Assembly: GCF_002795825.1 (NCBI RefSeq)
Contig: NZ_CP018800.1
Span: 1,982,001 to 2,046,000, forward strand
Reading direction: 5' to 3'
Length of the DNA stretch: 64,000 bases
Source of the DNA: Mariprofundus ferrinatatus
GTDB lineage: Bacteria > Pseudomonadota > Zetaproteobacteria > Mariprofundales > Mariprofundaceae
The position numbers were made by a program, and so were the translations under genes. The notes under the pieces are model-generated. The model saw nothing but the letters and a program-made list of their open reading frames with translations, searched no databases and had not been told where the DNA came from. Every line of letters starts with the position of its first letter. The first letter of the stretch is position 1. Below, one piece after another: positions 1 through 64,000 of the stretch.

Positions 1-672
1 CGCAAACTGCGGTACCGGCAGTCCGAGCGCCTGGTAGAGCTGAATCTGGCGCGGCGTGTTGTTCAGGTGATCCGAACCGCGCACCACGTGGGTGATCCCC
101 ATCGCGGCATCGTCGGCCACCACGGCGAGATTGTAGGTCGGCGTACCATCGGTGCGCAGAAGAATCAGGTCATCAAGCTCCGCATTGGGAAAACTCACAT
201 TGCCCAGAACCAGATCGTTAACAATGGTCTCCCCCTCATCCGGCGAGCGGAAACGGACGACGAATGGAGCGCCTGCAGGACGATCAGAGCGATGACGACA
301 GCGGCCGTCATACATCGGCTTCTTGCCCGCAGCACGCTGTGCTTCACGCATCTCGTCCAGCTCCACTTTCGAGCAGTAGCAGCGGTAGGCATGCCCCTCC
401 TCGATCAGCTGATCAACAGCAACCACATGTTCCGCCTGACGCGCCGCCTGAAATACCGGCTCACCATCCCAGTCCAGACCAAGCCACTTCAGGCCGTCGA
501 GGATCACCTCTGTAGCCTCGTCTGTGGAGCGTTCGCGATCGGTATCCTCGATACGCAGCACAAACTGGCCGCCGTGATGGCGGGCATAGAGCCACGCAAA
601 CAGTGCAGTTCGGGCGCCGCCGATATGCAGCATACCGGTCGGTGACGGGGCGAAACGGGTGCGGACGGTCAT
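1..672 (-). CDS. gltX: Glutamyl-tRNA synthetase, N-terminal part (runs off window)
   Basis: Charges tRNA-Glu with glutamate in the cytoplasm. The visible 224 residues begin [13 protein letters not shown] and carry the class I HIGH-type signature HIGGART at residues 16-22, which binds ATP. The paired cysteines of a YRCYCS motif and a later YDGRCR motif match the zinc site of bacterial GluRS. The reading frame is open to the left edge, so the KMSKS loop and anticodon-binding domain lie outside. The ATG at 670-672 has an AGGAGAAG Shine-Dalgarno just upstream. A GlnRS or GluQ-RS paralogue is less likely, because GluQ-RS is short and the full N-terminal order here fits GltX. Confidence 0.95.
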
Positions 673-817
673 GAACTTCTCCTAAAAGCTGATCTTTCAA
701 TAGATGGGGCGGCGCAGGATAACCGGAACAGTTCAAGATATGTAGAGGCAGGCACACATTTGCCACGCCAAAAAAAAGCGTGTTAACGTTCGCATCCATT
801 TCACAGGAGCGATTACC

Positions 818-934
818 ATGAGCGACAAAAAACATGATCAGGAAGACCCGGTAAAGCGATATATTGGCATTTTTCTGTTTCTGGCCGGATTTCTTATGCT
901 CGGCTTTGCCATCAACGGCTTCCTGAACTCTTAA
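818..934 (+). CDS. Small single-span membrane protein, 38 aa
   Basis: A 38-residue frame starting MSDKKHDQEDP has a charged N-terminus followed by one hydrophobic helix (about residues 15-37, YIGIFLFLAGFLMLGFAI). An AGGAG Shine-Dalgarno at 805-809 sits 8 nt before the ATG, which is the main reason to believe it is translated. It lies alone in the gap between divergently placed gltX and convergent cmoM, and its stop overlaps the cmoM stop by a few bases. I recognise no family. A chance frame is possible, but the ribosome site and clean membrane helix argue against it. Confidence 0.55.
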   Translation: MSDKKHDQEDPVKRYIGIFLFLAGFLMLGFAINGFLNS

Positions 935-1713
935 CTCTCCCGCTTCTGTGCGATCAGATGCAGGTAGCGCCCCATATGCAGGTAGGGCTCATGCTGCGCA
1001 TACTTGAGTTCGATGCGAACCACCTCTTCGACAGCCCTCTCCTCGCGCATCTTACGATCCATATAGTCATAAATCACGCGGACCCCTGCGCGACTTAGCG
1101 TTTCAAAACCGCAGGCCTCGAGCCAGCCCTGAACTTCCTCAAGACAGAGCGGATGATAAGGGGTCAACCCGCCCTCTTCTCCCTGCAGATCATCACTCTC
1201 CGCCTTGCGCCAGTTGCCACGGATCAGATTACGGAACACCAGTGCATCCCGGTTGTAGAACATGAGCGACAGATCACCCCCCTGCCGGATCACTCCGAGC
1301 AGCTTCTCAAGCGTCTGTTTGGGCTCGGCCAGCCACTCAAGTACGGCATGGAAAAGCACCAGGTCAAACTGCCCCAGCTCTTTTTCATTCAGCTCCTGCA
1401 CAGAGCCGTGTATGAATCGGACATCCACATCAGGCAACTTTTCAGCAAACAGCGCCCGTGATTCCGCGACCATTTTTTCTGACAGGTCCGACAGCACCAG
1501 TTCATGGCCAAGCTCTGCCAGTCTTAAGCCCATCTGCCCCAGCCCGCAGCCTGCATCGAGAATGCGCAGCCTCTTTCCTGAACTCAGCTGCGGAAGCGTC
1601 TGCAAAAGATGCTGCCAGACAATGGCCAGCCGCACCTCGCCCTTGGCACTGCCATAGATATTGCGTGCAAAACGGATGGCCAGGTCATCAAAATTTCGAT
1701 CGTGCTGAATCAT
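931..1713 (-). CDS. cmoM: tRNA 5-carboxymethoxyuridine methyltransferase
   Basis: A SAM-dependent methyltransferase that makes the methyl ester of cmo5U34 at the wobble position of certain tRNAs. The N-terminal DRNFDD, the NIYGSAKGE stretch, motif I LDAGCGLGQ, the LILFHAVLEW-like motif (here LVLFHAVLEWLAEP) and SLMFYNRDAL follow the E. coli CmoM (SmtA) sequence closely, as do length (260 aa) and the C-terminal GRYLHLIAQK. The start is set at the ATG before IQHDRNFDD, where homology begins. An in-frame ATG eight codons upstream (1737) is possible but has a poorly placed Shine-Dalgarno. It stands alone. Confidence 0.88.
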   Translation of the reverse strand: MIQHDRNFDDLAIRFARNIYGSAKGEVRLAIVWQHLLQTLPQLSSGKRLRILDAGCGLGQMGLRLAELGHELVLSDLSEKMVAESRALFAEKLPDVDVRFIHGSVQELNEKELGQFDLVLFHAVLEWLAEPKQTLEKLLGVIRQGGDLSLMFYNRDALVFRNLIRGNWRKAESDDLQGEEGGLTPYHPLCLEEVQGWLEACGFETLSRAGVRVIYDYMDRKMREERAVEEVVRIELKYAQHEPYLHMGRYLHLIAQKRES

Positions 1714-1847
1714 ATGCCTCCGCGCGTTTCCTGCCATTCACTATGAAGTGACTCCACAATATTGCCAAGGTCTGAATTGTGTCCTATAAAAAGATAGTCA
1801 GGAATGAAAATATCGCATGTACGCGAATCACCCGCAGAGGCACGAAC

Positions 1848-2018
1848 GTGAACGAACAGTACTTAATAGACAGCAAAGAAGAGGAGAAGAGGCGCGAAGC
1901 ATGGGAGCAGAGCCTGAATAAGAACAACTTGGAAACCTATACCAGACCGGATTTTCTGAGCATCGGCCTGATGCTGGCGTTGATTGTTGTATTCGGCATC
2001 GTGGCAGTAGCAGCATAA
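1848..2018 (+). CDS. Small membrane protein of unknown function, 56 aa
   Basis: A short protein with a charged, Glu/Lys-rich first half (EQYLIDSKEEEKRREAWEQ) and one C-terminal hydrophobic helix (about 38-56). I take the GTG at 1848 as start because AGAGG (1836-1840) lies 7 nt upstream. An in-frame ATG at 1779 would add 23 residues without a ribosome site. A strong terminator follows at 2041, so it is probably a monocistronic unit. No family recognised. Confidence 0.55.
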   Translation: MNEQYLIDSKEEEKRREAWEQSLNKNNLETYTRPDFLSIGLMLALIVVFGIVAVAA

Positions 2019-2040
2019 CCATTACCCCCTTCCAATGACA

Positions 2041-2066
2041 GGCCTGCAAATATGCAGGCCTTTTTC
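2041..2066 (+). terminator. Rho-independent terminator
   Basis: Perfect 8-bp stem (ggcctgca/tgcaggcc) with a 4-nt loop followed by a T run. It ends the small membrane protein gene and separates it from ydbH. Confidence 0.85.
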
Positions 2067-2152
2067 ATGCAGCGAGCAAGCCTTCAAGTTGGCAGGCCGG
2101 ATATTAAGCAGCAATTTTCCACCATGCAGAGCAACTCTCGCGATACTCTCCG

Positions 2153-2181
2153 CTGGCCAAGCCGGCACTTTGTAGTAAAAT
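2153..2181 (+). promoter_or_regulatory. Putative promoter giving a leaderless ydbH transcript
   Basis: A TAAAAT hexamer at 2176-2181 resembles a -10 box (5 of 6 to consensus). It ends 6 nt before the ydbH ATG, so transcription would start at about the start codon. The -35 position (CTGGCC at 2153) is weak. There is no Shine-Dalgarno before ydbH. The same -10 to ATG distance is seen at mlaF, slt and srkA. Confidence 0.4.
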
Positions 2182-2187
2182 CATAAC

Positions 2188-4578
2188 ATGCGCTGGAGAA
2201 CAACCCTCACCGCCATAACCGGATTCGTGATCCTGATGATCGCGACAGCGTGGCTTACAGCCCCGTGGTGGCTGGCCGTGGTCGCGCGCGATCAATTTGC
2301 CGGTTACGGCTTCACTGTCAAAGCCATTGAGATCGACCGGGTTGGACTGCATGGGAGCCGGCTTGCAAGGCTTCACATCAGGCAGAGCAGCGGAGACATT
2401 GAGGCGGATATTGATACCCTATCCCTCACTTATTCGCTGTCGCGGCTTCTGAGCGGGCAACTTGACGGGCTCTCTATCGCCAATCTGCAGCTATCCCTTC
2501 ACCCTGCATCTCAAAAAACCGATGCTGGCGTAGTACTGTTTGCACCGGCCGCTCTTATGACAGCAGTGCCCGTTGACCGGATAGAGATCAGCAAGATCAG
2601 TATGCGAAGGCTGGATAGTGAAGGTACGCTGCTGCAGGAGCTGGCCGGCAAGGCGCACTTGCAAGAAGGTATTCTCGCCATCGAGCTGGGTGAGCCGTAT
2701 GGAGAAAACCCGCTGCAGGCGCGCTTCACCATGGATGAGAAAGGGGCTCTGCAGGCGCTGCTCAGACGTGGTGACAGGGAGATGCTGCGGATTGATACCG
2801 TAGTCCGCGAGCAGGCGGGGCAACTCTCCATCAAGGGTGAGCTGCAGGCCGAACTGGCGCCTCTCGATCGGGAGGCAAGGCAGTGGGTCGAGCTGCCCGA
2901 CTATCAGTTGCGCGGAAATCTTCACGCCAGCTGGAGCGGCCACCTCCCGACCAACAGGCCTGTCGATGCTCAAACAGTGCGAACGCTGCTGCATTTCACT
3001 GCAACCGTAGCGCTGGATGCGGAGGCAGTGACTGCGAAAGAGTCCCATGCCCTGCTGCTAAACAGCACCATAGATTATGAGAGAGGCTCAGGAAGCTGGA
3101 GCATTGCTGACAACTCAAGGCTAGTGCTTGCCTCTGGCCGCCAGCACACCCGGTTCACCCCGGCATCTGCTGCCGGCACCTTTGCATTGCATGAATATGG
3201 CTGGCATTTCGGCATCAATCAGAGTGCGGCACTGCACGCATCCAATCTGCAACTGGATGATCTCTCTCTGAACAAGGGGAGCCTAAAACTGCTGCAGCCG
3301 CTGAAGCTGACGCTGGTGGATGAAAAGCCCGTACAGCTCGAGACCCCGGCATCCATCACTGTGCAGGCGCCACAGATCCGCTCAGGAAAAAACAGCATCT
3401 ACACCAGCTCGATCAGAGTTGATCTTCACGCCGGCGCACTGACATCACCCAGGGGCAACTTCTCACTGCAGGGGTTAAGGCTGGCAACAGATTCACTGAC
3501 ACTGCCCGACAGCGCTCTTACGGGCAGTTTTGATCTCTCACACGATCCGGCAACCGCATCGGGCAAGCTGGAAAGCCGGGACAACAACATAAGGCTTAAA
3601 TGGCAGCTCACTCATCTATTGGATGATCGCCGCGGCACTCTCAACTACACCCTGCAGCCCCTGTCGCTGGGCCCTGATGGCTTTGACATCTCCAGACTGA
3701 CTGGCGGCAAGGATGAGTACGCCCTGCAGTCGGGTCAGGTTTCAGGCAAGGGGACACTTTCTTGGCGGGGTAGCAAGCGGGAGTGGCAGCTGCATAACCG
3801 ATCAGACATTGACGTTGCAGCACTGCAGGGCTTCTACAAGAGCAACACCTTTTCCGGCCTCAGTGGCCACCTGATGATGGGCGTCGGAGAGCAGGCGATA
3901 AACCTCTCATCAGATAACCTCGTCGTCGGGGAGATCAATACCGGCATTCCTGTCCGCAACCTTTCAATGCGTACGGATGTGAGCTATCCATTCAAAGGTC
4001 CTGCGATAATCCTTATAAGCAGACTGCAGGCTGATGCTCTGGGCGGCCATATCTCAAGCGAGAAGATCGACATCAACCTGAAGCGTTCCAGCAACCCGTT
4101 CGTGGTAAGGCTTGACCGGCTGGATGCGAAACAGATCGCCGAAATCCAGGCACAGGAGGGGCTCTACGCTGACGGCACGCTGGATGGCACGCTGCCGTTT
4201 GACTGGACGAAGAATGGAATACGACTGATTCAGGGCAGACTCACTGCCCGCGATCCCGGTGGCGTTATCCGTTATCTCGGCTCCGAATCGATTCGCAGCC
4301 TTGCTGCGAGCGACCAGATGACAAAAATGGCACTGGATATCCTCAGCGACCTGCGTTACTGGAAGCTTGATATCGGTGTCGATGCAGATCAGAGCGGTCA
4401 GATGATGCTGCATATCGAACTGAAGGGGAAGAACCCCGGCTACGAGAACGGCAGACCCGTCGAGTTCAATTTCAACATCGAGCAGAATGTGCTCAAGCTG
4501 CTCTACAGCCTGCGCATGGCCGACGAGATTGGAGGACGGCTTGAGAAGCGGATGCAGAAAAAACTGCAGAAGCAGTAA
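2188..4578 (+). CDS. ydbH: YdbH-family intermembrane phospholipid transport protein (AsmA-like)
   Basis: A 796-residue protein with one N-terminal membrane helix (about residues 7-30) followed by a long beta-rich periplasmic region with weak repeats, as expected for AsmA-like bridge proteins that carry phospholipids between inner and outer membranes. Identification as YdbH rests on the C-terminal domain (DGTLPFDWTKNGI, GGVIRYLG, FNFNIEQNVLKLLYSLRMAD) and above all on the two genes that follow, which match YnbE and YdbL. E. coli YdbH is slightly longer. No Shine-Dalgarno precedes the ATG; see the putative leaderless promoter. The operon ends at the terminator at 5231. Confidence 0.85.
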   Translation: MRWRTTLTAITGFVILMIATAWLTAPWWLAVVARDQFAGYGFTVKAIEIDRVGLHGSRLARLHIRQSSGDIEADIDTLSLTYSLSRLLSGQLDGLSIANLQLSLHPASQKTDAGVVLFAPAALMTAVPVDRIEISKISMRRLDSEGTLLQELAGKAHLQEGILAIELGEPYGENPLQARFTMDEKGALQALLRRGDREMLRIDTVVREQAGQLSIKGELQAELAPLDREARQWVELPDYQLRGNLHASWSGHLPTNRPVDAQTVRTLLHFTATVALDAEAVTAKESHALLLNSTIDYERGSGSWSIADNSRLVLASGRQHTRFTPASAAGTFALHEYGWHFGINQSAALHASNLQLDDLSLNKGSLKLLQPLKLTLVDEKPVQLETPASITVQAPQIRSGKNSIYTSSIRVDLHAGALTSPRGNFSLQGLRLATDSLTLPDSALTGSFDLSHDPATASGKLESRDNNIRLKWQLTHLLDDRRGTLNYTLQPLSLGPDGFDISRLTGGKDEYALQSGQVSGKGTLSWRGSKREWQLHNRSDIDVAALQGFYKSNTFSGLSGHLMMGVGEQAINLSSDNLVVGEINTGIPVRNLSMRTDVSYPFKGPAIILISRLQADALGGHISSEKIDINLKRSSNPFVVRLDRLDAKQIAEIQAQEGLYADGTLDGTLPFDWTKNGIRLIQGRLTARDPGGVIRYLGSESIRSLAASDQMTKMALDILSDLRYWKLDIGVDADQSGQMMLHIELKGKNPGYENGRPVEFNFNIEQNVLKLLYSLRMADEIGGRLEKRMQKKLQKQ

Positions 4579-4653
4579 TATCTGCACGTGGACGAAGCGA
4601 AATATTGCGTCTATGCTGCTAAATGAAAGCTGAATAACCCAAGAGGTATGTGT

Positions 4654-4851
4654 ATGCGATATGACTGGCGCGCGTTTCTCATGATGGCAGGGCTTCTCGC
4701 CTCCCTTTCGGCATGCAATCCGACCGTAAAGGTCGAGGCGCCGGATAAACCCATCACCATTAACATGAACATCAAGATCGAGCACGAGATTCGTGTGAAG
4801 GTCGAAAAAGATCTCGAAAACGTCCTGTCTGAAGACAGCGGCCTGTTTTGA
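4654..4851 (+). CDS. ynbE: YnbE-type outer-membrane lipoprotein
   Basis: A 65-residue lipoprotein: an N-terminal hydrophobic helix ends in the lipobox LSAC (Cys21), followed by a short strand-forming tail (PDKPITINMNIKIEHEIRVKVEKDL). YnbE is known to cap the beta-groove of YdbH at the outer membrane. The ATG at 4654 is preferred over that at 4648, because AAGAGG at 4641-4646 is correctly spaced only for the former. It lies between ydbH and ydbL in the same order as in E. coli. Confidence 0.88.
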   Translation: MRYDWRAFLMMAGLLASLSACNPTVKVEAPDKPITINMNIKIEHEIRVKVEKDLENVLSEDSGLF

Positions 4852-4865
4852 ACAAGGAGTGTGAC

Positions 4866-5216
4866 GTGAAAGGCAAATTTATATTATTCCGTTTACTGGC
4901 CATTCTTGTGATGAGCTTCTCTGTAGCCGGCCTGAATGCCACAACGGCCTGGTCGGCCGACCTGCAGTCGGCCAAGGCTGCCGGACAGGTCGGTGAAAAG
5001 CCCGATGGTTACCTCGGCATTGTCAGCGGCGGCCCGGGCGTGGCGGGCATGGTTCAGGACATCAACCAGAAACGGCGTGCAGCCTATCAGAATATTGCCC
5101 GCAAGAACGGCACCAGCCTTCAGGCTGTTGAGCAGCTGGCCGGCAGAAAGGCGATCGATAAAACCCCGCCCGGTCAGTATGTCATGACCCCTTCCGGACA
5201 ATGGGTCCGAAAGTAG
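4866..5216 (+). CDS. ydbL: YdbL-family periplasmic protein (DUF1318)
   Basis: A 116-residue secreted protein with a signal peptide ending near ATTAWSA. The mature part contains the DUF1318 features GEKPDGYLGIV and NQKRRAAYQNIAR, then a conserved C-terminal GQYVMTPSGQWVRK. In E. coli YdbL acts in the periplasm to regulate the YdbH-YnbE bridge. The start is the GTG at 4866, with AAGGAG at 4854-4859. An upstream TTG in frame would overlap ynbE and has no ribosome site. Confidence 0.87.
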   Translation: MKGKFILFRLLAILVMSFSVAGLNATTAWSADLQSAKAAGQVGEKPDGYLGIVSGGPGVAGMVQDINQKRRAAYQNIARKNGTSLQAVEQLAGRKAIDKTPPGQYVMTPSGQWVRK

Positions 5217-5230
5217 CCCTTTTAAACAGA

Positions 5231-5263
5231 AAGAGGCCCTGCAAACGCAGGGCCTCTTCTTTT
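5231..5263 (+). terminator. Rho-independent terminator of ydbH-ynbE-ydbL
   Basis: A perfect 12-bp stem (aagaggccctgc with its complement), AAAC loop and a T-rich tail. The IS30 element begins about 20 bp downstream. Confidence 0.9.
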
Positions 5264-5283
5264 ATCGGATGGCTGTGTTCGGC

Positions 5284-5310
5284 GGTGATCTCAACTGATC
5301 GTTGCAACAC
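5284..5310 (+). repeat. IS30 left inverted repeat
   Basis: 27-bp end starting GGTGATCTCAACTGATC; pairs with 6484-6510 in inverted orientation. Confidence 0.75.
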
Positions 5311-5342
5311 TTTATCTAGAATAATGAGATGGAGTGTTAGCC

Positions 5343-6503
5343 ATGAAGCAACGACGTCGGATTTACTACTCAGAAACTCAACGAGCTGAGATTTGGGATC
5401 GTTGGAAGCGAGGAGAATCTCAAGGCTCGATCGGCAAGAGATTTGATCGGGCCTCATCTTCTATTTACACCGTATTGTGTCCAACCGGTGGCATACGCCC
5501 TGTGCCAAGAAAGCGCGCTGAAACTTCGCTTACGCTTTCCGAGCGTGAAGAAATATCGCGAGGTCTTTCTGCCAAGCAGTCGATACGATGGATTGCCAAA
5601 CAATTGAATCGTTCGCCGTCGACAATTAGCAGAGAAATTCAAAGGAATGGTGGCATCCGAGCCTATCGGGCAGCCAAGGCTGATAAGTTGGCCTGGGAGA
5701 GAGCGCATCGCCCCAAACCATGTAAGCTGGCTATGAACAATGAGTTGAGGGATGCTGTCTCCATCAAGCTGGAACTGGAGTGGTCTCCGCAGCAAATATC
5801 CGGCTGGTTGAGACGGGAATATCCGGAGAATGATGGCATGCAGGTATCGCATGAAACGATCTATAAAACCCTATTCATACAGGCCAGAGGGGCACTGAAA
5901 AAAGAGTTGCAACAGCATCTTCGCTCCAAGCGCGCCATCCGCAGATCGCTTCATGCGGGCAAGGAGTACAATAAACCTGGCCAGATACCGGACATGGTCT
6001 CGATCAGAGAGCGTCCGGGCTCTGCCGAGGACCGCGCGCTTCCCGGTCACTGGGAAGGCGATTTGATTGCTGGCTCAAACAACAGCTATATCGCCACGCT
6101 AGTGGAGAGACAAACACGGTATGTCATGTTGCTCAAAGTGGCCGACAGAAAAACTGAGACAGTGATCAATGCGTTAATCGAACATGCCAAGAGACTGCCG
6201 GATGAGCTGTATAAATCTCTGGCTTGGGATCGGGGCAAAGAAATGACCGATCACAAACGCTTTACCCTGGCTACCGACATCAAGGTCTACTTCTGTGATC
6301 CGAGTAGCCCGTGGCAGCGTGGTTCCAATGAAAACACTAATAGGCTACTGCGCCAGTATTTCCCGAAAAGAACCGACTTATCGATTCACTCACAAGAGCA
6401 CCTGGATATGATCGCCAGGCGCCTCAATGAGCGTCCAAGGCAGACGTTGAATTTTGAAACGCCGGCAGAGAGATTTGATGCATGTGTTGCAGCGACCGCT
6501 TGA
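5343..6503 (+). CDS. IS30-family transposase
   Basis: A 386-residue DDE transposase. An N-terminal helix-turn-helix region (YYSETQRAEIWDRW; later IAKQLNRSPSTISREIQRN) binds the IS ends. The catalytic core shows the first Asp in GHWEGDLI, the second in LAWDRGKE and the Glu in SNENTNRLLRQYFPK, the classic IS30 DDE pattern. The frame is uninterrupted, so the enzyme could be active. The ATG at 5343 has GGAG at 5331-5334; an upstream GTG at 5334 overlaps that site. The stop codon lies inside the right inverted repeat. Confidence 0.95.
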   Translation: MKQRRRIYYSETQRAEIWDRWKRGESQGSIGKRFDRASSSIYTVLCPTGGIRPVPRKRAETSLTLSEREEISRGLSAKQSIRWIAKQLNRSPSTISREIQRNGGIRAYRAAKADKLAWERAHRPKPCKLAMNNELRDAVSIKLELEWSPQQISGWLRREYPENDGMQVSHETIYKTLFIQARGALKKELQQHLRSKRAIRRSLHAGKEYNKPGQIPDMVSIRERPGSAEDRALPGHWEGDLIAGSNNSYIATLVERQTRYVMLLKVADRKTETVINALIEHAKRLPDELYKSLAWDRGKEMTDHKRFTLATDIKVYFCDPSSPWQRGSNENTNRLLRQYFPKRTDLSIHSQEHLDMIARRLNERPRQTLNFETPAERFDACVAATA

Positions 6504-6510
6504 GACCGCT
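6484..6510 (-). repeat. IS30 right inverted repeat
   Basis: 27-bp end, complementary copy of 5284-5310 with eight mismatches. It overlaps the last codons of the transposase. Confidence 0.75.
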
Positions 6511-6546
6511 GCCAACAACGGTCATTCGGATGTGATTTTCTTAGAA

Positions 6547-7074
6547 TTATGCGTTTGCAACTCCGCCGATAAGCACTAGCAAAAAGGTTAAGATGAACAG
6601 CACAACACCTGCCCATTTCACCCACATATGGACTCCTCCAGATTGATTCAAGGCAAAAGCAATACGTCCCTCATCTTGTAAGAGGAGGCATTCATTGATT
6701 TTTTTATTTACATGCTTGTGGTAGTAAGAATTTCCAAAAACACCGGCAATTATTCCTACTGGCAACCAAATAAACCAATTTAGTATAGGAATGAAACTCA
6801 ATAATAGAATGGTTACGCCAGGACCGTACATTTTTCGGTATAATAGCCAAGGCCCAGGGAAGAAAAAGGCAGGCCAATTCCAACTTGGAATCATGCCACC
6901 TCCTCTATTATTAAACATAGTAAACTTTCCAAGGTAATACTGTGAGTTCTTGTCACCTAAGAATGATAAATAGTGCTCATTTTTTCGGCTGTCACTATCC
7001 ATATTCGATTGATCTATTTTCTGAATATCGCCATCTATATTTGGCTTCATAGCATCCACGGCTGCATCAGGCAT
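6547..7074 (-). CDS. DUF2628-like membrane protein
   Basis: A 175-residue protein. A polar N-terminal third rich in Asp, Asn and Ser is followed by the DUF2628 signature PSWNWPAFFFPGPWLLYRKMY, two closely spaced membrane helices (about 85-112), a short helix with YYHKHVNKKI and a C-terminal helix (about 150-175). Function is unknown for the family. The gene is much more AT-rich than its surroundings and sits next to an IS30 element, suggesting horizontal origin. A run of ten G (sense strand) lies 5-14 nt before the ATG, in the ribosome-site region. Confidence 0.7.
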   Translation of the reverse strand: MPDAAVDAMKPNIDGDIQKIDQSNMDSDSRKNEHYLSFLGDKNSQYYLGKFTMFNNRGGGMIPSWNWPAFFFPGPWLLYRKMYGPGVTILLLSFIPILNWFIWLPVGIIAGVFGNSYYHKHVNKKINECLLLQDEGRIAFALNQSGGVHMWVKWAGVVLFILTFLLVLIGGVANA

Positions 7075-7079
7075 CTTCT

Positions 7080-7089
7080 CCCCCCCCCC
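7080..7089 (-). repeat. G10 homopolymer upstream of the DUF2628-like gene
   Basis: Ten consecutive C on the + strand (G on the coding strand), ending 5 nt before the start codon and forming part of the apparent Shine-Dalgarno (GGGGAG). Length variation here would change ribosome-site spacing. A sequencing miscount is also possible. Confidence 0.7.
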
Positions 7090-7190
7090 TTGATGAATAT
7101 AAGTGTCATACCTCTAAAGCATGACAATTGAATCTTAATAAAGCACATCTTATCAGATTATCAAGATTAGCTATTGATAACATGTCTGAC

Positions 7191-7212
7191 TTAAAGGGGA
7201 CGCTACCCTTTT
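7191..7212. repeat. Short palindrome resembling RAYT-associated REP-type repeats
   Basis: TTAAAGGGGACGCTACCCTT followed by TT: AAAGGG pairs with CCCTTT around a short loop. This is like the solitary AAAGGGGAC-type palindromes that REP-associated tyrosine transposases scatter in many proteobacteria. Only one copy is visible in the window. Confidence 0.35.
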
Positions 7213-7254
7213 GTGAATGTCCGGAGCTGGCCGGAAAAGGACACTCAGGAAAAA

Positions 7255-7282
7255 GAAAGGCCCGCATATAGCGGGCCTTTTC
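7255..7282 (-). terminator. Rho-independent terminator of ilvE
   Basis: Stem aaaggcccgc/gcgggccttt with loop atata, followed on the minus strand by a T-rich tail. It lies about 20 bp past the ilvE stop. Confidence 0.8.
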
Positions 7283-7300
7283 ATTGCGTAAGGAGTTGAA

Positions 7301-8221
7301 TCAAACGTAAGCGAGCCAATCCTTGTGGGCGGCACTTCTGCCATGCACCACATCGAAATACTTCTTCTGCAGTACTTCAGTCACCGGACCGCGTGAACCG
7401 CAACCGATGGTGCGACCATCGAGCTCCCGGATCGGTGTAACCTCGGCTGCAGTACCGGTGAAGAAGGCTTCATCTGCGGTATAGACCTCGTCGCGGGTAA
7501 TGCGCTTCTCGCGAACCTCGTACCCCTCCTCCTCAGCCAGCTGGATGACCGTGGCGCGGGTAATACCATCGAGCGCGCTGGTCAGTTCGGGTGTATAGAT
7601 CACACCATTATAGACCATGAAGAAGTTCTCACCTGAGCCTTCGGCAACAAAACCATCCACATCGAGGAAAAGCGCCTCGTCATATCCGTCGCGCAGCGCA
7701 TCAGAGAGCGCCAGCATGGAGCTGATGTAGTTACCGTTGGCCTTCGCCTTGCACATGGCGATATTCACATGGTGACGACTGAATGATGAGGTGCGGATAC
7801 GAATCCCCTTCTCAAGCGCCTCCTGACCGAGGTATGCACCCCAGCTCCAGGCCGCAACAATGACATGCGTCTTCAGGTTATCCGCGCGCAGCCCCATCCC
7901 TTCCGAACCGTAGAACACCATCGGACGCAGGTAGGCGGAGTCCAGACCATTCTGTTTCACCGCTGCGACTTGCGCCGCATTCAGTTCATCCTTGGAGAAC
8001 GGCATCGGCATATTCATGATCTTGGCCGAGCGGAACAGGCGGTCGGTATGCTCTTCAAGGCGGAAGATCGCAGTGCCATCATCTGCGTGATAGGCACGCA
8101 CACCCTCAAAAACGCCCATGCCGTAGTGCAACGTATGCGTAAGCACATGCACCTTGGCATCACGCCAGTCCACCATCTGACCGTCAAACCAGATTAATCC
8201 ATCACGATCCGCGAAATTCAT
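7301..8221 (-). CDS. ilvE: Branched-chain amino acid aminotransferase
   Basis: A PLP-dependent class IV aminotransferase for the last step of leucine, isoleucine and valine synthesis. The 306-residue product has the usual length and starts MNFADRDGLIWFDG. Visible motifs are HTLHYGMGVFEGVRAY, the PLP lysine segment CKAKANGNY, EALFLDVDGFVAEGSGENFF and GITRATV. The start at 8221 has GAGGA about 8 nt upstream; an in-frame ATG at 8302 would add 27 non-conserved residues. It is monocistronic and divergent from mlaF. Confidence 0.96.
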   Translation of the reverse strand: MNFADRDGLIWFDGQMVDWRDAKVHVLTHTLHYGMGVFEGVRAYHADDGTAIFRLEEHTDRLFRSAKIMNMPMPFSKDELNAAQVAAVKQNGLDSAYLRPMVFYGSEGMGLRADNLKTHVIVAAWSWGAYLGQEALEKGIRIRTSSFSRHHVNIAMCKAKANGNYISSMLALSDALRDGYDEALFLDVDGFVAEGSGENFFMVYNGVIYTPELTSALDGITRATVIQLAEEEGYEVREKRITRDEVYTADEAFFTGTAAEVTPIRELDGRTIGCGSRGPVTEVLQKKYFDVVHGRSAAHKDWLAYV

Positions 8222-8339
8222 TACAACATCCTCACTGCTTATCTCAAACCGCCAACAGATTCGGCGATCCCCTTCAAAAGGAGCGCAAATGTAACGTGTC
8301 ATAGCATTTCACGCCATCCTTAAGCGTGACATGGATCAT

Positions 8340-8368
8340 TTGCCGTTGCTTCGAACTACGCCTAGTCT
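8340..8368 (+). promoter_or_regulatory. Putative mlaF promoter (leaderless transcript)
   Basis: TTGCCG (8340-8345), a 17-nt spacer and TAGTCT (8363-8368). The -10 box ends 6 nt before the mlaF ATG, and no Shine-Dalgarno precedes mlaF. Matches to consensus are modest, so the call rests on geometry. Confidence 0.4.
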
Positions 8369-8374
8369 GCGCCC

Positions 8375-9184
8375 ATGATTCGCGGTGAGAACCTCAGTAA
8401 ACGTTACGATAGTGCAATTGCCCTTGCTCCGACCGATATCCATATCGCGGCAGGCAAGATCACAGCCATCATGGGGGGTTCCGGCTCCGGAAAAACGACG
8501 CTGCTGCGCCTGCTCTCGGGGCTCATCAAACCGACCACAGGCCATATCTGGTACGGCGACGAAGACCTCAGCACTATTTCTGACAAGCGCCTGTATGAAC
8601 TGCGTGAGAGTATGGGCATGCTGTTTCAATACTCTGCCCTGCTCAATTCGCTCAATGTTTACGACAATGTCGCCTTCCCACTGCATGAACATACCGACCT
8701 CGACGAGTCGGTGATCCGCACCATGGTCTCCATGAAGCTTGAACAGGTGGGGTTGCGTGGCTTTGAACACCTGATGCCATCGGAGCTCTCCGGCGGCATG
8801 GCCAAACGCGTTGCCTTTGCCCGCGCTATCGCCATGGATCCGAAAATCGTTTTCTTTGATGAGCCCACCTCTGGCCTTGACCCTATCTCGGCAGGCGTGA
8901 TCACCACGCTGATCAAGGATACTTCGAAAATGAACCGCATGACTTCGATCGTCGTCACCCACGATGTGGAAGCAGGACTTGCCATTGCCGACCACGTGAT
9001 CCTGATGTGGCAGGGCAGCATCATTGCCGAAGGCAATCCGGAAGTAATCCAGGAGAGCAGTGATGAGCGCGTACGGCAGTTTCTCGAGGGACGCCCCGAC
9101 GGACCTATCCCCTTTTCGCGCAGCACCACCTCTTACGTTGATGATTTGACCTACAGACCGGGAACCGTAAGGCTGGAAGTATGA
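8375..9184 (+). CDS. mlaF: Phospholipid transport ABC ATPase MlaF
   Basis: ATPase of the Mla inner-membrane complex that moves phospholipids between the membranes. All catalytic motifs are present: Walker A GGSGSGKT (34-41), Q-loop Gln85, signature LSGGM (138-142), Walker B IVFFDEP (158-164), D-loop SGLD and the switch His in VVTHD. The LNSLNVYDNVAFPLHEH segment is typical of MlaF. It overlaps mlaE by 4 nt (ATGA). A second, degenerate MlaF-like protein is encoded at 15100. Confidence 0.95.
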   Translation: MIRGENLSKRYDSAIALAPTDIHIAAGKITAIMGGSGSGKTTLLRLLSGLIKPTTGHIWYGDEDLSTISDKRLYELRESMGMLFQYSALLNSLNVYDNVAFPLHEHTDLDESVIRTMVSMKLEQVGLRGFEHLMPSELSGGMAKRVAFARAIAMDPKIVFFDEPTSGLDPISAGVITTLIKDTSKMNRMTSIVVTHDVEAGLAIADHVILMWQGSIIAEGNPEVIQESSDERVRQFLEGRPDGPIPFSRSTTSYVDDLTYRPGTVRLEV

Positions 9185-9984
9185 GCGAGATATCCACAAC
9201 CACTCAATCAGGTATCGCCACCTTTTTCGGCCGGATGGGCCGCTATGCCATGCGTGGCATCGAACACCTGGGCGACGGCACCCGTCTGGCATTCCACGCC
9301 CTCTCCCTGCTGTTTGCAAAACCGTGGCAGGGCAAACATTTTGTCATCCAGCTCTATGCGCTGGGTGTCGGATCGCTGGCGATTATCGTGATCACCGGCG
9401 CATTTACCGGCATGGTACTGGCGCTGCAGGGTTACTACACACTGGCCAAATTCGGCTCTGAATCACTGCTCGGAGCCGGTGTCGGCATGTCGATTATCCG
9501 TGAGCTGGGTCCGGTGCTGGGCGCCTTCATGATTATCGGGCGTGCCGGCTCGAGCATTACTGCCGAAATCGGCATCATGCGGGTGACAGAACAGACCGAT
9601 GCCCTGGAGATGATGGCGGTAAACCCGATGCAACGCATCATTCTTCCGCGCATCATCGCCACCACACTGGCCGTACCTCTGCTGGTGTCGATCTTCGATG
9701 TGGTCGGCATCGGGGCCGGATATATTGTCGGCGTGGAGCTGCTGGGAGTAAATCCGGGCGCCTATATGGCTGAACTTGTTGCCAAACTCGAGATGATTGA
9801 CCTTAACGGCGGCTGGGTGAAAGCGGTCGTCTTCGGCTTCATGATCGGAACGATCTGCACCTATATGGGCTACCGCGCCCAGCCCACCACGGAAGGTGTG
9901 GCCAAAGCGACCACGCAGGCTGTGGTTATCGCCTCGGTCAGCGTACTGATCATAGATTATATTCTGACCTCGTTCTTCCTGTAA
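9181..9984 (+). CDS. mlaE: Phospholipid transport permease MlaE
   Basis: A 267-residue inner-membrane permease of the MlaE family. It has an amphipathic N-terminal helix and several membrane helices; hallmark segments are GAFTGMVLALQGYY, RELGPVLGAFMIIGRAGSSITAEIGIMRVTEQTDALEMM and FGFMIGTICTYMGY. It works with MlaF and MlaD. It is translationally coupled to mlaF and followed 9 nt later by mlaD with GGAG before its ATG. Confidence 0.96.
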   Translation: MSEISTTTQSGIATFFGRMGRYAMRGIEHLGDGTRLAFHALSLLFAKPWQGKHFVIQLYALGVGSLAIIVITGAFTGMVLALQGYYTLAKFGSESLLGAGVGMSIIRELGPVLGAFMIIGRAGSSITAEIGIMRVTEQTDALEMMAVNPMQRIILPRIIATTLAVPLLVSIFDVVGIGAGYIVGVELLGVNPGAYMAELVAKLEMIDLNGGWVKAVVFGFMIGTICTYMGYRAQPTTEGVAKATTQAVVIASVSVLIIDYILTSFFL

Positions 9985-9993
9985 GGAGTTGTA

Positions 9994-10443
9994 ATGCAAG
10001 CATATAGAAAAACAGAGATGACTGTCGGCGTATTTGTATTTATCGGACTGGTGGCCATTGCCTGGCTCGCCATCAAAGTCGGCCAGATCGGCGGCATAGG
10101 CGCATCCGGCTATACCCTGACCGCCAACTTCAAGGATGCCGGCGGCGTCCGCAAGGGCAGCGATATCATGCTGGCCGGGGTGGTGATCGGACGCGTTGAT
10201 GATGTGGTGCTGACCGACAATGACCACGCCACGATGATCCTTCGTATCAATGATGGTGTTGAGATCACTGAAGATGCCTTTGCCTCGGTACGCACCAAGG
10301 GGATTATCGGCGACCGCTATATCCGAATCTCTCAGGGCATGGAAGAGACGCCGCTGGAGGCGGGCAGCGAGATCGAAGAGACAGAGTCTGCCATCAATAT
10401 CGAGGACCTGATCAGCAAGTACATATTCAGCGGCAAGGAGTAA
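9994..10443 (+). CDS. mlaD: MCE-domain protein MlaD
   Basis: A 149-residue periplasmic-facing protein anchored by one N-terminal helix (about 10-27). The single MCE domain (about 37-115) is clear: YTLTANFKDAGGVRKGSDIMLAGVVIGRV and TKGIIGDRYIRISQG. MlaD forms a hexameric ring on MlaE that passes lipids to MlaC. Length and position match a classical mlaD. The C-terminal tail ends in ISKYIFSGKE. Confidence 0.95.
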   Translation: MQAYRKTEMTVGVFVFIGLVAIAWLAIKVGQIGGIGASGYTLTANFKDAGGVRKGSDIMLAGVVIGRVDDVVLTDNDHATMILRINDGVEITEDAFASVRTKGIIGDRYIRISQGMEETPLEAGSEIEETESAINIEDLISKYIFSGKE

Positions 10444-10506
10444 TCATTCCTCCTCGCAGCGAGCTGCAGGACTTTTAAACTATCGGTACATGACAAGGAG
10501 CTTTCC

Positions 10507-11121
10507 ATGATGAAACTTTTCCGTACAACCTTTGCTATCCTGCTGACCATGCTTGTCTCCACTACGGCATGGGCAGCAGACAGCGATCCGAAGGTGGTGA
10601 TTGAAACAACCGTTAACCAGATTATTCAAGTGCTTGAGGCGCGTGAAGACACCACCAAACTGACCACCAAAGATCGCGATGCGATCCGGCAGACGGTCGA
10701 AGGACGCTTCGATTATGCCGCCATGGCACGCCGCAGTCTCGGCAAACCATGGAACGACCTGCATGGAGAGCAACAGGCCCATTTCACCCAGGTCTTTCGT
10801 GATCTGCTTGAGCGTTCATACGGCAACCGACTGAGTGAGTACAAGGGTCAGAAGGTGGTCTTTGCAGAAGCCGAACTCAAAAATGACAAGGCGCGCGTCG
10901 AATCCACTGTCATTGACGGGACACGCGAAACACCCGTGGAGTACCGGCTGCATCAGACCAAAACCGGCTGGCAGGTTTACGACATCCGCATTGAGGGCAC
11001 CAGCATGGTGCGAACCTTCTATCAGGACTTCCAGGCGACGCTGGATAATGGCGGCTACGAACATCTGCTGAAAACATTAGAGGAGAAGGTTGCGGAACTG
11101 AAGGCCAAGGATCAGGACTGA
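10507..11121 (+). CDS. mlaC: Periplasmic phospholipid-binding protein MlaC
   Basis: A 204-residue secreted protein with a signal peptide ending TTAWA-AD. The mature part has MlaC features: GRFDYAAMARRSLGKPWNDL, FRDLLERSYGNRL, VEYRLHQTKTGWQVYDIRIEG and SMVRTFYQDF. It shuttles phospholipid across the periplasm between the MlaD ring and the outer-membrane partner (MlaA is not in this window). AAGGAG precedes tandem ATGs. The gene for MlaB, expected next in E. coli, is replaced here by a large AsmA-like gene. Confidence 0.95.
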   Translation: MMKLFRTTFAILLTMLVSTTAWAADSDPKVVIETTVNQIIQVLEAREDTTKLTTKDRDAIRQTVEGRFDYAAMARRSLGKPWNDLHGEQQAHFTQVFRDLLERSYGNRLSEYKGQKVVFAEAELKNDKARVESTVIDGTRETPVEYRLHQTKTGWQVYDIRIEGTSMVRTFYQDFQATLDNGGYEHLLKTLEEKVAELKAKDQD

Positions 11122-11140
11122 CCTTAAAGGATACTCTGCC

Positions 11141-14100
11141 ATGAAGGGCAGTTTCTCAAGACGCGCGCTGGCTTCATGCTGGCGCGTATCGCTTCTGCTG
11201 CTGCTGGGTCTCTCTCTGCTTGGCGGCTGGCTCTACTGGCAATCGCCAAGCCTGGACACCATACGGCCCGGCATCGAAAGCCAGTTAAAAAAGAAACTTC
11301 AGCTTAAGGAGATAAAGCTGGGGAAGCTGAGCTGGAGCTGGTATGACTTTCTCTGGCTGAAATCCGACCATCTCGACTTCACCAGTAGCGATGATGCTGT
11401 CGCCTTCCACGAAGGCGGCATTGCCGTACGCATCCCGCTCGCAAGCCTCCTCAGCGGCAACCTTCTTCCCGACCGTATCCGTCTTTCCGGCGGTGTTCTG
11501 GATATAGCCCACAGCGACTCCGACGGGGCCGAATTACCCAGAATGCAACTGGTACTCGACGATGTGCAGACCAACTGGCGCTATAATGACGACTGGCACG
11601 GATCCCTTTCCCATCTTCAACTCATGTATGATGGCGAAGAGAAATTGCTGCAGGTAGCAACATCCGATTTCACCATCTCCGCTTCGCTGAGCGAAGACCT
11701 GCTGCCGCAGGAGATAAAAGTGCAGTGCGATAACCTGCAGTGGCTGCCGGCACCTCTGCAGGGATATTTTAACGGCAGCAGTGCGGCATCGCTGAATCTC
11801 TCCCGAACCGGCAGAAGAGGATGGGAGCTCAACGCATCGGCCGCATCCGATCAACCTCTTATCCTGCTGCCTGATACCATCTATTCCGTTGCGCTCAACA
11901 GCGCCGAACTGCGCCTTAAGCTGAAGGCCCGGCAAGACACAGCTTTTGCCGTAGAGCATATCAGCCTGGAAAAGGTCTCCTGGGCACTTGCTGAAAGCAG
12001 CATCGAGGCCAAGGGCAGCTGGAGTGCAGGCCTCCTGACCATGCAGGCAACCTCTGAACGGCTGTCCATGCCGGTGGTCTGGTCGTGGCTGAGGCCGCTT
12101 GGTGATGAGACCTGGCATCACTGGCTGGCATCCATGAAGTCAGGCCTGGCAACTCAGGCAAATGCAAAGCTATCACTGGCATGGGAAGAGCCGTTTAAAT
12201 CACTGCCGAGTGCTGAGAACTGGCAGGCAATGCTGTATCAGGTCTCCGCACAGGTGGAAGAGACCGATATCGCCCTCGGTATCTCCGAAGATTTCCTGAG
12301 TGACACCACTGCCCAGGTCGACCTGAATCAGAATGGACTGAACGCTGTGATAGCCGATGCGGAGCTTCCGAAGGGGCTTGGTCGCTCTGCAGGCGAGCTC
12401 TATATACCCTGGCAGACGCTGGAACTGCATATCTCAGGCAGGTCACATGTGGATGTCAGCGCTCTGCTGGGCTGGTTCGGCCCTGCCGAAATTTCCGGCT
12501 GGCAGTGGAACGGCGCCAAGGCAGAGAGCGCCTTCCAGCTGGTCTGGGACCCCAGTGAACCTGAACCGCGCGAGGCGACTGCCGAGCTGCAGCCTGTCAG
12601 CGACTGGAACGTCTTAATCAACGGCACAAAAATCGCCCTTTCCGCAGGCAAAGCAAACTGGGATCAGGAGAGCGGCCTCTCTATTGCAGGCATGCATTTC
12701 CGCAATCAGCACATTGAGGGGACCCTTTCGCTTGCCACCTCTATCGGTAAAGAGGAGCGCTGGAATATTACTGAGCTTGAGATGAGTTCGAAGAGTGATT
12801 TCGCCATGCTTGCCGCCCATTTCCAGCTGCCGCTGGCGCAGGCAGGAGGATTGATCTACAGCAACCTGAAGTATGACGGCAAATGGAGAGGCAGTGCGGA
12901 CCTGAAGGAGGCAAGCTGGAAGCAGCTGCTCGGCTCAGACAAGAAAACCGGCGAGCCTTACTCGATCCACTGCAGTGGCGAACTTGATCTGCAGGCGAAC
13001 ACACCAACCATCAACCTGACAAGCCTTACCAGTCAGGGAACAGGGCTGTTGATCCGAGGCAGCAGTGCCAGCATTAACCGTGAGCGCCTTAAACTCAGTC
13101 TGAATGACCTGCATACCCCCTCTTTCAGCGGTTCGCTGAAAATCCATATGCCATTTGGCGACGCTCCCTGGCAGCTGAGTGTCGATGCAGACTACCTTAA
13201 CCGCAACGCACTGCCGCCTTCGCTTGATTACAATGAGCAGATGGTCGACAAACCCTGGCTGCTCTCTGCCAATCTCAGGAAATTTGACTGGGACGATTCA
13301 CGCATGCAGGGCGTCTTCATCAAACTGGCTTCTGCAAAAGGCAGTGTGGGGCTATTCAGTGCCAAACAGGTTCACACAACCCAGCTCGATATCACCGATA
13401 TCGACAGCCGTTTCTCACTGCCGGGCGGCGGACTTGTAGATCTGAGGCATCTGTCTGCCAGCATTGAAAAGCAGAGACTGGCCATGTCTGGAACCCTGAA
13501 ACCGGAAAAGGATGGGGGCATGCGCTGGCAGGGCTTTGCAGAACTGCATGGCGATTTCGCCCATCTTCTCAGGCGAGGCAGGCTTTCAGAACGTTTTATG
13601 GGTGGCGATGTCCACCTGCTCTTCTCCGGCAGTGGGATTATCCTGCGTGAACAGCCGTGGTGGCAGGGCCTGGATGGGCGGCTTCGCCTGCGCGCCGATA
13701 AGGGACGTATTCTCGAAGGAGGATCGCTGACGACACTGCTGGCAGCCACCAACCTATCCAAGCTTCCGATGCTGCTGCTGGGCCAGCGTGAAGACCTGAC
13801 CGGCCCGGGCATCATGTATGAACGGCTGCAGATGGAGGCGATCATGCAGAATCAGAATATTCATGTCCGCAATGTGGCCATGCGCTCGACAGCCTTCGAT
13901 CTGGCCGGCCATGGGGAGATGAACCTTGAATCGACCTCGGTCGACCTCTATCTGGTGCTGCAACCGCTGCAAAACCTTGATGCGCTGCTGGCAAAAATCC
14001 CGCTACTGAGGGATATCCTGGGCGGCAGCTCTCACAGCCTTTTCCGCAAGGTGTACCGTATGCATGGCCCATTCACCAATGCCAAGGTAGAACAGGTGAA

Positions 14101-14224
14101 TCCTGAACAGGCCGGGCTTGCTTCTGCAGGACTTATCGAAGGGCTCCTGACCCTTCCTTCGCTCTGGTTCAGCAGCGGGAAGAGCAAAACCGGATCAGAG
14201 GAGCCAGCCACGGCACAACAATGA
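11141..14224 (+). CDS. Large AsmA-like (YhdP/TamB-type) membrane protein in the mla operon
   Basis: A 1027-residue protein with an N-terminal membrane helix (about 17-34), a long beta-rich periplasmic region and an AsmA-like C-terminal domain (GGDVHLLFSGSGIIL, GRILEGGSLTTLLAATNLSKLP, FDLAGHGEMNLESTSVDLYLVLQPL, RDILGG). That end resembles YhdP, one of the bridge proteins for bulk phospholipid transport. It starts 19 nt after mlaC with AAAGGA before the ATG, so it is co-transcribed with mlaFEDC. Which AsmA subfamily it belongs to cannot be fixed by eye. Confidence 0.82.
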   Translation: MKGSFSRRALASCWRVSLLLLLGLSLLGGWLYWQSPSLDTIRPGIESQLKKKLQLKEIKLGKLSWSWYDFLWLKSDHLDFTSSDDAVAFHEGGIAVRIPLASLLSGNLLPDRIRLSGGVLDIAHSDSDGAELPRMQLVLDDVQTNWRYNDDWHGSLSHLQLMYDGEEKLLQVATSDFTISASLSEDLLPQEIKVQCDNLQWLPAPLQGYFNGSSAASLNLSRTGRRGWELNASAASDQPLILLPDTIYSVALNSAELRLKLKARQDTAFAVEHISLEKVSWALAESSIEAKGSWSAGLLTMQATSERLSMPVVWSWLRPLGDETWHHWLASMKSGLATQANAKLSLAWEEPFKSLPSAENWQAMLYQVSAQVEETDIALGISEDFLSDTTAQVDLNQNGLNAVIADAELPKGLGRSAGELYIPWQTLELHISGRSHVDVSALLGWFGPAEISGWQWNGAKAESAFQLVWDPSEPEPREATAELQPVSDWNVLINGTKIALSAGKANWDQESGLSIAGMHFRNQHIEGTLSLATSIGKEERWNITELEMSSKSDFAMLAAHFQLPLAQAGGLIYSNLKYDGKWRGSADLKEASWKQLLGSDKKTGEPYSIHCSGELDLQANTPTINLTSLTSQGTGLLIRGSSASINRERLKLSLNDLHTPSFSGSLKIHMPFGDAPWQLSVDADYLNRNALPPSLDYNEQMVDKPWLLSANLRKFDWDDSRMQGVFIKLASAKGSVGLFSAKQVHTTQLDITDIDSRFSLPGGGLVDLRHLSASIEKQRLAMSGTLKPEKDGGMRWQGFAELHGDFAHLLRRGRLSERFMGGDVHLLFSGSGIILREQPWWQGLDGRLRLRADKGRILEGGSLTTLLAATNLSKLPMLLLGQREDLTGPGIMYERLQMEAIMQNQNIHVRNVAMRSTAFDLAGHGEMNLESTSVDLYLVLQPLQNLDALLAKIPLLRDILGGSSHSLFRKVYRMHGPFTNAKVEQVNPEQAGLASAGLIEGLLTLPSLWFSSGKSKTGSEEPATAQQ

Positions 14225-14281
14225 CCGGCTATTGTGAACCTTCTCACTTGTCTTTCCTGACAATCTCCCTATAAAGCAAGC

Positions 14282-15103
14282 ATGGATGCTAAAGGCCAGA
14301 TAACAGGGCGAATCAATCGTCATGCTGATCAACTGGGGGGAGCCGTGATCCGCATCTTTGCTGATTTTCGGCGCGCCTACCGGCTCACCACTGACATACT
14401 GGCAGTCGGCCTCAGAATGCAGTGGGTTTCCAAGCCTGCCGTCAGCAATGTCGTGTTCCGGCAAATCTATTTTACGGGCGTACAGGGTGTTCCCTGGGTT
14501 GTTCTTGTCGCACTCGGTGTCGGTGCCCTCTCCGTGTATAATATTGTGGATCTGGCCAAGAGTATTCAGGACATGTCCATGATTGGGCAGCTGATATCCA
14601 CACTGCTGGTGCAGGAGATTGCACCGCTGATTGTCACCATCCTGTTGCTCTCCCGCTCGGGTGTTGCCGTGGTGACTGAGCTGGGCACCATGCATGTGCG
14701 CGGTGAAGACCTGACGCTCGGCAGCATGGGAATCAACAAGACCGAGTACCTTCTCTGGCCCCGCCTTATGGCCTTCACACTATGCGGTCTCATCCTGACC
14801 TTCATCTTCGTGTTTGTATCGATCTGGCTGGGCGGATTGATGGTATCGCTGGGTTATGAGATCAACTTTATCGATTTTCTGATCGAGGTGCGCCGGGGAA
14901 CGACCATGGAAGAGATCGTCATGCTTCTCGGCAAGGCCACCCTCTACCCCATGCTCAGTGCCGTGATGCTGCTGAATATGGGTTGCAAAGTAGGACGCGA
15001 ACCCAACCTTATCCCGGTCTATGCCACACAGGGCGTGCTTGGGTCCCTGATGCTTGTGGTGATGAGTGATGCCCTGATCGCCCTGATCGTGGAGCTTGCA
15101 TGA
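14282..15103 (+). CDS. Second MlaE-family permease
   Basis: A 273-residue permease with the MlaE fold: an amphipathic N-terminus, QIYFTGVQGVPWVVLVALGVG, LVQEIAPLIVTILLLSRSGVAVVTELG, and GINKTEYLLWPRLMAF. It differs clearly from the MlaE at 9181, so it is a paralogue rather than a recent copy. It overlaps the next gene by 4 nt (ATGA), which puts it in a tight operon with an ATPase-like protein and an MCE protein. The start could also be an internal codon; the ATG at 14282 has weak ribosome-site support (AAAGCAAGC). Confidence 0.88.
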   Translation: MDAKGQITGRINRHADQLGGAVIRIFADFRRAYRLTTDILAVGLRMQWVSKPAVSNVVFRQIYFTGVQGVPWVVLVALGVGALSVYNIVDLAKSIQDMSMIGQLISTLLVQEIAPLIVTILLLSRSGVAVVTELGTMHVRGEDLTLGSMGINKTEYLLWPRLMAFTLCGLILTFIFVFVSIWLGGLMVSLGYEINFIDFLIEVRRGTTMEEIVMLLGKATLYPMLSAVMLLNMGCKVGREPNLIPVYATQGVLGSLMLVVMSDALIALIVELA

Positions 15104-15777
15104 GCGACCTTCTGCACTGGAACAGACTGCAGCTGGGAAATATTGTGATTCCAGAAGGTCAGGTATCCCATGGTGAATACGTCCGCATGGTGATGAATTA
15201 CCCCTGTCAGTACGCATTCATGCAGCAACTCTTTCTGCTTTCAGAGGAGAGTCGAAACAGCAGTAGCGAGATGTGGCTGGAGAGTAACGGCGAAAAATAT
15301 TATGCGGGGACCGCGGAGTTCAGTTCACGTATCGGCAGCATGATCCGCCAGCGGGGACTGATTGCCAACTTAACGCTCCGGGAGAACCTGCTATTGCCGT
15401 TTCTCTACCACGGCGACAAACATCGCCTTGATCAGGCGACGGATGAGGCGGCCGAAGTGGCAGAAAGGCTCGGCATCGCATCTGCTCTGGATGAGAAGGC
15501 TGGCGAGCGAACAACCTATACGCACGCGTTGATGAGTCTGGCCCGCTGCATGCTTGCAAAACCGGCAATCATCGTTGCCCAGGAGGTCCATATCGGAATG
15601 CCGCCGGATCACCTTCAGCGATTCAGGGAGCTGAGCACGCAGACACTTGCTGAACTTGGCTCGGGACTGCTCTATCTGACATCCAGTGCCGATGAAGGTT
15701 CCGGGTTGAGCTATGCGCGCACATTGACGATTGAAGCGGATTCCCGAAGTCTTGACTCTGATAAGGAGAACAGGTGA
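15100..15777 (+). CDS. Degenerate MlaF-like ABC ATPase (predicted catalytically inactive)
   Basis: A 225-residue protein in the place of MlaF in the second MCE operon. Its middle aligns with MlaF: IRQRGLIANLTLRENLLLPF (82-101) corresponds to the Q-loop and NSLNVYDNVAFPL region, and LARCMLAKPAIIVAQE to the helix after the signature plus Walker B. The nucleotide-binding motifs are gone. After GEY (25-27), where Walker A should be, the sequence reads MVMNYPCQYAF. The LSGG signature is absent (TTYTHALMS), and the Walker B Asp is Gln161. The frame is open and coupled by 4-nt overlaps on both sides, so it looks maintained rather than a pseudogene. Membership of the ABC fold is inferred. Confidence 0.72.
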   Translation: MSDLLHWNRLQLGNIVIPEGQVSHGEYVRMVMNYPCQYAFMQQLFLLSEESRNSSSEMWLESNGEKYYAGTAEFSSRIGSMIRQRGLIANLTLRENLLLPFLYHGDKHRLDQATDEAAEVAERLGIASALDEKAGERTTYTHALMSLARCMLAKPAIIVAQEVHIGMPPDHLQRFRELSTQTLAELGSGLLYLTSSADEGSGLSYARTLTIEADSRSLDSDKENR

Positions 15778-16772
15778 GCCAATTTGTAGCCAATATTCAT
15801 CGCCAGGTAGGATGGTTCGTCATCCTCGGTATCGGTGCGATTCTCTTTCTTCTGCTTGCCTTCAGCCTGCGCACCGACCTGTTTGCCAACAAATTCAATC
15901 TCCTGTTTTCACCGACATCCGCCTCCTCATTCTATGTTGACCAGCCGCTTAAATATCAGGGTTTTACTGTTGGAAGAATCGACGACATGGAGCTGCAGGA
16001 AGATGGGCGCGTGCTTATCAGGCTTCGTGTCCTCGAGCGTTACCGCCCGATTATTCACGAAGGCACTTACGTTCAGCTGACCCGTGAAGGGCTGATCGGT
16101 GAGCAGACCCTTGAGATCAGCGGTGGCGATGCCGGCAAACCCCCGGTGCAGGATGGTCAGACGATCGAGTACCGAACCGCAGCAACGGTCGAACAACTGC
16201 TGCAGGACATCAAGCCGGCTGTCGAAAACGCCAACAGGCTGCTAAGTGAGATGGCGGCACTCGCCGCCTGGCTGAACAATCCTGAAAGTGATATCAGGCT
16301 TGTTACTGCGCGACTGAATTTGGTCAGCCAGGACCTGAACCGCGAGAATGTCGGCAAGCTGATCACCAACCTTGCCGATGCGCTGGAGAATCTGAAGTCA
16401 CTGACTCAGGATTTGGAGCAGCAGCAGGTTGCCAAACAGCTTTCAACCGCCCTTGAAGCGAGTGCCTCAATCCTGACAAATCTGCGTCCGCTGGCCGCAC
16501 AGGTTGGCAGAGAGGGGCCTGAAAGCCTGAAGCGGATCAATAGCCTGATCGACCATGTCAACAGGCTCTCCAAATCACTTGATATTGTCACATCCGACCT
16601 CTCTGAGCTGACACCTGAGCTTCCCGGACTGGCCCGGGAATCACGACAGGCCATTGCCGAAATGCAGGATATTTTAAAATCGATGCGTGGTTCATGGCTT
16701 GTCGGCGGAGGAACAACCGTGAAGCCGGAAGATGAAACGGTTGCGCCCCCGGTGCTGGAGATGAAACCGTGA
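15774..16772 (+). CDS. MCE-domain protein with long helical tail
   Basis: A 332-residue protein: one N-terminal helix (about 14-31), an MCE domain (about 40-125; FYVDQPLKYQGFTVGRID, YVQLTREGLIGEQTLEISGG), then a long helical region (about 140-300) with heptad-like leucines, and a Pro-rich end. This resembles MCE proteins whose helices form a needle across the periplasm rather than the short MlaD. The GTG start follows AAGGAGA and overlaps the upstream stop by 4 nt. It is presumably the partner of the permease at 14282. Confidence 0.88.
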   Translation: MSQFVANIHRQVGWFVILGIGAILFLLLAFSLRTDLFANKFNLLFSPTSASSFYVDQPLKYQGFTVGRIDDMELQEDGRVLIRLRVLERYRPIIHEGTYVQLTREGLIGEQTLEISGGDAGKPPVQDGQTIEYRTAATVEQLLQDIKPAVENANRLLSEMAALAAWLNNPESDIRLVTARLNLVSQDLNRENVGKLITNLADALENLKSLTQDLEQQQVAKQLSTALEASASILTNLRPLAAQVGREGPESLKRINSLIDHVNRLSKSLDIVTSDLSELTPELPGLARESRQAIAEMQDILKSMRGSWLVGGGTTVKPEDETVAPPVLEMKP

Positions 16773-17698
16773 TGGGATACAAACAGCCGCTGATCATCGC
16801 GATACTATCCCTGCTGCTGCTCTCCTGTGGTGCATCCGGTCCCAAAAAGCCGCCTGAAGTTGTTAACCCCTATACCATACAGGCAGAAACACACACCGGT
16901 AATGGCCTGGCAGCCATGCAGAAAGAGCGCTGGGATGCAGCCGAGCGCTCCTTCTCCCGGGCACTTGCGGCCTCACAGCTGGCAGACGATTCCCCTCTTA
17001 TCAGACGCTCGTGGTACAATCTGGGCACGGCTCTAAGCGGGGCAAACAACCTTGCCAGGGCCGAAGAGGCTTACAGCAGAGCCATCGAACTGTCCGCGAA
17101 CGACCATGATGAACCCATGCGGCTGCGGGCCCTGCTCGCTTTGCGACTGATGCAACAGCGTTCGGGAAGAATCCCTGAGACCTTCGCTATACAGCAACTG
17201 CCGCAAAGCCTCTTTTCTCATCTGAGCTGGCCAGCCGACCTTCACCTTCAGGCCGGACGCATAGCCCAGCGGCTTGGCGATCCGGCGCGTGCGCGCAGCG
17301 CATACGTGCTGGTGACCCAGCTGAAATCATCAAATGCAAGCAGCCTGCAGCTCAAGGCCGGCGCCCACATGGGGCTTGCACTGCTTGCCCGTGATGCGGA
17401 AGATAATCCAACTGCATGGCAGGAGTCTGAGCAGGCCCTCTTATTGTGCCGCAAGGTCGGAGCGCCCAGGCTAACCGCGCATGCTCTTCTGCTGCAGGGG
17501 GAGTTGTCACACGACGTCTCAGAAAAACATAACCGGCTGGAGCGTGCACTGGATATCTATTCAGCCCTGAATGATCCAAATGGGGAAAAGAGAGCTATCG
17601 AACAGCTGCTCCTGCTTGCCGAGGCTGAAGGCAATGATGAAGCGGCCAGCTTGCTGCGGTTGCGTTTGCAAAGCATCAAAGACAAGCTTGGGAAGTAG
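16769..17698 (+). CDS. TPR-containing lipoprotein of the second MCE operon
   Basis: About 309 residues. A signal sequence ends in a lipobox LLSC (Cys about 20), followed by a linker and tetratricopeptide-like repeats (NGLAAMQKERWDAAERSFSRAL; WYNLGTALSGANNLARAEEAYSRAI; further helical pairs to the end). The position suggests an outer-membrane or periplasmic partner of the MCE protein, like the PqiC or LptE-type accessory lipoproteins found in other MCE operons, though the fold is different. The start is either GTG 16769 (GGAG 8 nt upstream) or ATG 16772; the two differ by one residue. Confidence 0.8.
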   Translation: MMGYKQPLIIAILSLLLLSCGASGPKKPPEVVNPYTIQAETHTGNGLAAMQKERWDAAERSFSRALAASQLADDSPLIRRSWYNLGTALSGANNLARAEEAYSRAIELSANDHDEPMRLRALLALRLMQQRSGRIPETFAIQQLPQSLFSHLSWPADLHLQAGRIAQRLGDPARARSAYVLVTQLKSSNASSLQLKAGAHMGLALLARDAEDNPTAWQESEQALLLCRKVGAPRLTAHALLLQGELSHDVSEKHNRLERALDIYSALNDPNGEKRAIEQLLLLAEAEGNDEAASLLRLRLQSIKDKLGK

Positions 17699-17707
17699 AC
17701 TGGAAAA

Positions 17708-18241
17708 GTGGCAGTTACAGTGAACCAGCGAGGTGACAACATAGGCAATCCTGAGAGAGCCATGCCCGGCAAATACCAGCGCGGAAAGAGCTGCAGAATA
17801 AGTCTGCAGCTGGACAGCAACAGCGACTGTGTCGAGGTGCTGCGCTCCATCGTAAGCGTCATGACTGCAAGAGCCGGCATGGATGAGTTGCGCAGCAACA
17901 GAGTCGCGGTTGGTGTGGATGAACTGTTTGCCAATATTGCCGCACATGCCTATGGCGGCAAACCAGGCAGGATTGAGGTTGATGCCTGTCTCGAAGAGAG
18001 GGGCGAAACTCGATTTCTCATATTTGATTTTCGCGACTATGCTAAGGTTTGCTGGCGAGGAGACATCGAGAAGATTGCCAATCAGCCGCTGGATGTTGAA
18101 CACCTCTGTCCGGGCGGACTGGGTCTCAGGCTGATTCATTCGGTAAGTGATAACTGTGAACACCATGAGCTCGAAGATGGCAACCGCTGGCAGCTTATTT
18201 TTAATGTCTGTAATGGAGAGAAAGATGGACACGAATCTTAA
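17708..18241 (+). CDS. RsbW/SpoIIAB-like ATP-binding regulator (HATPase_c_2)
   Basis: A GHKL-type ATPase of the anti-sigma/serine-kinase class. The N-box NRVAVGVDELFANIAAHAYG and the G2 box CPGGLGLRLIHSVSD are clear. The G1 region reads LIFDFRDYAKV, keeping the first Asp but lacking the usual glycine. Such proteins bind or phosphorylate STAS partners, and the next gene encodes one. A start at ATG 17762 is as likely as GTG 17708; the domain begins after both. It follows the TPR lipoprotein by 9 nt. No sigma factor gene is visible nearby. Confidence 0.8.
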   Translation: MAVTVNQRGDNIGNPERAMPGKYQRGKSCRISLQLDSNSDCVEVLRSIVSVMTARAGMDELRSNRVAVGVDELFANIAAHAYGGKPGRIEVDACLEERGETRFLIFDFRDYAKVCWRGDIEKIANQPLDVEHLCPGGLGLRLIHSVSDNCEHHELEDGNRWQLIFNVCNGEKDGHES

Positions 18242-18557
18242 ATTTGAACGCAGCGACCTGAGTGCCAATAACATTCAGCTCCGGGTTTTCGGTGATGTCA
18301 CCATACACACCTCAACCCGCCTTCGTGAGCAACTCAAGCCTCTCTACACCACCAAGACCCAGCGTATCCATGTGCAGCTTGATCATGTCGACTTCATGGA
18401 CTCATCGGGTATCGCCACCCTCGTGGAGGGTCTGCAGTGGTCCCGCCTGACCGGCGGAAAGTTCATCCTCTCCGGCCTGAAAGAGAATGTACGCGATATT
18501 TTCTCACTGGCCAAGCTCGATACCGTTTTTGACATCGAAGATACCAGCCAGACATGA
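18225..18557 (+). CDS. STAS-domain protein (anti-sigma antagonist or MlaB-like)
   Basis: A 110-residue single STAS domain. The segment [16 protein letters not shown] contains the Ser pair at 60-61 that is phosphorylated in SpoIIAA/Rsb[16 protein letters not shown] and the C-terminal [19 protein letters not shown] match the family. It could pair with the preceding HATPase protein, or act as MlaB, the STAS subunit of MCE transporters, which is otherwise missing from both MCE operons here. The ATG at 18225 follows GGAGAG and overlaps the preceding gene; its stop overlaps ubiD (ATGA). Confidence 0.87.
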
Positions 18558-20014
18558 GCTTTTCCGACCTTCGCGCATTCACCGCCGAGCTAGAGAAGCG
18601 CGGGCTGCTCAAACGCATTCAGCACGAGATCAGCAGCAAGCTTGAGATTACCGAGATATCGGATCGTGTACTGCGTGCAGGTGGCCCTGCCCTGCTTTTT
18701 GAAAATGTAAAAGATTCAGAGATGCCTGTGCTGACCAACCTTTTCGGCACAGCCGAGCGTATCGCACTCGGCATGGGTCGCGAGTCAGCTGAGGAGTTGC
18801 GCGAAATAGGCGAACTGCTCGCCTACCTCAAGGAGCCCGAGCCGCCTAAAGGGTTCAAAGATGCCTGGGAAAAGTTTCCCGTATTGAAAAAAGTGATGCA
18901 CATGCAGCCGAAAAAGGTAAAAACAGCTGCCTGGCAGGAGATAGTGCTGCGTGGAGACGAGGTTGATCTTGACCGCCTGCCGATCCAGACCTGCTGGCCT
19001 GAGGATGCGGCACCGCTGCTGACGTGGGGGCTGGTGGTCACCAAGGGGCCGAACAAAGAGCGGCAGAATCTCGGCATCTACAGACAGCAGAAGATCGGAA
19101 AAAACAAGCTGATCATGCGCTGGCTCAAGCATCGCGGCGGCGCTCAGGACCATCTCGAAGCGCAGAAATCAGGAGCCACACGCTTTCCCTGCGCGGTAGT
19201 TATCGGGGCGGATCCGGCCACGATACTTGCCGCCGTCACACCCATCCCCGACTCCCTTTCCGAGTACCAGTTCGCAGGCCTGTTGCGTGGCAGCAAGAGC
19301 GTGCTGACTGACTGCCTGGATATCGACCTGCAGGTGCCGGCCTCCAGCGAAATTGTACTCGAAGGTTATGTCTCGCTGGACGAGTACGCCGAAGAGGGGC
19401 CATTCGGAGACCATACCGGTTACTACAACGAAACCGAGATGTTCCCTGTGTTCACCGTCGAAACGATGAGCATGCGAAGGAGTGCCATCTATCACTCCAC
19501 CCACACCGGCAAACCGCCGGATGAACCGGCCGTGCTGGGGCTCGCCTTTAACGAAGTATTCGTGCCGATCCTGAAAAAACAGTTTCCCGAGATCGTTGAT
19601 TTCTACCTGCCGATGGAGGGCTGCTCCTATCGCGTCGCCATTACCTCGATCCGCAAAGGGTACGCCGGGCATGCCAAGCGCGTGATGTTCGGCATCTGGT
19701 CCTATTTGCGCCAGTTCATGTACACCAAGTTTATCATCGTTGTGGATGAGGATATCGACTGCCGCGACTGGCATGAGGTAATCTGGGCCATCTCCACCCG
19801 TTGCGATCCGGTTCGTGACTTTACCATGGCTGAGCATACGCCGATCGACTATCTCGATTTCGCCTCCCCGGTTGCCGGCCTCGGCTCCAAGGTCGGCATT
19901 GATGCCACCAACAAATGGCCGGGTGAAACCGACCGCGAATGGGGTCGCCCGATCACCATGGACGATGCGGTGAAGACGCGCATCGACGATATCTGGGACG
20001 AGCTGGGGCTGTAA
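18554..20014 (+). CDS. ubiD: 4-hydroxy-3-polyprenylbenzoate decarboxylase
   Basis: UbiD removes the carboxyl group of the ubiquinone precursor, using prenylated FMN made by UbiX (not in this window). The 486-residue length is standard. Motifs include [62 protein letters not shown] (prFMN/metal site with Glu) and [17 protein letters not shown]. It overlaps the STAS gene by 4 nt, so it is read as the last coupled gene of the operon, though there is no obvious functional link. Confidence 0.95.
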
Positions 20015-20057
20015 TGATAGCAATAATCATGTCCATTCCGTGGGAGGGAGCCTGCGC

Positions 20058-21968
20058 ATGATCGAGAAACTGAAGATCCCCCTGTTTGCCATTGCTATCG
20101 GTTTAGCGGGCCTGCTCGTTTTCCCGATCCTGATGGAGAGTGACTACAGCGATCCTGGTGCTGACAAGCTTGCCCGCGGTAATACCGCTTACCAGCAGGG
20201 TGAATATGATGAGGCTGCCGGCTGGTTCCTTCAGGCAGCCAAGCTTGGGGATGCTGAGGCGCAGTACCGCTTTGCCATGCTCTACCGCGATGGCAAGGGG
20301 GTCGATCGAGATGATTCTCAGGCGGTCCGCTGGCTGAAGCTTTCGGCAGCCCAGAAACATGCAGAATCGCAATTTGAACTGGCCAAACTTTTCGACAGCG
20401 GTCGCGGTATGGATCAGGCTGATCCGGCAACCGCAGTTTTCTGGCTCAGGCAAGCAGCAGAACAGGGGCAGGCAGGCGCACAGCTTCGCCTGGCAGTCCA
20501 CTTCGCTGAGGGTCGTGGTGTCTCTCAGGATGAGAGCAAGGCGCTTCACTGGGCCCTGCAGGCCACCCGTTCCAACAACAAAGAAGCCGAACCCTATCTT
20601 CAGAATTTACTCAAGCGGGTGAAGGCAAAGGCTGAGCAGGGTGATGCCAAGGCGCAGTTTGTGCTTGCCATGACCTTCAGCAGGGGCGAAGGCATCGATG
20701 CCGACCTTAAATCAGCAGAGATGTGGTTACGCCAGAGCGCTGCTCGGGGCAACAGCGAGGCGCAATACCATCTCGGCTCTTTTCTCGCCTCTTTAGATCA
20801 TGGTCGTCAGCCTGAAGAGGCTGCCAAGTGGTATCTGGCTGCCGCCATGCAGGGACACCTGGAAGCGGCTTCGGCATATGGAACAATGGCTGCCACCGGA
20901 AACGGTATCGCGACAGACAGGCATCAGGCGATTCAGTGGCTGACCAAGGCTGCTGAAGCGGGTGATGCAAAAGCAAGTTCATCGCTGGGGATTCTCTATG
21001 GCGAAACCCCTGGATTCTCCCATGATGACAACGTGGCCGTCACTTGGCTGCAAAAAGCTGCCGATGCTGGCGTCACCAAGGCGCAAAACAATCTTGCCGC
21101 CATGTACGCGCTTGGCAGAGGCGTCGATAAAAACCTGGAACAGGCACTCTCACTATTCCGGAAGGCAGCCGAGGAAGACGGCAAAGCGCAATACAACCTC
21201 GGCATCATGTCTCTGCGCGGCATCCATGTTGTACAAGACAGTGAAAAGGCAGCCGCATGGTTCCATAAGGCAGAAAAAAGCGGCGATCATAAGGCATATC
21301 TGGTGCTGGCGCTCCTCCACCATCTTGGGCGCGGCCTCTCCTTTAATGAAGTAGAGGCGTCACAGTGGTATGAAAAAGCTGCCGCCCAAAATGAACCGGA
21401 TGCCATTTTCAATCTCGCGCTCCTCCACTACAACAGCGCCGACTTCGCCAAAGCTTTCAGGTATTTCCTCATTGCAGCCAAAAATGGCGATGCCCAGGCC
21501 GGCAACCTGGTTGCCTCCATGTACCAGCGTGGCCAGGGTGTCAGTTACAACGTCGAGCATGTCGTAGCGTGGTACAGAAAAGCCGCCGAACAGGATTATG
21601 CACCGGCACAATTCAACCTTGCCAACCTCTATCGCAAAGGCGAGGGGGTTGAGCAGAATGACAAACTTGCTGTCAGCTGGTACAGCAAGGCAGCCGAAGC
21701 TGGGCATGCACAGTCGCAGAATGCACTTGCTTATATGTATGCGCTGGGACGTGGCGTTACCGAAGATCAGGACCAGGCACGCAAATGGTTCAACAGGGCT
21801 GCTTCTCAGGGGCTGGAAATCTCCCGCCAGAATCTCGCCCTGCTCGGTAAGGAGCAGAGTGGCTTTATTCTGGCCAGCCACGCCATTGACACAGACTTGA
21901 GAGCAAGCCTGCTGTTTGAAGAGCCATTCGATTTGGCAAGGCATCTCGATATCTACACCACACCCTGA
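20058..21968 (+). CDS. Large Sel1-repeat protein with N-terminal membrane anchor
   Basis: A 636-residue protein: one N-terminal hydrophobic helix (about 8-25), then more than a dozen Sel1-like repeats of about 36 residues (pattern A-x-Y/F-x-L-x-x-x-Y-x-x-G-x-G-V followed by A-x-x-W-x-x-K-A-A). These form a helical solenoid for protein binding, here probably on the periplasmic side. The ATG at 20058 follows GGGAGGGAG; an upstream GTG in frame is inside that ribosome site. The partner is unknown. It stands alone before the cobalamin riboswitch, and I see no hairpin terminator after it. Confidence 0.82.
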   Translation: MIEKLKIPLFAIAIGLAGLLVFPILMESDYSDPGADKLARGNTAYQQGEYDEAAGWFLQAAKLGDAEAQYRFAMLYRDGKGVDRDDSQAVRWLKLSAAQKHAESQFELAKLFDSGRGMDQADPATAVFWLRQAAEQGQAGAQLRLAVHFAEGRGVSQDESKALHWALQATRSNNKEAEPYLQNLLKRVKAKAEQGDAKAQFVLAMTFSRGEGIDADLKSAEMWLRQSAARGNSEAQYHLGSFLASLDHGRQPEEAAKWYLAAAMQGHLEAASAYGTMAATGNGIATDRHQAIQWLTKAAEAGDAKASSSLGILYGETPGFSHDDNVAVTWLQKAADAGVTKAQNNLAAMYALGRGVDKNLEQALSLFRKAAEEDGKAQYNLGIMSLRGIHVVQDSEKAAAWFHKAEKSGDHKAYLVLALLHHLGRGLSFNEVEASQWYEKAAAQNEPDAIFNLALLHYNSADFAKAFRYFLIAAKNGDAQAGNLVASMYQRGQGVSYNVEHVVAWYRKAAEQDYAPAQFNLANLYRKGEGVEQNDKLAVSWYSKAAEAGHAQSQNALAYMYALGRGVTEDQDQARKWFNRAASQGLEISRQNLALLGKEQSGFILASHAIDTDLRASLLFEEPFDLARHLDIYTTP

Positions 21969-22063
21969 AGGTTTTGTTTACATATATTCCTCCGCTTCCG
22001 CAGCGTATGCGCATGGTGCCGACACACGCTCTCCTTGATAAACAGCCGCTGGCTTTCTAGCCT

Positions 22064-22286
22064 TACCGGGCTTCAGGTGCCCAAACGGTCGTTCGACCAC
22101 GGGTGAAACGGGAAGTCCGGTGCGGATTCAACAGCAACACAGACTCATGCCGAGTGTGAATTGCTATCGACCAATTCCGGCGCAGCCCCCGCTACTGTAG
22201 GCCTGACAACGCTGCATCGAATCCACTGGGAGACCGGGAAGGAGAGCAGCCGCGGATGACGGCAAGCCAGGAGACCGGCCTAAAGC
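22064..22286 (+). ncRNA. Cobalamin riboswitch
   Basis: Directly visible consensus blocks in the right order: an initial stem (gggcttcaggtgccc), GGGTGAAACGGGAAGTCCGGTG (peaks of the Cbl aptamer), GCGCAGCCCCCGCTACTGTA (the B12 box region), ACTGGGAGACCGGGAAGG and GGATGACGGCAAGCCAGGAG. It lies about 160 nt before btuB and would shut off the B12 operon when adenosylcobalamin is plentiful, probably through the ribosome site or an antiterminator in the 22287-22443 leader. Ends are approximate. Confidence 0.93.
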
Positions 22287-22443
22287 ACGGCACATATGTG
22301 TCATCGGTTTGAGTCCTCGGAGGGAGGTTTATGCCGGAGCTGATGGCGCCATAACTGCCCCTCTGATCCGCACCCGCCTTCTTTCGACACTCACAACCGC
22401 CAAAACTATAAATATGCGCGGCGGGCGCGAAAGGAAGAAAACA

Positions 22444-24294
22444 TTGGGACAACCCTTCAAAAAACGAACATCAATCACAACACTCATCATGGCGGCAGCT
22501 GCTACGCTGTCGGCAACACCTGTTCAGGCTGCCGAAGAGCTGCCTGCCGTAATCGTCACGGCAGGGCGAATTGCCGAGGATCCGGCTCGTGTTTCGTCCG
22601 ATGTCACCATCATTGAGGAAGATGAGATCAAAAAAGCGCAAGCGCCCTCGGTGGTCGAGCTGCTCAAGCGAAAGGTAGGTATCCATGTCGCCTCAACAGG
22701 CGGGCCTGGCAAAGCCACATCCCTCTTCATGCGCGGCGGTAATGGTGGCCACACCCTCGTGCTTGTGGATGGTGTACGCGTCGGTGCCGCATCGACCGGC
22801 GCATTCGACTGGTCGCTGATGTCCCCCGAGGATATCGAGCGCATCGAGATCGTACGCGGCCCACAGTCCTCGCTCTACGGTGCTGATGCTGTGAGCGGTG
22901 TGATCCAGATTTTCACCAAAACAGGTGCAGGTGCGCCTAAGGTTCGCATCAACGGCGAGGGAGGAGGCATGAACTCATCTCGTGGCAGCATGCAACTCTC
23001 CGGCAGTACAGAGAACGGTATCAGCTACGCATTGACCGCTGCCGGTCAGCGTACTACAGGTGTCTCGGTAGCAGCCAACGGTACCGAGAAAGACCCGTTC
23101 AGACAGAGCCAGTTTTCAGGCCATGTCGAAATGGCTGTTGGTGAGGGGACCCTTGAGGTTACCGTGCGACAGAGCGAAGGCCGCAATAGTCTAGACGGCG
23201 GCTGGGTACTGGCCGACATCCTGAACTGGAACTCCCATTCACGGCAGTCAGTTTACAGTATCAAGGGCAGTTACCCTCTGCTGGAGAATTGGGAGAGCAG
23301 CCTGCAACTGTCGCACTCGGCCGACGATGTCACCGGTACCGATCCCGCCAATGCGGCCAACAACTCAGATATCCATACTAAAATATCACAGCTAAACTGG
23401 CAGAACCATGTCGATCTGGACAACTTCTCGCTGCTCTTCGGCTTCGATCACCACTCTGATCGCGTCGAGAATCCGCTGGCTCCGATCAATCGTGTTCTGC
23501 GCCAGAGCGCTGGATTCGCTGCCCTATCCTGGCATGGTGAAATCATCGATCTGACCGCCTCAGGACGTTATGACCGCAACAGCGACTTTTCCGACAAGGG
23601 AACCTGGCATATCGGCAGCGCCCTGCGTCCACTGGTAGGCCTTAAGATCAGCGCCAATTACGGCACTGCGTTTAAAGCCCCTTCGGTCAACGACCTCTAC
23701 TGGCCTGCGCTGGGCAACCCCAACCTGAAGCCCGAAAGCAGCAAAGGGTGGGATGCAGGTATTGCGTACGAACAGAGCGGCGAAACACTCGGCTACGCAT
23801 TCTCGGCAACATGGTTTGACCAACGATTCAGGGATCTGATCGCCTGGGCTCCGATTACACCCGGTTCATGGACATGGATTCCATCGAATGTGAACAAGGC
23901 ACGTAACCGTGGCCTCGAACTATCGGGGCGCATCGACTTTGCCGGGGCCTATGTTGCTGCCAACTGGAGCTACCTGCTGGCAAAAGACAGTGCTAACGGC
24001 ACCTGGCTGGCACGTCGTCCCAAAGAAAGCGGCAATATCTTGATTGGTGTTGATATCGGGGACCTTAATCTCGAAGGAAGCCTCGCTATCGTAGGACCTC
24101 GCTTCTCAAGCCCCAACAACTTCTCCTACATGGCCGGCTATCACAAAACAGATCTGCGGGCCCGCTACCATGTCAATGAGACATGGGAACTGACTGCCCG
24201 AGTCGATAACGTCGAAGGCAAAAAGTATGAAGAGGCCGCCGGTTATGGTGTACCTGGGCGCGTCTGGTATGCAGGCGCCGGAGCCACCTTCTGA
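22444..24294 (+). CDS. btuB: TonB-dependent cobalamin receptor
   Basis: An outer-membrane beta-barrel importing cobalamin. Signal peptide ends TPVQA-AE; the TonB-box-like ELPAVIVTA follows, then the plug domain (VVELLKRKVGIHV, LFMRGGNGGHTLVLVDGVRVG, IERIEIVRGPQSSLYGADAVSGVIQIFTK) and a barrel ending in aromatic residues (VWYAGAGATF). A TTG start at 22444 is preferred: AAGGAAG lies just before it and it gives a normal signal peptide. Upstream in-frame ATGs at 22309 and 22414 lack ribosome sites. It is the first gene after the riboswitch. Confidence 0.92.
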   Translation: MGQPFKKRTSITTLIMAAAATLSATPVQAAEELPAVIVTAGRIAEDPARVSSDVTIIEEDEIKKAQAPSVVELLKRKVGIHVASTGGPGKATSLFMRGGNGGHTLVLVDGVRVGAASTGAFDWSLMSPEDIERIEIVRGPQSSLYGADAVSGVIQIFTKTGAGAPKVRINGEGGGMNSSRGSMQLSGSTENGISYALTAAGQRTTGVSVAANGTEKDPFRQSQFSGHVEMAVGEGTLEVTVRQSEGRNSLDGGWVLADILNWNSHSRQSVYSIKGSYPLLENWESSLQLSHSADDVTGTDPANAANNSDIHTKISQLNWQNHVDLDNFSLLFGFDHHSDRVENPLAPINRVLRQSAGFAALSWHGEIIDLTASGRYDRNSDFSDKGTWHIGSALRPLVGLKISANYGTAFKAPSVNDLYWPALGNPNLKPESSKGWDAGIAYEQSGETLGYAFSATWFDQRFRDLIAWAPITPGSWTWIPSNVNKARNRGLELSGRIDFAGAYVAANWSYLLAKDSANGTWLARRPKESGNILIGVDIGDLNLEGSLAIVGPRFSSPNNFSYMAGYHKTDLRARYHVNETWELTARVDNVEGKKYEEAAGYGVPGRVWYAGAGATF

Positions 24295-24914
24295 TCAACT
24301 GGCATAAACCAGGCCGGCTGGCAGCTGCTTTCGTAGCTGCCGCTGGCCTGCATTTGCTTGCCTTTCAGCTCTGGCCGCACAACAACACACTGCAATTACA
24401 TACCGATGCAGGTGCCCCACTACAGATTGAACTGGTCAAAAAAGATGCAGAACAGCCAGCTGCACCTGTCACACAAGTAGCACAAGCCACCCCGCCGGTT
24501 AAAGCTGAAGTTCGGCAAAGCCCGGAGGGTTCGGTGGTGAAAACAGTTAAAAAACAAGCCTCTGCCCAAAACAATACTGCTGAAGCGTCCCCATCTGACA
24601 GCGAGCTGCCGCAAGAGCAGGCAAGTGTTGCTTACAGGCCTGCCTCGACCAACCCCGGCGCCATGCCTGCCGATGTAGAGCAGATGATTCTGACGCAAAT
24701 CAGTTACCCCCGTCAGGCCCGCCGCAAGGGCTGGCAGGGCAAAGCCACTTTTCACCTCAACGTACGTGAGCAGAAGCTGGCAAAACTCGACCTCTTCCAC
24801 TCCTCCGGTTACGAACTACTCGACCGTGCTGCTATGCGCGGCATTCAGGCCGTCGGCAAGCTGCCGCTGGCCAACGGCCTTTACAGCCTGCCGGTAGAGT
24901 TCCGACTGCAATGA
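24291..24914 (+). CDS. TonB-like energy transducer dedicated to the B12 operon
   Basis: An inner-membrane TonB protein: a membrane helix near the N-terminus (RLAAAFVAAAGLHLLAF), a Pro/Ala/Lys-rich periplasmic linker and a TonB C-terminal domain (ISYPRQARRKGWQGKATFHLNV, LLDRAAMRGI). The N-terminus preceding the helix (INWHKPGR) is in frame but has no ATG, GTG or TTG. I therefore propose CTG 24291, overlapping the btuB stop, with GGAG at 24280-24283. The only conventional start, TTG 24354, would cut the helix in half. It presumably powers BtuB; no ExbB/ExbD genes are nearby. Confidence 0.8.
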   Translation: MINWHKPGRLAAAFVAAAGLHLLAFQLWPHNNTLQLHTDAGAPLQIELVKKDAEQPAAPVTQVAQATPPVKAEVRQSPEGSVVKTVKKQASAQNNTAEASPSDSELPQEQASVAYRPASTNPGAMPADVEQMILTQISYPRQARRKGWQGKATFHLNVREQKLAKLDLFHSSGYELLDRAAMRGIQAVGKLPLANGLYSLPVEFRLQ

Positions 24915-25714
24915 AACGTCTGCTTCTTTCTCTGCTGTTTGCCGCAGCCCTTATGCCTGCAACGGCTTCTGCTGCACGCATCCTTGCGCTCACTCCGCAC
25001 GCCTGCGAAATGCTCTATGACGTTGGTGCCGGAGATCAGATTGTCGGTGCCGTTTCCTACTGTGACTACCCTTCCGAAGCCAAGGACCTGCCACGCATCG
25101 GCAGTTACGAGCGTATCAATGTCGAGGCTGCCCTGCGCCTGCAACCTGATCTTGCCGTGGTAATGAGCCGCAGTGTCGGCGGCGTAGAGATACTTGAGCG
25201 CATGGGGATTACAGTCATGGTTTCCAATCCGGACAGTTTCGAGACCATGTTCGAGGATATACTGAAGATCGGCAAACTCAGTGGCCGCTCATCCGAGGCT
25301 GAAAGCCTTGTTGGAAAACTGCGGGCACGCCTTGAAACAGTGCGTGCGATACCGCGCTCTGACGCCTCGGTCTTTTACGAGGTGTGGCACGACCCGATGC
25401 TCACTGCCGGTGGCCCCAGCTTTATCTCCGATCTGATCCATCAGGCAGGAGGCCGGAATATCTTTGTCGATATTGATGTTGAAACACCGCATGTGAATGT
25501 CGAGTCGGTGATCCGAGCCAGGCCTTCCGTCATTGTCATACCACTGGAGAAACGGAACCTTGCTGATCGCAGGCAGTTCTGGGAGGGCTGGCTGGGCAAA
25601 GGAAATGTACGTTTTGTCGCCATTGACCCCGACCTGTTGCACCGCCCGGGTCCACGCCTTCTTGATGGGCTGGAGTTCCTGCAAAAGGCTCTTGCCGGGG
25701 AGAAGCGTCCATGA
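24911..25714 (+). CDS. btuF: Periplasmic cobalamin-binding protein
   Basis: A 267-residue substrate-binding protein of the BtuF/FecB fold. Signal peptide ends PATASA-AR; then RILALTPHACEMLYDVGAGDQIVGAV, YPSEAKDLPRIGSYERINVEAAL, EVWHDPMLTAGGPSFISDLIHQAGG and a final helix. BtuF hands cobalamin from the periplasm to BtuC/BtuD, encoded 4 kb downstream in the same operon. It overlaps both neighbours by 4 nt. Confidence 0.93.
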   Translation: MKRLLLSLLFAAALMPATASAARILALTPHACEMLYDVGAGDQIVGAVSYCDYPSEAKDLPRIGSYERINVEAALRLQPDLAVVMSRSVGGVEILERMGITVMVSNPDSFETMFEDILKIGKLSGRSSEAESLVGKLRARLETVRAIPRSDASVFYEVWHDPMLTAGGPSFISDLIHQAGGRNIFVDIDVETPHVNVESVIRARPSVIVIPLEKRNLADRRQFWEGWLGKGNVRFVAIDPDLLHRPGPRLLDGLEFLQKALAGEKRP

Positions 25715-27138
25715 AGGCACTGATGATTCAGGGAACCGCCTCCGGCGTCGGCAAGTCGGTGCTGGTGGCGGGACTATGTAGGCTGCTGGCTCGCAATGGC
25801 GTGCGCGTCGCTCCGTTCAAGCCACAGAACATGAGCAACAATGCTGCCGTGACCGTCGACGGCGGCGAGATCGGGCGGGCGCAGGCGCTGCAGGCATTTG
25901 CCTGCAGCATTGAGCCGACCGTGCATATGAATCCGGTGCTGCTCAAGCCTGAGGCCGACTGCACCTCACAGCTGGTCGTGCGCGGCAAGGTAGTCGGCAA
26001 GCTTGAATCAGCCCGTTTTCGCGAGGAGCGCGAGCAGTGGCTGAACACCGTTTTGGAATCATTCGAGCTTTTATGTGACCAATATGATGTCGTGCTGGTC
26101 GAAGGAGCAGGGTCACCTGCCGAGCCGAACCTGCGAGATGGCGATATTGCCAACATGGGTTTTGCCGAGGCGGCCGACATCCCGGTCTGGCTGGTCGGCG
26201 ACATCGACTGCGGCGGCGTTTTCGCATCACTGACCGGAACATTGAACATCCTTTCAGAGAGCGAACAAACACGTGTTACCGCGCTGCTGATCAACCGTTT
26301 CAGAGGCTATCTCGCCCTGCTTGATGACGGAGTGACATGGCTGGAGGAGAAAAGCGGAAAACCGGTTGCCGGCGTGATCCCCTGGCTACCGCTGGAACTT
26401 CCCGAGGAGGATGCCCCCTACCGCCTCGGCAACAGAGGAGAGGCCACTCCCGGCAAACTGAATATCGCCGTCATCGCCCTGCCGCGCATGAGCAACATCG
26501 ACGATTTCGATCCGCTGGCCGCCGAGCCGGGCGTATCGTTACGTTTCGTTAACCGCACAGACGAGCTGCAGCCTGCCGACCTGATTATCCTGCCCGGCTC
26601 CAAACATGTGGCAGCCGATCTGGCATGGCTGCAAGAGCAGGGCTTCGTTCAGGCACTGCAAAAGCACCTTCGTTATGGCGGCAAAGTTCTCGGTATCTGT
26701 GGCGGCATGCAGATGCTGGGACGCGAGATTATCGACGAAGCGGGCATGGAGTCCGCCGGATCGGTGGCGGGGCTCGGCTGGCTTAACATGACCACGACGA
26801 TGCAGCCGGAGAAGACGCTGAAAAGGGTCGATGCGGTTGCCCGCTGGCCGCAGCCGGTGCCGGTTCACGGCTACGAGATCCACTACGGCGACGATCACCC
26901 GGATGCGGCGATCTTCCCCTTCTCGCACCGCTCCGACGACGGCCAGGTGTGGGGCAGCTACCTGCACGGGCTGTTCGACAGCGGCCCGTTCCGCGCCGCC
27001 TGGCTTGCCGAAATGGGTGTAACCGTTGAGGCTGGCGATGATCACGCCGCACGAGTGATGGCATCGCTCGATATGCTGGCCGATACCCTTGAAACGAACA
27101 TCGCACCGGAGCTGCTGGCTCCGCTGCTCGGGAGGTAG
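25711..27138 (+). CDS. cobQ: Cobyric acid synthase
   Basis: Amidates four carboxyl groups of adenosylcobyrinic acid a,c-diamide using glutamine and ATP. The N-terminal dethiobiotin-synthetase-like domain has the P-loop GTASGVGKS (8-16) and FKPQNMSNN. The C-terminal class I glutaminase-like domain has ICGGMQMLG with the nucleophilic Cys and SYLHGLF with the His. The length of 475 aa is normal. Coupled to btuF by a 4-nt overlap and followed 2 nt later by cobU. Confidence 0.96.
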   Translation: MKALMIQGTASGVGKSVLVAGLCRLLARNGVRVAPFKPQNMSNNAAVTVDGGEIGRAQALQAFACSIEPTVHMNPVLLKPEADCTSQLVVRGKVVGKLESARFREEREQWLNTVLESFELLCDQYDVVLVEGAGSPAEPNLRDGDIANMGFAEAADIPVWLVGDIDCGGVFASLTGTLNILSESEQTRVTALLINRFRGYLALLDDGVTWLEEKSGKPVAGVIPWLPLELPEEDAPYRLGNRGEATPGKLNIAVIALPRMSNIDDFDPLAAEPGVSLRFVNRTDELQPADLIILPGSKHVAADLAWLQEQGFVQALQKHLRYGGKVLGICGGMQMLGREIIDEAGMESAGSVAGLGWLNMTTTMQPEKTLKRVDAVARWPQPVPVHGYEIHYGDDHPDAAIFPFSHRSDDGQVWGSYLHGLFDSGPFRAAWLAEMGVTVEAGDDHAARVMASLDMLADTLETNIAPELLAPLLGR

Positions 27139-27140
27139 TT

Positions 27141-27665
27141 ATGCCGATCACACTGATTCTCGGCGGCGCGCGCAGCGGCAAGAGCAGCCGCGCCGAGGCG
27201 CTCGCCACATCGATGAGCGAGCACCCGATCTATATCGCCACCGCCCCGATGATCGACCACGATCACGAGTGGCTGGCGCGAATCGAGCAACACAGGGAGG
27301 AGCGCGGACTCCACTGGCGCGTTATCGAGGAGACCCTGGAACTGACGCGTGTGCTGCAGGCAGAGGATGGGGCAGAGAGCGTGATGCTGATCGACTGCCT
27401 CACCCTCTGGCTCAACAATCTGATCTTTGCCGGCCGCACTATCGAGGAGGAGGCGGAGGCGCTCTGCGAACTTTTGCCGCAACTCAAGGGCGAGGTGATC
27501 CTTGTTGCCAACGAGGTGGGCATGGGGCTGGTGCCGGAGAACGAGGAGGGACGCGCCTTCCGCGATGCGCAGGGAAGATTGAACCAGCGCCTTGCCGCCA
27601 CCGCCGACCGTGTCGAATTTGTCGCCGCAGGTATCCCGCTCTGCCTGAAAGAGCGCAACAATTAA
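27141..27665 (+). CDS. cobU: Adenosylcobinamide kinase / guanylyltransferase
   Basis: A 174-residue bifunctional enzyme that phosphorylates adenosylcobinamide and then attaches GMP. The P-loop GGARSGKSSRAE starts at residue 8. IYIATAPMIDHDHEWLARIEQHREERG contains the His that carries GMP, and LIDCLTLWLNNL and VANEVGMGLVPENEEGRAFRD complete the family signature. Short GGAGG site before the ATG. Confidence 0.96.
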   Translation: MPITLILGGARSGKSSRAEALATSMSEHPIYIATAPMIDHDHEWLARIEQHREERGLHWRVIEETLELTRVLQAEDGAESVMLIDCLTLWLNNLIFAGRTIEEEAEALCELLPQLKGEVILVANEVGMGLVPENEEGRAFRDAQGRLNQRLAATADRVEFVAAGIPLCLKERNN

Positions 27666-27678
27666 GAGGAGAGATCAC

Positions 27679-28707
27679 TTGACCAGTGCACCGTTACATA
27701 TGGAGATCGAAAAAGAGGCCCGGACTCATCAGGACAGCCTGACCAAACCGCGCGGCGCACTCGGTCGACTTGAGGATGTCGCCTGCTGGTTTGCCGCCAG
27801 ACAGGGTAAGGTCACCCCCGATCCCCTTAAGGCCCACATCGCCGTATTCGCAGCTGACCATGGCGTCGTCGAGGAGGGGGTTTCGGCCTATCCGAGCGTG
27901 GTCACCGGGGAGATGGTCAAGAACTTCGCCCGTGGTGGCGCAGCCATCAACGTACTGGCGCGCCAGTGTGGTGCCTCCCTTTCGGTTGTCGATGTGGGCG
28001 TCATCCCCGACCTCAGCAACATAGAGGGGATCGAGCACCAAAAAGTACGCAAAGGTACCGCCAACCTGCTGCGAGAGGCAGCGATGACTCCGGCCGAATG
28101 TGAAGCCGCCATTTCGATCGGCAGGAGTGTTGCAATGAGGGCAATTGCGGCAGGCTCCAACCTGCTGATCGCCGGTGACATGGGCATCGGCAACACCACT
28201 GCATCCGCCTGCATCATCTGCAGCTGCACGGGTGCATCGCCTGAAATGGTGGTCGGTTTCGGCACCGGCATCGAACATGCCGCCCGCCGGCACAAGATCG
28301 ATGTGGTAAAAGGTGCACTGGCGCGCGTTGCCGGCCGCCCGAAAAGTGAGTTGCTGCAGCACCTCGGAGGGCTTGAGATCGCTGCAATGGCAGGCTTCTA
28401 CCTGCAGGCGGCGGAGAGCGGGGTGCCGGTGGTGATCGACGGTTTTATTGCATCTGCGGCAGCACTGGCAGCACGTATCATCGATCCGGCCGCTAGCGAC
28501 TGGATGCTTGCCAGCCATACCTCACATGAGAATGGCCACACGCTGGCACTGGCCGAGCTGGGGCTATCAGCCCTTATTGATTTTGAAATGCGTCTTGGAG
28601 AAGGCTCGGGAGCTGCGCTGATCGTGCCGCTGCTGCAGTCGGCGATCGCCCTGCACAACGGAATGGCCACCTTTGAGAGTGCCGGCGTGACGGATAAAGA
28701 TGGCTGA
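27679..28707 (+). CDS. cobT: Nicotinate-nucleotide:dimethylbenzimidazole phosphoribosyltransferase
   Basis: Activates the lower ligand by making alpha-ribazole phosphate. The 342-residue sequence shows DSLTKPRGALGRLE, AVFAADHGVVEEGVSAYPSVVT, GDMGIGNTTASA, VIDGFIASAAALAA and the C-terminal RLGEGSGAAL, whose Glu is the catalytic base. The TTG start at 27679 is supported by AAGAGGAGAG just upstream. It overlaps cobC by 8 nt. Confidence 0.96.
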   Translation: MTSAPLHMEIEKEARTHQDSLTKPRGALGRLEDVACWFAARQGKVTPDPLKAHIAVFAADHGVVEEGVSAYPSVVTGEMVKNFARGGAAINVLARQCGASLSVVDVGVIPDLSNIEGIEHQKVRKGTANLLREAAMTPAECEAAISIGRSVAMRAIAAGSNLLIAGDMGIGNTTASACIICSCTGASPEMVVGFGTGIEHAARRHKIDVVKGALARVAGRPKSELLQHLGGLEIAAMAGFYLQAAESGVPVVIDGFIASAAALAARIIDPAASDWMLASHTSHENGHTLALAELGLSALIDFEMRLGEGSGAALIVPLLQSAIALHNGMATFESAGVTDKDG

Positions 28708-29311
28708 GCCGGTCATCATCGATCTGCTTCGCCACGGTGAAGTTGAAGGGCCGGTATCGGTTGCACGTGGCTGCAATACCGACGTGCCATTAACCGAAAC
28801 CGGTTGGCTTCAGATGAATGCGGTGGCAAATGCCCTGCACAAGGAGGGCTCCCTTGTTTCTGTTGCGACGTCTCCGCTGCCGCGCTGTGCCCGTTTTGCG
28901 GAACAGTTCAGTTCCAGGGCAGCAATTCCATTAACCATCCTTTCGGATATGCGCGAAATCGATTTTGGCCACTGGGAGGGGAAGCAGGCGCACGAGATCG
29001 GTGAACAGGATCTGCTGACCCGCTTCATGGAGAACCCGGATGGCGTTGAAATTCCGGGTGGAGAATCATTCAACAGTTTCGCTGCACGCATTACCGATGA
29101 GTGGGACCATTGGCTTGTCGGCGCCTCAGGAGAGCATCGCCTGCTGGTCAGCCACGGTGCGGTGATGCGCGTACTGTTATCACACCTGCTGGGCATTCCT
29201 CTCTCACATATCTGGCGCCTTGCACTCCCCTACGGGGCATGGAGCAGGGTATCGCTGCTGCATGGGGAACAACCACGCCTGCTATTCCTCAATCGCGAGC
29301 CCTCCACCTGA
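28700..29311 (+). CDS. cobC: Alpha-ribazole-phosphatase-like histidine phosphatase
   Basis: A 203-residue histidine phosphatase with the LLRHGEVEGP catalytic motif near the N-terminus, SPLPRCARFAE, EIDFGHWEGKQAHEI and the second catalytic His in VSHGAVMRVLL. It should dephosphorylate alpha-ribazole phosphate or adenosylcobalamin phosphate. The family also contains general phosphoglycerate-mutase-like enzymes, so the specific role rests on its place between cobT and cobS. Confidence 0.9.
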   Translation: MAEPVIIDLLRHGEVEGPVSVARGCNTDVPLTETGWLQMNAVANALHKEGSLVSVATSPLPRCARFAEQFSSRAAIPLTILSDMREIDFGHWEGKQAHEIGEQDLLTRFMENPDGVEIPGGESFNSFAARITDEWDHWLVGASGEHRLLVSHGAVMRVLLSHLLGIPLSHIWRLALPYGAWSRVSLLHGEQPRLLFLNREPST

Positions 29312-30033
29312 TGCCGCGCGGTCTGATTCTCGCCTTCGGTTTCCTGACCCGCATTCCGATGCCCTCTCTGTCCGGCTTCAGAGATGAGGAACTCTCAAGC
29401 TCCGCCATCTGGTTCCCGCTTGTCGGCCTTACCCTTGGTCTGCTACTTGTTCTGGCGACTGCAGCTGTCTCAAATGCATGGCTGGCGTCACTGGTGGCAC
29501 TGCTCGTCTGGATCATCATCACCGGCGGACTGCATCTCGATGGTGCATCCGACCTTGCAGATGCACTCGGGGCGGCGCATCGCGATCCCGAGCGCCTGCT
29601 TGCGGTGATGAAGGATCCCCATACCGGCAGCTTCGGTGTAGTTGCTATTGCTTCTATTCTTATCACCAAACTCGTGACTATGGCCACCCTCTTCGAAGCA
29701 TCGGCAAACCATCTATGGCCGCTGCTGCTTATTCCTGCCTGGGCACGGTTTGGGGCGATCTTCTGGTCACAGACGCTTGATGCAATAGCACCGGGAAGTG
29801 GTGAACGTTTTAAGTGGGATCTTCCGGAAAGCACCCTCTGGGGCTGGGGAGTAGTTCTCTTTCTCGCCACCTGGTTGAGCATGTCGCTGCTCTTTGCCCT
29901 TGCATGTATTGCCGTACTGCTGCTCTGGCGCAGCTTTCTCACCTGGCGACTCGGTGGCATGAACGGTGATTGTCTCGGTGCAGGCATCGAGTATAGCGAG
30001 TGCCTGATGCTGCTCGCTGCCGGCCTCCTTTAG
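29311..30033 (+). CDS. cobS: Adenosylcobinamide-GDP ribazoletransferase (cobalamin synthase)
   Basis: A 240-residue integral membrane enzyme that joins adenosylcobinamide-GDP to alpha-ribazole. Motifs: FGFLTRIPMP, GGLHLDGASDLADAL with MKDPHTGSFGV (metal-binding Asp residues) and the C-terminal RLGGMNGDCLGAGIE. The start ATG at 29311 overlaps the cobC stop by one base; a longer upstream frame into cobC is not conserved. Confidence 0.94.
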   Translation: MPRGLILAFGFLTRIPMPSLSGFRDEELSSSAIWFPLVGLTLGLLLVLATAAVSNAWLASLVALLVWIIITGGLHLDGASDLADALGAAHRDPERLLAVMKDPHTGSFGVVAIASILITKLVTMATLFEASANHLWPLLLIPAWARFGAIFWSQTLDAIAPGSGERFKWDLPESTLWGWGVVLFLATWLSMSLLFALACIAVLLLWRSFLTWRLGGMNGDCLGAGIEYSECLMLLAAGLL

Positions 30034-30963
30034 ATGCTGCGCTGGTCTGCTCTTACACTGTCAGTCGCAGCCTGCCTTCTGCTGGGGCTGGCAACTGGCG
30101 AGCAGTGGCTCAATCCGTTCAGTACCCATTCACCACTGGAGAGCACAATCCTCTGGGAGCTGCGGTTTCCGCGTCTCTTGACCGCATTCGCAGTCGGCGG
30201 ACTGCTGGCACTGGCCGGCGCATGGTTCCAGGTGCTGCTCGGCAACCCGCTGGCCGAGCCTTATGTGCTGGGTGTGGCTGGCTCAGCCTCAGCCGGTGCG
30301 GTAACCGGACTGATGTTTATGCCCGAATCGGCATGGATCATGAGCCTCGGTGCATTTGCCGGTGCGTGGCTCGGCATTGTTGCCGTGATGTTCTTCGCTC
30401 ACCTGGGGCCCAATCGCATGCTGCTGGCTGGCGTTGTGCTAGCCGCATTCTGGTCGGCTCTGCTGGCGCTGCTGCTTGCCCTGCTTCCCGAACAGGGACT
30501 GTTCCGTGCCTTCTCCTGGATGATGGGAGACCTCTCCCACTCCGACCTGCCAGTGCCGCTGCTGTTGCTGACATGGGCAGCGGCACTGGCGGCAGGACTT
30601 TTTCTCTCCGATGCGCTCGATAAACTGCTGCTCGGTGAGCGCCACGCTGAAGCACTTGGTGTTGATGTAAAAAGCTTGCGCAGCAGGCTGCTCTGGCTCG
30701 CCTCGGCAGTCACCGCACTTGCGGTCACCGCCGCCGGCACCATCGGTTTTGTCGGCCTGGTGATCCCCCATCTGATGCGATTGCTATTCGGCTCCCTGCA
30801 TCGTGCAGTGCTGCCCGCTTCCGCCATCGGCGGAGGCCTGTTACTGGTACTGGCGGATTCGGCTGCCAGAACAGTGATTGTACCTGCCGAACTTCCGGTC
30901 GGCATCCTCACAGCCATCATCGGTGTTCCTGTATTCCTCTTTCTTCTTTTGAGGCGAACCTAA
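30034..30963 (+). CDS. btuC: Cobalamin ABC transporter permease
   Basis: A 309-residue FecCD/BtuC-family permease. It has about eight to ten membrane helices with the typical LRFPRLLTAFAVGGLLALAGAWFQ, GNPLAEPYVLGVAGSASAGA, GTIGFVGLVIPHLMRLLFG and the C-terminal PVGILTAIIGVPVFLFLL. It begins on the base after the cobS stop and ends directly before btuD. Confidence 0.93.
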   Translation: MLRWSALTLSVAACLLLGLATGEQWLNPFSTHSPLESTILWELRFPRLLTAFAVGGLLALAGAWFQVLLGNPLAEPYVLGVAGSASAGAVTGLMFMPESAWIMSLGAFAGAWLGIVAVMFFAHLGPNRMLLAGVVLAAFWSALLALLLALLPEQGLFRAFSWMMGDLSHSDLPVPLLLLTWAAALAAGLFLSDALDKLLLGERHAEALGVDVKSLRSRLLWLASAVTALAVTAAGTIGFVGLVIPHLMRLLFGSLHRAVLPASAIGGGLLLVLADSAARTVIVPAELPVGILTAIIGVPVFLFLLLRRT

Positions 30964-31701
30964 GTGAACCCCCTGATCAAACTTGTGGATGTTGCGGTAG
31001 AACGCGGCGGCCATACGCTGCTCAAAGGCCTTGATTGTGAGTTCCGGGCAGGCCAGGTCGTGGTGGTACTCGGCCCCAATGGAGCCGGAAAATCGAGCCT
31101 GCTGCTCGCGCTTGCCGGACTGATTCCTGTCTCAGGTTCACTTGAACTGCTTGGCAAACCGCTTGCCGATTACGACCGCACCACAGTGACTCGTACCATT
31201 GCCTGGCAGGGCGATCTTCCACCTACCGAGTTCGGCCTGACTGTCCAGCAGCGGCTTGAACTTGCTGCCAACGAGAAGCATGCACGAATTGAATCGATCG
31301 CTGCAGATGTGGATATCGCTCCGCTACTGCAGCGACCGCTTGGCGAACTCTCCAGCGGCGAACGCCAGCGCACTGAACTTGCGGCACTGATGTTACGCGA
31401 TGCACCGATCTGGTTGCTTGATGAACCGACTGCGCACCTCGACCTCAAGCACCAGATTCACAGTATCCATATGATGAAGCGGGAGGCGAAAGCCGGACGC
31501 GCAATCATCACCGTGCTGCACGACATCCAGCAGGCGATGGCTGTAGCGGACCACCTCATACTCATTGATGGCAAGGGTGGTGCGGAATATGGTGAGGCCG
31601 CAGAGCTGTTCGCAACTGCCCGGCTAAGTAAACTTTTCGATGCTCCGGTCATCCATAAGGGAACTGTACTTGTCCCTGACTACGGAGAGGGGTCTTTATG
31701 A
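30964..31701 (+). CDS. btuD: Cobalamin ABC transporter ATPase
   Basis: A 245-residue ABC ATPase with Walker A GPNGAGKSS (37-45), signature LSSGERQR, Walker B WLLDEPTAHLD and the switch His in VLHDIQQAM. Together with btuC and btuF it makes a complete BtuCDF importer. The start is a GTG directly after the btuC stop, and it overlaps cobO by 4 nt. Confidence 0.92.
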   Translation: MNPLIKLVDVAVERGGHTLLKGLDCEFRAGQVVVVLGPNGAGKSSLLLALAGLIPVSGSLELLGKPLADYDRTTVTRTIAWQGDLPPTEFGLTVQQRLELAANEKHARIESIAADVDIAPLLQRPLGELSSGERQRTELAALMLRDAPIWLLDEPTAHLDLKHQIHSIHMMKREAKAGRAIITVLHDIQQAMAVADHLILIDGKGGAEYGEAAELFATARLSKLFDAPVIHKGTVLVPDYGEGSL

Positions 31702-32234
31702 AATCACGTGATAAGCGACAAGGCATCGTGCTGGTACATACCGGTGAGGGAAAAGGGAAAAGTTCATCCGCTTTCGGTGTGGCTTTCCGTGCCGCCGGCT
31801 GGGGCATGAAGGTGTGTGTAATTCAGTTTATCAAGGGCAAATGGAAAACCGGCGAAGAGAGGGCCGCAAAGCAGTTCGACAATATCGAATGGCATGCGCT
31901 CGGTGACGGCTTCACCTGGGACACCAACAATCCCGAACAGGATATTAAAACCAGCCGCGAAATATGGGAGCTGTGCAAGGAGAAGGTACGGAGTGAGGAG
32001 TTTGATCTGCTCATTTTTGACGAGATCAACTACTGTACTGGTTACGGCTGGATCACCGGCAAGGAGATCGCCGACTTCATCCGCGATGAGAGACCGAAGT
32101 GGATGCACCTGATCCTCACCGGCCGCAATGCCGCACCAGAACTGATCGAGGTTGCCGATACCGTTACCGAGATGAAAATGACCAAGCACGCCTACCAGTC
32201 CGGTATCCAGGCCACGCAGGGCATTGAATTTTGA
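31698..32234 (+). CDS. cobO: Corrinoid adenosyltransferase
   Basis: A 178-residue CobA/CobO/BtuR-type ATP:corrinoid adenosyltransferase that adds the upper adenosyl ligand. P-loop TGEGKGKSSSAFG; then KVCVIQFIKGKWKTGE, DLLIFDEINYCTGYGW, and HLILTGRNAAPELIEVADTVTEMKM with the C-terminal AYQSGIQATQGIEF. It overlaps the next gene by 4 nt. (The name btuR is used for the same family.). Confidence 0.95.
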   Translation: MKSRDKRQGIVLVHTGEGKGKSSSAFGVAFRAAGWGMKVCVIQFIKGKWKTGEERAAKQFDNIEWHALGDGFTWDTNNPEQDIKTSREIWELCKEKVRSEEFDLLIFDEINYCTGYGWITGKEIADFIRDERPKWMHLILTGRNAAPELIEVADTVTEMKMTKHAYQSGIQATQGIEF

Positions 32235-32815
32235 GGGTCCTGCTTGCACACGGTTCATCCGATGCGATGCATGCATCAAAAGTAACAGAACTGGCTGCAG
32301 AAGTATCAGGACTGCTTAACGATGAGGTCTCCGCCAGCTATTTATCCGACAAGAAACTTCCTGACGGGGCAGAGGTCCTCCCCCTCTTTCTCGGCGCTGG
32401 CATTCATGTCACGAAGGATGCGCCACAACTTGCGGCCGCTGCGAACTGCAGACTGTTGCCAGCACTGGGAGCCCGAACTGCGGCCATTGCCAAACTTATC
32501 GATAACAACCCGGTAAAAAACAGCATCTTCCTGCTCTACCAGCGTAATGGCTTTGAAAATCTGTTCAACGCATTCGAAACAAAAGGCAGCATTGCCTTTC
32601 TGCATGACGAGCCATCACTGAGCGCTGTTCTTCAGCAAATGCATACAAGCAGGGTAACCGTGCAGCCACTGCTGCTGTTTCCGGGACGCTCTCTTGCTAG
32701 GGTTCGCCGCATGATCAACGACTCCCCTATCCCCGATGCCGGGCTTGCTCCCGTTCTGTGTGAACTAAACGGCTTTGCCGAACTGGTCGCCGACTGCTTT
32801 AGCCATGAAGCTTGA
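32231..32815 (+). CDS. CbiX/SirB-like chelatase homologue, second half degenerate
   Basis: A 194-residue protein of the CbiX/CbiK chelatase fold. The first half keeps the metal-binding pattern: His7 in LLAHGSS and His59 in VLPLFLGAGIHVTKDAP. The second half (from about residue 98) retains spacing but only VQPLLLFPGRSLARV resembles the second domain, and its histidine is missing. It may insert cobalt or iron into sirohydrochlorin, or have another role. The TTG start overlaps the cobO stop by 4 nt. Confidence 0.75.
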   Translation: MRVLLAHGSSDAMHASKVTELAAEVSGLLNDEVSASYLSDKKLPDGAEVLPLFLGAGIHVTKDAPQLAAAANCRLLPALGARTAAIAKLIDNNPVKNSIFLLYQRNGFENLFNAFETKGSIAFLHDEPSLSAVLQQMHTSRVTVQPLLLFPGRSLARVRRMINDSPIPDAGLAPVLCELNGFAELVADCFSHEA

Positions 32816-33551
32816 TTCACCACTGGCCAACGGCGAAGTGGCCCTTGTCGGTGCAGGGCCCGGTTGCGCATCCCTGCTCACGCTTGCGGCAGCTAAATTG
32901 ATCGGCGATTGCGATACCATCGTTTACGATGCGCTGGTATCCGAAGAGGTGCTCGACATGGCACCGGTCGGAGTCGAACTGGTTGAAGCCGGGAAGCGTG
33001 GCGGCAGGCCATCTGCCAGTCAGGATGATATCTGCAAAACATTGATCGATCTGGCGAAAAACGGGAATCGAGTAGTACGCCTGAAAGGGGGAGATCCGTT
33101 TGTGTTCGGGCGCGGTGGCGAAGAGGTGCGCGCACTGGCAGCGGCAGGCATCAGATTTCGAATCATTCCCGGCATCACGGCAGGTATTGCCGCCCCCGCC
33201 ATGGCTGGCATCCCCGTCACCGACCGTTCGGTGAATGCCACACTCGCCTTTCTCACCGGCCATGAAGCCAGTGAAAAGAGCCGTATGGACTGGCGGGCAC
33301 TCGTCGAGGCATTTCCGGTTCTGGTTTTCTACATGGGTGCCAGAAACCTGTCACAGATCGCGGCAAGGCTTCTGGAAGCAGGTCTTGCAGAACAGACTCC
33401 GCTTGCCATCATTCACGCTGCCACACTGAATGAGGAGAATACGACAATTGCGACACTGCATGAGGCATTCACAGGCCGCATATCTGCTCGCTCCCCCTCG
33501 ATCCTGATCGTCGGTGATGTAGTGGCCAAAAGAATAAACTGGAAGGATTGA
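32805..33551 (+). CDS. cobA: Uroporphyrinogen-III C-methyltransferase (SUMT)
   Basis: Makes precorrin-2, the branch point to siroheme and cobalamin, with SAM. The 248-residue sequence has VALVGAGPGCASLLTLAA, VYDALVS, GKRGGRPSASQDDI, RLKGGDPFVFGRGGEE, ITAGIAAPAMAGIPVT and VFYMGARNL, the full family signature. It is a stand-alone SUMT rather than the CysG fusion. The ATG at 32805 overlaps the previous gene by 11 nt; a longer upstream frame has no support. Confidence 0.94.
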   Translation: MKLDSPLANGEVALVGAGPGCASLLTLAAAKLIGDCDTIVYDALVSEEVLDMAPVGVELVEAGKRGGRPSASQDDICKTLIDLAKNGNRVVRLKGGDPFVFGRGGEEVRALAAAGIRFRIIPGITAGIAAPAMAGIPVTDRSVNATLAFLTGHEASEKSRMDWRALVEAFPVLVFYMGARNLSQIAARLLEAGLAEQTPLAIIHAATLNEENTTIATLHEAFTGRISARSPSILIVGDVVAKRINWKD

Positions 33552-33554
33552 ACG

Positions 33555-33869
33555 ATGACCAAACCACAAATGATGCCCTACAAACGCCATGCCATTCTCT
33601 GCTGCGGCAAGAGTTGTGGTGAAAACCTGCCGCTGCTCAATTACCTGAAAGAGCAGGTGATTGCAGCTGGACTGACAGTGGGCGACCCCAATGCGGTGCG
33701 CGTTAACCGTGCCGGCTGCCTCGGCGTCTGCCTTGAGGGACCGATCATGGTCGTCTATCCCGAGGGGGTCTGGTATTACGGCCTCAATGAGGAGGCGATT
33801 GATCGCATCGTTGAAGAACATTTCCAGGGCGGAAAAGTCGTCGAAGAGTTCGCTTTTTATCAGATGTAA
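33555..33869 (+). CDS. Thioredoxin-like [2Fe-2S] ferredoxin
   Basis: A 104-residue ferredoxin of the Shethna type: cluster cysteines are visible in LCCGKSCGE (Cys16/17 and 21) and AGCLGVCLEGP, with a thioredoxin-like core and VVYPEGVWYYG. It is the last gene of the cobalamin operon, 3 nt after cobA. It may supply electrons for cobalt(II) to cobalt(I) reduction before adenosylation, or carry an Fe-S cluster for the chelatase; both are inferences from context. Confidence 0.88.
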   Translation: MTKPQMMPYKRHAILCCGKSCGENLPLLNYLKEQVIAAGLTVGDPNAVRVNRAGCLGVCLEGPIMVVYPEGVWYYGLNEEAIDRIVEEHFQGGKVVEEFAFYQM

Positions 33870-33950
33870 AACCTTCCCCAGGCCAAGCGCAACGGATGCA
33901 TTTTAGAACACCCATGGTGAGCGGCCTCTGGTATTCTGAAAATTTCCGTC

Positions 33951-33956
33951 TACGCT
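33951..33956 (+). promoter_or_regulatory. Putative -10 box of slt (leaderless geometry)
   Basis: TACGCT ending exactly 6 nt before the ATG at 33963, with no Shine-Dalgarno for that ATG. The -35 region is weak. Confidence 0.3.
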
Positions 33957-33962
33957 AGGCGC

Positions 33963-35921
33963 ATGGGCAACTTCACTGGCAGGGGTGTCATGCATATGCA
34001 GGCGTTACTGTTTGTTCTGCTGATGTTCTGCGCATCTATAGCGCAGGCGGACACTATTGAGCAGCAGCGAGCGTGGTTTGAAGAGGCGCGTCTCGCCCTG
34101 AACAACGATGACAGCGGCACTTTCAAGTCAATAAAAGAGAAACTTGGGGACTACCCTCTCGTCCCCTATCTCGATATCTGGATGGCCCGGCAACACCTCG
34201 ACAAGGGCAATGATGACCTTGTGGCGGAAGTGCTGAAACAGCACGCACAGATTCCGGAGTCGTCCAGCTTACGTATTGCCTGGTTGAAGCAGCTCGCCCA
34301 GAAGGGAAAATGGGCCGAAATTATCAAACTTCTTGATCAGCACCCCTCCGATAGCTCCCGCCTTCCGGAAATCGCCATGGTCGCGGCCTGGCATCGTGGA
34401 GAAAAAGCAACAGCAATCACGCTCTACTCCGAACACTGGATCAATGCCCGGAAGAGCAGCAGTTATTCAGAGTCACTGCATCGGCAGTGGGAAAAGTCTG
34501 GTCATCCGACACATGAGGAGCGCTGGCAACGCATCAACCAACACATTAACAGTGGCTCATGGCGGAAAGCGAAGAATGAGGCGCTGCACCTACCGAAGGT
34601 GGAGCAACCGCTGATTGGCTACTGGCAGAAGGTACAGAGCGACCCCGAAAAAATGCTCCTCCTGTGGCCTGAAAAGGTCGATACGATCCCTGCAACCATG
34701 ATCCTCAAGGATGGCCTGGTACGTCTGGCCCGCAACGATGCCGGCAGGGCATGGCTCCTTCTGCCAAAACTTGAGACAAAAGTATCCGTCGCAGATGAGG
34801 TGCTGGCTGACCTGAAGCAGAATCTTGCCCTGAGAGCGGCCCGGCAGCATCGGATTGAGGCGGTCGAATGGTTAGCTGCACTACCTGAATCACACAAAAG
34901 TGAAGAGACACGCAACTGGCAGATACGCCTTCTCATTCTTGACGGGCAATGGGAGAAAACCATCACCGCCATTGATGCCTTGCCAGACAGAGAGCGGAAA
35001 CAGAGCAACTGGATCTACTGGAAAGCGCGCGCACTGGAGATTAACGGAGAGAAGAAACTGGCCGAACCGCTCTACCTGCTGCTGGCCAACAGCCGCGGTT
35101 ATTACAGTTTTCTATCCAGCGAGCGGCTGGGGCTGCCGCTAAAATTCAACAGCAATGTGATTGAGGGCGCTCCAGCTGATATCGAAGCGCTCTCCAGACT
35201 GCCGGCGGTGCAGCGCGCCTATGAATGGCTGCAACTCGGCCATGCCAACAAGGCAAGTGCGGAGTGGTATGCAGCTCTGCGCAACAGCAACAGGGGAGAG
35301 TGGCGTGCAGCCATTCATCTTGCCTCAAGCTGGGGATGGCATGATCAGGCGATTCGTGCTGCCGCAAAAGCCAGCGAGCCAGATGCGCTGGAGGTACGTT
35401 TTCCGCTCGGCTTTGAAGATGCAGTTGCAGCCGCCTCAAAAGAGAGTGGTCTGGATAGCTCCTCAATCTGGAGCATTATCCGTCAGGAGTCGGCCTTCAA
35501 TTTTCAGGCGGTCTCTTATGCCGGTGCACGGGGATTGATGCAGCTTATGCCGGCAACTGCGCGCGATGTCGCCAAAAAGATCAAACATCCATCCCGCCAT
35601 CCTGACCTCTTCTCTCCCGACACCAATGTCCGCCTGGGCTCAACTTATCTTGCACAGATGAAAGAGCGCTTTGGCAGCCTGGCACTTGCAGCAGCTGCCT
35701 ATAATGCCGGGCCACACAGGGTCTCGCTCTGGGTGGAGCGAAGTCCGTTCAATGGCACGGAGGCGTGGATTGAGGCAATCCCGTTCAATGAAACCCGACG
35801 CTATGTTCAGCAGGTGATGGCCTTTATCGCAGTTTACGAATGGCGGCAGGCGAAAACGCCATCCAGCCTGATTGCGCGTATCCGGGGTGACGAGACGGTT
35901 AGCCTGAAAGCTGTCAATTGA
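33963..35921 (+). CDS. slt: Soluble lytic murein transglycosylase
   Basis: A 652-residue periplasmic enzyme that cleaves peptidoglycan with 1,6-anhydro ring formation. Signal peptide ends SIAQA-DT; a long superhelical alpha-domain follows; the C-terminal SLT domain (about 490-620) has SIIRQESAFNFQAVSYAGARGLMQLMPATA with the catalytic Glu, and LAAAAYNAGPHRV. I prefer ATG 33963, because it gives a positively charged signal peptide and fits a -10 box 6 nt upstream. ATG 33990 has an AGGGG site but no charged n-region. Confidence 0.92.
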   Translation: MGNFTGRGVMHMQALLFVLLMFCASIAQADTIEQQRAWFEEARLALNNDDSGTFKSIKEKLGDYPLVPYLDIWMARQHLDKGNDDLVAEVLKQHAQIPESSSLRIAWLKQLAQKGKWAEIIKLLDQHPSDSSRLPEIAMVAAWHRGEKATAITLYSEHWINARKSSSYSESLHRQWEKSGHPTHEERWQRINQHINSGSWRKAKNEALHLPKVEQPLIGYWQKVQSDPEKMLLLWPEKVDTIPATMILKDGLVRLARNDAGRAWLLLPKLETKVSVADEVLADLKQNLALRAARQHRIEAVEWLAALPESHKSEETRNWQIRLLILDGQWEKTITAIDALPDRERKQSNWIYWKARALEINGEKKLAEPLYLLLANSRGYYSFLSSERLGLPLKFNSNVIEGAPADIEALSRLPAVQRAYEWLQLGHANKASAEWYAALRNSNRGEWRAAIHLASSWGWHDQAIRAAAKASEPDALEVRFPLGFEDAVAAASKESGLDSSSIWSIIRQESAFNFQAVSYAGARGLMQLMPATARDVAKKIKHPSRHPDLFSPDTNVRLGSTYLAQMKERFGSLALAAAAYNAGPHRVSLWVERSPFNGTEAWIEAIPFNETRRYVQQVMAFIAVYEWRQAKTPSSLIARIRGDETVSLKAVN

Positions 35922-35990
35922 TCAGTGTATGGTCATCTTCAACTCCTCTTGTTAGTCTGCGCGCCGAATTTATGAGTGAGGTAATAACCC

Positions 35991-36335
35991 ATGGCATTTG
36001 TAGTCACCCAACTGTGTAAGGATTGTGTTGATACCGCATGCGTTGCGGTATGCCCGGTTGACTGTTTTTATCAGCCGAAAGAGATCACCGATGAGACTCC
36101 GAATATGCTATTCATCTCACCTGAAGAGTGCATCGACTGTGCTGTCTGCGAACCGGAGTGCCCATGGGAAGCGATCTATCCTGAAGAGGATGTGCCCGAG
36201 GTATTTGAGTCTGACATCGCACTGAACGAACTGTGCGACGACGAGCGCGACCTGTTTGATCTTGCCGAAGTGAAAGATCACACGCCTCCAACTGCAGAAG
36301 AAGTTGCACAGAACAAGGCCAAGTACGGCCTCTGA
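35991..36335 (+). CDS. fdxA: FdxA-type ferredoxin ([3Fe-4S][4Fe-4S])
   Basis: A 114-residue ferredoxin: first cluster motif [18 protein letters not shown], second [18 protein letters not shown], then an acidic C-terminal extension ([15 protein letters not shown]). This pattern and length match the 7Fe FdxA group. GAGGTAA precedes the ATG. A strong hairpin follows, then rlmN, a radical-SAM enzyme that needs reduced Fe-S donors. Confidence 0.93.
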
Positions 36336-36357
36336 TCCCGGCAGGAATCATCATTTC

Positions 36358-36395
36358 AAACGCATGTGCGGGCAACTGCACATGCGTTTTTTATT
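36358..36395 (+). terminator. Rho-independent terminator after fdxA
   Basis: A perfect 12-bp stem (aaacgcatgtgc with its complement) and an 8-nt loop followed by T6ATTT. It ends only 3 nt before the rlmN ATG, so any rlmN transcription from upstream must read through it. Confidence 0.87.
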
Positions 36396-36398
36396 TCC

Positions 36399-37457
36399 AT
36401 GAGTGAAAATCACCTTCCACCCATTATCGGCATGACGCACGCGGAAATTGTCGACCTCTGCCGGCTTGCTGGTGCCAAACCGGTACATGCTGAGCGCATT
36501 GTCGCGTCCATCTTCCGCCGCTATAACAGCGATATCGATGCCATCCCCGACCTTCCAGTCGTGCTACGCCACTACCTGGCCGGGCACACCAGTATATTCG
36601 AACCCGGGTGCAGCGCCCTGCAGCAGGCTGAAGACGGCACCCGTAAACTGCTTTTAAAAATGCCGGATGGAAAAGAGGTCGAAACAGTACTGATCCAAGG
36701 GCCGGGCAGATTGACCCAGTGCATCTCCACACAGGTCGGTTGTGCTGTTGGCTGCAGCTTCTGCCTGACGGCAACAGCAGGCCTCACCCGCAACCTCACT
36801 ACCGCCGAAATGGTAGCACAGGTGATGGCAGGCCAGAGAGTTGGGGAGCGCCGGGTGCGCAACCTTGTTCTGATGGGCATGGGGGAACCGCTGCACAACT
36901 ACGATGCGGTAGCCCGGTTTGTCCATATCGCCTCCGACCCGAAAGGAATGGCTTTCTCGCCTAATCGCATCACCCTCTCCACCTCCGGGATGGTGCCTGG
37001 CATCTACAGGATGATCGAGGAGAAGCTCCCATGTAATCTGGCAGTCTCACTCAATGCGACAACGGATGCAGTACGTGACCGGGTCATTCCGATCAATCGC
37101 AAATATCCGATCAAAGCGCTGATGCAGGCAGTACGCGATTATATTTCCGCGCGTGGCAATAAACGGGTACTGATGGAATATGTACTGTTGGCCGGAGTCA
37201 ACGACAGCATCGAAGATGCCGGCCGCCTGATTGAACTTCTTGTAGGGATGGAGTGCACCGTCAACCTGCTGCCGTTCAATGTCTATCCCGGCTCGGCCTT
37301 CGAAAGCCCCTCTGATGCCGCAGTGTCGGCATTCAGAAGCGCCCTGGTTGAGGCGGGGATTATTGCAGTGGTACGCGAATCACGCGGACGTGATATCTCG
37401 GCAGCCTGCGGACAGCTGAAAACCGAGGTGGCAAAACGCCGCGGGGCAGTGGCATAA
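36399..37457 (+). CDS. rlmN: 23S rRNA A2503 / tRNA A37 C2-methyltransferase
   Basis: A radical-SAM enzyme with the cluster motif CAVGCSFCLTATAG, preceded by CISTQVG. Other family segments are VFMGMGEPLHNY (here VLMGMGEPLHNYDAV), RITLSTSGMVPGI, LAVSLNATTD and VNLLPFNVYPG, and the methyl-carrying Cys near the C-terminus in SAACGQL. The 352-residue length is normal. ATG 36399 is the sensible start, but it has no Shine-Dalgarno and lies right behind the fdxA terminator. A GTG at 36366 would lie inside the hairpin. Confidence 0.94.
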   Translation: MSENHLPPIIGMTHAEIVDLCRLAGAKPVHAERIVASIFRRYNSDIDAIPDLPVVLRHYLAGHTSIFEPGCSALQQAEDGTRKLLLKMPDGKEVETVLIQGPGRLTQCISTQVGCAVGCSFCLTATAGLTRNLTTAEMVAQVMAGQRVGERRVRNLVLMGMGEPLHNYDAVARFVHIASDPKGMAFSPNRITLSTSGMVPGIYRMIEEKLPCNLAVSLNATTDAVRDRVIPINRKYPIKALMQAVRDYISARGNKRVLMEYVLLAGVNDSIEDAGRLIELLVGMECTVNLLPFNVYPGSAFESPSDAAVSAFRSALVEAGIIAVVRESRGRDISAACGQLKTEVAKRRGAVA

Positions 37458-37461
37458 AAAA

Positions 37462-37486
37462 AGCGGCCTTTTGGGCCGCTCTTTTC
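37462..37486 (+). terminator. Rho-independent terminator after rlmN
   Basis: 7-bp stem agcggcc/ggccgct with a T-rich loop, followed by CTTTTCC. It also faces the end of the DUF2892 gene. Confidence 0.7.
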
Positions 37487-37501
37487 CGCTGTTTATCTCA
37501 T

Positions 37502-37693
37502 TCACGATTCTTTGGTGCAGATGCCGAAGATCGGATAGAGCGGGCAGAAACTGATTAACGCTGTTCCTGCCAGAATGCCGCCAACAATAAATGTCCAAGG
37601 CGTCCCGACACCAACCACACCCACACCGATCAGAATTGCTCCAAACACAAGCCTGAGAAGTCTGTCTATACCACCAACATTTACTTTCATCAT
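37502..37693 (-). CDS. DUF2892 membrane protein (YgaP C-terminal domain-like)
   Basis: A 63-residue protein with two membrane helices (LLRLVFGAILIGVGVVGVG; WTFIVGGILAGTALISF) and the conserved end CPLYPIFGICT containing two cysteines. DUF2892 is the membrane part of the rhodanese YgaP and often occurs alone. It lies 72 nt downstream of a Crp/Fnr regulator on the same strand, a common pairing. The biochemical role is unknown. Confidence 0.85.
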   Translation of the reverse strand: MMKVNVGGIDRLLRLVFGAILIGVGVVGVGTPWTFIVGGILAGTALISFCPLYPIFGICTKES

Positions 37694-37765
37694 GAACCTC
37701 CACTGGATATCTCTCTGCTGATGAAAGGATGTTACTAGTCCGGATCGCAGACTTCCGTGATATTG

Positions 37766-38428
37766 TCACACATCCTCTGTGGCCAACTTCCTCATGCCCT
37801 GCAGGTCGGAGAGCCTTATCTCGCCGCGCTTGAGCATAACCAGCGAGCGGCGCTCAAAATCCTTGAGAATGCGACTGATGACTTCACGTGCGGTGCCCAG
37901 TTCGGTTGCCAGCTGCTGATGGGTCAAACGGAGGGTATGTGTCCCGTCGTCAAGTTCCAGCAGGCGTCGTGCAAGTCGAACATCCATGCGCCCAAAGGCT
38001 ACATCCTCGATCAATGCCATCAGATCGGCGATACGTTCTGAAATCATACCGAGCGCGAACCTGCGAAACCTGCTATCACTAAGCAGTTCATCAAAACGCC
38101 TGGCTGGAATCAGAACCAGCTCTGTCTCCTCTTCGGCGACACCTTCGGCAGGATAGGCCTTGTTCCCCAGCAAGCAGGAGGTGGTCAGCATACAGGTCTG
38201 CCCATCCTCTACCCTGTAGAGCACAATTTCCCGTCCTTCAGGATCCATCTTCTGCACCCGCACGGAACCATTGATCACAAACACATAGCCCTGGCAGGCA
38301 TCACCGTCCCGAAACAGTACGGTGCCAGGAGCCACTTTCATTGTTTTCATGGCCGCCAGTTCACGAGCAACTGTGTCAGGTAACCCCTTCAGTGACGGGA
38401 ATAGATCAAGCCAGCTGTGAGTTGTCAT
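37766..38428 (-). CDS. Crp/Fnr-family transcription regulator
   Basis: A 220-residue regulator: a cyclic-nucleotide-binding-like beta-barrel (about 20-120) and a C-terminal winged helix (LRLTHQQLATELGTAREVISRILKDFERR). It lacks the N-terminal cysteine cluster of FNR but has three cysteines in the sensor domain: Cys45, Cys79 and Cys85 (GQTCMLTTSCLLG). That arrangement suggests redox or sulfur-species sensing rather than cAMP; this is inference. Its start overlaps the ampD stop by 4 nt, and the DUF2892 gene downstream is its likely target or partner. Confidence 0.88.
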   Translation of the reverse strand: MTTHSWLDLFPSLKGLPDTVARELAAMKTMKVAPGTVLFRDGDACQGYVFVINGSVRVQKMDPEGREIVLYRVEDGQTCMLTTSCLLGNKAYPAEGVAEEETELVLIPARRFDELLSDSRFRRFALGMISERIADLMALIEDVAFGRMDVRLARRLLELDDGTHTLRLTHQQLATELGTAREVISRILKDFERRSLVMLKRGEIRLSDLQGMRKLATEDV

Positions 38429-38967
38429 ATCACCTCCACATCCATCCTGCGAATTCGAGCCAGGGAGCGTTCAAAGCGCGACCACTGCCACTGCCTTCCG
38501 GGATCCCATTTGCGCCCAGGTGCAATATCGCTGTGCCCTACAATACGATCCCTGCCGATGGCTGGATACCTCCTCATTAACACCCTGCATAACCGGGCCG
38601 CCTCGCGATACTGTACCTGCGTAAATGGCTGCTCCTCATCGCCGATTATCTCAATACCAATGGAGAAATCGTTGCAACCCTCTCGCCCCTGCCAGCTTGA
38701 TACACCGGCATGCCATGCACGATGTGCACATGGGACAAACTGGGTGACTCTGCCTTTACGATCGACCACAAAGTGTGCTGATACCCTGAGCCCCTCCAGG
38801 TCGCCAAATGATGGATGCGAACTGCAGTCGAGTGTCCCCATGAATAGCTGCTCGACCGGCTCCGGCTCGAACTTCCCTGCGGGCAGGCTGACAGCATGCA
38901 GCACAATCATATCCACCTGCTCTCCGGCCGGACGACTGTTCTGATGGGGTGAGTTCAATATTCGCAC
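38425..38967 (-). CDS. ampD: 1,6-anhydro-N-acetylmuramyl-L-alanine amidase
   Basis: A cytoplasmic zinc amidase of peptidoglycan recycling. The 180-residue protein follows E. coli AmpD closely: IVLHAVSLPAG (first zinc His), LFMGTLDCSSHPSF, LRVSAHFVVDRKG, RAWHAGVSSWQGREGCNDFSIGIE and VGHSDIAPGRKWDPG with the second His and the Asp. It is the first gene of a short leftward operon with the Crp/Fnr regulator. Confidence 0.95.
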   Translation of the reverse strand: MRILNSPHQNSRPAGEQVDMIVLHAVSLPAGKFEPEPVEQLFMGTLDCSSHPSFGDLEGLRVSAHFVVDRKGRVTQFVPCAHRAWHAGVSSWQGREGCNDFSIGIEIIGDEEQPFTQVQYREAARLCRVLMRRYPAIGRDRIVGHSDIAPGRKWDPGRQWQWSRFERSLARIRRMDVEVI

Positions 38968-39066
38968 AGGCTTATCATGGTCCGCCCATGCTTTGATGTC
39001 ATGCCTTAGCTTGATCAGATATGGATTACACCTTTATTCATTCTGAGAATCAGGCAGAATTTCCAC

Positions 39067-39975
39067 ATGCAAAACAGCTCTCCGCATGACAATGCCCACC
39101 TGATGAAGCTGGCGACCTACGCATCCACATCGGTCGCCCTTGTCTTGATTGTCTGCAAAACCGTTGCCTGGATGATGACCGACTCGGTGAGTCTGCTCGC
39201 CACCCTGATCGACTCCTGCCTCGATGCGCTCGCATCGATTATCAATCTTGTCGCAGTTCGTCACGCACTGGCGCCACCGGACAAACAGCACCGTTTCGGG
39301 CATGGCAAAGCCGAAGCACTGGCAGGGCTTGGACAGGCCACGTTTATTACCGGCTCTGCCCTGTTTCTGGTGCTTGAGGCGATCTCCCACTTCTTGCGCC
39401 CGCAGCCGATCGGGGCACTGCCAGTCGGTATCGGCATCATGATCATCTCGATTGTTGCCACGCTTGGGCTGCTTATGTTCCAGAAGCATGTGATCAGCAA
39501 GACCAACTCCACTGCTATTAAGGCTGATCACCTGCACTACAAAACCGACCTGCTTGTTAACGGCAGTGTTATCATTGCGCTGCTGCTGGCCTACTACGGA
39601 TGGGCCGGCTTCGACCCGCTTTTTGCACTGCTGATCGCAGCATATATCCTCTATAGCGCATGGGAGATCGTGCAGGAGTCACTCGACCTTCTGATGGATC
39701 GTGAGATGCCCGATGAGGATCGCCAGAAGATCAAGACGATCGTGCATAGTCATCCGAAAACACTCGGCATGCATGATCTTCGCACACGCAAGTCCGGACT
39801 GACTATTTTCATTCAGCTGCATCTCGAACTAGAGGATACTCTGACCCTGATGCGAGCTCACGAGATTGCGGATGAGGTGGAAGCGATGATCCTTGCCAAA
39901 TATCCGGGGGCGGAGGTAATTATCCATCAGGATCCCGCCAGTCTTGCCGAACCACAACCGGAGTTTGTCGGATGA
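39067..39975 (+). CDS. fieF: Cation diffusion facilitator (FieF-type)
   Basis: A 302-residue divalent metal/proton antiporter exporting Fe(II), Zn(II) or similar. The metal site residues are present: LIDSCLDALAS (Asp-x3-Asp) in helix 2 and DHLHYKTD (His-x3-Asp) in helix 5. The cytoplasmic C-terminal domain has LRTRKSGLTIFIQLHLE, MRAHEIADEVEA and PGAEVIIHQDP. Substrate choice cannot be read with certainty. It overlaps the next gene by 4 nt. Confidence 0.93.
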   Translation: MQNSSPHDNAHLMKLATYASTSVALVLIVCKTVAWMMTDSVSLLATLIDSCLDALASIINLVAVRHALAPPDKQHRFGHGKAEALAGLGQATFITGSALFLVLEAISHFLRPQPIGALPVGIGIMIISIVATLGLLMFQKHVISKTNSTAIKADHLHYKTDLLVNGSVIIALLLAYYGWAGFDPLFALLIAAYILYSAWEIVQESLDLLMDREMPDEDRQKIKTIVHSHPKTLGMHDLRTRKSGLTIFIQLHLELEDTLTLMRAHEIADEVEAMILAKYPGAEVIIHQDPASLAEPQPEFVG

Positions 39976-40880
39976 TAAGAATTGCGCTTGGACTACTGAT
40001 GCTCTGCCTAACTTCCATGCCGGTACATGCGGCCACAGAGACTATCGAAATCTACTTTCTCCCCCTCTCCGAAGCGGCGGATAGCGCACGCAGCCAGCTT
40101 TCGGAAAGCGGCAAGGTGGTCCAGATTCCATCGCGGCGACTGCTCATCATCGAGGACGATGAAGAGCACCTCGACAAAGCCAAAAGCCTGCTGCAGAAGC
40201 TTGATCAAGCAACTCCACAGTTCACCGCCATGGTTGAAATGGAAAATATCACGGCCATTGGCTCAAAGCGCTCCAGTGTCTCTGGCCATGCCACTTCCGG
40301 AGCGCTTCCCGGCGGCTGGGTCCAGCTAACTGCAGGCAGCGGAAACCAAAACTCAAGCCACCGGCAATCGTATCAACTTCGCATCAGTTCCGCCCGGCCC
40401 GGTAGCATCGAAACCGGTATCATCCGATCATTCAACCAACAGACACAGCTCTGGCTGAGCGGCTACGGAGTGGTAAAAGCCAACAGTGTTGAGATGGTTC
40501 CTGTCACTTCGGGATTCACTGTCACCGCATCTCCGGCAGGAAGTGATCAGGTGCGGGTTCGTATTACGCCGTGGATGCAACGGCTTGATCCGCAGATAAG
40601 CGGCCAGCATGAGATGCTTATCGATCTTGGCACGGCCCGTAATCCGGCAACACCTCCGTCCGCCAATGCCGATATGCGATTGAACGCCGCCCCACGCCTG
40701 CAGCAGCGACCAGTGATTGAAATTACAGGCGCCGCCACCGAACTGACGGTTCCATTTGATCAGATAGTCACCATCGCCGCATCCGGAAATGAGGCAGGCA
40801 GGCTCGGCCAAGCGCTGCTTGGCAATATTTCAACCACGGAGAGGCGGGAGTTTGTGATCCGGCTTCGCATAAGCCGTTAA
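39972..40880 (+). CDS. Orphan secretin-domain periplasmic protein
   Basis: A 302-residue secreted protein (signal peptide ends MPVHA-AT). Residues about 24-80 look like a secretin N-domain (IEIYFLPLSEAADSARSQLSE, then LLIIEDDEEHLDKAKSLLQKLD). The rest is beta-rich and ends in ERREFVIRLRIS, like part of a secretin barrel, but the protein is too short for a channel and lacks neighbouring secretion genes. It is coupled to fieF by a 4-nt overlap. Function unknown. Confidence 0.7.
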   Translation: MIRIALGLLMLCLTSMPVHAATETIEIYFLPLSEAADSARSQLSESGKVVQIPSRRLLIIEDDEEHLDKAKSLLQKLDQATPQFTAMVEMENITAIGSKRSSVSGHATSGALPGGWVQLTAGSGNQNSSHRQSYQLRISSARPGSIETGIIRSFNQQTQLWLSGYGVVKANSVEMVPVTSGFTVTASPAGSDQVRVRITPWMQRLDPQISGQHEMLIDLGTARNPATPPSANADMRLNAAPRLQQRPVIEITGAATELTVPFDQIVTIAASGNEAGRLGQALLGNISTTERREFVIRLRISR

Positions 40881-40893
40881 TTGTAAAAGGGTT

Positions 40894-41175
40894 CTAGCGC
40901 TCCAGACGGTACCACTGCGCCTTTTTCTGCTGCCAGAAATCTCGGTATTCCGAATCGGTTACCTCGCCATCACGGTTTGCATCCATCTCCCGGAACCGGA
41001 CTTTGGCGCGCTGGTTTACCATCGCCAGATATTCACCATATGAAACCGAGTCACTGCCGTTTGTATCCAGTTCCATGAAATGGTCCACGATCTTGTCGGT
41101 AGAGGTTTTAGGTCCAGCCCATGCTCCGGAAGCGGTCAGAAAAAACATTAGCAACGCAATCAGTCGAATCAACAT
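40894..41175 (-). CDS. Secreted EF-hand protein
   Basis: A 93-residue protein with a signal peptide (MLIRLIALLMFFLTASGAWA) and two canonical EF-hand loops, DTNGSDSVSYGEY and DANRDGEVTDSEY, each with Asp/Asn at positions 1, 3 and 5 and Glu at 12. It probably binds calcium in the periplasm. GAGGT precedes the ATG at 41175; a longer in-frame start at 41214 would bury the signal peptide. It converges on the secretin-domain gene. Confidence 0.85.
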   Translation of the reverse strand: MLIRLIALLMFFLTASGAWAGPKTSTDKIVDHFMELDTNGSDSVSYGEYLAMVNQRAKVRFREMDANRDGEVTDSEYRDFWQQKKAQWYRLER

Positions 41176-41274
41176 GGGTACCTCACTTCGTTTGGGAACA
41201 GCTGAAAACCACACCCCTGCAGTTTTTCATCGCGCAAAGGTAAAAGTGTGATTTTTCCTTTGCTCACAAAATCA

Positions 41275-41289
41275 AACACTTGCAGTGTT
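41275..41289. promoter_or_regulatory. Perfect 15-bp palindrome between the EF-hand gene and thyA
   Basis: AACACT-TGC-AGTGTT, an inverted repeat of 6 bp around a 3-bp centre in a divergent promoter region. It could be an operator; no matching regulator is identified. Confidence 0.3.
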
Positions 41290-41409
41290 GGATTTTATCA
41301 GGCCGTCCGTGCTCTGCATGGGCACCCTGCTTTTCAGGGTATCCATAATTGCCGTAATTGGCAGCTGACGGCATCATATCCAAATTGAATTCAGCAGGCG
41401 AGGGGGAAC

Positions 41410-42243
41410 ATGAAGGCCTATCTTGATTTAATGCGCCATGTGCGCGACCACGGCACTCAGAAAGGCGACCGGACCGGCACCGGCACCAAGTCGGTATTCG
41501 GCTACCAGATGCGTTTCGACCTCTCTGAAGGTTTTCCGCTGGTCACCACCAAAAAGGTTCACCTGAAATCGATTATTCATGAACTGCTCTGGTTCCTCAA
41601 CGGTGACACCAACACCAGATACCTGACCGAGAATGGTGTCACAATCTGGAATGAGTGGGCCACTGAAGATGGCTCGCTCGGCCCCGTTTACGGGTTCCAG
41701 TGGCGCAACTGGCCAACGCCGGATGGTAAGCTGGTCGATCAGGTTTCCGAACTGATCGAGCAGATTAAAACAAAACCCAATTCACGCCGTCTGATTGTAT
41801 CGGCCTGGAATGTTGCCGATCTGCCCGACGAATCGATCTCGCCTCAAGCCAACGTGGCCAACGGAAAAATGGCACTCGCACCCTGCCACGCTTTTTTCCA
41901 GTTCTATGTCGCCGACGGCAAACTCTCCTGCCAGCTCTACCAGCGCAGTGCCGACATCTTCCTGGGCGTCCCGTTCAACATCGCATCCTATGCCCTGCTG
42001 ACGATGATGATTGCACAGGTGTGCGATCTTGAGCCGGGTGATTTCGTGCACACTTTCGGCGATGCCCACCTCTACTCCAACCATATGGAGCAGGTGGAGA
42101 CACAGCTGGCGCGAGAGCCATTCCCTCTGCCGACAATGAAGATCAATCCTGATATTAAAAGCATCTTCGACTTCAAATTTGAGGATTTCGAACTGGAGGG
42201 TTACGAGTGCCATGCAGGCATCCGGGCCCCGATAGCGATCTGA
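41410..42243 (+). CDS. thyA: Thymidylate synthase
   Basis: Converts dUMP to dTMP with methylene-tetrahydrofolate. The 277-residue enzyme shows [39 protein letters not shown], the catalytic Cys in [32 protein letters not shown] and the C-terminal [22 protein letters not shown] precedes the ATG. The product dihydrofolate is recycled by FolA, encoded two genes downstream. Confidence 0.97.
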
Positions 42244-42285
42244 GCTGCTATAATTATTGAACCAAACTGTAGAGGAGGTACGTGT

Positions 42286-43152
42286 ATGAGTTATCCCCAA
42301 CCCGGCATCCTTGCCGATGTGCCGGCACAGGCACGCTACCTCACCTTTGATATCAGTGATCCGTCTGAAATCTCCGCTGCCTTGCAACAGCTGGCCCGTT
42401 TTGCCGATGGCGAGCAGGTGGTGATCGGAATCGGCAGGCCTGTTTCCGATGCACTCGGCATTTCCATTCCGGAGCTGAAAAGTTTCCCCGTCATTGATGC
42501 TGCCAAGGTGGATATCCCTGCCACTCAGTCCGCACTCTGGTGCTGGCTGCGCGGTGAAGACCGCGGCGAACTTGTGCACATCAGCCGAAAAATTATCGAG
42601 ATACTCTCCGGCGGCTTCGAGTGCATCAGCATCATCGATGGTTTCCGCTACGATATCGGCCGTGACCTGACCGGTTACGAGGACGGGACTGAGAACCCGA
42701 CCGATGGTGATGCGATCGCCGCCGCCATCGCCGCAGACGGCTCCAGCTTCGTCGCTGTGCAGCAGTGGGTTCATGACCTTGATGATTTCCTCACCCGCCC
42801 CGAAGAGGAGCAGGATGACACCATCGGGCGCAGAAAATCGGATAACGAGGAGTTCGACGAAGCGCCTGAAACAGCACATGTGAAACGCGTTGCGCAGGAG
42901 GATTTTGACCCGGAGGCGTTTGTCGTACGCCGTTCAATGCCGTGGGCGGATGCCGGCCATGAAGGTCTGGTATTCGTTGCCTTTGGCAAAAACTTCGATG
43001 CCTATACAACCCTTCTCACGCACATGGTTGGCGCCGATGACGGCAAGGTGGACGCACTATTCAGTTTTACCACACCCGTTACCGGCAGCTTCTTCTGGTG
43101 TCCGCCGATGAAGGGTGAAAAACTCGATCTGTCCTTGCTGGGGATCGGATAG
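42286..43152 (+). CDS. DyP-type heme peroxidase (YfeX-like)
   Basis: A 288-residue dye-decolourising peroxidase. The GxxDG motif is GYEDGTENP; the proximal heme His lies in ETAHVKR and the distal Arg in FVVRRSMPW. The C-terminal segment GKVDALFSFTTPVTGSFFWCPP matches YfeX. No signal peptide is present, so it should be cytoplasmic. It has GAGGAGG before the ATG and lies between thyA and folA, 5 nt before folA. Confidence 0.93.
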   Translation: MSYPQPGILADVPAQARYLTFDISDPSEISAALQQLARFADGEQVVIGIGRPVSDALGISIPELKSFPVIDAAKVDIPATQSALWCWLRGEDRGELVHISRKIIEILSGGFECISIIDGFRYDIGRDLTGYEDGTENPTDGDAIAAAIAADGSSFVAVQQWVHDLDDFLTRPEEEQDDTIGRRKSDNEEFDEAPETAHVKRVAQEDFDPEAFVVRRSMPWADAGHEGLVFVAFGKNFDAYTTLLTHMVGADDGKVDALFSFTTPVTGSFFWCPPMKGEKLDLSLLGIG

Positions 43153-43157
43153 ATTAC

Positions 43158-43658
43158 ATGGCAAAACCTACTCTTTCACTCATATGGGGGCAGGATCGGA
43201 ACGGCCTGATCGGCCGCAACAACGCTCTGCCCTGGCACCTGCCTGCTGACCTGGCCTGGTTCAAACGCTCGACCATGGGCAAGCCGATTCTGATGGGACG
43301 CAAAACCCACGAATCGATCGGGCGCCCGCTGCCCGGGCGAACGAATCTGATTCTGACCCGCCAAACGGACTTGGTGATTGAGGGCTGCACAGTGGTTCAT
43401 TCACCAGATGAGGTACTGGCCATGGTCCCGGATGCCGATGAGATCATGGTGATGGGTGGTGCGGAGATTTATGCACTTCTGTTTGATCGAGCTACACGGC
43501 TCTATATCACCGAGATTGAAGGTGAATTCGAGGGTGACGCCTGGTTTCCGGAATTTGACCGCAACATATGGAAGGAGACATTCCGTGAGACTCACCAGCC
43601 TGATGAGAAAAACCCATACCCCTACACCTTTCTAATTCTGGAGCGGCCGGCCGACTGA
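43158..43658 (+). CDS. folA: Dihydrofolate reductase
   Basis: A 166-residue enzyme regenerating tetrahydrofolate with NADPH. The family pattern is complete: LIWGQDRNGLIGRNNALPWHLPADLAWFKRST (with the substrate-binding acidic residue), PILMGRKTHESIGRPLPGR, IMVMGGAEIYALLFDRATRLYITEIEGEFEGDAWFPEF. It functions with the thyA product upstream and is probably co-transcribed with the DyP peroxidase. Confidence 0.97.
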   Translation: MAKPTLSLIWGQDRNGLIGRNNALPWHLPADLAWFKRSTMGKPILMGRKTHESIGRPLPGRTNLILTRQTDLVIEGCTVVHSPDEVLAMVPDADEIMVMGGAEIYALLFDRATRLYITEIEGEFEGDAWFPEFDRNIWKETFRETHQPDEKNPYPYTFLILERPAD

Positions 43659-43689
43659 GTCGCCGCCCGATCCTCCAGGAGAACAGTTA

Positions 43690-44469
43690 TTAACTGGAGG
43701 CGATCAACTTGCGGTTGCTGCGGATCATTGCCTGAATCGTTTTCACATAGGCCATGCCGCGTTCCGAATAGGATTTCAACCCAAGTGCCAGATGCACGGC
43801 ATCAAGCTCCTGCTTTCGCTTGCGCTGCTCCTCTCTCAGCTTGCGAAACGGCACATAGGCGCGGGTGGTATTGATATTGTTCATATAGGCACGCACTGAA
43901 TCACGGGCATTGTCAAAGCGACGAACCTCGTGCGTGGCTCCAGCTGAACGCTGTTCAGGTACGATGCCGCACCCTTTCGAATAACACCACTGGCCGAAGT
44001 AGTTGTTGCCTTCGACCGCGAAGCGGGATTCGCCCCATGACGATTCATTGGCCGCCTGTACCAGCGCCATCTCGACCGGCACAGCATCGACTCGCATCAG
44101 AAGCGCCTGAACCTCTTTCTGGCCCGGCTCATCTCCGATCTCGACTTCATACTCTTCGGCAAGCGTTTGCAGTGTTCGCCTTTCAAACCAGCCCAGATTC
44201 CTGCTGGAGCGCATTGCCAGCAGATCTTCTCGCTGCTCAAGAATGCGTTCGTTCTCCGCCTCAACCAATGGCTTCATGCGGGCAAAGAAAGCCTGTTTTT
44301 TCTGCTCGACGCTACCGTTCAGTTCAGAGCTGTTCTTCTCTTTCTCAACCATCAATACACCGCCGACTTTAAGGGAGCATGCCGCCAACGCCATTACGGC
44401 AACCATCAACAGCGCTGAAAACAGCCGGATTCGTCCTGTTGTAATTGAATGAAATATATCGTTCTTCAT
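43690..44469 (-). CDS. Bax-like glucosaminidase-domain lipoprotein
   Basis: A 259-residue protein resembling E. coli Bax and the FlgJ-type glucosaminidase fold. A lipobox LAAC lies near residue 31 of the form starting MKNDIFHS. The domain signature is VQAANESSWGESRFAVEGNNYFGQWCYSKGCG, with the catalytic Glu in NESSWG, then a tail YSERGMAYVKTIQAMI. It probably cleaves peptidoglycan or glycan chains. A longer in-frame start (44517) would precede the signal region and is unlikely. Confidence 0.85.
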   Translation of the reverse strand: MKNDIFHSITTGRIRLFSALLMVAVMALAACSLKVGGVLMVEKEKNSSELNGSVEQKKQAFFARMKPLVEAENERILEQREDLLAMRSSRNLGWFERRTLQTLAEEYEVEIGDEPGQKEVQALLMRVDAVPVEMALVQAANESSWGESRFAVEGNNYFGQWCYSKGCGIVPEQRSAGATHEVRRFDNARDSVRAYMNNINTTRAYVPFRKLREEQRKRKQELDAVHLALGLKSYSERGMAYVKTIQAMIRSNRKLIASS

Positions 44470-44560
44470 GGGGAGCATGCTATCTGGGCCATGCATATAA
44501 ACAGTGACTGAGCCCACAAGCAGAATTCCAGGTTTTGCTGGATACCTCTGCCCTTTCCGG

Positions 44561-44569
44561 TGCTAGCGT
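44561..44569 (+). promoter_or_regulatory. Putative extended -10 box of srkA (leaderless geometry)
   Basis: TGC-TAGCGT: an extended -10 (TGn) whose hexamer ends exactly 6 nt before the srkA ATG. No Shine-Dalgarno precedes the gene. Confidence 0.35.
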
Positions 44570-44575
44570 TAGCCG

Positions 44576-45574
44576 ATGAAGAAGCAGGATAGACACTCGT
44601 TTTACCGACTCGGTCCGGAGCAGATCCTGCAGGCGGTAGAGAGCGTTGGCTTTGAGTGTGATGGCCAGTTGCTGGCGCTCAACTCCTATGAGAACCGCGT
44701 CTATCTCGTCGGGGCAGGTCGCGAATCAATCGTAGTCAAGTTCTACCGCCCCAACCGCTGGTCGGATTCGGAAATCCTTGAAGAGCACCTCTTCACGGAA
44801 GAGCTCGCCGAGTTTGATATCCCTGCCGTGCCACCGCTCAGCATCAAAGGCAGCACCCTTTTTCATCACGATGGCCACCGTTTTGCCTTCTATCCGCTCA
44901 AGGCCGGGCGTGCTCCCGATCTGGAGAGTCGGGAGCAGCTCGAGCAGCTGGGGCGCTACATCGGCCGCATCCATGCAGTCGGTGCCGTGCGCGATTTCGA
45001 GCATCGCCCGACCCTTGATGTCGGCACGTTCGGCGACGACTCCTACGAATTCCTGATCGAAAACGGTTTTATCCCCAAAGAACTCGAAGCGGCCTATGAG
45101 AAGGTTGCTGAAGACCTTCTGCATGCCGTAGAAGCACGCTTTGAGTCAATCAATCCTCAACTGATCCGCCTGCATGGTGATGGACATCAGGGCAATATTC
45201 TCTGGGATGTCAGCGGAGATGGAGCCGGCAGCCCATATATCATCGATTTCGACGATGCCCGCATGGGACCAGCGATTCAGGATCTCTGGATGTTCCTCTC
45301 CGGGGATCGTGCCAATATGAGCAGCTCACTCGATATCCTGCTCACGGCATACGATCAGTTTCATGATTTTGACTGCCGGGAGCTGGCATTGATCGAACCA
45401 CTCAGATCCCTGCGCATCATGCATCATGCTGCATGGCTGGCACGCCGCTGGGATGACCCCGCCTTCAAAGACGCATTCCCGTGGTTCAACACGCAGAACT
45501 ACTGGGAGCAGCATGTTTTATCACTGAAAGAGCAGATGGCTGCGATGCAGGAGCCGCCTCTTGTCTGGATATAA
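44576..45574 (+). CDS. srkA: Stress response kinase A (YihE family)
   Basis: A 332-residue protein kinase of the APH/choline-kinase fold, known in E. coli to phosphorylate Ser/Thr and oppose stress-induced death. Motifs: FYRLGPEQIL, NSYENRVYLVG, VVKFYRPNRWSD, FYPLKAGRAPDLE, the catalytic loop RLHGDGHQGNILW and the metal motif IIDFDDARMGPAIQDLW. Length matches the family. It is monocistronic, with slyX starting 47 nt later. Confidence 0.94.
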   Translation: MKKQDRHSFYRLGPEQILQAVESVGFECDGQLLALNSYENRVYLVGAGRESIVVKFYRPNRWSDSEILEEHLFTEELAEFDIPAVPPLSIKGSTLFHHDGHRFAFYPLKAGRAPDLESREQLEQLGRYIGRIHAVGAVRDFEHRPTLDVGTFGDDSYEFLIENGFIPKELEAAYEKVAEDLLHAVEARFESINPQLIRLHGDGHQGNILWDVSGDGAGSPYIIDFDDARMGPAIQDLWMFLSGDRANMSSSLDILLTAYDQFHDFDCRELALIEPLRSLRIMHHAAWLARRWDDPAFKDAFPWFNTQNYWEQHVLSLKEQMAAMQEPPLVWI

Positions 45575-45620
45575 ACGCATGGATGTCGCTGTCGTGGAAG
45601 AACTGCAGTAGAGTACGGAG

Positions 45621-45824
45621 ATGGAAAAACGAATCATCGAACTTGAAACCAAGATCTCCTATCAGGATCATATTATCAGTGAGCTTGATGATGTGGTGAC
45701 CAGCCAGCAAAAACAGATCGAAAAACTGGAGAAGGAGATGAAACGGGTTCAGGCACACCTGAAAGCGCTTACCTCATCCGGGCTGGCGCATCCTGATGAA
45801 GAGTCTCCCCCTCCCCATTACTAA
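45621..45824 (+). CDS. slyX: SlyX family protein
   Basis: A 67-residue coiled-coil protein: RIIELETKISYQDHIISELDDVVTSQQKQIEKLE has regular heptads, and the C-terminal PPPHY is the typical SlyX ending. Function is unknown in the family. ACGGAG precedes the ATG. Confidence 0.9.
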   Translation: MEKRIIELETKISYQDHIISELDDVVTSQQKQIEKLEKEMKRVQAHLKALTSSGLAHPDEESPPPHY

Positions 45825-45887
45825 GCCTGTTTCCGTAACCGTAAAGCAAAGCTATAGTTGCCAGATCAATGATCATGGATAGCCAAT

Positions 45888-47267
45888 ATGTCTGAGAAAC
45901 CCTGGGGTGGCCGCTTTGAGTCCCCTACCAATGAATTTGTAGAAGCATTTAATGCATCGATCGATGTCGATGCGCGCATGTATGCTGAGGATATCAACGG
46001 CTCGAAAGCACATGCTAAAATGCTGACGGCTCAGGGAATCCTGTCTCAGGAAGATTGCAACGCGATTATGCGTGGCCTGGATGAAATCCTCGGTGAGATC
46101 GAAAGTGGAGAGTTCGAATTCACTATCGCACTCGAAGATGTGCATATGAATATTGAAGCACGCCTGACAGAAAAGATTGGCGATGCCGGCAAACGCCTGC
46201 ACACAGCACGCTCCCGCAACGACCAGGTGGCCACTGACACGCGTCTCTATCTGCGTCACCGCAGCAGCCGCATAATCGGCCACCTGCGCCACCTGCAGCG
46301 GGTACTGGTCGAACTGGCTGAAACACATGCCGACACTATCATGCCCGGCTTTACGCACCTGCAGACAGCGCAACCCGTCACCTTCGGCCACCATCTGCTC
46401 GCTTATGTCGAGATGTTCAACCGCGATATCGGCCGATTTAAAGATGCAGCCGATCGCATGAACCAGTGCCCGCTCGGCTCGGCTGCGCTTGCCGGAACAA
46501 CCTTTCCGATTGATCGTCATATGACCGCCGCCACACTCGGCTTTGACGCACCAACCGCCAATTCGCTCGATGCAGTCTCCGATCGCGATTTTATCATGGA
46601 GCTACTGGCGGCCGCCTCGATTACCGCAGTTCACCTCTCCCGTTTTTCTGAGGAACTTATCCTCTGGATGAGCGCCCAGTTCCGTTTTGTCGACCTGCCC
46701 GATGCCTTTTGCACAGGCTCATCAATCATGCCTCAGAAGAAAAACCCGGACATGCCGGAATTGGTGCGCGGTAAAACCGGCCGTATTATCGGTGGTCTGG
46801 TCGCTATTCTGACAACGGTCAAAAGCCTGCCGCTGGCCTATAACAAGGATATGCAAGAGGACAAAACGGCTATTTTCGATGCCTTCGACAACCTCGAAGG
46901 AAGCCTGCGAGTGTTTGGTGACATGCTCCCCGGCATGAAAGTGAACAAATCGGTGATGCATGAAGCTGCCGCTTCCGGTTTTGCCACGGCAACCGACCTC
47001 GCCGATGCGCTGGTTCGAGCCGGCGTACCATTCCGCAACGCACATGAAATAGTCGGCAAGTCCGTCGCCCACTGTATCAAAGAGGGTATTGAACTGCATG
47101 AGATGGATGCCGCCACCTGTGTTAACATTGACGAGCGCCTGAGCGTCGATATGGTGCGCACGCTTTCTGTAGAGAATTGTGTGGCTGCGCGCGATCATAT
47201 CGGCGGCACCGCACCGAATCAGGTGCGTCTTCAGGTTGCCGCCTGGAAAGAGGAGCTGAAAAGCTGA
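45888..47267 (+). CDS. argH: Argininosuccinate lyase
   Basis: Last step of arginine synthesis. The 459-residue enzyme begins [22 protein letters not shown]; key segments are [19 protein letters not shown]-like [30 protein letters not shown], and the fumarase-superfamily signature [15 protein letters not shown] with the catalytic Ser. No clear Shine-Dalgarno is seen. Its stop overlaps the next ATG by one base, tying it to the lysine/DAP genes. Confidence 0.97.
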
Positions 47268-47704
47268 TGAATACTAAATCCATGTTCCGCACTATGGCCC
47301 TGCTTATTCTAGCAACGCTGCTTGTGACCGGTTGTGGCCGCAAGGAGGCGCCCCAGATAGCAGCGGATCCGTCAAGCAAGCCGCAACTGCTGAACCTTCA
47401 ATATCAGGTCGTCGGTAACATCCTTGAGATGACCTACACCCTGCAGGGAAGCCCTGATGGTGTCGGCATCCAGATCGACCGCACCGAGATCGATCCCTAC
47501 TGCCAGTGCCCAGGCTTATGGCAGCGCTATCTGGAAGATACTCCTAATGCCAGACAGGTAGGCAGCGAAGGAAAGAAGCTGGTAAACCTGAAGGTGATGG
47601 GCAAAGAGTTCCTGTTCCGAGTCCGCGCGGTTGACGTGCATGGCAACATTGGCCCATGGAGCAAGATGATTCGAGCCACCGGCACCGATCTATCCAACCA
47701 ATAA
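47267..47704 (+). CDS. Lipoprotein in the argH-dap cluster
   Basis: A 145-residue lipoprotein: signal sequence ending in the lipobox LVTGC, then RKEAPQ and a beta-sandwich-like domain (LLNLQYQVVGNILEMTYTLQG ... KEFLFRVRAVDVHGNIGPWS) that recalls a fibronectin type III fold. The position beside lysA/dap genes is where other proteobacteria keep the tiny lipoprotein LptM, and the N-terminus is similar, but this protein is longer. One-base overlaps with argH and dapC indicate tight coupling. Confidence 0.75.
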   Translation: MNTKSMFRTMALLILATLLVTGCGRKEAPQIAADPSSKPQLLNLQYQVVGNILEMTYTLQGSPDGVGIQIDRTEIDPYCQCPGLWQRYLEDTPNARQVGSEGKKLVNLKVMGKEFLFRVRAVDVHGNIGPWSKMIRATGTDLSNQ

Positions 47705-48897
47705 TGCAAAACAAATCCCATCAGGTTCGCATTGCGCAGCTGGGCGCCTATCCGTTTGAGCGCCTGAAAGCGCTGTTTGACGGCCATACGCCTAATCCCG
47801 AGCTGGAGCCCATCGACGCCGGTGCGGGAGAGCCGCGCCTGCCACTCCCCTCCTTTGTCGCCGACACGCTGAATGCGAATCTCACCGGCTTCTCAAAATA
47901 CCCGTCCACGGTCGGCAGTATCGAGTTGCGAACCGCTATCGCCGCCTGGCTGAAGCAACGCTATGGTCTGGAAAGCATTGATCCTGCCACACAGGTGTTG
48001 ACAGCAAATGGTACGCGCGAGTCGCTCTTCGCCATCGCGCATGCACTGGTAAACCCGGATGCTCCGGATGACAGGCGCCCATACGTGCTGATGCCCAATC
48101 CGATGTACCAGATATATCTTGGTGCAGCGATTACGGCGGGTGCTGAACCATGGTTTCTCTCCTGCTCTGAGGCAACAGGGTTTGCTCCTGATCTTGCTGC
48201 AGTGCCCGAACATGTGTGGACCGATACCGCACTGGTCTATGTCTGCTCCCCGTCCAACCCGACCGGCTGGATAGCTGACGAGGACTATTTCCGTAAACTG
48301 CTTGAACTGGCTGACCGTTTTGATTTCGCGATTGTTTCCGATGAATGCTATTCCGAGATCTACTGGCAGCAGCGGCCTGCAGGCCTGCTTGAGGTCGCCG
48401 AAAACCTTGGCAGAACCGACTTCTCACGCTGTCTGGTGATGAATTCGCTCTCCAAGCGCTCGGCTCTGCCCGGCATGCGTTCGGGGCTGATAGCCGGCGA
48501 TGCCAAACTGATCAGGCAATTCACCAAACTGCGCAGCTATACCGGGCCTGCCACACCACTGCCATTACAGCATGTTGCCGCGGCTGCATGGTCGGATGAA
48601 TTACATGTCGAACAGCATCTTGATGTCTATCGGGCGAGCCTGAAAGCATTCTTTGATGTCTACGGTGGTGAAATACCTTCCGGTTCATTCTTTGTCTGGC
48701 TTCCTGTTGCCGATGACGAAGCATTTGCATTAGCCGCCTACACCCAGCAGTCAGTAACGGTTCTTCCCGGAACCTATCTGGGAGCAGCAGATCAGAATGG
48801 CATTAACCCTGGAACAGGTTATATCCGGGCTGCGCTTGTTGATGGTCCGGAAAGCGCGGCCGAACTTGCCCGCCGCTTAAAAGCGGTAGTTATCTAA
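47704..48897 (+). CDS. dapC: Succinyldiaminopimelate aminotransferase (DapC-type)
   Basis: A 397-residue class I/II aminotransferase. Visible: YPFERLKALFDG, FSKYPSTVGSIELRTAIAAWL, TANGTRESLFAIAHAL, PNPMYQIYLGAAI, VCSPSNPTGWI, SDECYSEIYW and the PLP-lysine segment NSLSKRSALPGMRSG. These follow the proteobacterial DapC group, and dapD lies two genes downstream, so the succinylase route of lysine/DAP synthesis is likely. It starts on the last base of the lipoprotein stop. Confidence 0.9.
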   Translation: MQNKSHQVRIAQLGAYPFERLKALFDGHTPNPELEPIDAGAGEPRLPLPSFVADTLNANLTGFSKYPSTVGSIELRTAIAAWLKQRYGLESIDPATQVLTANGTRESLFAIAHALVNPDAPDDRRPYVLMPNPMYQIYLGAAITAGAEPWFLSCSEATGFAPDLAAVPEHVWTDTALVYVCSPSNPTGWIADEDYFRKLLELADRFDFAIVSDECYSEIYWQQRPAGLLEVAENLGRTDFSRCLVMNSLSKRSALPGMRSGLIAGDAKLIRQFTKLRSYTGPATPLPLQHVAAAAWSDELHVEQHLDVYRASLKAFFDVYGGEIPSGSFFVWLPVADDEAFALAAYTQQSVTVLPGTYLGAADQNGINPGTGYIRAALVDGPESAAELARRLKAVVI

Positions 48898-48910
48898 AGG
48901 TACCATATCC

Positions 48911-50113
48911 ATGCAGATACCTAATCATGTAGAAACCAGACTTCGCGAACTTGCAGAACATGGTAAGACACTGAATTGCTATATTTACGATACCGGCGAG
49001 ATGCGGAAGAAAATCGCGCACCTGGCCCGGATCATGCCTGCCGGCGTTGAGGTTTTTTATGCAATGAAGGCCAACCCGCATGGGGCCTTTCTTGCTGCAG
49101 CGCTTGAAGCGGGAGCAAAGGGTATTGAGATTGCCAGCCTGGGTGAGGCCGAGAAGGCAGTTGCAGCAGGATTTGATGCCTCAAGCCTGATCTATACAGG
49201 CCCGGGAAAGTCGGCTGAAGAGCTCACATGGGCAGTGGAGCATTGCATCCGCACCGTTCATATCGAATCGCTGACCGAAGCGCACCGCCTGAATGCCATT
49301 GCAGAGAAGGCGGGAAAAAAACAGGACATTCTGCTGCGCATCAATGCTGATTTCGACATTCACGAAGCACAGACAACCTTCTCGGGCGGCTCGAAAAAGT
49401 TTGGTGTTGATGAGGAGAAGCTTGCAGACGTACTGCCACAGATCCTTGCGCTCGACGCCCTCAACTTCCGTGGTCTGCATGTCTATGCTGCTTCCGGTGT
49501 ACTGAATGTTGCTGACCTGCTGAAGAACTGTGAACTGGTATTCGGCATGGCCCGCCATATCGAAGCCACTTTTCCCGGGGCTCTGTGCGACACCATTGAC
49601 TTCGGTGGCGGCTTCGGTGTTGATTACCTTGAATCCGGCCATGATTTCGACCCTCAAGCCTATGCCGATGGCCTGAAGAGTCTGATCGACCAATACGGCT
49701 ATCAGGAGCGCACCTTCTTTCTGGAGCTCGGTCGTTATCTTGCTGCCGATTCCGGCTGGTTCTGTACCGAGATTCTCGACATCAAGGATTCGCGCGGCAA
49801 AAAGCAGGTGATCTGTGCCGGCGGCATCAACCACTTCCGGCGCCCGGCAGCTCTGGCCATTAACCACCCGCTGGCCATCGTTCACCTCGAAAGAGCTCGA
49901 CTTTTCGATGGACAGGAATCGATCCGAAATGAATCGGTCTATTTTGGCGGCCCTCTCTGCACTGGCGCTGACAAACTGGCCAACAATATTCACGTCGAAG
50001 CGGCAGATATCGGCGATATTGCCGTATTCGGGCTGGCCGGCGCTTATGGCCTGACCATGTCGAATATGGAGTTCCTCAGCCACGAGCGGCCGGAAGAGAT
50101 CGTTTTAGGCTGA
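48911..50113 (+). CDS. LysA-family PLP decarboxylase, probably DAP decarboxylase
   Basis: A 400-residue fold-type III PLP decarboxylase: the PLP lysine is in VFYAMKANPHG, the glycine loop in DFGGGFGVDY, and the C-terminal catalytic Cys in GPLCTGADKLA. Context (dapC before, dapD after) points to diaminopimelate decarboxylase. However, LELGRYLAADSG, GKKQVICAGGINHFRRPAA and GAYGLTMSNMEFLSHERPEE look more like the BtrK/SbnH/PvsE-type clade of siderophore and antibiotic pathways than textbook LysA. The product is thus less certain than the family. Confidence 0.85.
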   Translation: MQIPNHVETRLRELAEHGKTLNCYIYDTGEMRKKIAHLARIMPAGVEVFYAMKANPHGAFLAAALEAGAKGIEIASLGEAEKAVAAGFDASSLIYTGPGKSAEELTWAVEHCIRTVHIESLTEAHRLNAIAEKAGKKQDILLRINADFDIHEAQTTFSGGSKKFGVDEEKLADVLPQILALDALNFRGLHVYAASGVLNVADLLKNCELVFGMARHIEATFPGALCDTIDFGGGFGVDYLESGHDFDPQAYADGLKSLIDQYGYQERTFFLELGRYLAADSGWFCTEILDIKDSRGKKQVICAGGINHFRRPAALAINHPLAIVHLERARLFDGQESIRNESVYFGGPLCTGADKLANNIHVEAADIGDIAVFGLAGAYGLTMSNMEFLSHERPEEIVLG

Positions 50114-50201
50114 ACTTCCGCTTACCGAGGCTGGATTGCAGCTGGTGAAACGATATACTCGATTCTCATCAAATTTATATGTTTAATAACAGGAGTTGTC
50201 C

Positions 50202-51023
50202 GTGAACCATTTACAAAAAGTCATTGAAGGCGCTTGGGATACCAGAACCGAATGGGATATGCGCTCGGCCTCATGTGAAGTCCGCGAGGCCGTTGAGCAC
50301 TCCATTCAACTGCTGGATGATGGCGGTGTCCGCGTTGCGGAAAAAGATGCAGAGGGCAACTGGGTCACGCAGGAGTGGCTGAAGAAAGCGGTACTGCTCT
50401 ACTTCAAGATGCACGATAATGCGGTGATCAGCGGTGGTGGCACCAACTACTACGACAAGGTCCCTCAGAAGTTCGCCAACTGGGGTGAAGATATGTTCCG
50501 CAAGGGCGGCATGCGTGTCGTACCGCCCGCCACAGTGCGCAAAGGTGCCTATATCGCTCCTAAAACCGTTCTGATGCCGTCCTATGTGAATATCGGCGCC
50601 TATGTTGATGAAGGCACCATGGTAGACACCTGGGCTACCGTCGGCTCATGTGCCCAGATCGGTAAAAATGTACATCTCTCTGGCGGTGTCGGTATCGGCG
50701 GCGTGCTTGAGCCACTTCAGGCCACACCCACCATCATTGAAGACAATTGCTTTATCGGCGCCCGTTCAGAAGTTGTTGAAGGCTGCATTGTTCGTGAGGG
50801 CTCCGTTCTCTCGATGGGCGTATACATCGGCAAGTCCACCCGCATTTATGATCGAGAAACCGGAGAGACCTATTACGGCGAAGTTCCACCCTATTCGGTT
50901 GTGGTATCCGGCTCCATGCCGGGCAAATCCGGCGGTCCTAGCCTCTACTGTGCAGTGATCGTGAAAAAGGTGGACGAGCAGACACGTTCGAAAACAGGAA
51001 TTACGGAACTGCTTCGCGACTGA
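50202..51023 (+). CDS. dapD: 2,3,4,5-tetrahydropyridine-2,6-dicarboxylate N-succinyltransferase
   Basis: Succinylates tetrahydrodipicolinate in the DAP/lysine pathway. The 273-residue protein has the N-terminal helical domain ([11 protein letters not shown]) and a left-handed beta-helix of hexapeptide repeats ([42 protein letters not shown]), then [17 protein letters not shown]. The GTG at 50202 is chosen: AGGAG (50191-50195) is 6 nt upstream, whereas a TTG at 50196 overlaps it. Confidence 0.96.
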
Positions 51024-51057
51024 CTAGATTGCTGCTGCAGTTATATAGGAGTTGGCC

Positions 51058-51504
51058 ATGCCATTGAGCAAGCTGGAAGTAAGTATCGAGATCAACCGGC
51101 CAGTCACCGATGTTATCGCCTTTGTCGATAACTGCAGGAATGATCCGATGTGGCAGACATCAGTACTGCAGTCGGAAAAGCTGAGTGATGGCACGCCTGC
51201 AATCGGCACAGTCTATCGCGTCAAGGAGAAGTTTCTCGGCCGTGTTATTGAACAGGATTGGGAAGTTACCGACCGCAATACGGATGGCAGCTTCTGGTCG
51301 GCGAAAACCATGACGGGGCCATTCCCTATGGAAACCTCTATGCAGTTCTCTGCAAATGGTCCCTCTACACGGGTACACCGGACACTGAGCATTGATGTGG
51401 GCAGGTTCTTCAAGGTGGCCTCCCCTGTGGTAGCTCATATCGCCAAACGGGAGCTGGAGATGGATTTCGCCAATCTCAAGGAGCTCCTTGAGTCAGAAGT
51501 CTAG
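51058..51504 (+). CDS. SRPBCC (START-like) family protein
   Basis: A 148-residue protein with the hydrophobic-pocket fold of polyketide cyclases and lipid-binding START-like proteins: it begins with a strand (KLEVSIEINRPVTDVIAFVDNCRNDPMWQ) and ends in a long helix (AKRELEMDFANLKELLE). ATG 51058 has AGGAG 7 nt upstream. The ligand is unknown. It follows dapD and is closed by a terminator. Confidence 0.75.
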   Translation: MPLSKLEVSIEINRPVTDVIAFVDNCRNDPMWQTSVLQSEKLSDGTPAIGTVYRVKEKFLGRVIEQDWEVTDRNTDGSFWSAKTMTGPFPMETSMQFSANGPSTRVHRTLSIDVGRFFKVASPVVAHIAKRELEMDFANLKELLESEV

Positions 51505-51526
51505 TTGCAGGCTTAACAGAAACATC

Positions 51527-51552
51527 AAAGGCCCCTCAATGGGGCCTTTTTG
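51527..51552 (+). terminator. Rho-independent terminator
   Basis: 9-bp stem aaaggcccc/ggggccttt with a 5-nt loop and T tail, between the convergent SRPBCC and deaminase genes. Confidence 0.85.
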
Positions 51553-51560
51553 TTATGGAA

Positions 51561-51998
51561 CTACTCGCCGATATCCTCATTCCAGAGTTCCGGGTTATGC
51601 CGGATAAAACTCTCCATCAACTGCCTGCACACCGGATCATCGACCACCTGTATATCCACGCCACGTGAGCGGAGGTACGCCTCGGGCCCTTTGAACGTAC
51701 GGTTCTCGCCAACCACAACCTTGCCAATCCCATAGAGCAGCACAGCGCCGCTGCACATATCACAGGGAGAGAGGGTTGAATAAAGGATTGCCCTTCGATA
51801 ATCGGCGGCTTTAATGCGCCCTGCATGCTCGAGGCAGTCCATCTCAGCGTGCAACACCGGGCTGCCACTCTGAACCCGACGGTTATGGCCACGACCAACG
51901 ACATGACCATCAATCACAAGGACAGAACCGATGGGAATCCCGCCCTCGCTTAACCCTATCTTTGCCTCTTCGATTGCAGCCGCTAAAAATTCATCCAT
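51561..51998 (-). CDS. Yeast FCY1-type cytosine deaminase
   Basis: A 145-residue zinc deaminase. The catalytic HAE (VLHAEMDCLE) and PCxxC (TLSPCDMCSGAVLLYGI) motifs are intact. The rest, KVVVGENRTFKG, LRSRGVDIQVVDDPVCRQLM and the terminal LWNEDIGE, matches the fungal cytosine deaminase FCY1 far better than tRNA adenosine deaminase TadA or guanine deaminase. It would turn cytosine into uracil. Its start (ATG at 51998) overlaps the end of the Rieske gene by 8 nt. Confidence 0.85.
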   Translation of the reverse strand: MDEFLAAAIEEAKIGLSEGGIPIGSVLVIDGHVVGRGHNRRVQSGSPVLHAEMDCLEHAGRIKAADYRRAILYSTLSPCDMCSGAVLLYGIGKVVVGENRTFKGPEAYLRSRGVDIQVVDDPVCRQLMESFIRHNPELWNEDIGE

Positions 51999-52395
51999 GG
52001 CACTTCTCCTCTCCACTCTCTGGATTCGAAATCATCGAGGGAACCTGAATCACCGTCTCCATCTCGCGAAATTCGAGCGGGTAGAGCCCTCGTGAACATG
52101 GGCCGGAAAGGCACTCACCACTTAGCGGATCAAAATGGGCAAAATGGACATGGCAGAGCAGTTGCCCCCCATCATCCGAAAAGAAGCGGCCGGGCTCCCA
52201 GTCCAGCGGAGCCCCGGCGTGCGGACAGTGATTTCTCCATGCCCGGTATTGTCCTTGAAAACAGATCAGGAACCCCTGCTCGCTGATATCGACATCACTG
52301 CCGTCGGAAAGATGAATTGTTGCCTTAAGATCAAAGCAGACGGCCTCACCCTCTGCCGGTTTGTTCACAAACTGCCAATCTTGCTGTTTACTCAA
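51991..52395 (-). CDS. Small Rieske [2Fe-2S] protein
   Basis: A 134-residue soluble Rieske ferredoxin-like protein. The cluster ligands are in NHCPHAGAPLDW (Cys, His) and LLCHVHFAHFDP (Cys, His), and the fold ends SGECLSGPCSRGLYPLEFR. No membrane helix is present. It is translationally coupled to the cytosine deaminase downstream; no oxygenase subunit is nearby, so its electron partner is unknown. Confidence 0.88.
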   Translation of the reverse strand: MSKQQDWQFVNKPAEGEAVCFDLKATIHLSDGSDVDISEQGFLICFQGQYRAWRNHCPHAGAPLDWEPGRFFSDDGGQLLCHVHFAHFDPLSGECLSGPCSRGLYPLEFREMETVIQVPSMISNPESGEEKCHG

Positions 52396-52447
52396 ACCCG
52401 ACTCCGGTCACCCAACAGCACATCTTCGAACCACTTAACAGATGGGC

Positions 52448-52501
52448 AAAAAAATAGGCGGCCACCCGTCGGTGACCGCCAACACCTCCAAGTGAGGTGT
52501 T
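52448..52501 (-). terminator. Tandem hairpins ending the heme operon
   Basis: Read leftward: first a perfect 8-bp stem (aacacctc/gaggtgtt, 52481-52501), then a stem of 10 bp with one mismatch (52457-52480) followed by TATTTTTTT. The second has the shape of a factor-independent terminator for hemD-hemB-hemX-hemY. Confidence 0.8.
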
Positions 52502-52557
52502 ATCTTCTTTCACTACTATTTTAGACCCGAAAGTGCGATTGGTCAAAGTCAGAAGTG

Positions 52558-53691
52558 TCAGCCTTCCAGCGCTCTCTGGTAAGCCTCACTGGCGTGCTGG
52601 AAGTCCCCTGCGCCGGCATACCAGTTGCCAAGGCTCTGCCAGGCATCAGCGCTGTTTGTCCTCTCGGCAAGCGCCTGCATCTGTTCAAATGCCAGCCCCG
52701 CCAGCTTGGCTGCATGCGCCAGTTCCGCCTTCAGCCAGCGTTCGGCATCATTGAGCTCGCTCTCCTTTCTCTCATCAAGTTTACGGTATGCACGCAACGG
52801 GTCAGCGCGCTGGGTATCAAGCAGGGCCGAAGCAATATCGAGTGAGTCATGTTTCTCCAGATGTGATAACCAGAGCCGGACAGCCGTCGGTGTTTCTCCT
52901 GAGACAATCAAACCAAGTCCATACGCAAGCAGCACATCATGATTGTGGGGCAGCAACCGGTATGCCTTCCTCAGGTGAGCCATAGCATGCCCAGTATCGC
53001 TTTCGGAAAGCCGGATATATGCGTTGGCGAGACGGGGTTTCACTGAGTGCGCTGACCGGTGTCCCTGCTTCCACTCCTCCTCAAGCAGTGCCACCAACCC
53101 CTTCCAGTCGCCCTCCTCTTCGGCGGTGTCCGCTTTACGGCTGATGGCAAGCGGCGCCCCCGGATGCAGGTGCAGCCATGTATCGATATGCGCCTTGCGT
53201 GTCGTAAGATCAGGTTTCGGGTGGGCTGAAGGATCGGTGGCAATGCGGGCGGCCAGCACCGTAACCAGCGGATCTTCATGGTCACTTAACACCTTCTGAT
53301 CCTTGGGAGGAACACTGAGAACCTGCAGCATCTCCATCACCCAGTCAGGCAATACTCCTTTGGCACGCTTCAGGGCTTTGGTGCCGAAGTCGCCGCGATT
53401 ATCAAGCCATTGGGCCAGGCCTTCACGCAGCTTCTTCTCCCTGCGTTTACGGCTTCCCATGCGGGCCGAGCGCCAAACTGTGCCCGGGCCTGAAAAGATC
53501 GCCTGCAACAGTGAACGCAACAACCAGAGCAGTAGCAGCAGCACAAACAGCGCAATTAGGAATGAACCCTGACGGGTTTCGAATATCCAGCCGAAAGCCT
53601 CCAGTCGCAGGTGCTGATCGGCAATGTCGGGGAATGCAATCAAGGCCGTAGCTGTAGCCAGTGCAATGACAAGCAGGAAAACAAGTCGCAT
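52558..53691 (-). CDS. hemY: HemY-type heme biosynthesis-associated TPR protein
   Basis: A 377-residue inner-membrane protein with two N-terminal helices (MRLVFLLVIALATATALIAF; FLIALFVLLLLLWLLRSLL) and cytoplasmic or periplasmic TPR repeats (WLKAELAHAAKLAGLAFEQMQALAE; WQSLGNWYAGAGDFQHASEAYQRAL). This is the proteobacterial HemY, unrelated to Bacillus HemY. The exact role is unsettled. The start at 53691 overlaps the hemX stop by one base. Confidence 0.88.
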   Translation of the reverse strand: MRLVFLLVIALATATALIAFPDIADQHLRLEAFGWIFETRQGSFLIALFVLLLLLWLLRSLLQAIFSGPGTVWRSARMGSRKRREKKLREGLAQWLDNRGDFGTKALKRAKGVLPDWVMEMLQVLSVPPKDQKVLSDHEDPLVTVLAARIATDPSAHPKPDLTTRKAHIDTWLHLHPGAPLAISRKADTAEEEGDWKGLVALLEEEWKQGHRSAHSVKPRLANAYIRLSESDTGHAMAHLRKAYRLLPHNHDVLLAYGLGLIVSGETPTAVRLWLSHLEKHDSLDIASALLDTQRADPLRAYRKLDERKESELNDAERWLKAELAHAAKLAGLAFEQMQALAERTNSADAWQSLGNWYAGAGDFQHASEAYQRALEG

Positions 53692-54710
53692 CAGAACGCT
53701 CCCTGGGCGCTTTGTGCCCACTGCCGGGCAGCATCACGCAATGTATTCATATCTTCCTGAATCGCCGTGAAGTTCTCCGGAAGGCCGAGATCGATCGCGG
53801 ATTCGGCGGTTTCCGGATGCATGGCCTTGGCCTGCAACAACAGCTCGGCATGCAGACTCTGCCATTCACCGTCAGCCGGCCACTGCTCCAGCGTCAACGA
53901 GCGGGAAACATGCTGCAGTCGGTCACGCAGCGAACCTAGGCGCCGGGACTCCACAGTCGGTGCCTGCCGAAGATGAAACTGCCCCACAATCCATGCAAGC
54001 CATGGATGTTCGGGCTTCGGCATGACATCCTGATGCGTCGGAGTTTCCAGGGCATCTATCCACTTAAGCAGGGCTGCCTGCCATGCGTTCAACTTCTGAA
54101 CATTGGCCCGTGCCAGCGTGTGCATCTCTTCCGCCCTGCTACGTTCAGCACTGCTAAGTCCCGGCAGCAGCGAAATCTCTTCCCACGCCAACTGTATCTG
54201 CGGTGCCCTGCTGGCCGGATCGGTGATCCAGCGCAATCGAACCTGCAGATTCATACGCTGCTGCTCACGCAAACCACGCTGCAGTGACTTTTGTGACGCT
54301 TCCATGTTCTGGAGCTCGGCACGCAACTGCTCGATGGTGGAGAGCAGCGCTTCAGCCTCACGAGATGCAGCAACAGTGCTGCTCACATCAGGAACGACCG
54401 GCTCTGGCTCTGGCGCAACAGGCCGGGAAACCGGTTCCGGCTTGATCTCGGCGACCTCTGGCTCTGCGGGCATCCCCTCGGTTTCTGTTGCCTGCTGAGA
54501 TTCGAGGCTGGCCTTGATCGAGTCGATCATCGGCATCAGCTGCCCGTTGGCAGCAAGCCCGCCAGCAATAATGACAATGACCAGCAGCAGAAAACCAAAC
54601 ACCCTGGAGAGCGTGCTTGCTGGCTTGCTGTTCTCCTCTAAGGGGTGGACTGCGGAGGCAGAACTCGCCTTGTCGACTTCATCCTTTTTCTCATCCCTGT
54701 TGTCAGACAT
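53691..54710 (-). CDS. hemX: HemX-type membrane protein
   Basis: A 339-residue protein: a charged cytoplasmic N-terminus (KKDEVDKASSASAVHPLEE), one membrane helix (FGFLLLVIVIIAGGLAANG), a Glu/Pro-rich linker, a coiled-coil segment and a C-terminal domain with LRWITDPASRAPQIQLAWEE and LGSLRDRLQ. It is often mis-annotated as uroporphyrinogen methyltransferase because of fusions in some species. Order hemD-hemB-hemX-hemY fits a heme operon. Confidence 0.88.
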   Translation of the reverse strand: MSDNRDEKKDEVDKASSASAVHPLEENSKPASTLSRVFGFLLLVIVIIAGGLAANGQLMPMIDSIKASLESQQATETEGMPAEPEVAEIKPEPVSRPVAPEPEPVVPDVSSTVAASREAEALLSTIEQLRAELQNMEASQKSLQRGLREQQRMNLQVRLRWITDPASRAPQIQLAWEEISLLPGLSSAERSRAEEMHTLARANVQKLNAWQAALLKWIDALETPTHQDVMPKPEHPWLAWIVGQFHLRQAPTVESRRLGSLRDRLQHVSRSLTLEQWPADGEWQSLHAELLLQAKAMHPETAESAIDLGLPENFTAIQEDMNTLRDAARQWAQSAQGAF

Positions 54711-54724
54711 ACGCTTAATCCCCG

Positions 54725-55714
54725 TTATCCCTTATCTTCCTGCAACCAGCGCGCCACGTCCAGAGCATGATAGGATAGAATCAGGTCAGCACCTGCACGT
54801 TTAAAGCTTAGCATCGTCTCCAGCACTACGCGCTTCTCATCGATCCACCCTTTTTCGGCGGCAGCTTTTACCATCGCGTACTCACCGGATACGTTATAAA
54901 CCGCCATCGGCAAATTGGTCGCATCTTTGACCTCTCGGATAATATCCATGTAGGCAAGCGCCGGTTTGACCATCAACATATCGGCGCCCTCTTCGACATC
55001 AAGCCACGCCTCTTTCAGCGCCTCGCGTCGATTTGCCGGATCCATCTGATAGCTGGCCCGGTCTCCGAAGCTCGGAGTGGAGTCTGCGGCATCCCGGAAT
55101 GGGCCGAAATAACCGGAGGCATATTTCACGGCATAGGAGATGATCGGGATGTTTTTGAATCCGGCTTCATCAAGAGCACCACGAATTGCGGCAATCATGC
55201 CATCCATCATGCCCGAGGGGGCGACGATATCGACTCCCGCCCTGGCATAAGAGATAGCCTCTTTCTGCAGGTTAGCCAGCGTCTCGTCGTTATCGACATC
55301 CTCGCCGTGCAGCACACCGCAGTGGCCATGGTCGGTATATTCACAGAAGCAGGTATCGGCAATCACACAGGTATCGGGACTGGCCGCTTTGGCTGCCCGG
55401 ATTGCCTGCTGCACAATACCCTGATCATCCCAGCCGCCGGAACCAACCGCATCCTTTTCGGCAGGAATTCCGAACAGGATAATGCCCGGAATGCCCAGTT
55501 CCGAGACCTGCCGGGTCACCTCGCCAACCATGGAGAGCGGAATACGGGATACGCCCGGCATACTTGCCACCTCAAGCGGCGCATCAATTGTCTCATCGAC
55601 AAAAACCGGATAGATAAAATCGGATGCGGATAGTGTCGTCTCTCGCACCATCTTACGGATCGTAGCGGTTCTGCGCAGGCGCCGCGGACGGACAATCAGG
55701 TCGGGCAGTGACAT
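54725..55714 (-). CDS. hemB: Delta-aminolevulinic acid dehydratase (porphobilinogen synthase)
   Basis: Condenses two aminolevulinate molecules to porphobilinogen. The 329-residue enzyme has [21 protein letters not shown]-like YPVFVDE, the active-site lysines in [19 protein letters not shown] and [13 protein letters not shown], and a zinc-type cysteine cluster [13 protein letters not shown]. The Cys rather than Asp pattern indicates a zinc enzyme. It lies between hemD and hemX. Confidence 0.97.
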
Positions 55715-55729
55715 ATATAAACTCCTCTT

Positions 55730-56506
55730 TCAGGAAGGATTGGCATCGAAATAGTCGGCCAATGCATCAAGCATGGCCTCAAAACTAGCGGTTTTTGCCA
55801 CAACCTGCACGTGAAGGCCGGAGCGCTCCGCCTCATCGGCCATCGCAGGACTAATTACTGCCACAACGGGGGCATTCGCCACTCGCCCGGAGCCGATGCG
55901 CTGCAGGTAGTGGCGGGCAGTTTTCGCACTTCCTAACAGCACCGCATCAATCTCCCCTGCGGCAATCATGCTGACAATTTCCACAGCGCTCCCTTGGGGG
56001 CAAATCGTCCTGTAGGCCTTCACCGTATCAACCTCGACCCCCTGCTTCCTCAGGTTGGCGGCCAAAACATCGCTACCCTCTTCCGCCCGATAGAAAAGCA
56101 GGCGCTCCGGCATGCCGTGCACTGCATAGGCTTCAATAAGCCCATGCTGGGAAGCTGTGTTCGGAATGATCTGCACATTGATAGCGAGGGCCCTGAGTGT
56201 TTCTGCAGTGCTATCACCGACAGCTGCAATGCGTTTACCTGCAAGAAGGAGTGCCGGATCACGATTTCTATCATGGCAGAAACGTTGCAGGGCCAGCACG
56301 CCGTTGCTGCTGGTAAATAGCACATCGCTGCACTTCTCAAGCAGCGGCAGGGCCTGGTCGATCTCATGCGGCAGCGGCTCAAGCGCCAGACACGGGAAAT
56401 GAATGGGAACGGCTCCCCGATCACGCAGCATCCGGTCAACCTCGGTGAGCTGGTGTTCTGCACGCGTCAACAGGATGCGCTTACCAGTTAGCGGAGAAAG
56501 TTTCAT
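55730..56506 (-). CDS. hemD: Uroporphyrinogen-III synthase
   Basis: A 258-residue two-domain enzyme that closes and inverts ring D of the tetrapyrrole. The N-terminal GKRILLTRAEHQLTEVDRMLRDRGAVPIHFP, DVLFTSSNGVLALQRF, AAVGDSTAETLRA, and later LLFYRAEEGSDVLAANLRKQGVEV and AVLLGSAKTARHYLQ match the family, which is weakly conserved. First gene of the leftward heme operon. The ATG at 56506 is preferred to the one at 56518 by homology. Confidence 0.9.
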   Translation of the reverse strand: MKLSPLTGKRILLTRAEHQLTEVDRMLRDRGAVPIHFPCLALEPLPHEIDQALPLLEKCSDVLFTSSNGVLALQRFCHDRNRDPALLLAGKRIAAVGDSTAETLRALAINVQIIPNTASQHGLIEAYAVHGMPERLLFYRAEEGSDVLAANLRKQGVEVDTVKAYRTICPQGSAVEIVSMIAAGEIDAVLLGSAKTARHYLQRIGSGRVANAPVVAVISPAMADEAERSGLHVQVVAKTASFEAMLDALADYFDANPS

Positions 56507-56766
56507 GGCTCTAATCATGCAATAAGATTGATGTCACCGCCATCCTGAAGCAGTGCTGCCAAGGCTTGCTTCAAGGTAATTTGATTCAAAATGCTTGCCA
56601 AGATTCCAGTATCGTGATGAAATAATTATAGGAAGCCGGATGCAATAGACATTGCACCCATGGATGGGTTCTGAAATTCACCTATTTTCACTATTAAGTG
56701 ATCAGGAACGTCAGTTCCGGCAATAGAATATACAACCCGGAAACCCGGGATTGTAAGAGGAAGAAG

Positions 56767-58932
56767 ATGGCAACAAAAAAAGCAAAAGAACAGGCAAGAA
56801 AAGTTCTCAAAGATATTTTCGGTTACGATGAGTTCCGCCCCATGCAGGAGGATATCATCTGTAACCTTCTGGATGGCAAGGATGCATTTGTCCTGATGCC
56901 GACTGGTGGCGGCAAATCGATCTGCTACCAGATTCCGGCCATAATGCGCCCGGGAACCGGCATAGTAGTATCACCGCTAATCTCTCTGATGAAGGATCAG
57001 GTGGATGCACTTACAGCCTGCGGCGTGAAGGCGGCTTACTACAACTCATCTCTGAAGGCAGCTGATGCCAAAGATGTACTGGAGCGTTTTGAGTCAGGCA
57101 ACCTGGATCTGATCTATGTGGCCCCTGAGCGCCTGCTCTCGAAAAGTTTTCTGCAGAAGATTGAAAAGGTGGATATTGCCATGTTCGCCGTCGATGAGGC
57201 CCACTGCGTGTCCCAGTGGGGTCATGACTTCCGTCCGGAATATGTGCGCCTGGGAGAGTTGCGTGAACTCTTCCCCGATGTGCCGATGCTGGCCCTGACC
57301 GCCACGGCTGATGAACATACACGTGAAGATATCAGCGAGCGCCTGAAGCTGGAAAAGGCAAAGCGCTTCGTCGCCAGCTTCGACCGCCCGAATATCCGCT
57401 ACCTGGTCGCCGAAAAGCGGCAGCCCCTGACCCAGATTCTGCAGTTTCTGGAGGGGTGGCCCAATGCATCAGGCGTCATCTACTGCCTGTCACGCAAACG
57501 GGTGGAGGATCTGGCTGTAAACCTGCAGCGTCACGGTATCAGTGCCGCCGCCTACCATGCCGGCATTCCGGGCCGCTCGCGCGAAAAGGTGCAGGATGAT
57601 TTTCTGCGTGACCGCATCAAGGTTATCGTAGCAACCATCGCATTCGGCATGGGCGTGGATAAACCCAATGTCCGTTTTGTGATTCATCATGATCTTCCCA
57701 AGAGCATCGAATCCTACTATCAGGAAACCGGGCGAGCCGGGCGTGATGGCCTGGAGTCGGAGGCGTTGATGCTCTACGGCTCCGGCGATGTGAATCTGGT
57801 TCGCCGCCTGATTGAGAATGTCGAGAATATCGACCAGCGCCGTGTTGAGGTGCACAAGCTCAACAGTATGGTCGCATTCTCCGAGGCACTCACCTGCCGC
57901 CGCCGTGTCCTGCTCGGTTACTTCGGGGAAGCACTCGATGAGCCCTGCGGCAACTGCGATATCTGCCTTGATCCTCCGGCTACGTACGATGCCACAGAGT
58001 TTGCCCAGGCTGCCCTGCAGTGTGTGCGCGAAGTCAAGGGGCACTACGGCATGGGTTATATTGTCGATGTTCTGCGCGGCTCAACCAATGCCCGTATTCG
58101 GGAAAACAAGCATGATAAACTCAAGAGCCATGGTGCTGGCGCCGACCTTAATGCCGACGAGTGGACCTCCATTCTTCGCCAGCTTGTTCATCACGGTTAC
58201 TTTATTCAGGACGTCTCCAAACGTGCAGCCATGCTGGCCACCAAAAAGGCTGAACATATCGGAATTGGTGACCCGATTATTCTCGCCAAGTACCAGCCCG
58301 GCATCAAACGCCAGTTCAAGCGCCTTGGTACGCCGCGTGATGAGCCACTGTTCAAGAAGCTGGTGAAGCTCAGGGAGAGCATTGCCGAAAAAGAGGATCT
58401 GCCGCCACACGTGGTGTTCAGTGATGTTACCCTGACCGAACTCTCGCAGCGCAAACCGACCAGTGATGATGCCATGCGTACCATCAGTGGTGTTGGCCAG
58501 CACAAGCTAGAAGCATACGGCAAAGCCTTCATTGAACTGATTAAGGAGCATGCTGAAAAATCAAGCGACCAGACCGAGAGCAGCGGAGGCAAGGAGATTC
58601 CCAAGCTGATTGCCAAGGGACCCGGCCTGAATGAGACCCAGAGCTATACCCTGTCTCTCCACCGCAAGGGGATGACGATCGACGAGATCGCCGCCCAGCA
58701 GGGGGTAAGTCTTGAGACCGTACTCAAGCACTATGTCGCGATCATTCGTGCCGGCCAGTATATCGATGTGCCCGCCTTTATCGGCAAAACATTCGATACA
58801 ATCATGGCTGAACTGGATGATGCCGACCCCTATGCATCATTGAGCGAAATCAAGCGTGATCTCTCCGTTGATCTCGACAACGATGAGTTCCGGTTGGTCC
58901 TGGCATGGCGTGAAGCGATCGGCGTAGCCTGA
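56767..58932 (+). CDS. recQ: ATP-dependent DNA helicase RecQ
   Basis: A 721-residue 3'-5' helicase of recombination and repair. Helicase motifs: [14 protein letters not shown] (Walker A), [17 protein letters not shown] (DExH and aromatic loop), [42 protein letters not shown] and [13 protein letters not shown]. Then the zinc site ([12 protein letters not shown] ... CGNCDICL), RQC winged helix, one HRDC domain ([24 protein letters not shown]) and a C-terminal helix-turn-helix region. ATG 56767 follows AGAGGAAGA. The 260-nt gap before it holds no gene I can support. Confidence 0.96.
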
Positions 58933-58970
58933 TCCTGCACCCCAGATGCGGGGAGCAATCAGGAGATAAC

Positions 58971-59000
58971 AAAAAGCCCGGGAGATCCCGGGCTTTTTTT
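58971..59000. terminator. Bidirectional terminator between recQ and arsC
   Basis: 12-bp stem aaaaagcccggg/cccgggcttttt with AGAT loop, flanked by A and T runs, so it can stop both recQ and the converging arsC. Confidence 0.9.
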
Positions 59001-59012
59001 ATCACTTATGAA

Positions 59013-59357
59013 TCAGAGTATCTCCAGCACAGACTCAGGCGGCCTGCCGATGGCGGCCCTGTCACCGTTAACCACGATCGGGCGCTCAATCACCTTCGGA
59101 TACTTCACCATCAATGCAATCGCATCGCTGCGGTTTAGATCCGCTGCCTTGAAATGCTCCTTATATTCGGCCTCTGTCTTGCGCATCAGTCCGGCAGGCT
59201 CCATACCGAGCATATTCAGGATACGGTCCAGTTCGGCCTCGGTCGGAGGCGTATTGAGATATTCGATTATCTCCGGCTCAACCCCCCTCTCCCGGATCAG
59301 GGCAAGGGTCTGCCGAGATTTGCTGCAACGCGGATTGTGGTAAACCTTCACACTCAT
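59013..59357 (-). CDS. arsC: ArsC-type arsenate reductase
   Basis: A 114-residue thioredoxin-fold protein. The catalytic Cys is in HNPRCSKSRQTL, followed by IIEYLNTPPTEAEL, MRKTEAEYKEH and ERPIVVNGDRAAIGRPPE with the Arg residues that bind arsenate. This is the glutaredoxin-linked ArsC group. No ars operon is present, so it may serve general detoxification. It precedes nothing else on its transcript and lies 10 nt downstream of uvrD. Confidence 0.9.
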   Translation of the reverse strand: MSVKVYHNPRCSKSRQTLALIRERGVEPEIIEYLNTPPTEAELDRILNMLGMEPAGLMRKTEAEYKEHFKAADLNRSDAIALMVKYPKVIERPIVVNGDRAAIGRPPESVLEIL

Positions 59358-59367
59358 AGTTCTCTCC

Positions 59368-61462
<2,095 letters not shown>

Positions 61463-61470
<8 letters not shown>

Positions 61471-63259
61471 GATCACCCTCGCCATGTTTGACAATCAGCT
61501 TGTGGTAGGTGGAAAAGATCGCATTCCTCGAAAGGATACCCAGCACTTTGCGCGGATTATCATCAGCGACAACCGGCATCTGCTCAAACTCCTCGCGATC
61601 AAGGATATGCACAGCATCAAGCAGGCTGCCCGATTCGGAAATCGTTAGTACATTGCGATTGGCCACCTCGCTGGCAACCACCACCTGATCCAGCGCAGGA
61701 TCGATCAGCCACTGCTGCAGATCGCTGAAGGTAACGATACCGATCATGTCGCCCTCGTCATCCACCACCTGAACACACCCCTTGCCGGAGCCGGTATAGA
61801 CCTGCTTGAGCTCCTCAAGCTTGGCATATTCGGAAACACGCGGAATTGCGCGCCATGGAATCTGGGTAACCGGCACCGATCGCATCCATGACTGCTCCCG
61901 ACCCCAGTGTGTTTCGATGCCGCGCTCCTCCAGTGCCTCGGTAAAAACCGATGCACGGCCGAAGGAGCGGGTCACCATGGTGGCAACACTGCAGGCGATC
62001 ATCAGAGGCAGCATAATATGGTAGTCGGCAGTCATTTCGAAAACGATCAGCATTACCGTCAACGGTGCCTGCAGGGCGGCTGCAGTCAGGGCGCCGCATG
62101 CCACCAGCGCATAGGCTCCGTAGCTCTCCGAATAGGATGGTGAAAGGCTGTGGGCGATATCGCCGAAGAGGGCACCAACCGTGGCCCCCAGAAACAGCGC
62201 CGGGCCGAACAGCCCCCCCGGAAAACCGCCGGCTGAACTCAGTACTACGGCCACCATCTTGCCGATCAGGACAATTGCCAGAAACAGGGTGAGTGGCAGC
62301 GCAACGCCAAGCAACTCGGGATGGATACGCTCCAGCATCATATCTTCCACAAAGCCGTAACCGATCGACATCACCTGCGGAATGGCCAACCCTATCAGGC
62401 CGATGCTAAAACCAACCGCAGCAGGCCTTAGCCGGCGGTTCGGCACAACTCTGGCCAACCAGGCGCGGGTTGGTGCCATCGACTTGATAAAACCGCTTGC
62501 CACTATGCCGCAAAGTACCCCCATGATCATATAGGCAGGAATCTCCCATACACTGATCAGATGATACTCCGGCACGGTAAAGGCCGGGAAATTGCCCACC
62601 TCGGAGCGGGCGATCGCCGTAGCCAGAACCGATGCGATAACGATCGGGCTGAATGTGGCGATGGCATAGTCAGCGAGAATCACCTCAAGAGCGAACAGAA
62701 CACCGGCAATCGGCGTGTTGAATGAGGCCGCAATGGCTGCCGCCACACCGCAGCCGATCAGGATACGCAACTGCTGTTCGGAGAGCCCCGCGCGCTGACC
62801 GATTTCGGAGGAGATCAGAGCACCCAGCGCTACCGTCGGCCCCTCTCGGCCGAGACTTGCGCCGCTGCCGATAGCAATGGCTGAACCGAAGGTTTCGGTG
62901 GCCATCTGGTGGCGGTGTACGCGCGCCTTATGCTCCACCATGTCGGCCAGCACTCCCGATACGCCGCGCAGTTCGCCGCCCGGCAGATAACGCACGGTAA
63001 TCCAGCCTACCAGCAGGCCGCCAACGGTCGGGGCAACCAGATAGATATACCACGGGAGCGAGTGCGCCGCCTCTGTCCAGGTGCGCTCGCCCGTCCAGAA
63101 CAGGCTGACCCACTCAATGGCAAAGCGGAGTAGCAGCGAGGCGTAACCGGAAACAACACCCACCACCACAGCCAGCAGGACAAGGAAAAGCGTCTCCTTT
63201 TCACGCAGCAGGCCGCGTGCCAGGAAGTCCCTGATATCCAATTTATCCTTCAAAGCCAT
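61463..63259 (-). CDS. ClC-family chloride channel/antiporter with C-terminal CBS domains
   Basis: A 598-residue protein. The membrane domain holds the ClC signatures GSGASLGREGPTVALGA (with the gating Glu), AAIAASFNTPIAGVLFALE and AGGFPGGLFGPALFLG. About residues 450-590 form two CBS domains (PWRAIPRVSEYAKLEELKQVY; VASEVANRNVLTISESGSLLDAVHIL), which usually sense nucleotides. It probably exchanges chloride for protons, like EriC. Its end overlaps uvrD by 8 nt. Confidence 0.94.
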
Positions 63260-63331
63260 GCGTTTCCATTACCTTTGCCGTCTGATTGCCCCAACAGTAA
63301 CAGAAACAGCAGCCCGCCCGATAGCATGCGT

Positions 63332-63931
63332 TTATCCGCGGGAGAGTTGAACCGCCATGCTGCTCAGCGACTCATAGATCGGATAGATGAGCATCGAGCC
63401 AAGCGAAATATCAATCAGCGGTGTGGCGACCAGTAGCGCCAGAACAATCCATGGCAGCGACTCCCCTTTTGGCAACCCGCGCAGCCAGGGGAGTTTTTCC
63501 GCCAGCTCCCCCATCAATAGTAGCGGCAGCGGCAACAGATGCAGTACAACCATACAGAGATTGAAAAACATCAACACCTTCGCCCACCAGTGGTGCAGCG
63601 GTGGAAGACCTGTTGGGGGCTGATGTGAAAGACTCCATGTGTAAAGGATAAAACCGACCAAACAGAGCGCACCATGCGCAAGCAGGCGGACGACTGCAGG
63701 CCTTATCCCCTTCGCCAGCGGCCGGGGAAGCGCAACGATAACACCGCGATGCAGGAAGATAGCTACCAGCAGTGGAATCCAGCTGCCTTTCCAGGAGATG
63801 GCGAAGAATGGATGGGGTGACTTGATGCCGGAGAGCCTCGCCTCGGCCAGGACAACCATCGTCAGGGAAACAAGCAGCGGAAGAGTGTAGAGAATGAGCT
63901 GGCGAACTACGATATTGAACCACTCATCCAT
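63332..63931 (-). CDS. Polytopic membrane protein of unknown function
   Basis: A 199-residue protein with five or so hydrophobic segments (LILYTLPLLVSLTMVVLAEA; GSWIPLLVAIFLHRGVIVAL; LAHGALCLVGFILYTWSL; VLMFFNLCMVVLHLLPLPLLL; LPWIVLALLVATPLIDISLG). The NLCMVVLHLLPLPLLLMG stretch recalls the rhomboid- or M50-protease-type helices, but no HExxH motif is present. ATG 63931 has GGAG upstream. It sits upstream of the ClC gene on the same strand with a 72-nt gap. Confidence 0.65.
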   Translation of the reverse strand: MDEWFNIVVRQLILYTLPLLVSLTMVVLAEARLSGIKSPHPFFAISWKGSWIPLLVAIFLHRGVIVALPRPLAKGIRPAVVRLLAHGALCLVGFILYTWSLSHQPPTGLPPLHHWWAKVLMFFNLCMVVLHLLPLPLLLMGELAEKLPWLRGLPKGESLPWIVLALLVATPLIDISLGSMLIYPIYESLSSMAVQLSRG

Positions 63932-64000
63932 ACCTGGCTCCACTCAACCGGCACACTGCTGGGATTGTTTCATCTGCGCTCATGGACTTGAAATGTGGCC

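Follow-up and report, generated by a model that had tools for sequence, protein, structure and literature searches.

A candidate MlaE-based MCE system with a conserved pseudo-ATPase in place of MlaF in Mariprofundus ferrinatatus and other Proteobacteria

The Mla system (MlaFEDB) of E. coli, Acinetobacter and Pseudomonas shares with the locus described here the fold of the MlaE permease, an MCE protein, a cytosolic subunit of ABC fold and the logic of the operon. In E. coli the exchanges K47A and E170Q in the Walker A and Walker B motifs of MlaF, or a deletion of its C-terminal tail, abolish Mla function (PMC7367683). The unit analysed in this work, which we call operon D, differs from Mla in four respects: its cytosolic subunit has neither the ATPase motifs nor the C-terminal handshake, its MCE protein carries a long helical tail, it has a TPR lipoprotein of its own, and MlaB and MlaC are absent from the unit.

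With operon D as it is proposed here, the PqiABC and LetAB systems share the MCE conduit, an inner-membrane partner, the lack of a known ATPase and, in the case of Pqi, an outer-membrane lipoprotein. They differ from it in that PqiA and LetA are not members of the MlaE family, that PqiC is an ABC-auxiliary lipoprotein and not a TPR protein, and that neither system has an ABC-fold subunit. According to the authors of the PqiABC study, PqiA, if it transports at all, does so passively, with the help of an ATPase yet to be identified, or by use of the proton motive force (PMF) (PMC10897342). A nonworking nucleotide site is likewise found in degenerate heterodimeric ABC transporters (TAP, TM287/288, MsRv1273c/72c); these still bind ATP and retain one site in complete form, whereas the D subunit keeps no catalytic motif. 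The minimal MlaEFD of Veillonella is of the Mla type, with an MCE protein that is elongated and believed to reach across the envelope; its MlaF is described as close to that of model diderms and not, like the subunit reported here, as degenerate (PMC10665443).

For Mla, Pqi and Let both the energy need of the MCE system and the direction of lipid movement are debated. Here conduit and motor come apart in nature, in an MlaE system whose ABC subunit is apparently unable to use ATP, and the energy question becomes directly testable. No description of an MlaE-MCE system with a pseudo-ATPase nucleotide-binding domain, occurring across several lineages together with intermediates, was found in the open-access literature, which is the literature that we searched. 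The single parts (MlaE, MCE, ABC fold) are of known kinds.

Operon D and its pseudo-MlaF subunit

Operon D is composed of four genes on the plus strand at positions 14282-17698 of the window, by which we mean the whole stretch of 64,000 nucleotides of Mariprofundus ferrinatatus DNA that was analysed. The genes are translationally coupled, with a 4-nt overlap at each junction, and encode the divergent permease MlaE2, the ABC-fold protein pseudo-MlaF, an MCE protein and a TPR lipoprotein (Table 1); members of such units are referred to as D-type. A sequence-only reading of the window had proposed this gene order with its coordinates and overlaps, and an intact frame for the ATPase-like gene, coupled on both sides. 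All of these were confirmed.

Table 1. Features of the window discussed in this work (coordinates are positions of the window)
Feature	Coordinates	Strand	Evidence
MlaE2, divergent MlaE-family permease, D-type	14282..15103	+	PF02405; coupling helix RGED vs TEQxD
Pseudo-MlaF, ABC-fold protein without catalytic motifs, 225 aa	15100..15777	+	Profiles, alignments, AlphaFold2, Foldseek, dN/dS
Lost Walker A site (MVMNYPCQYAF)	15187..15219	+	Alignment vs 18 intact MlaF: glycine-rich P-loop absent
Permease-docking segment ANLTLRENLLLPFL, retained	15364..15405	+	Invariant or near-invariant columns among orthologues; docking Asn and Pro in 51/51 D-type
MCE protein	15774..16772	+	PF02470 E=1.9e-9, residues 49-118
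TPR lipoprotein, lipobox LLSC, +2 Gly; predicted outer-membrane	16769..17698	+	TPR families, lipobox
Canonical intact mlaFEDC (comparison)	8375..11121	+	MlaF, MlaE, MlaD and MlaC families; Walker A/B and LSGGM intact

MlaE2 matches PF02405 (MlaE) with 134.7 bits (E=4.5e-39, cut-off 22.5) and falls under the cut-off of TIGR00056. Its AlphaFold2 model (pLDDT 88.5) has MlaE (6xbd/7cge) as best Foldseek match, with a TM score of 0.8. By profiles and fold the permease is thus of the MlaE family, and a PqiA/LetA-type inner-membrane protein is not encoded in operon D. The MCE protein scores 38.1 bits against PF02470 (MlaD; cut-off 25.1), its other weak matches being coiled-coil families. Pseudo-MlaF scores 18.1 bits against PF00005, below the cut-off of 25, and has weak matches to ATPases of the LolD/LivG type. 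Its AlphaFold2 model (pLDDT 87.9, pTM 0.85) retrieves ABC nucleotide-binding domains from the PDB with Foldseek (E~1e-10, TM about 0.7), including MlaF (6xbd_I, E=1.6e-9) and MceG (8fed), and the protein modelled alone is therefore predicted to have the ABC nucleotide-binding-domain fold.

Pseudo-MlaF was aligned with its orthologues, 33 in the Zetaproteobacteria, and with 18 MlaF proteins of the same class, all of which (18/18) have intact catalytic motifs. The sequence-only reading had stated that the protein has no Walker A, no LSGG signature and a Gln for the Walker B Asp, and the three losses hold throughout the orthologues. The glycine-rich P-loop is lost in 33/33, with a Gln inside the former P-loop in 32/33, and the Q-loop Gln, the second signature Gly, the H-loop His and the Walker B Asp are each found in 0/33, the last being replaced by Gln in 32 and by Glu in one. 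In the window RTTYT stands in place of LSGGM and IVAQEV in place of VFFDEP (Asp to Gln), and the Q-loop Gln is changed to R, most orthologues having R or H. The D-loop Asp is also gone, and the C-terminal tail of MlaF is missing, the conserved residues of the tail aligning to gaps in the orthologues. A segment from the Q-loop to the helical domain had been thought to be retained. This is right for the part just after the Q-loop, NLSLRENLLLPF, which is the best conserved part of the protein, and wrong for the Q-loop Gln itself. The permease-docking segment ANLSLRENLLLPF is fixed among the 33 Zetaproteobacterial orthologues. In ABC proteins the segment after the Q-loop adjoins the cleft which receives the coupling helix of the permease.

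The dN/dS ratio of pseudo-MlaF is 0.06-0.19 over divergent pairs of relatives, near that of MlaE2 (0.06-0.09); the gene is kept under purifying selection and is not decaying. The new fixed residues, i.e. the Gln of Walker B and the Gln of the former P-loop, indicate that pseudo-MlaF is selected for something else. A homologue search showed that the loss of motifs is common to the whole clade, and no close homologue with intact motifs was found. Together with the predicted ABC fold this supports the view that a pseudo-ATPase stands in MlaF's place, whereas a pseudogene is rejected on the dN/dS values and the clade-wide conservation. That operon D is nevertheless on its way out is highly improbable: D operons are missing from many relatives, but the frames are intact, the ratios are low over divergent pairs and residues such as the Walker B Gln have become newly fixed.

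Two further MlaE systems with intact ATPases, B and C, are present in the same genome (L097:3959-10912). Operon B (MlaE-MlaF-MCE-TPR) has a four-gene order identical to that of operon D, including the TPR protein, with a fully intact ATPase; operon C encodes STAS-MlaE, MlaF, MCE and a lipoprotein. A derivation of D directly from operon B is unsupported, the permease of B grouping with canonical MlaE.

Distribution of the module and intermediate forms

Across 78 genomes of the class, the pseudo-ATPase gene follows the permease gene at every MlaE2 locus that we examined, and those loci that were read at greater length continue with the genes for MCE and lipoprotein. The same four-gene unit is found in a genome from another family (G037), and a congener (G009, L149) carries the series ilvE-mlaFEDC-asmA-HATPase-STAS-ubiD without the four genes, which come and go together. 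The module lies away from mlaFEDC in most genera, adjacency being confined to part of one genus. Canonical MlaE is present in nearly every D-bearing genome, canonical Mla occurs in D-lacking genomes too, and four near-complete genomes (G023, G065, G071, G077) have only one MlaE system besides D, the canonical Mla.

A family limited to the Zetaproteobacteria was first suggested. The strongest match of the first pseudo-ATPase profile outside this class (G128) is an ordinary ABC ATPase. The limitation to the class was overturned by a profile of MlaE2, which in 399 genomes of the phylum gave at least 343 bits for whole genes and at most 117 bits for all others; the best two matches below this gap, in G041 and G363, carry D-type units. 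The engine-less four-gene set is therefore found in other proteobacterial branches too. G363 has a second type of pseudo-ATPase, GLISNLRVWENIILPVQYHG, accompanied by genes for MCE and lipoprotein, and this second clade is present in 13/200 sampled genomes of its order. Two candidates (L178, L180), both of them ordinary ABC ATPases in intact form, were left out of the D-type set. In the G363 group (L182:2024-3817 and L183:5630-7429) reading of the translations suggests a CHASE2-like membrane protein between the lipoprotein and permease genes.

D-type units of five genomes (G041, G435, G516, G528, G476) encode intermediate ATPases. Of these, 4/5 keep the Lys of Walker A and 3/5 the Asp of Walker B together with the His of the H-loop, and 5/5 have lost the Gln of the Q-loop as well as the two glycines of the signature. 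Among all 51 D-type proteins none has the Q-loop Gln and none a complete signature, and every one has the docking Asn and the docking Pro. The system clearly exemplifies an ABC nucleotide-binding domain that has been conserved after its catalytic motifs were lost, and intermediates survive in other genomes. Since signature and Q-loop are absent in all 51 proteins, they were probably lost first, and Walker A then probably more than once.

The permeases of the three D groups form one clade apart from canonical MlaE (support 99.9/100), and the groups are individually supported with 100/100, 97/99 and 100/100. Branching among the three is weak, the pairing of BD and SD having 53/72, so that we infer the number of Walker A losses. 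The coupling helix, which reads E-[QE]-x-D in canonical MlaE, has mostly become G-E-x-x in the D-type permeases. By the Lol rule, a residue other than Asp at position +2 directs a lipoprotein to the outer membrane. All D-locus lipoproteins read have a lipobox and never an Asp at +2, which points to the outer membrane; in that of L188 the first match of the pattern falls within an N-terminal extension, and LTGC is the likely lipobox.

Proposed working of operon D and alternative explanations

Our preferred reading, to which we give a probability of about 0.58, is that operon D encodes an ATP-independent MCE lipid conduit built on MlaE, with the pseudo-ATPase as structural or regulatory subunit. 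Two copies of pseudo-MlaF would dock via NLSLRENLLLPF onto an MlaE2 dimer at its coupling helices and form a structural or regulatory base, an MCE hexamer with its long helical tail would make the periplasmic conduit, and the TPR lipoprotein would receive it at the outer membrane. The complex would let lipids pass without hydrolysing ATP, following a gradient or powered by another source, as has been discussed for Pqi; operon D would resemble Pqi and Let in operation and be their MlaE-built counterpart. Transport as such, its substrate and direction, the stoichiometry, the formation of the complex and the source of energy we infer. As E. coli MlaF is nonfunctional with dead Walker motifs or without its tail, pseudo-MlaF cannot work as MlaF does. 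Some transporters with the engine-less set probably run without ATP. In the intermediates, four of which retain the Lys of Walker A and three the Asp of Walker B and the His of the H-loop, ATP binding may still matter. For the wider proposal the odds are about even; it holds that an MlaE-MCE clade across several proteobacterial lineages gave up ATP, with signature and Q-loop lost first and Walker A more than once, and that its pseudo-ATPase docks onto the coupling helix in a passive or externally driven lipid bridge.

The sequence-only reading had left the role of the subunit between a passive or structural one, a transporter driven another way, and a pairing with the active MlaF encoded 6 kb upstream in an asymmetric ATPase. 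The first two together remain the best reading, and the pairing is disfavoured. In such an arrangement an active MlaF, either the canonical one or one from operon B or C, would share MlaE2 or a mixed MlaE/MlaE2 dimer with pseudo-MlaF, and a single site would work. The degenerate heterodimeric ABC transporters (PMC12038006) offer a precedent, mlaF lies 6 kb upstream in the window, and canonical MlaE is present in nearly every D-bearing genome. An ATP site however takes its Walker A and B motifs from one subunit and its signature from the partner (PMC12038006), and a subunit without Walker A and signature leaves neither site of a mixed dimer complete. As pseudo-MlaF supplies neither, an ATP-independent conduit is favoured over the mixed dimer. 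The limited adjacency to mlaFEDC, the canonical Mla of D-lacking genomes, the missing handshake and the altered coupling helix also stand against it, and we hold this pairing to be quite unlikely.

An unlinked ATPase could also act in trans on the operon D complex, replacing the pseudo subunit on MlaE2, which would then be an inhibitor or placeholder gating access. In mycobacteria MceG serves several Mce permeases (PMC9947336), and several MlaF-type ATPases are encoded in the same genome as operon D. Such sharing is nevertheless unlikely, given that the coupling helix has changed together with the pseudo subunit, that a pseudo-ATPase is found at every MlaE2 locus examined and that the four genomes named above offer canonical Mla as the sole second MlaE system. 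Also unlikely is a complex serving as scaffold or sensor, as envelope tether or in signalling, with no lipid transport; loss of the motor, the protein-binding fold of the TPR lipoprotein and the RsbW-like kinase and STAS neighbours of many loci are consistent with it, but the MCE domain and the MlaE fold are kept and the kinase/STAS pair occurs without D as well.

Neighbouring genes

Downstream of operon D (17708-18557) are genes for an RsbW-like HATPase and a SpoIIAA/STAS protein, the latter with a weak match to the NCBIfam MlaB model (22.5 bits). This pair often has ubiD on one side and the D operon or mlaFEDC-asmA on the other. No mlaB lies beside the canonical mla operon here, and for this reason the pair could be a phospho-regulated substitute of MlaB; as a D-specific obligate substitute it was rejected, being also present without D. 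Directly after mlaFEDC a 1027 amino acid YhdP/AsmA-like protein is encoded (11141-14224), also in D-less genomes. Upstream of ilvE and mlaFEDC lies an ORF of 389 amino acids (5334-6503) whose translation resembles a transposase of the IS30 type. In several genomes of the second order (L186-L190, L235, L236) the module lies, as read from the translations, between trxB-like and rpsB/tsf-like genes.
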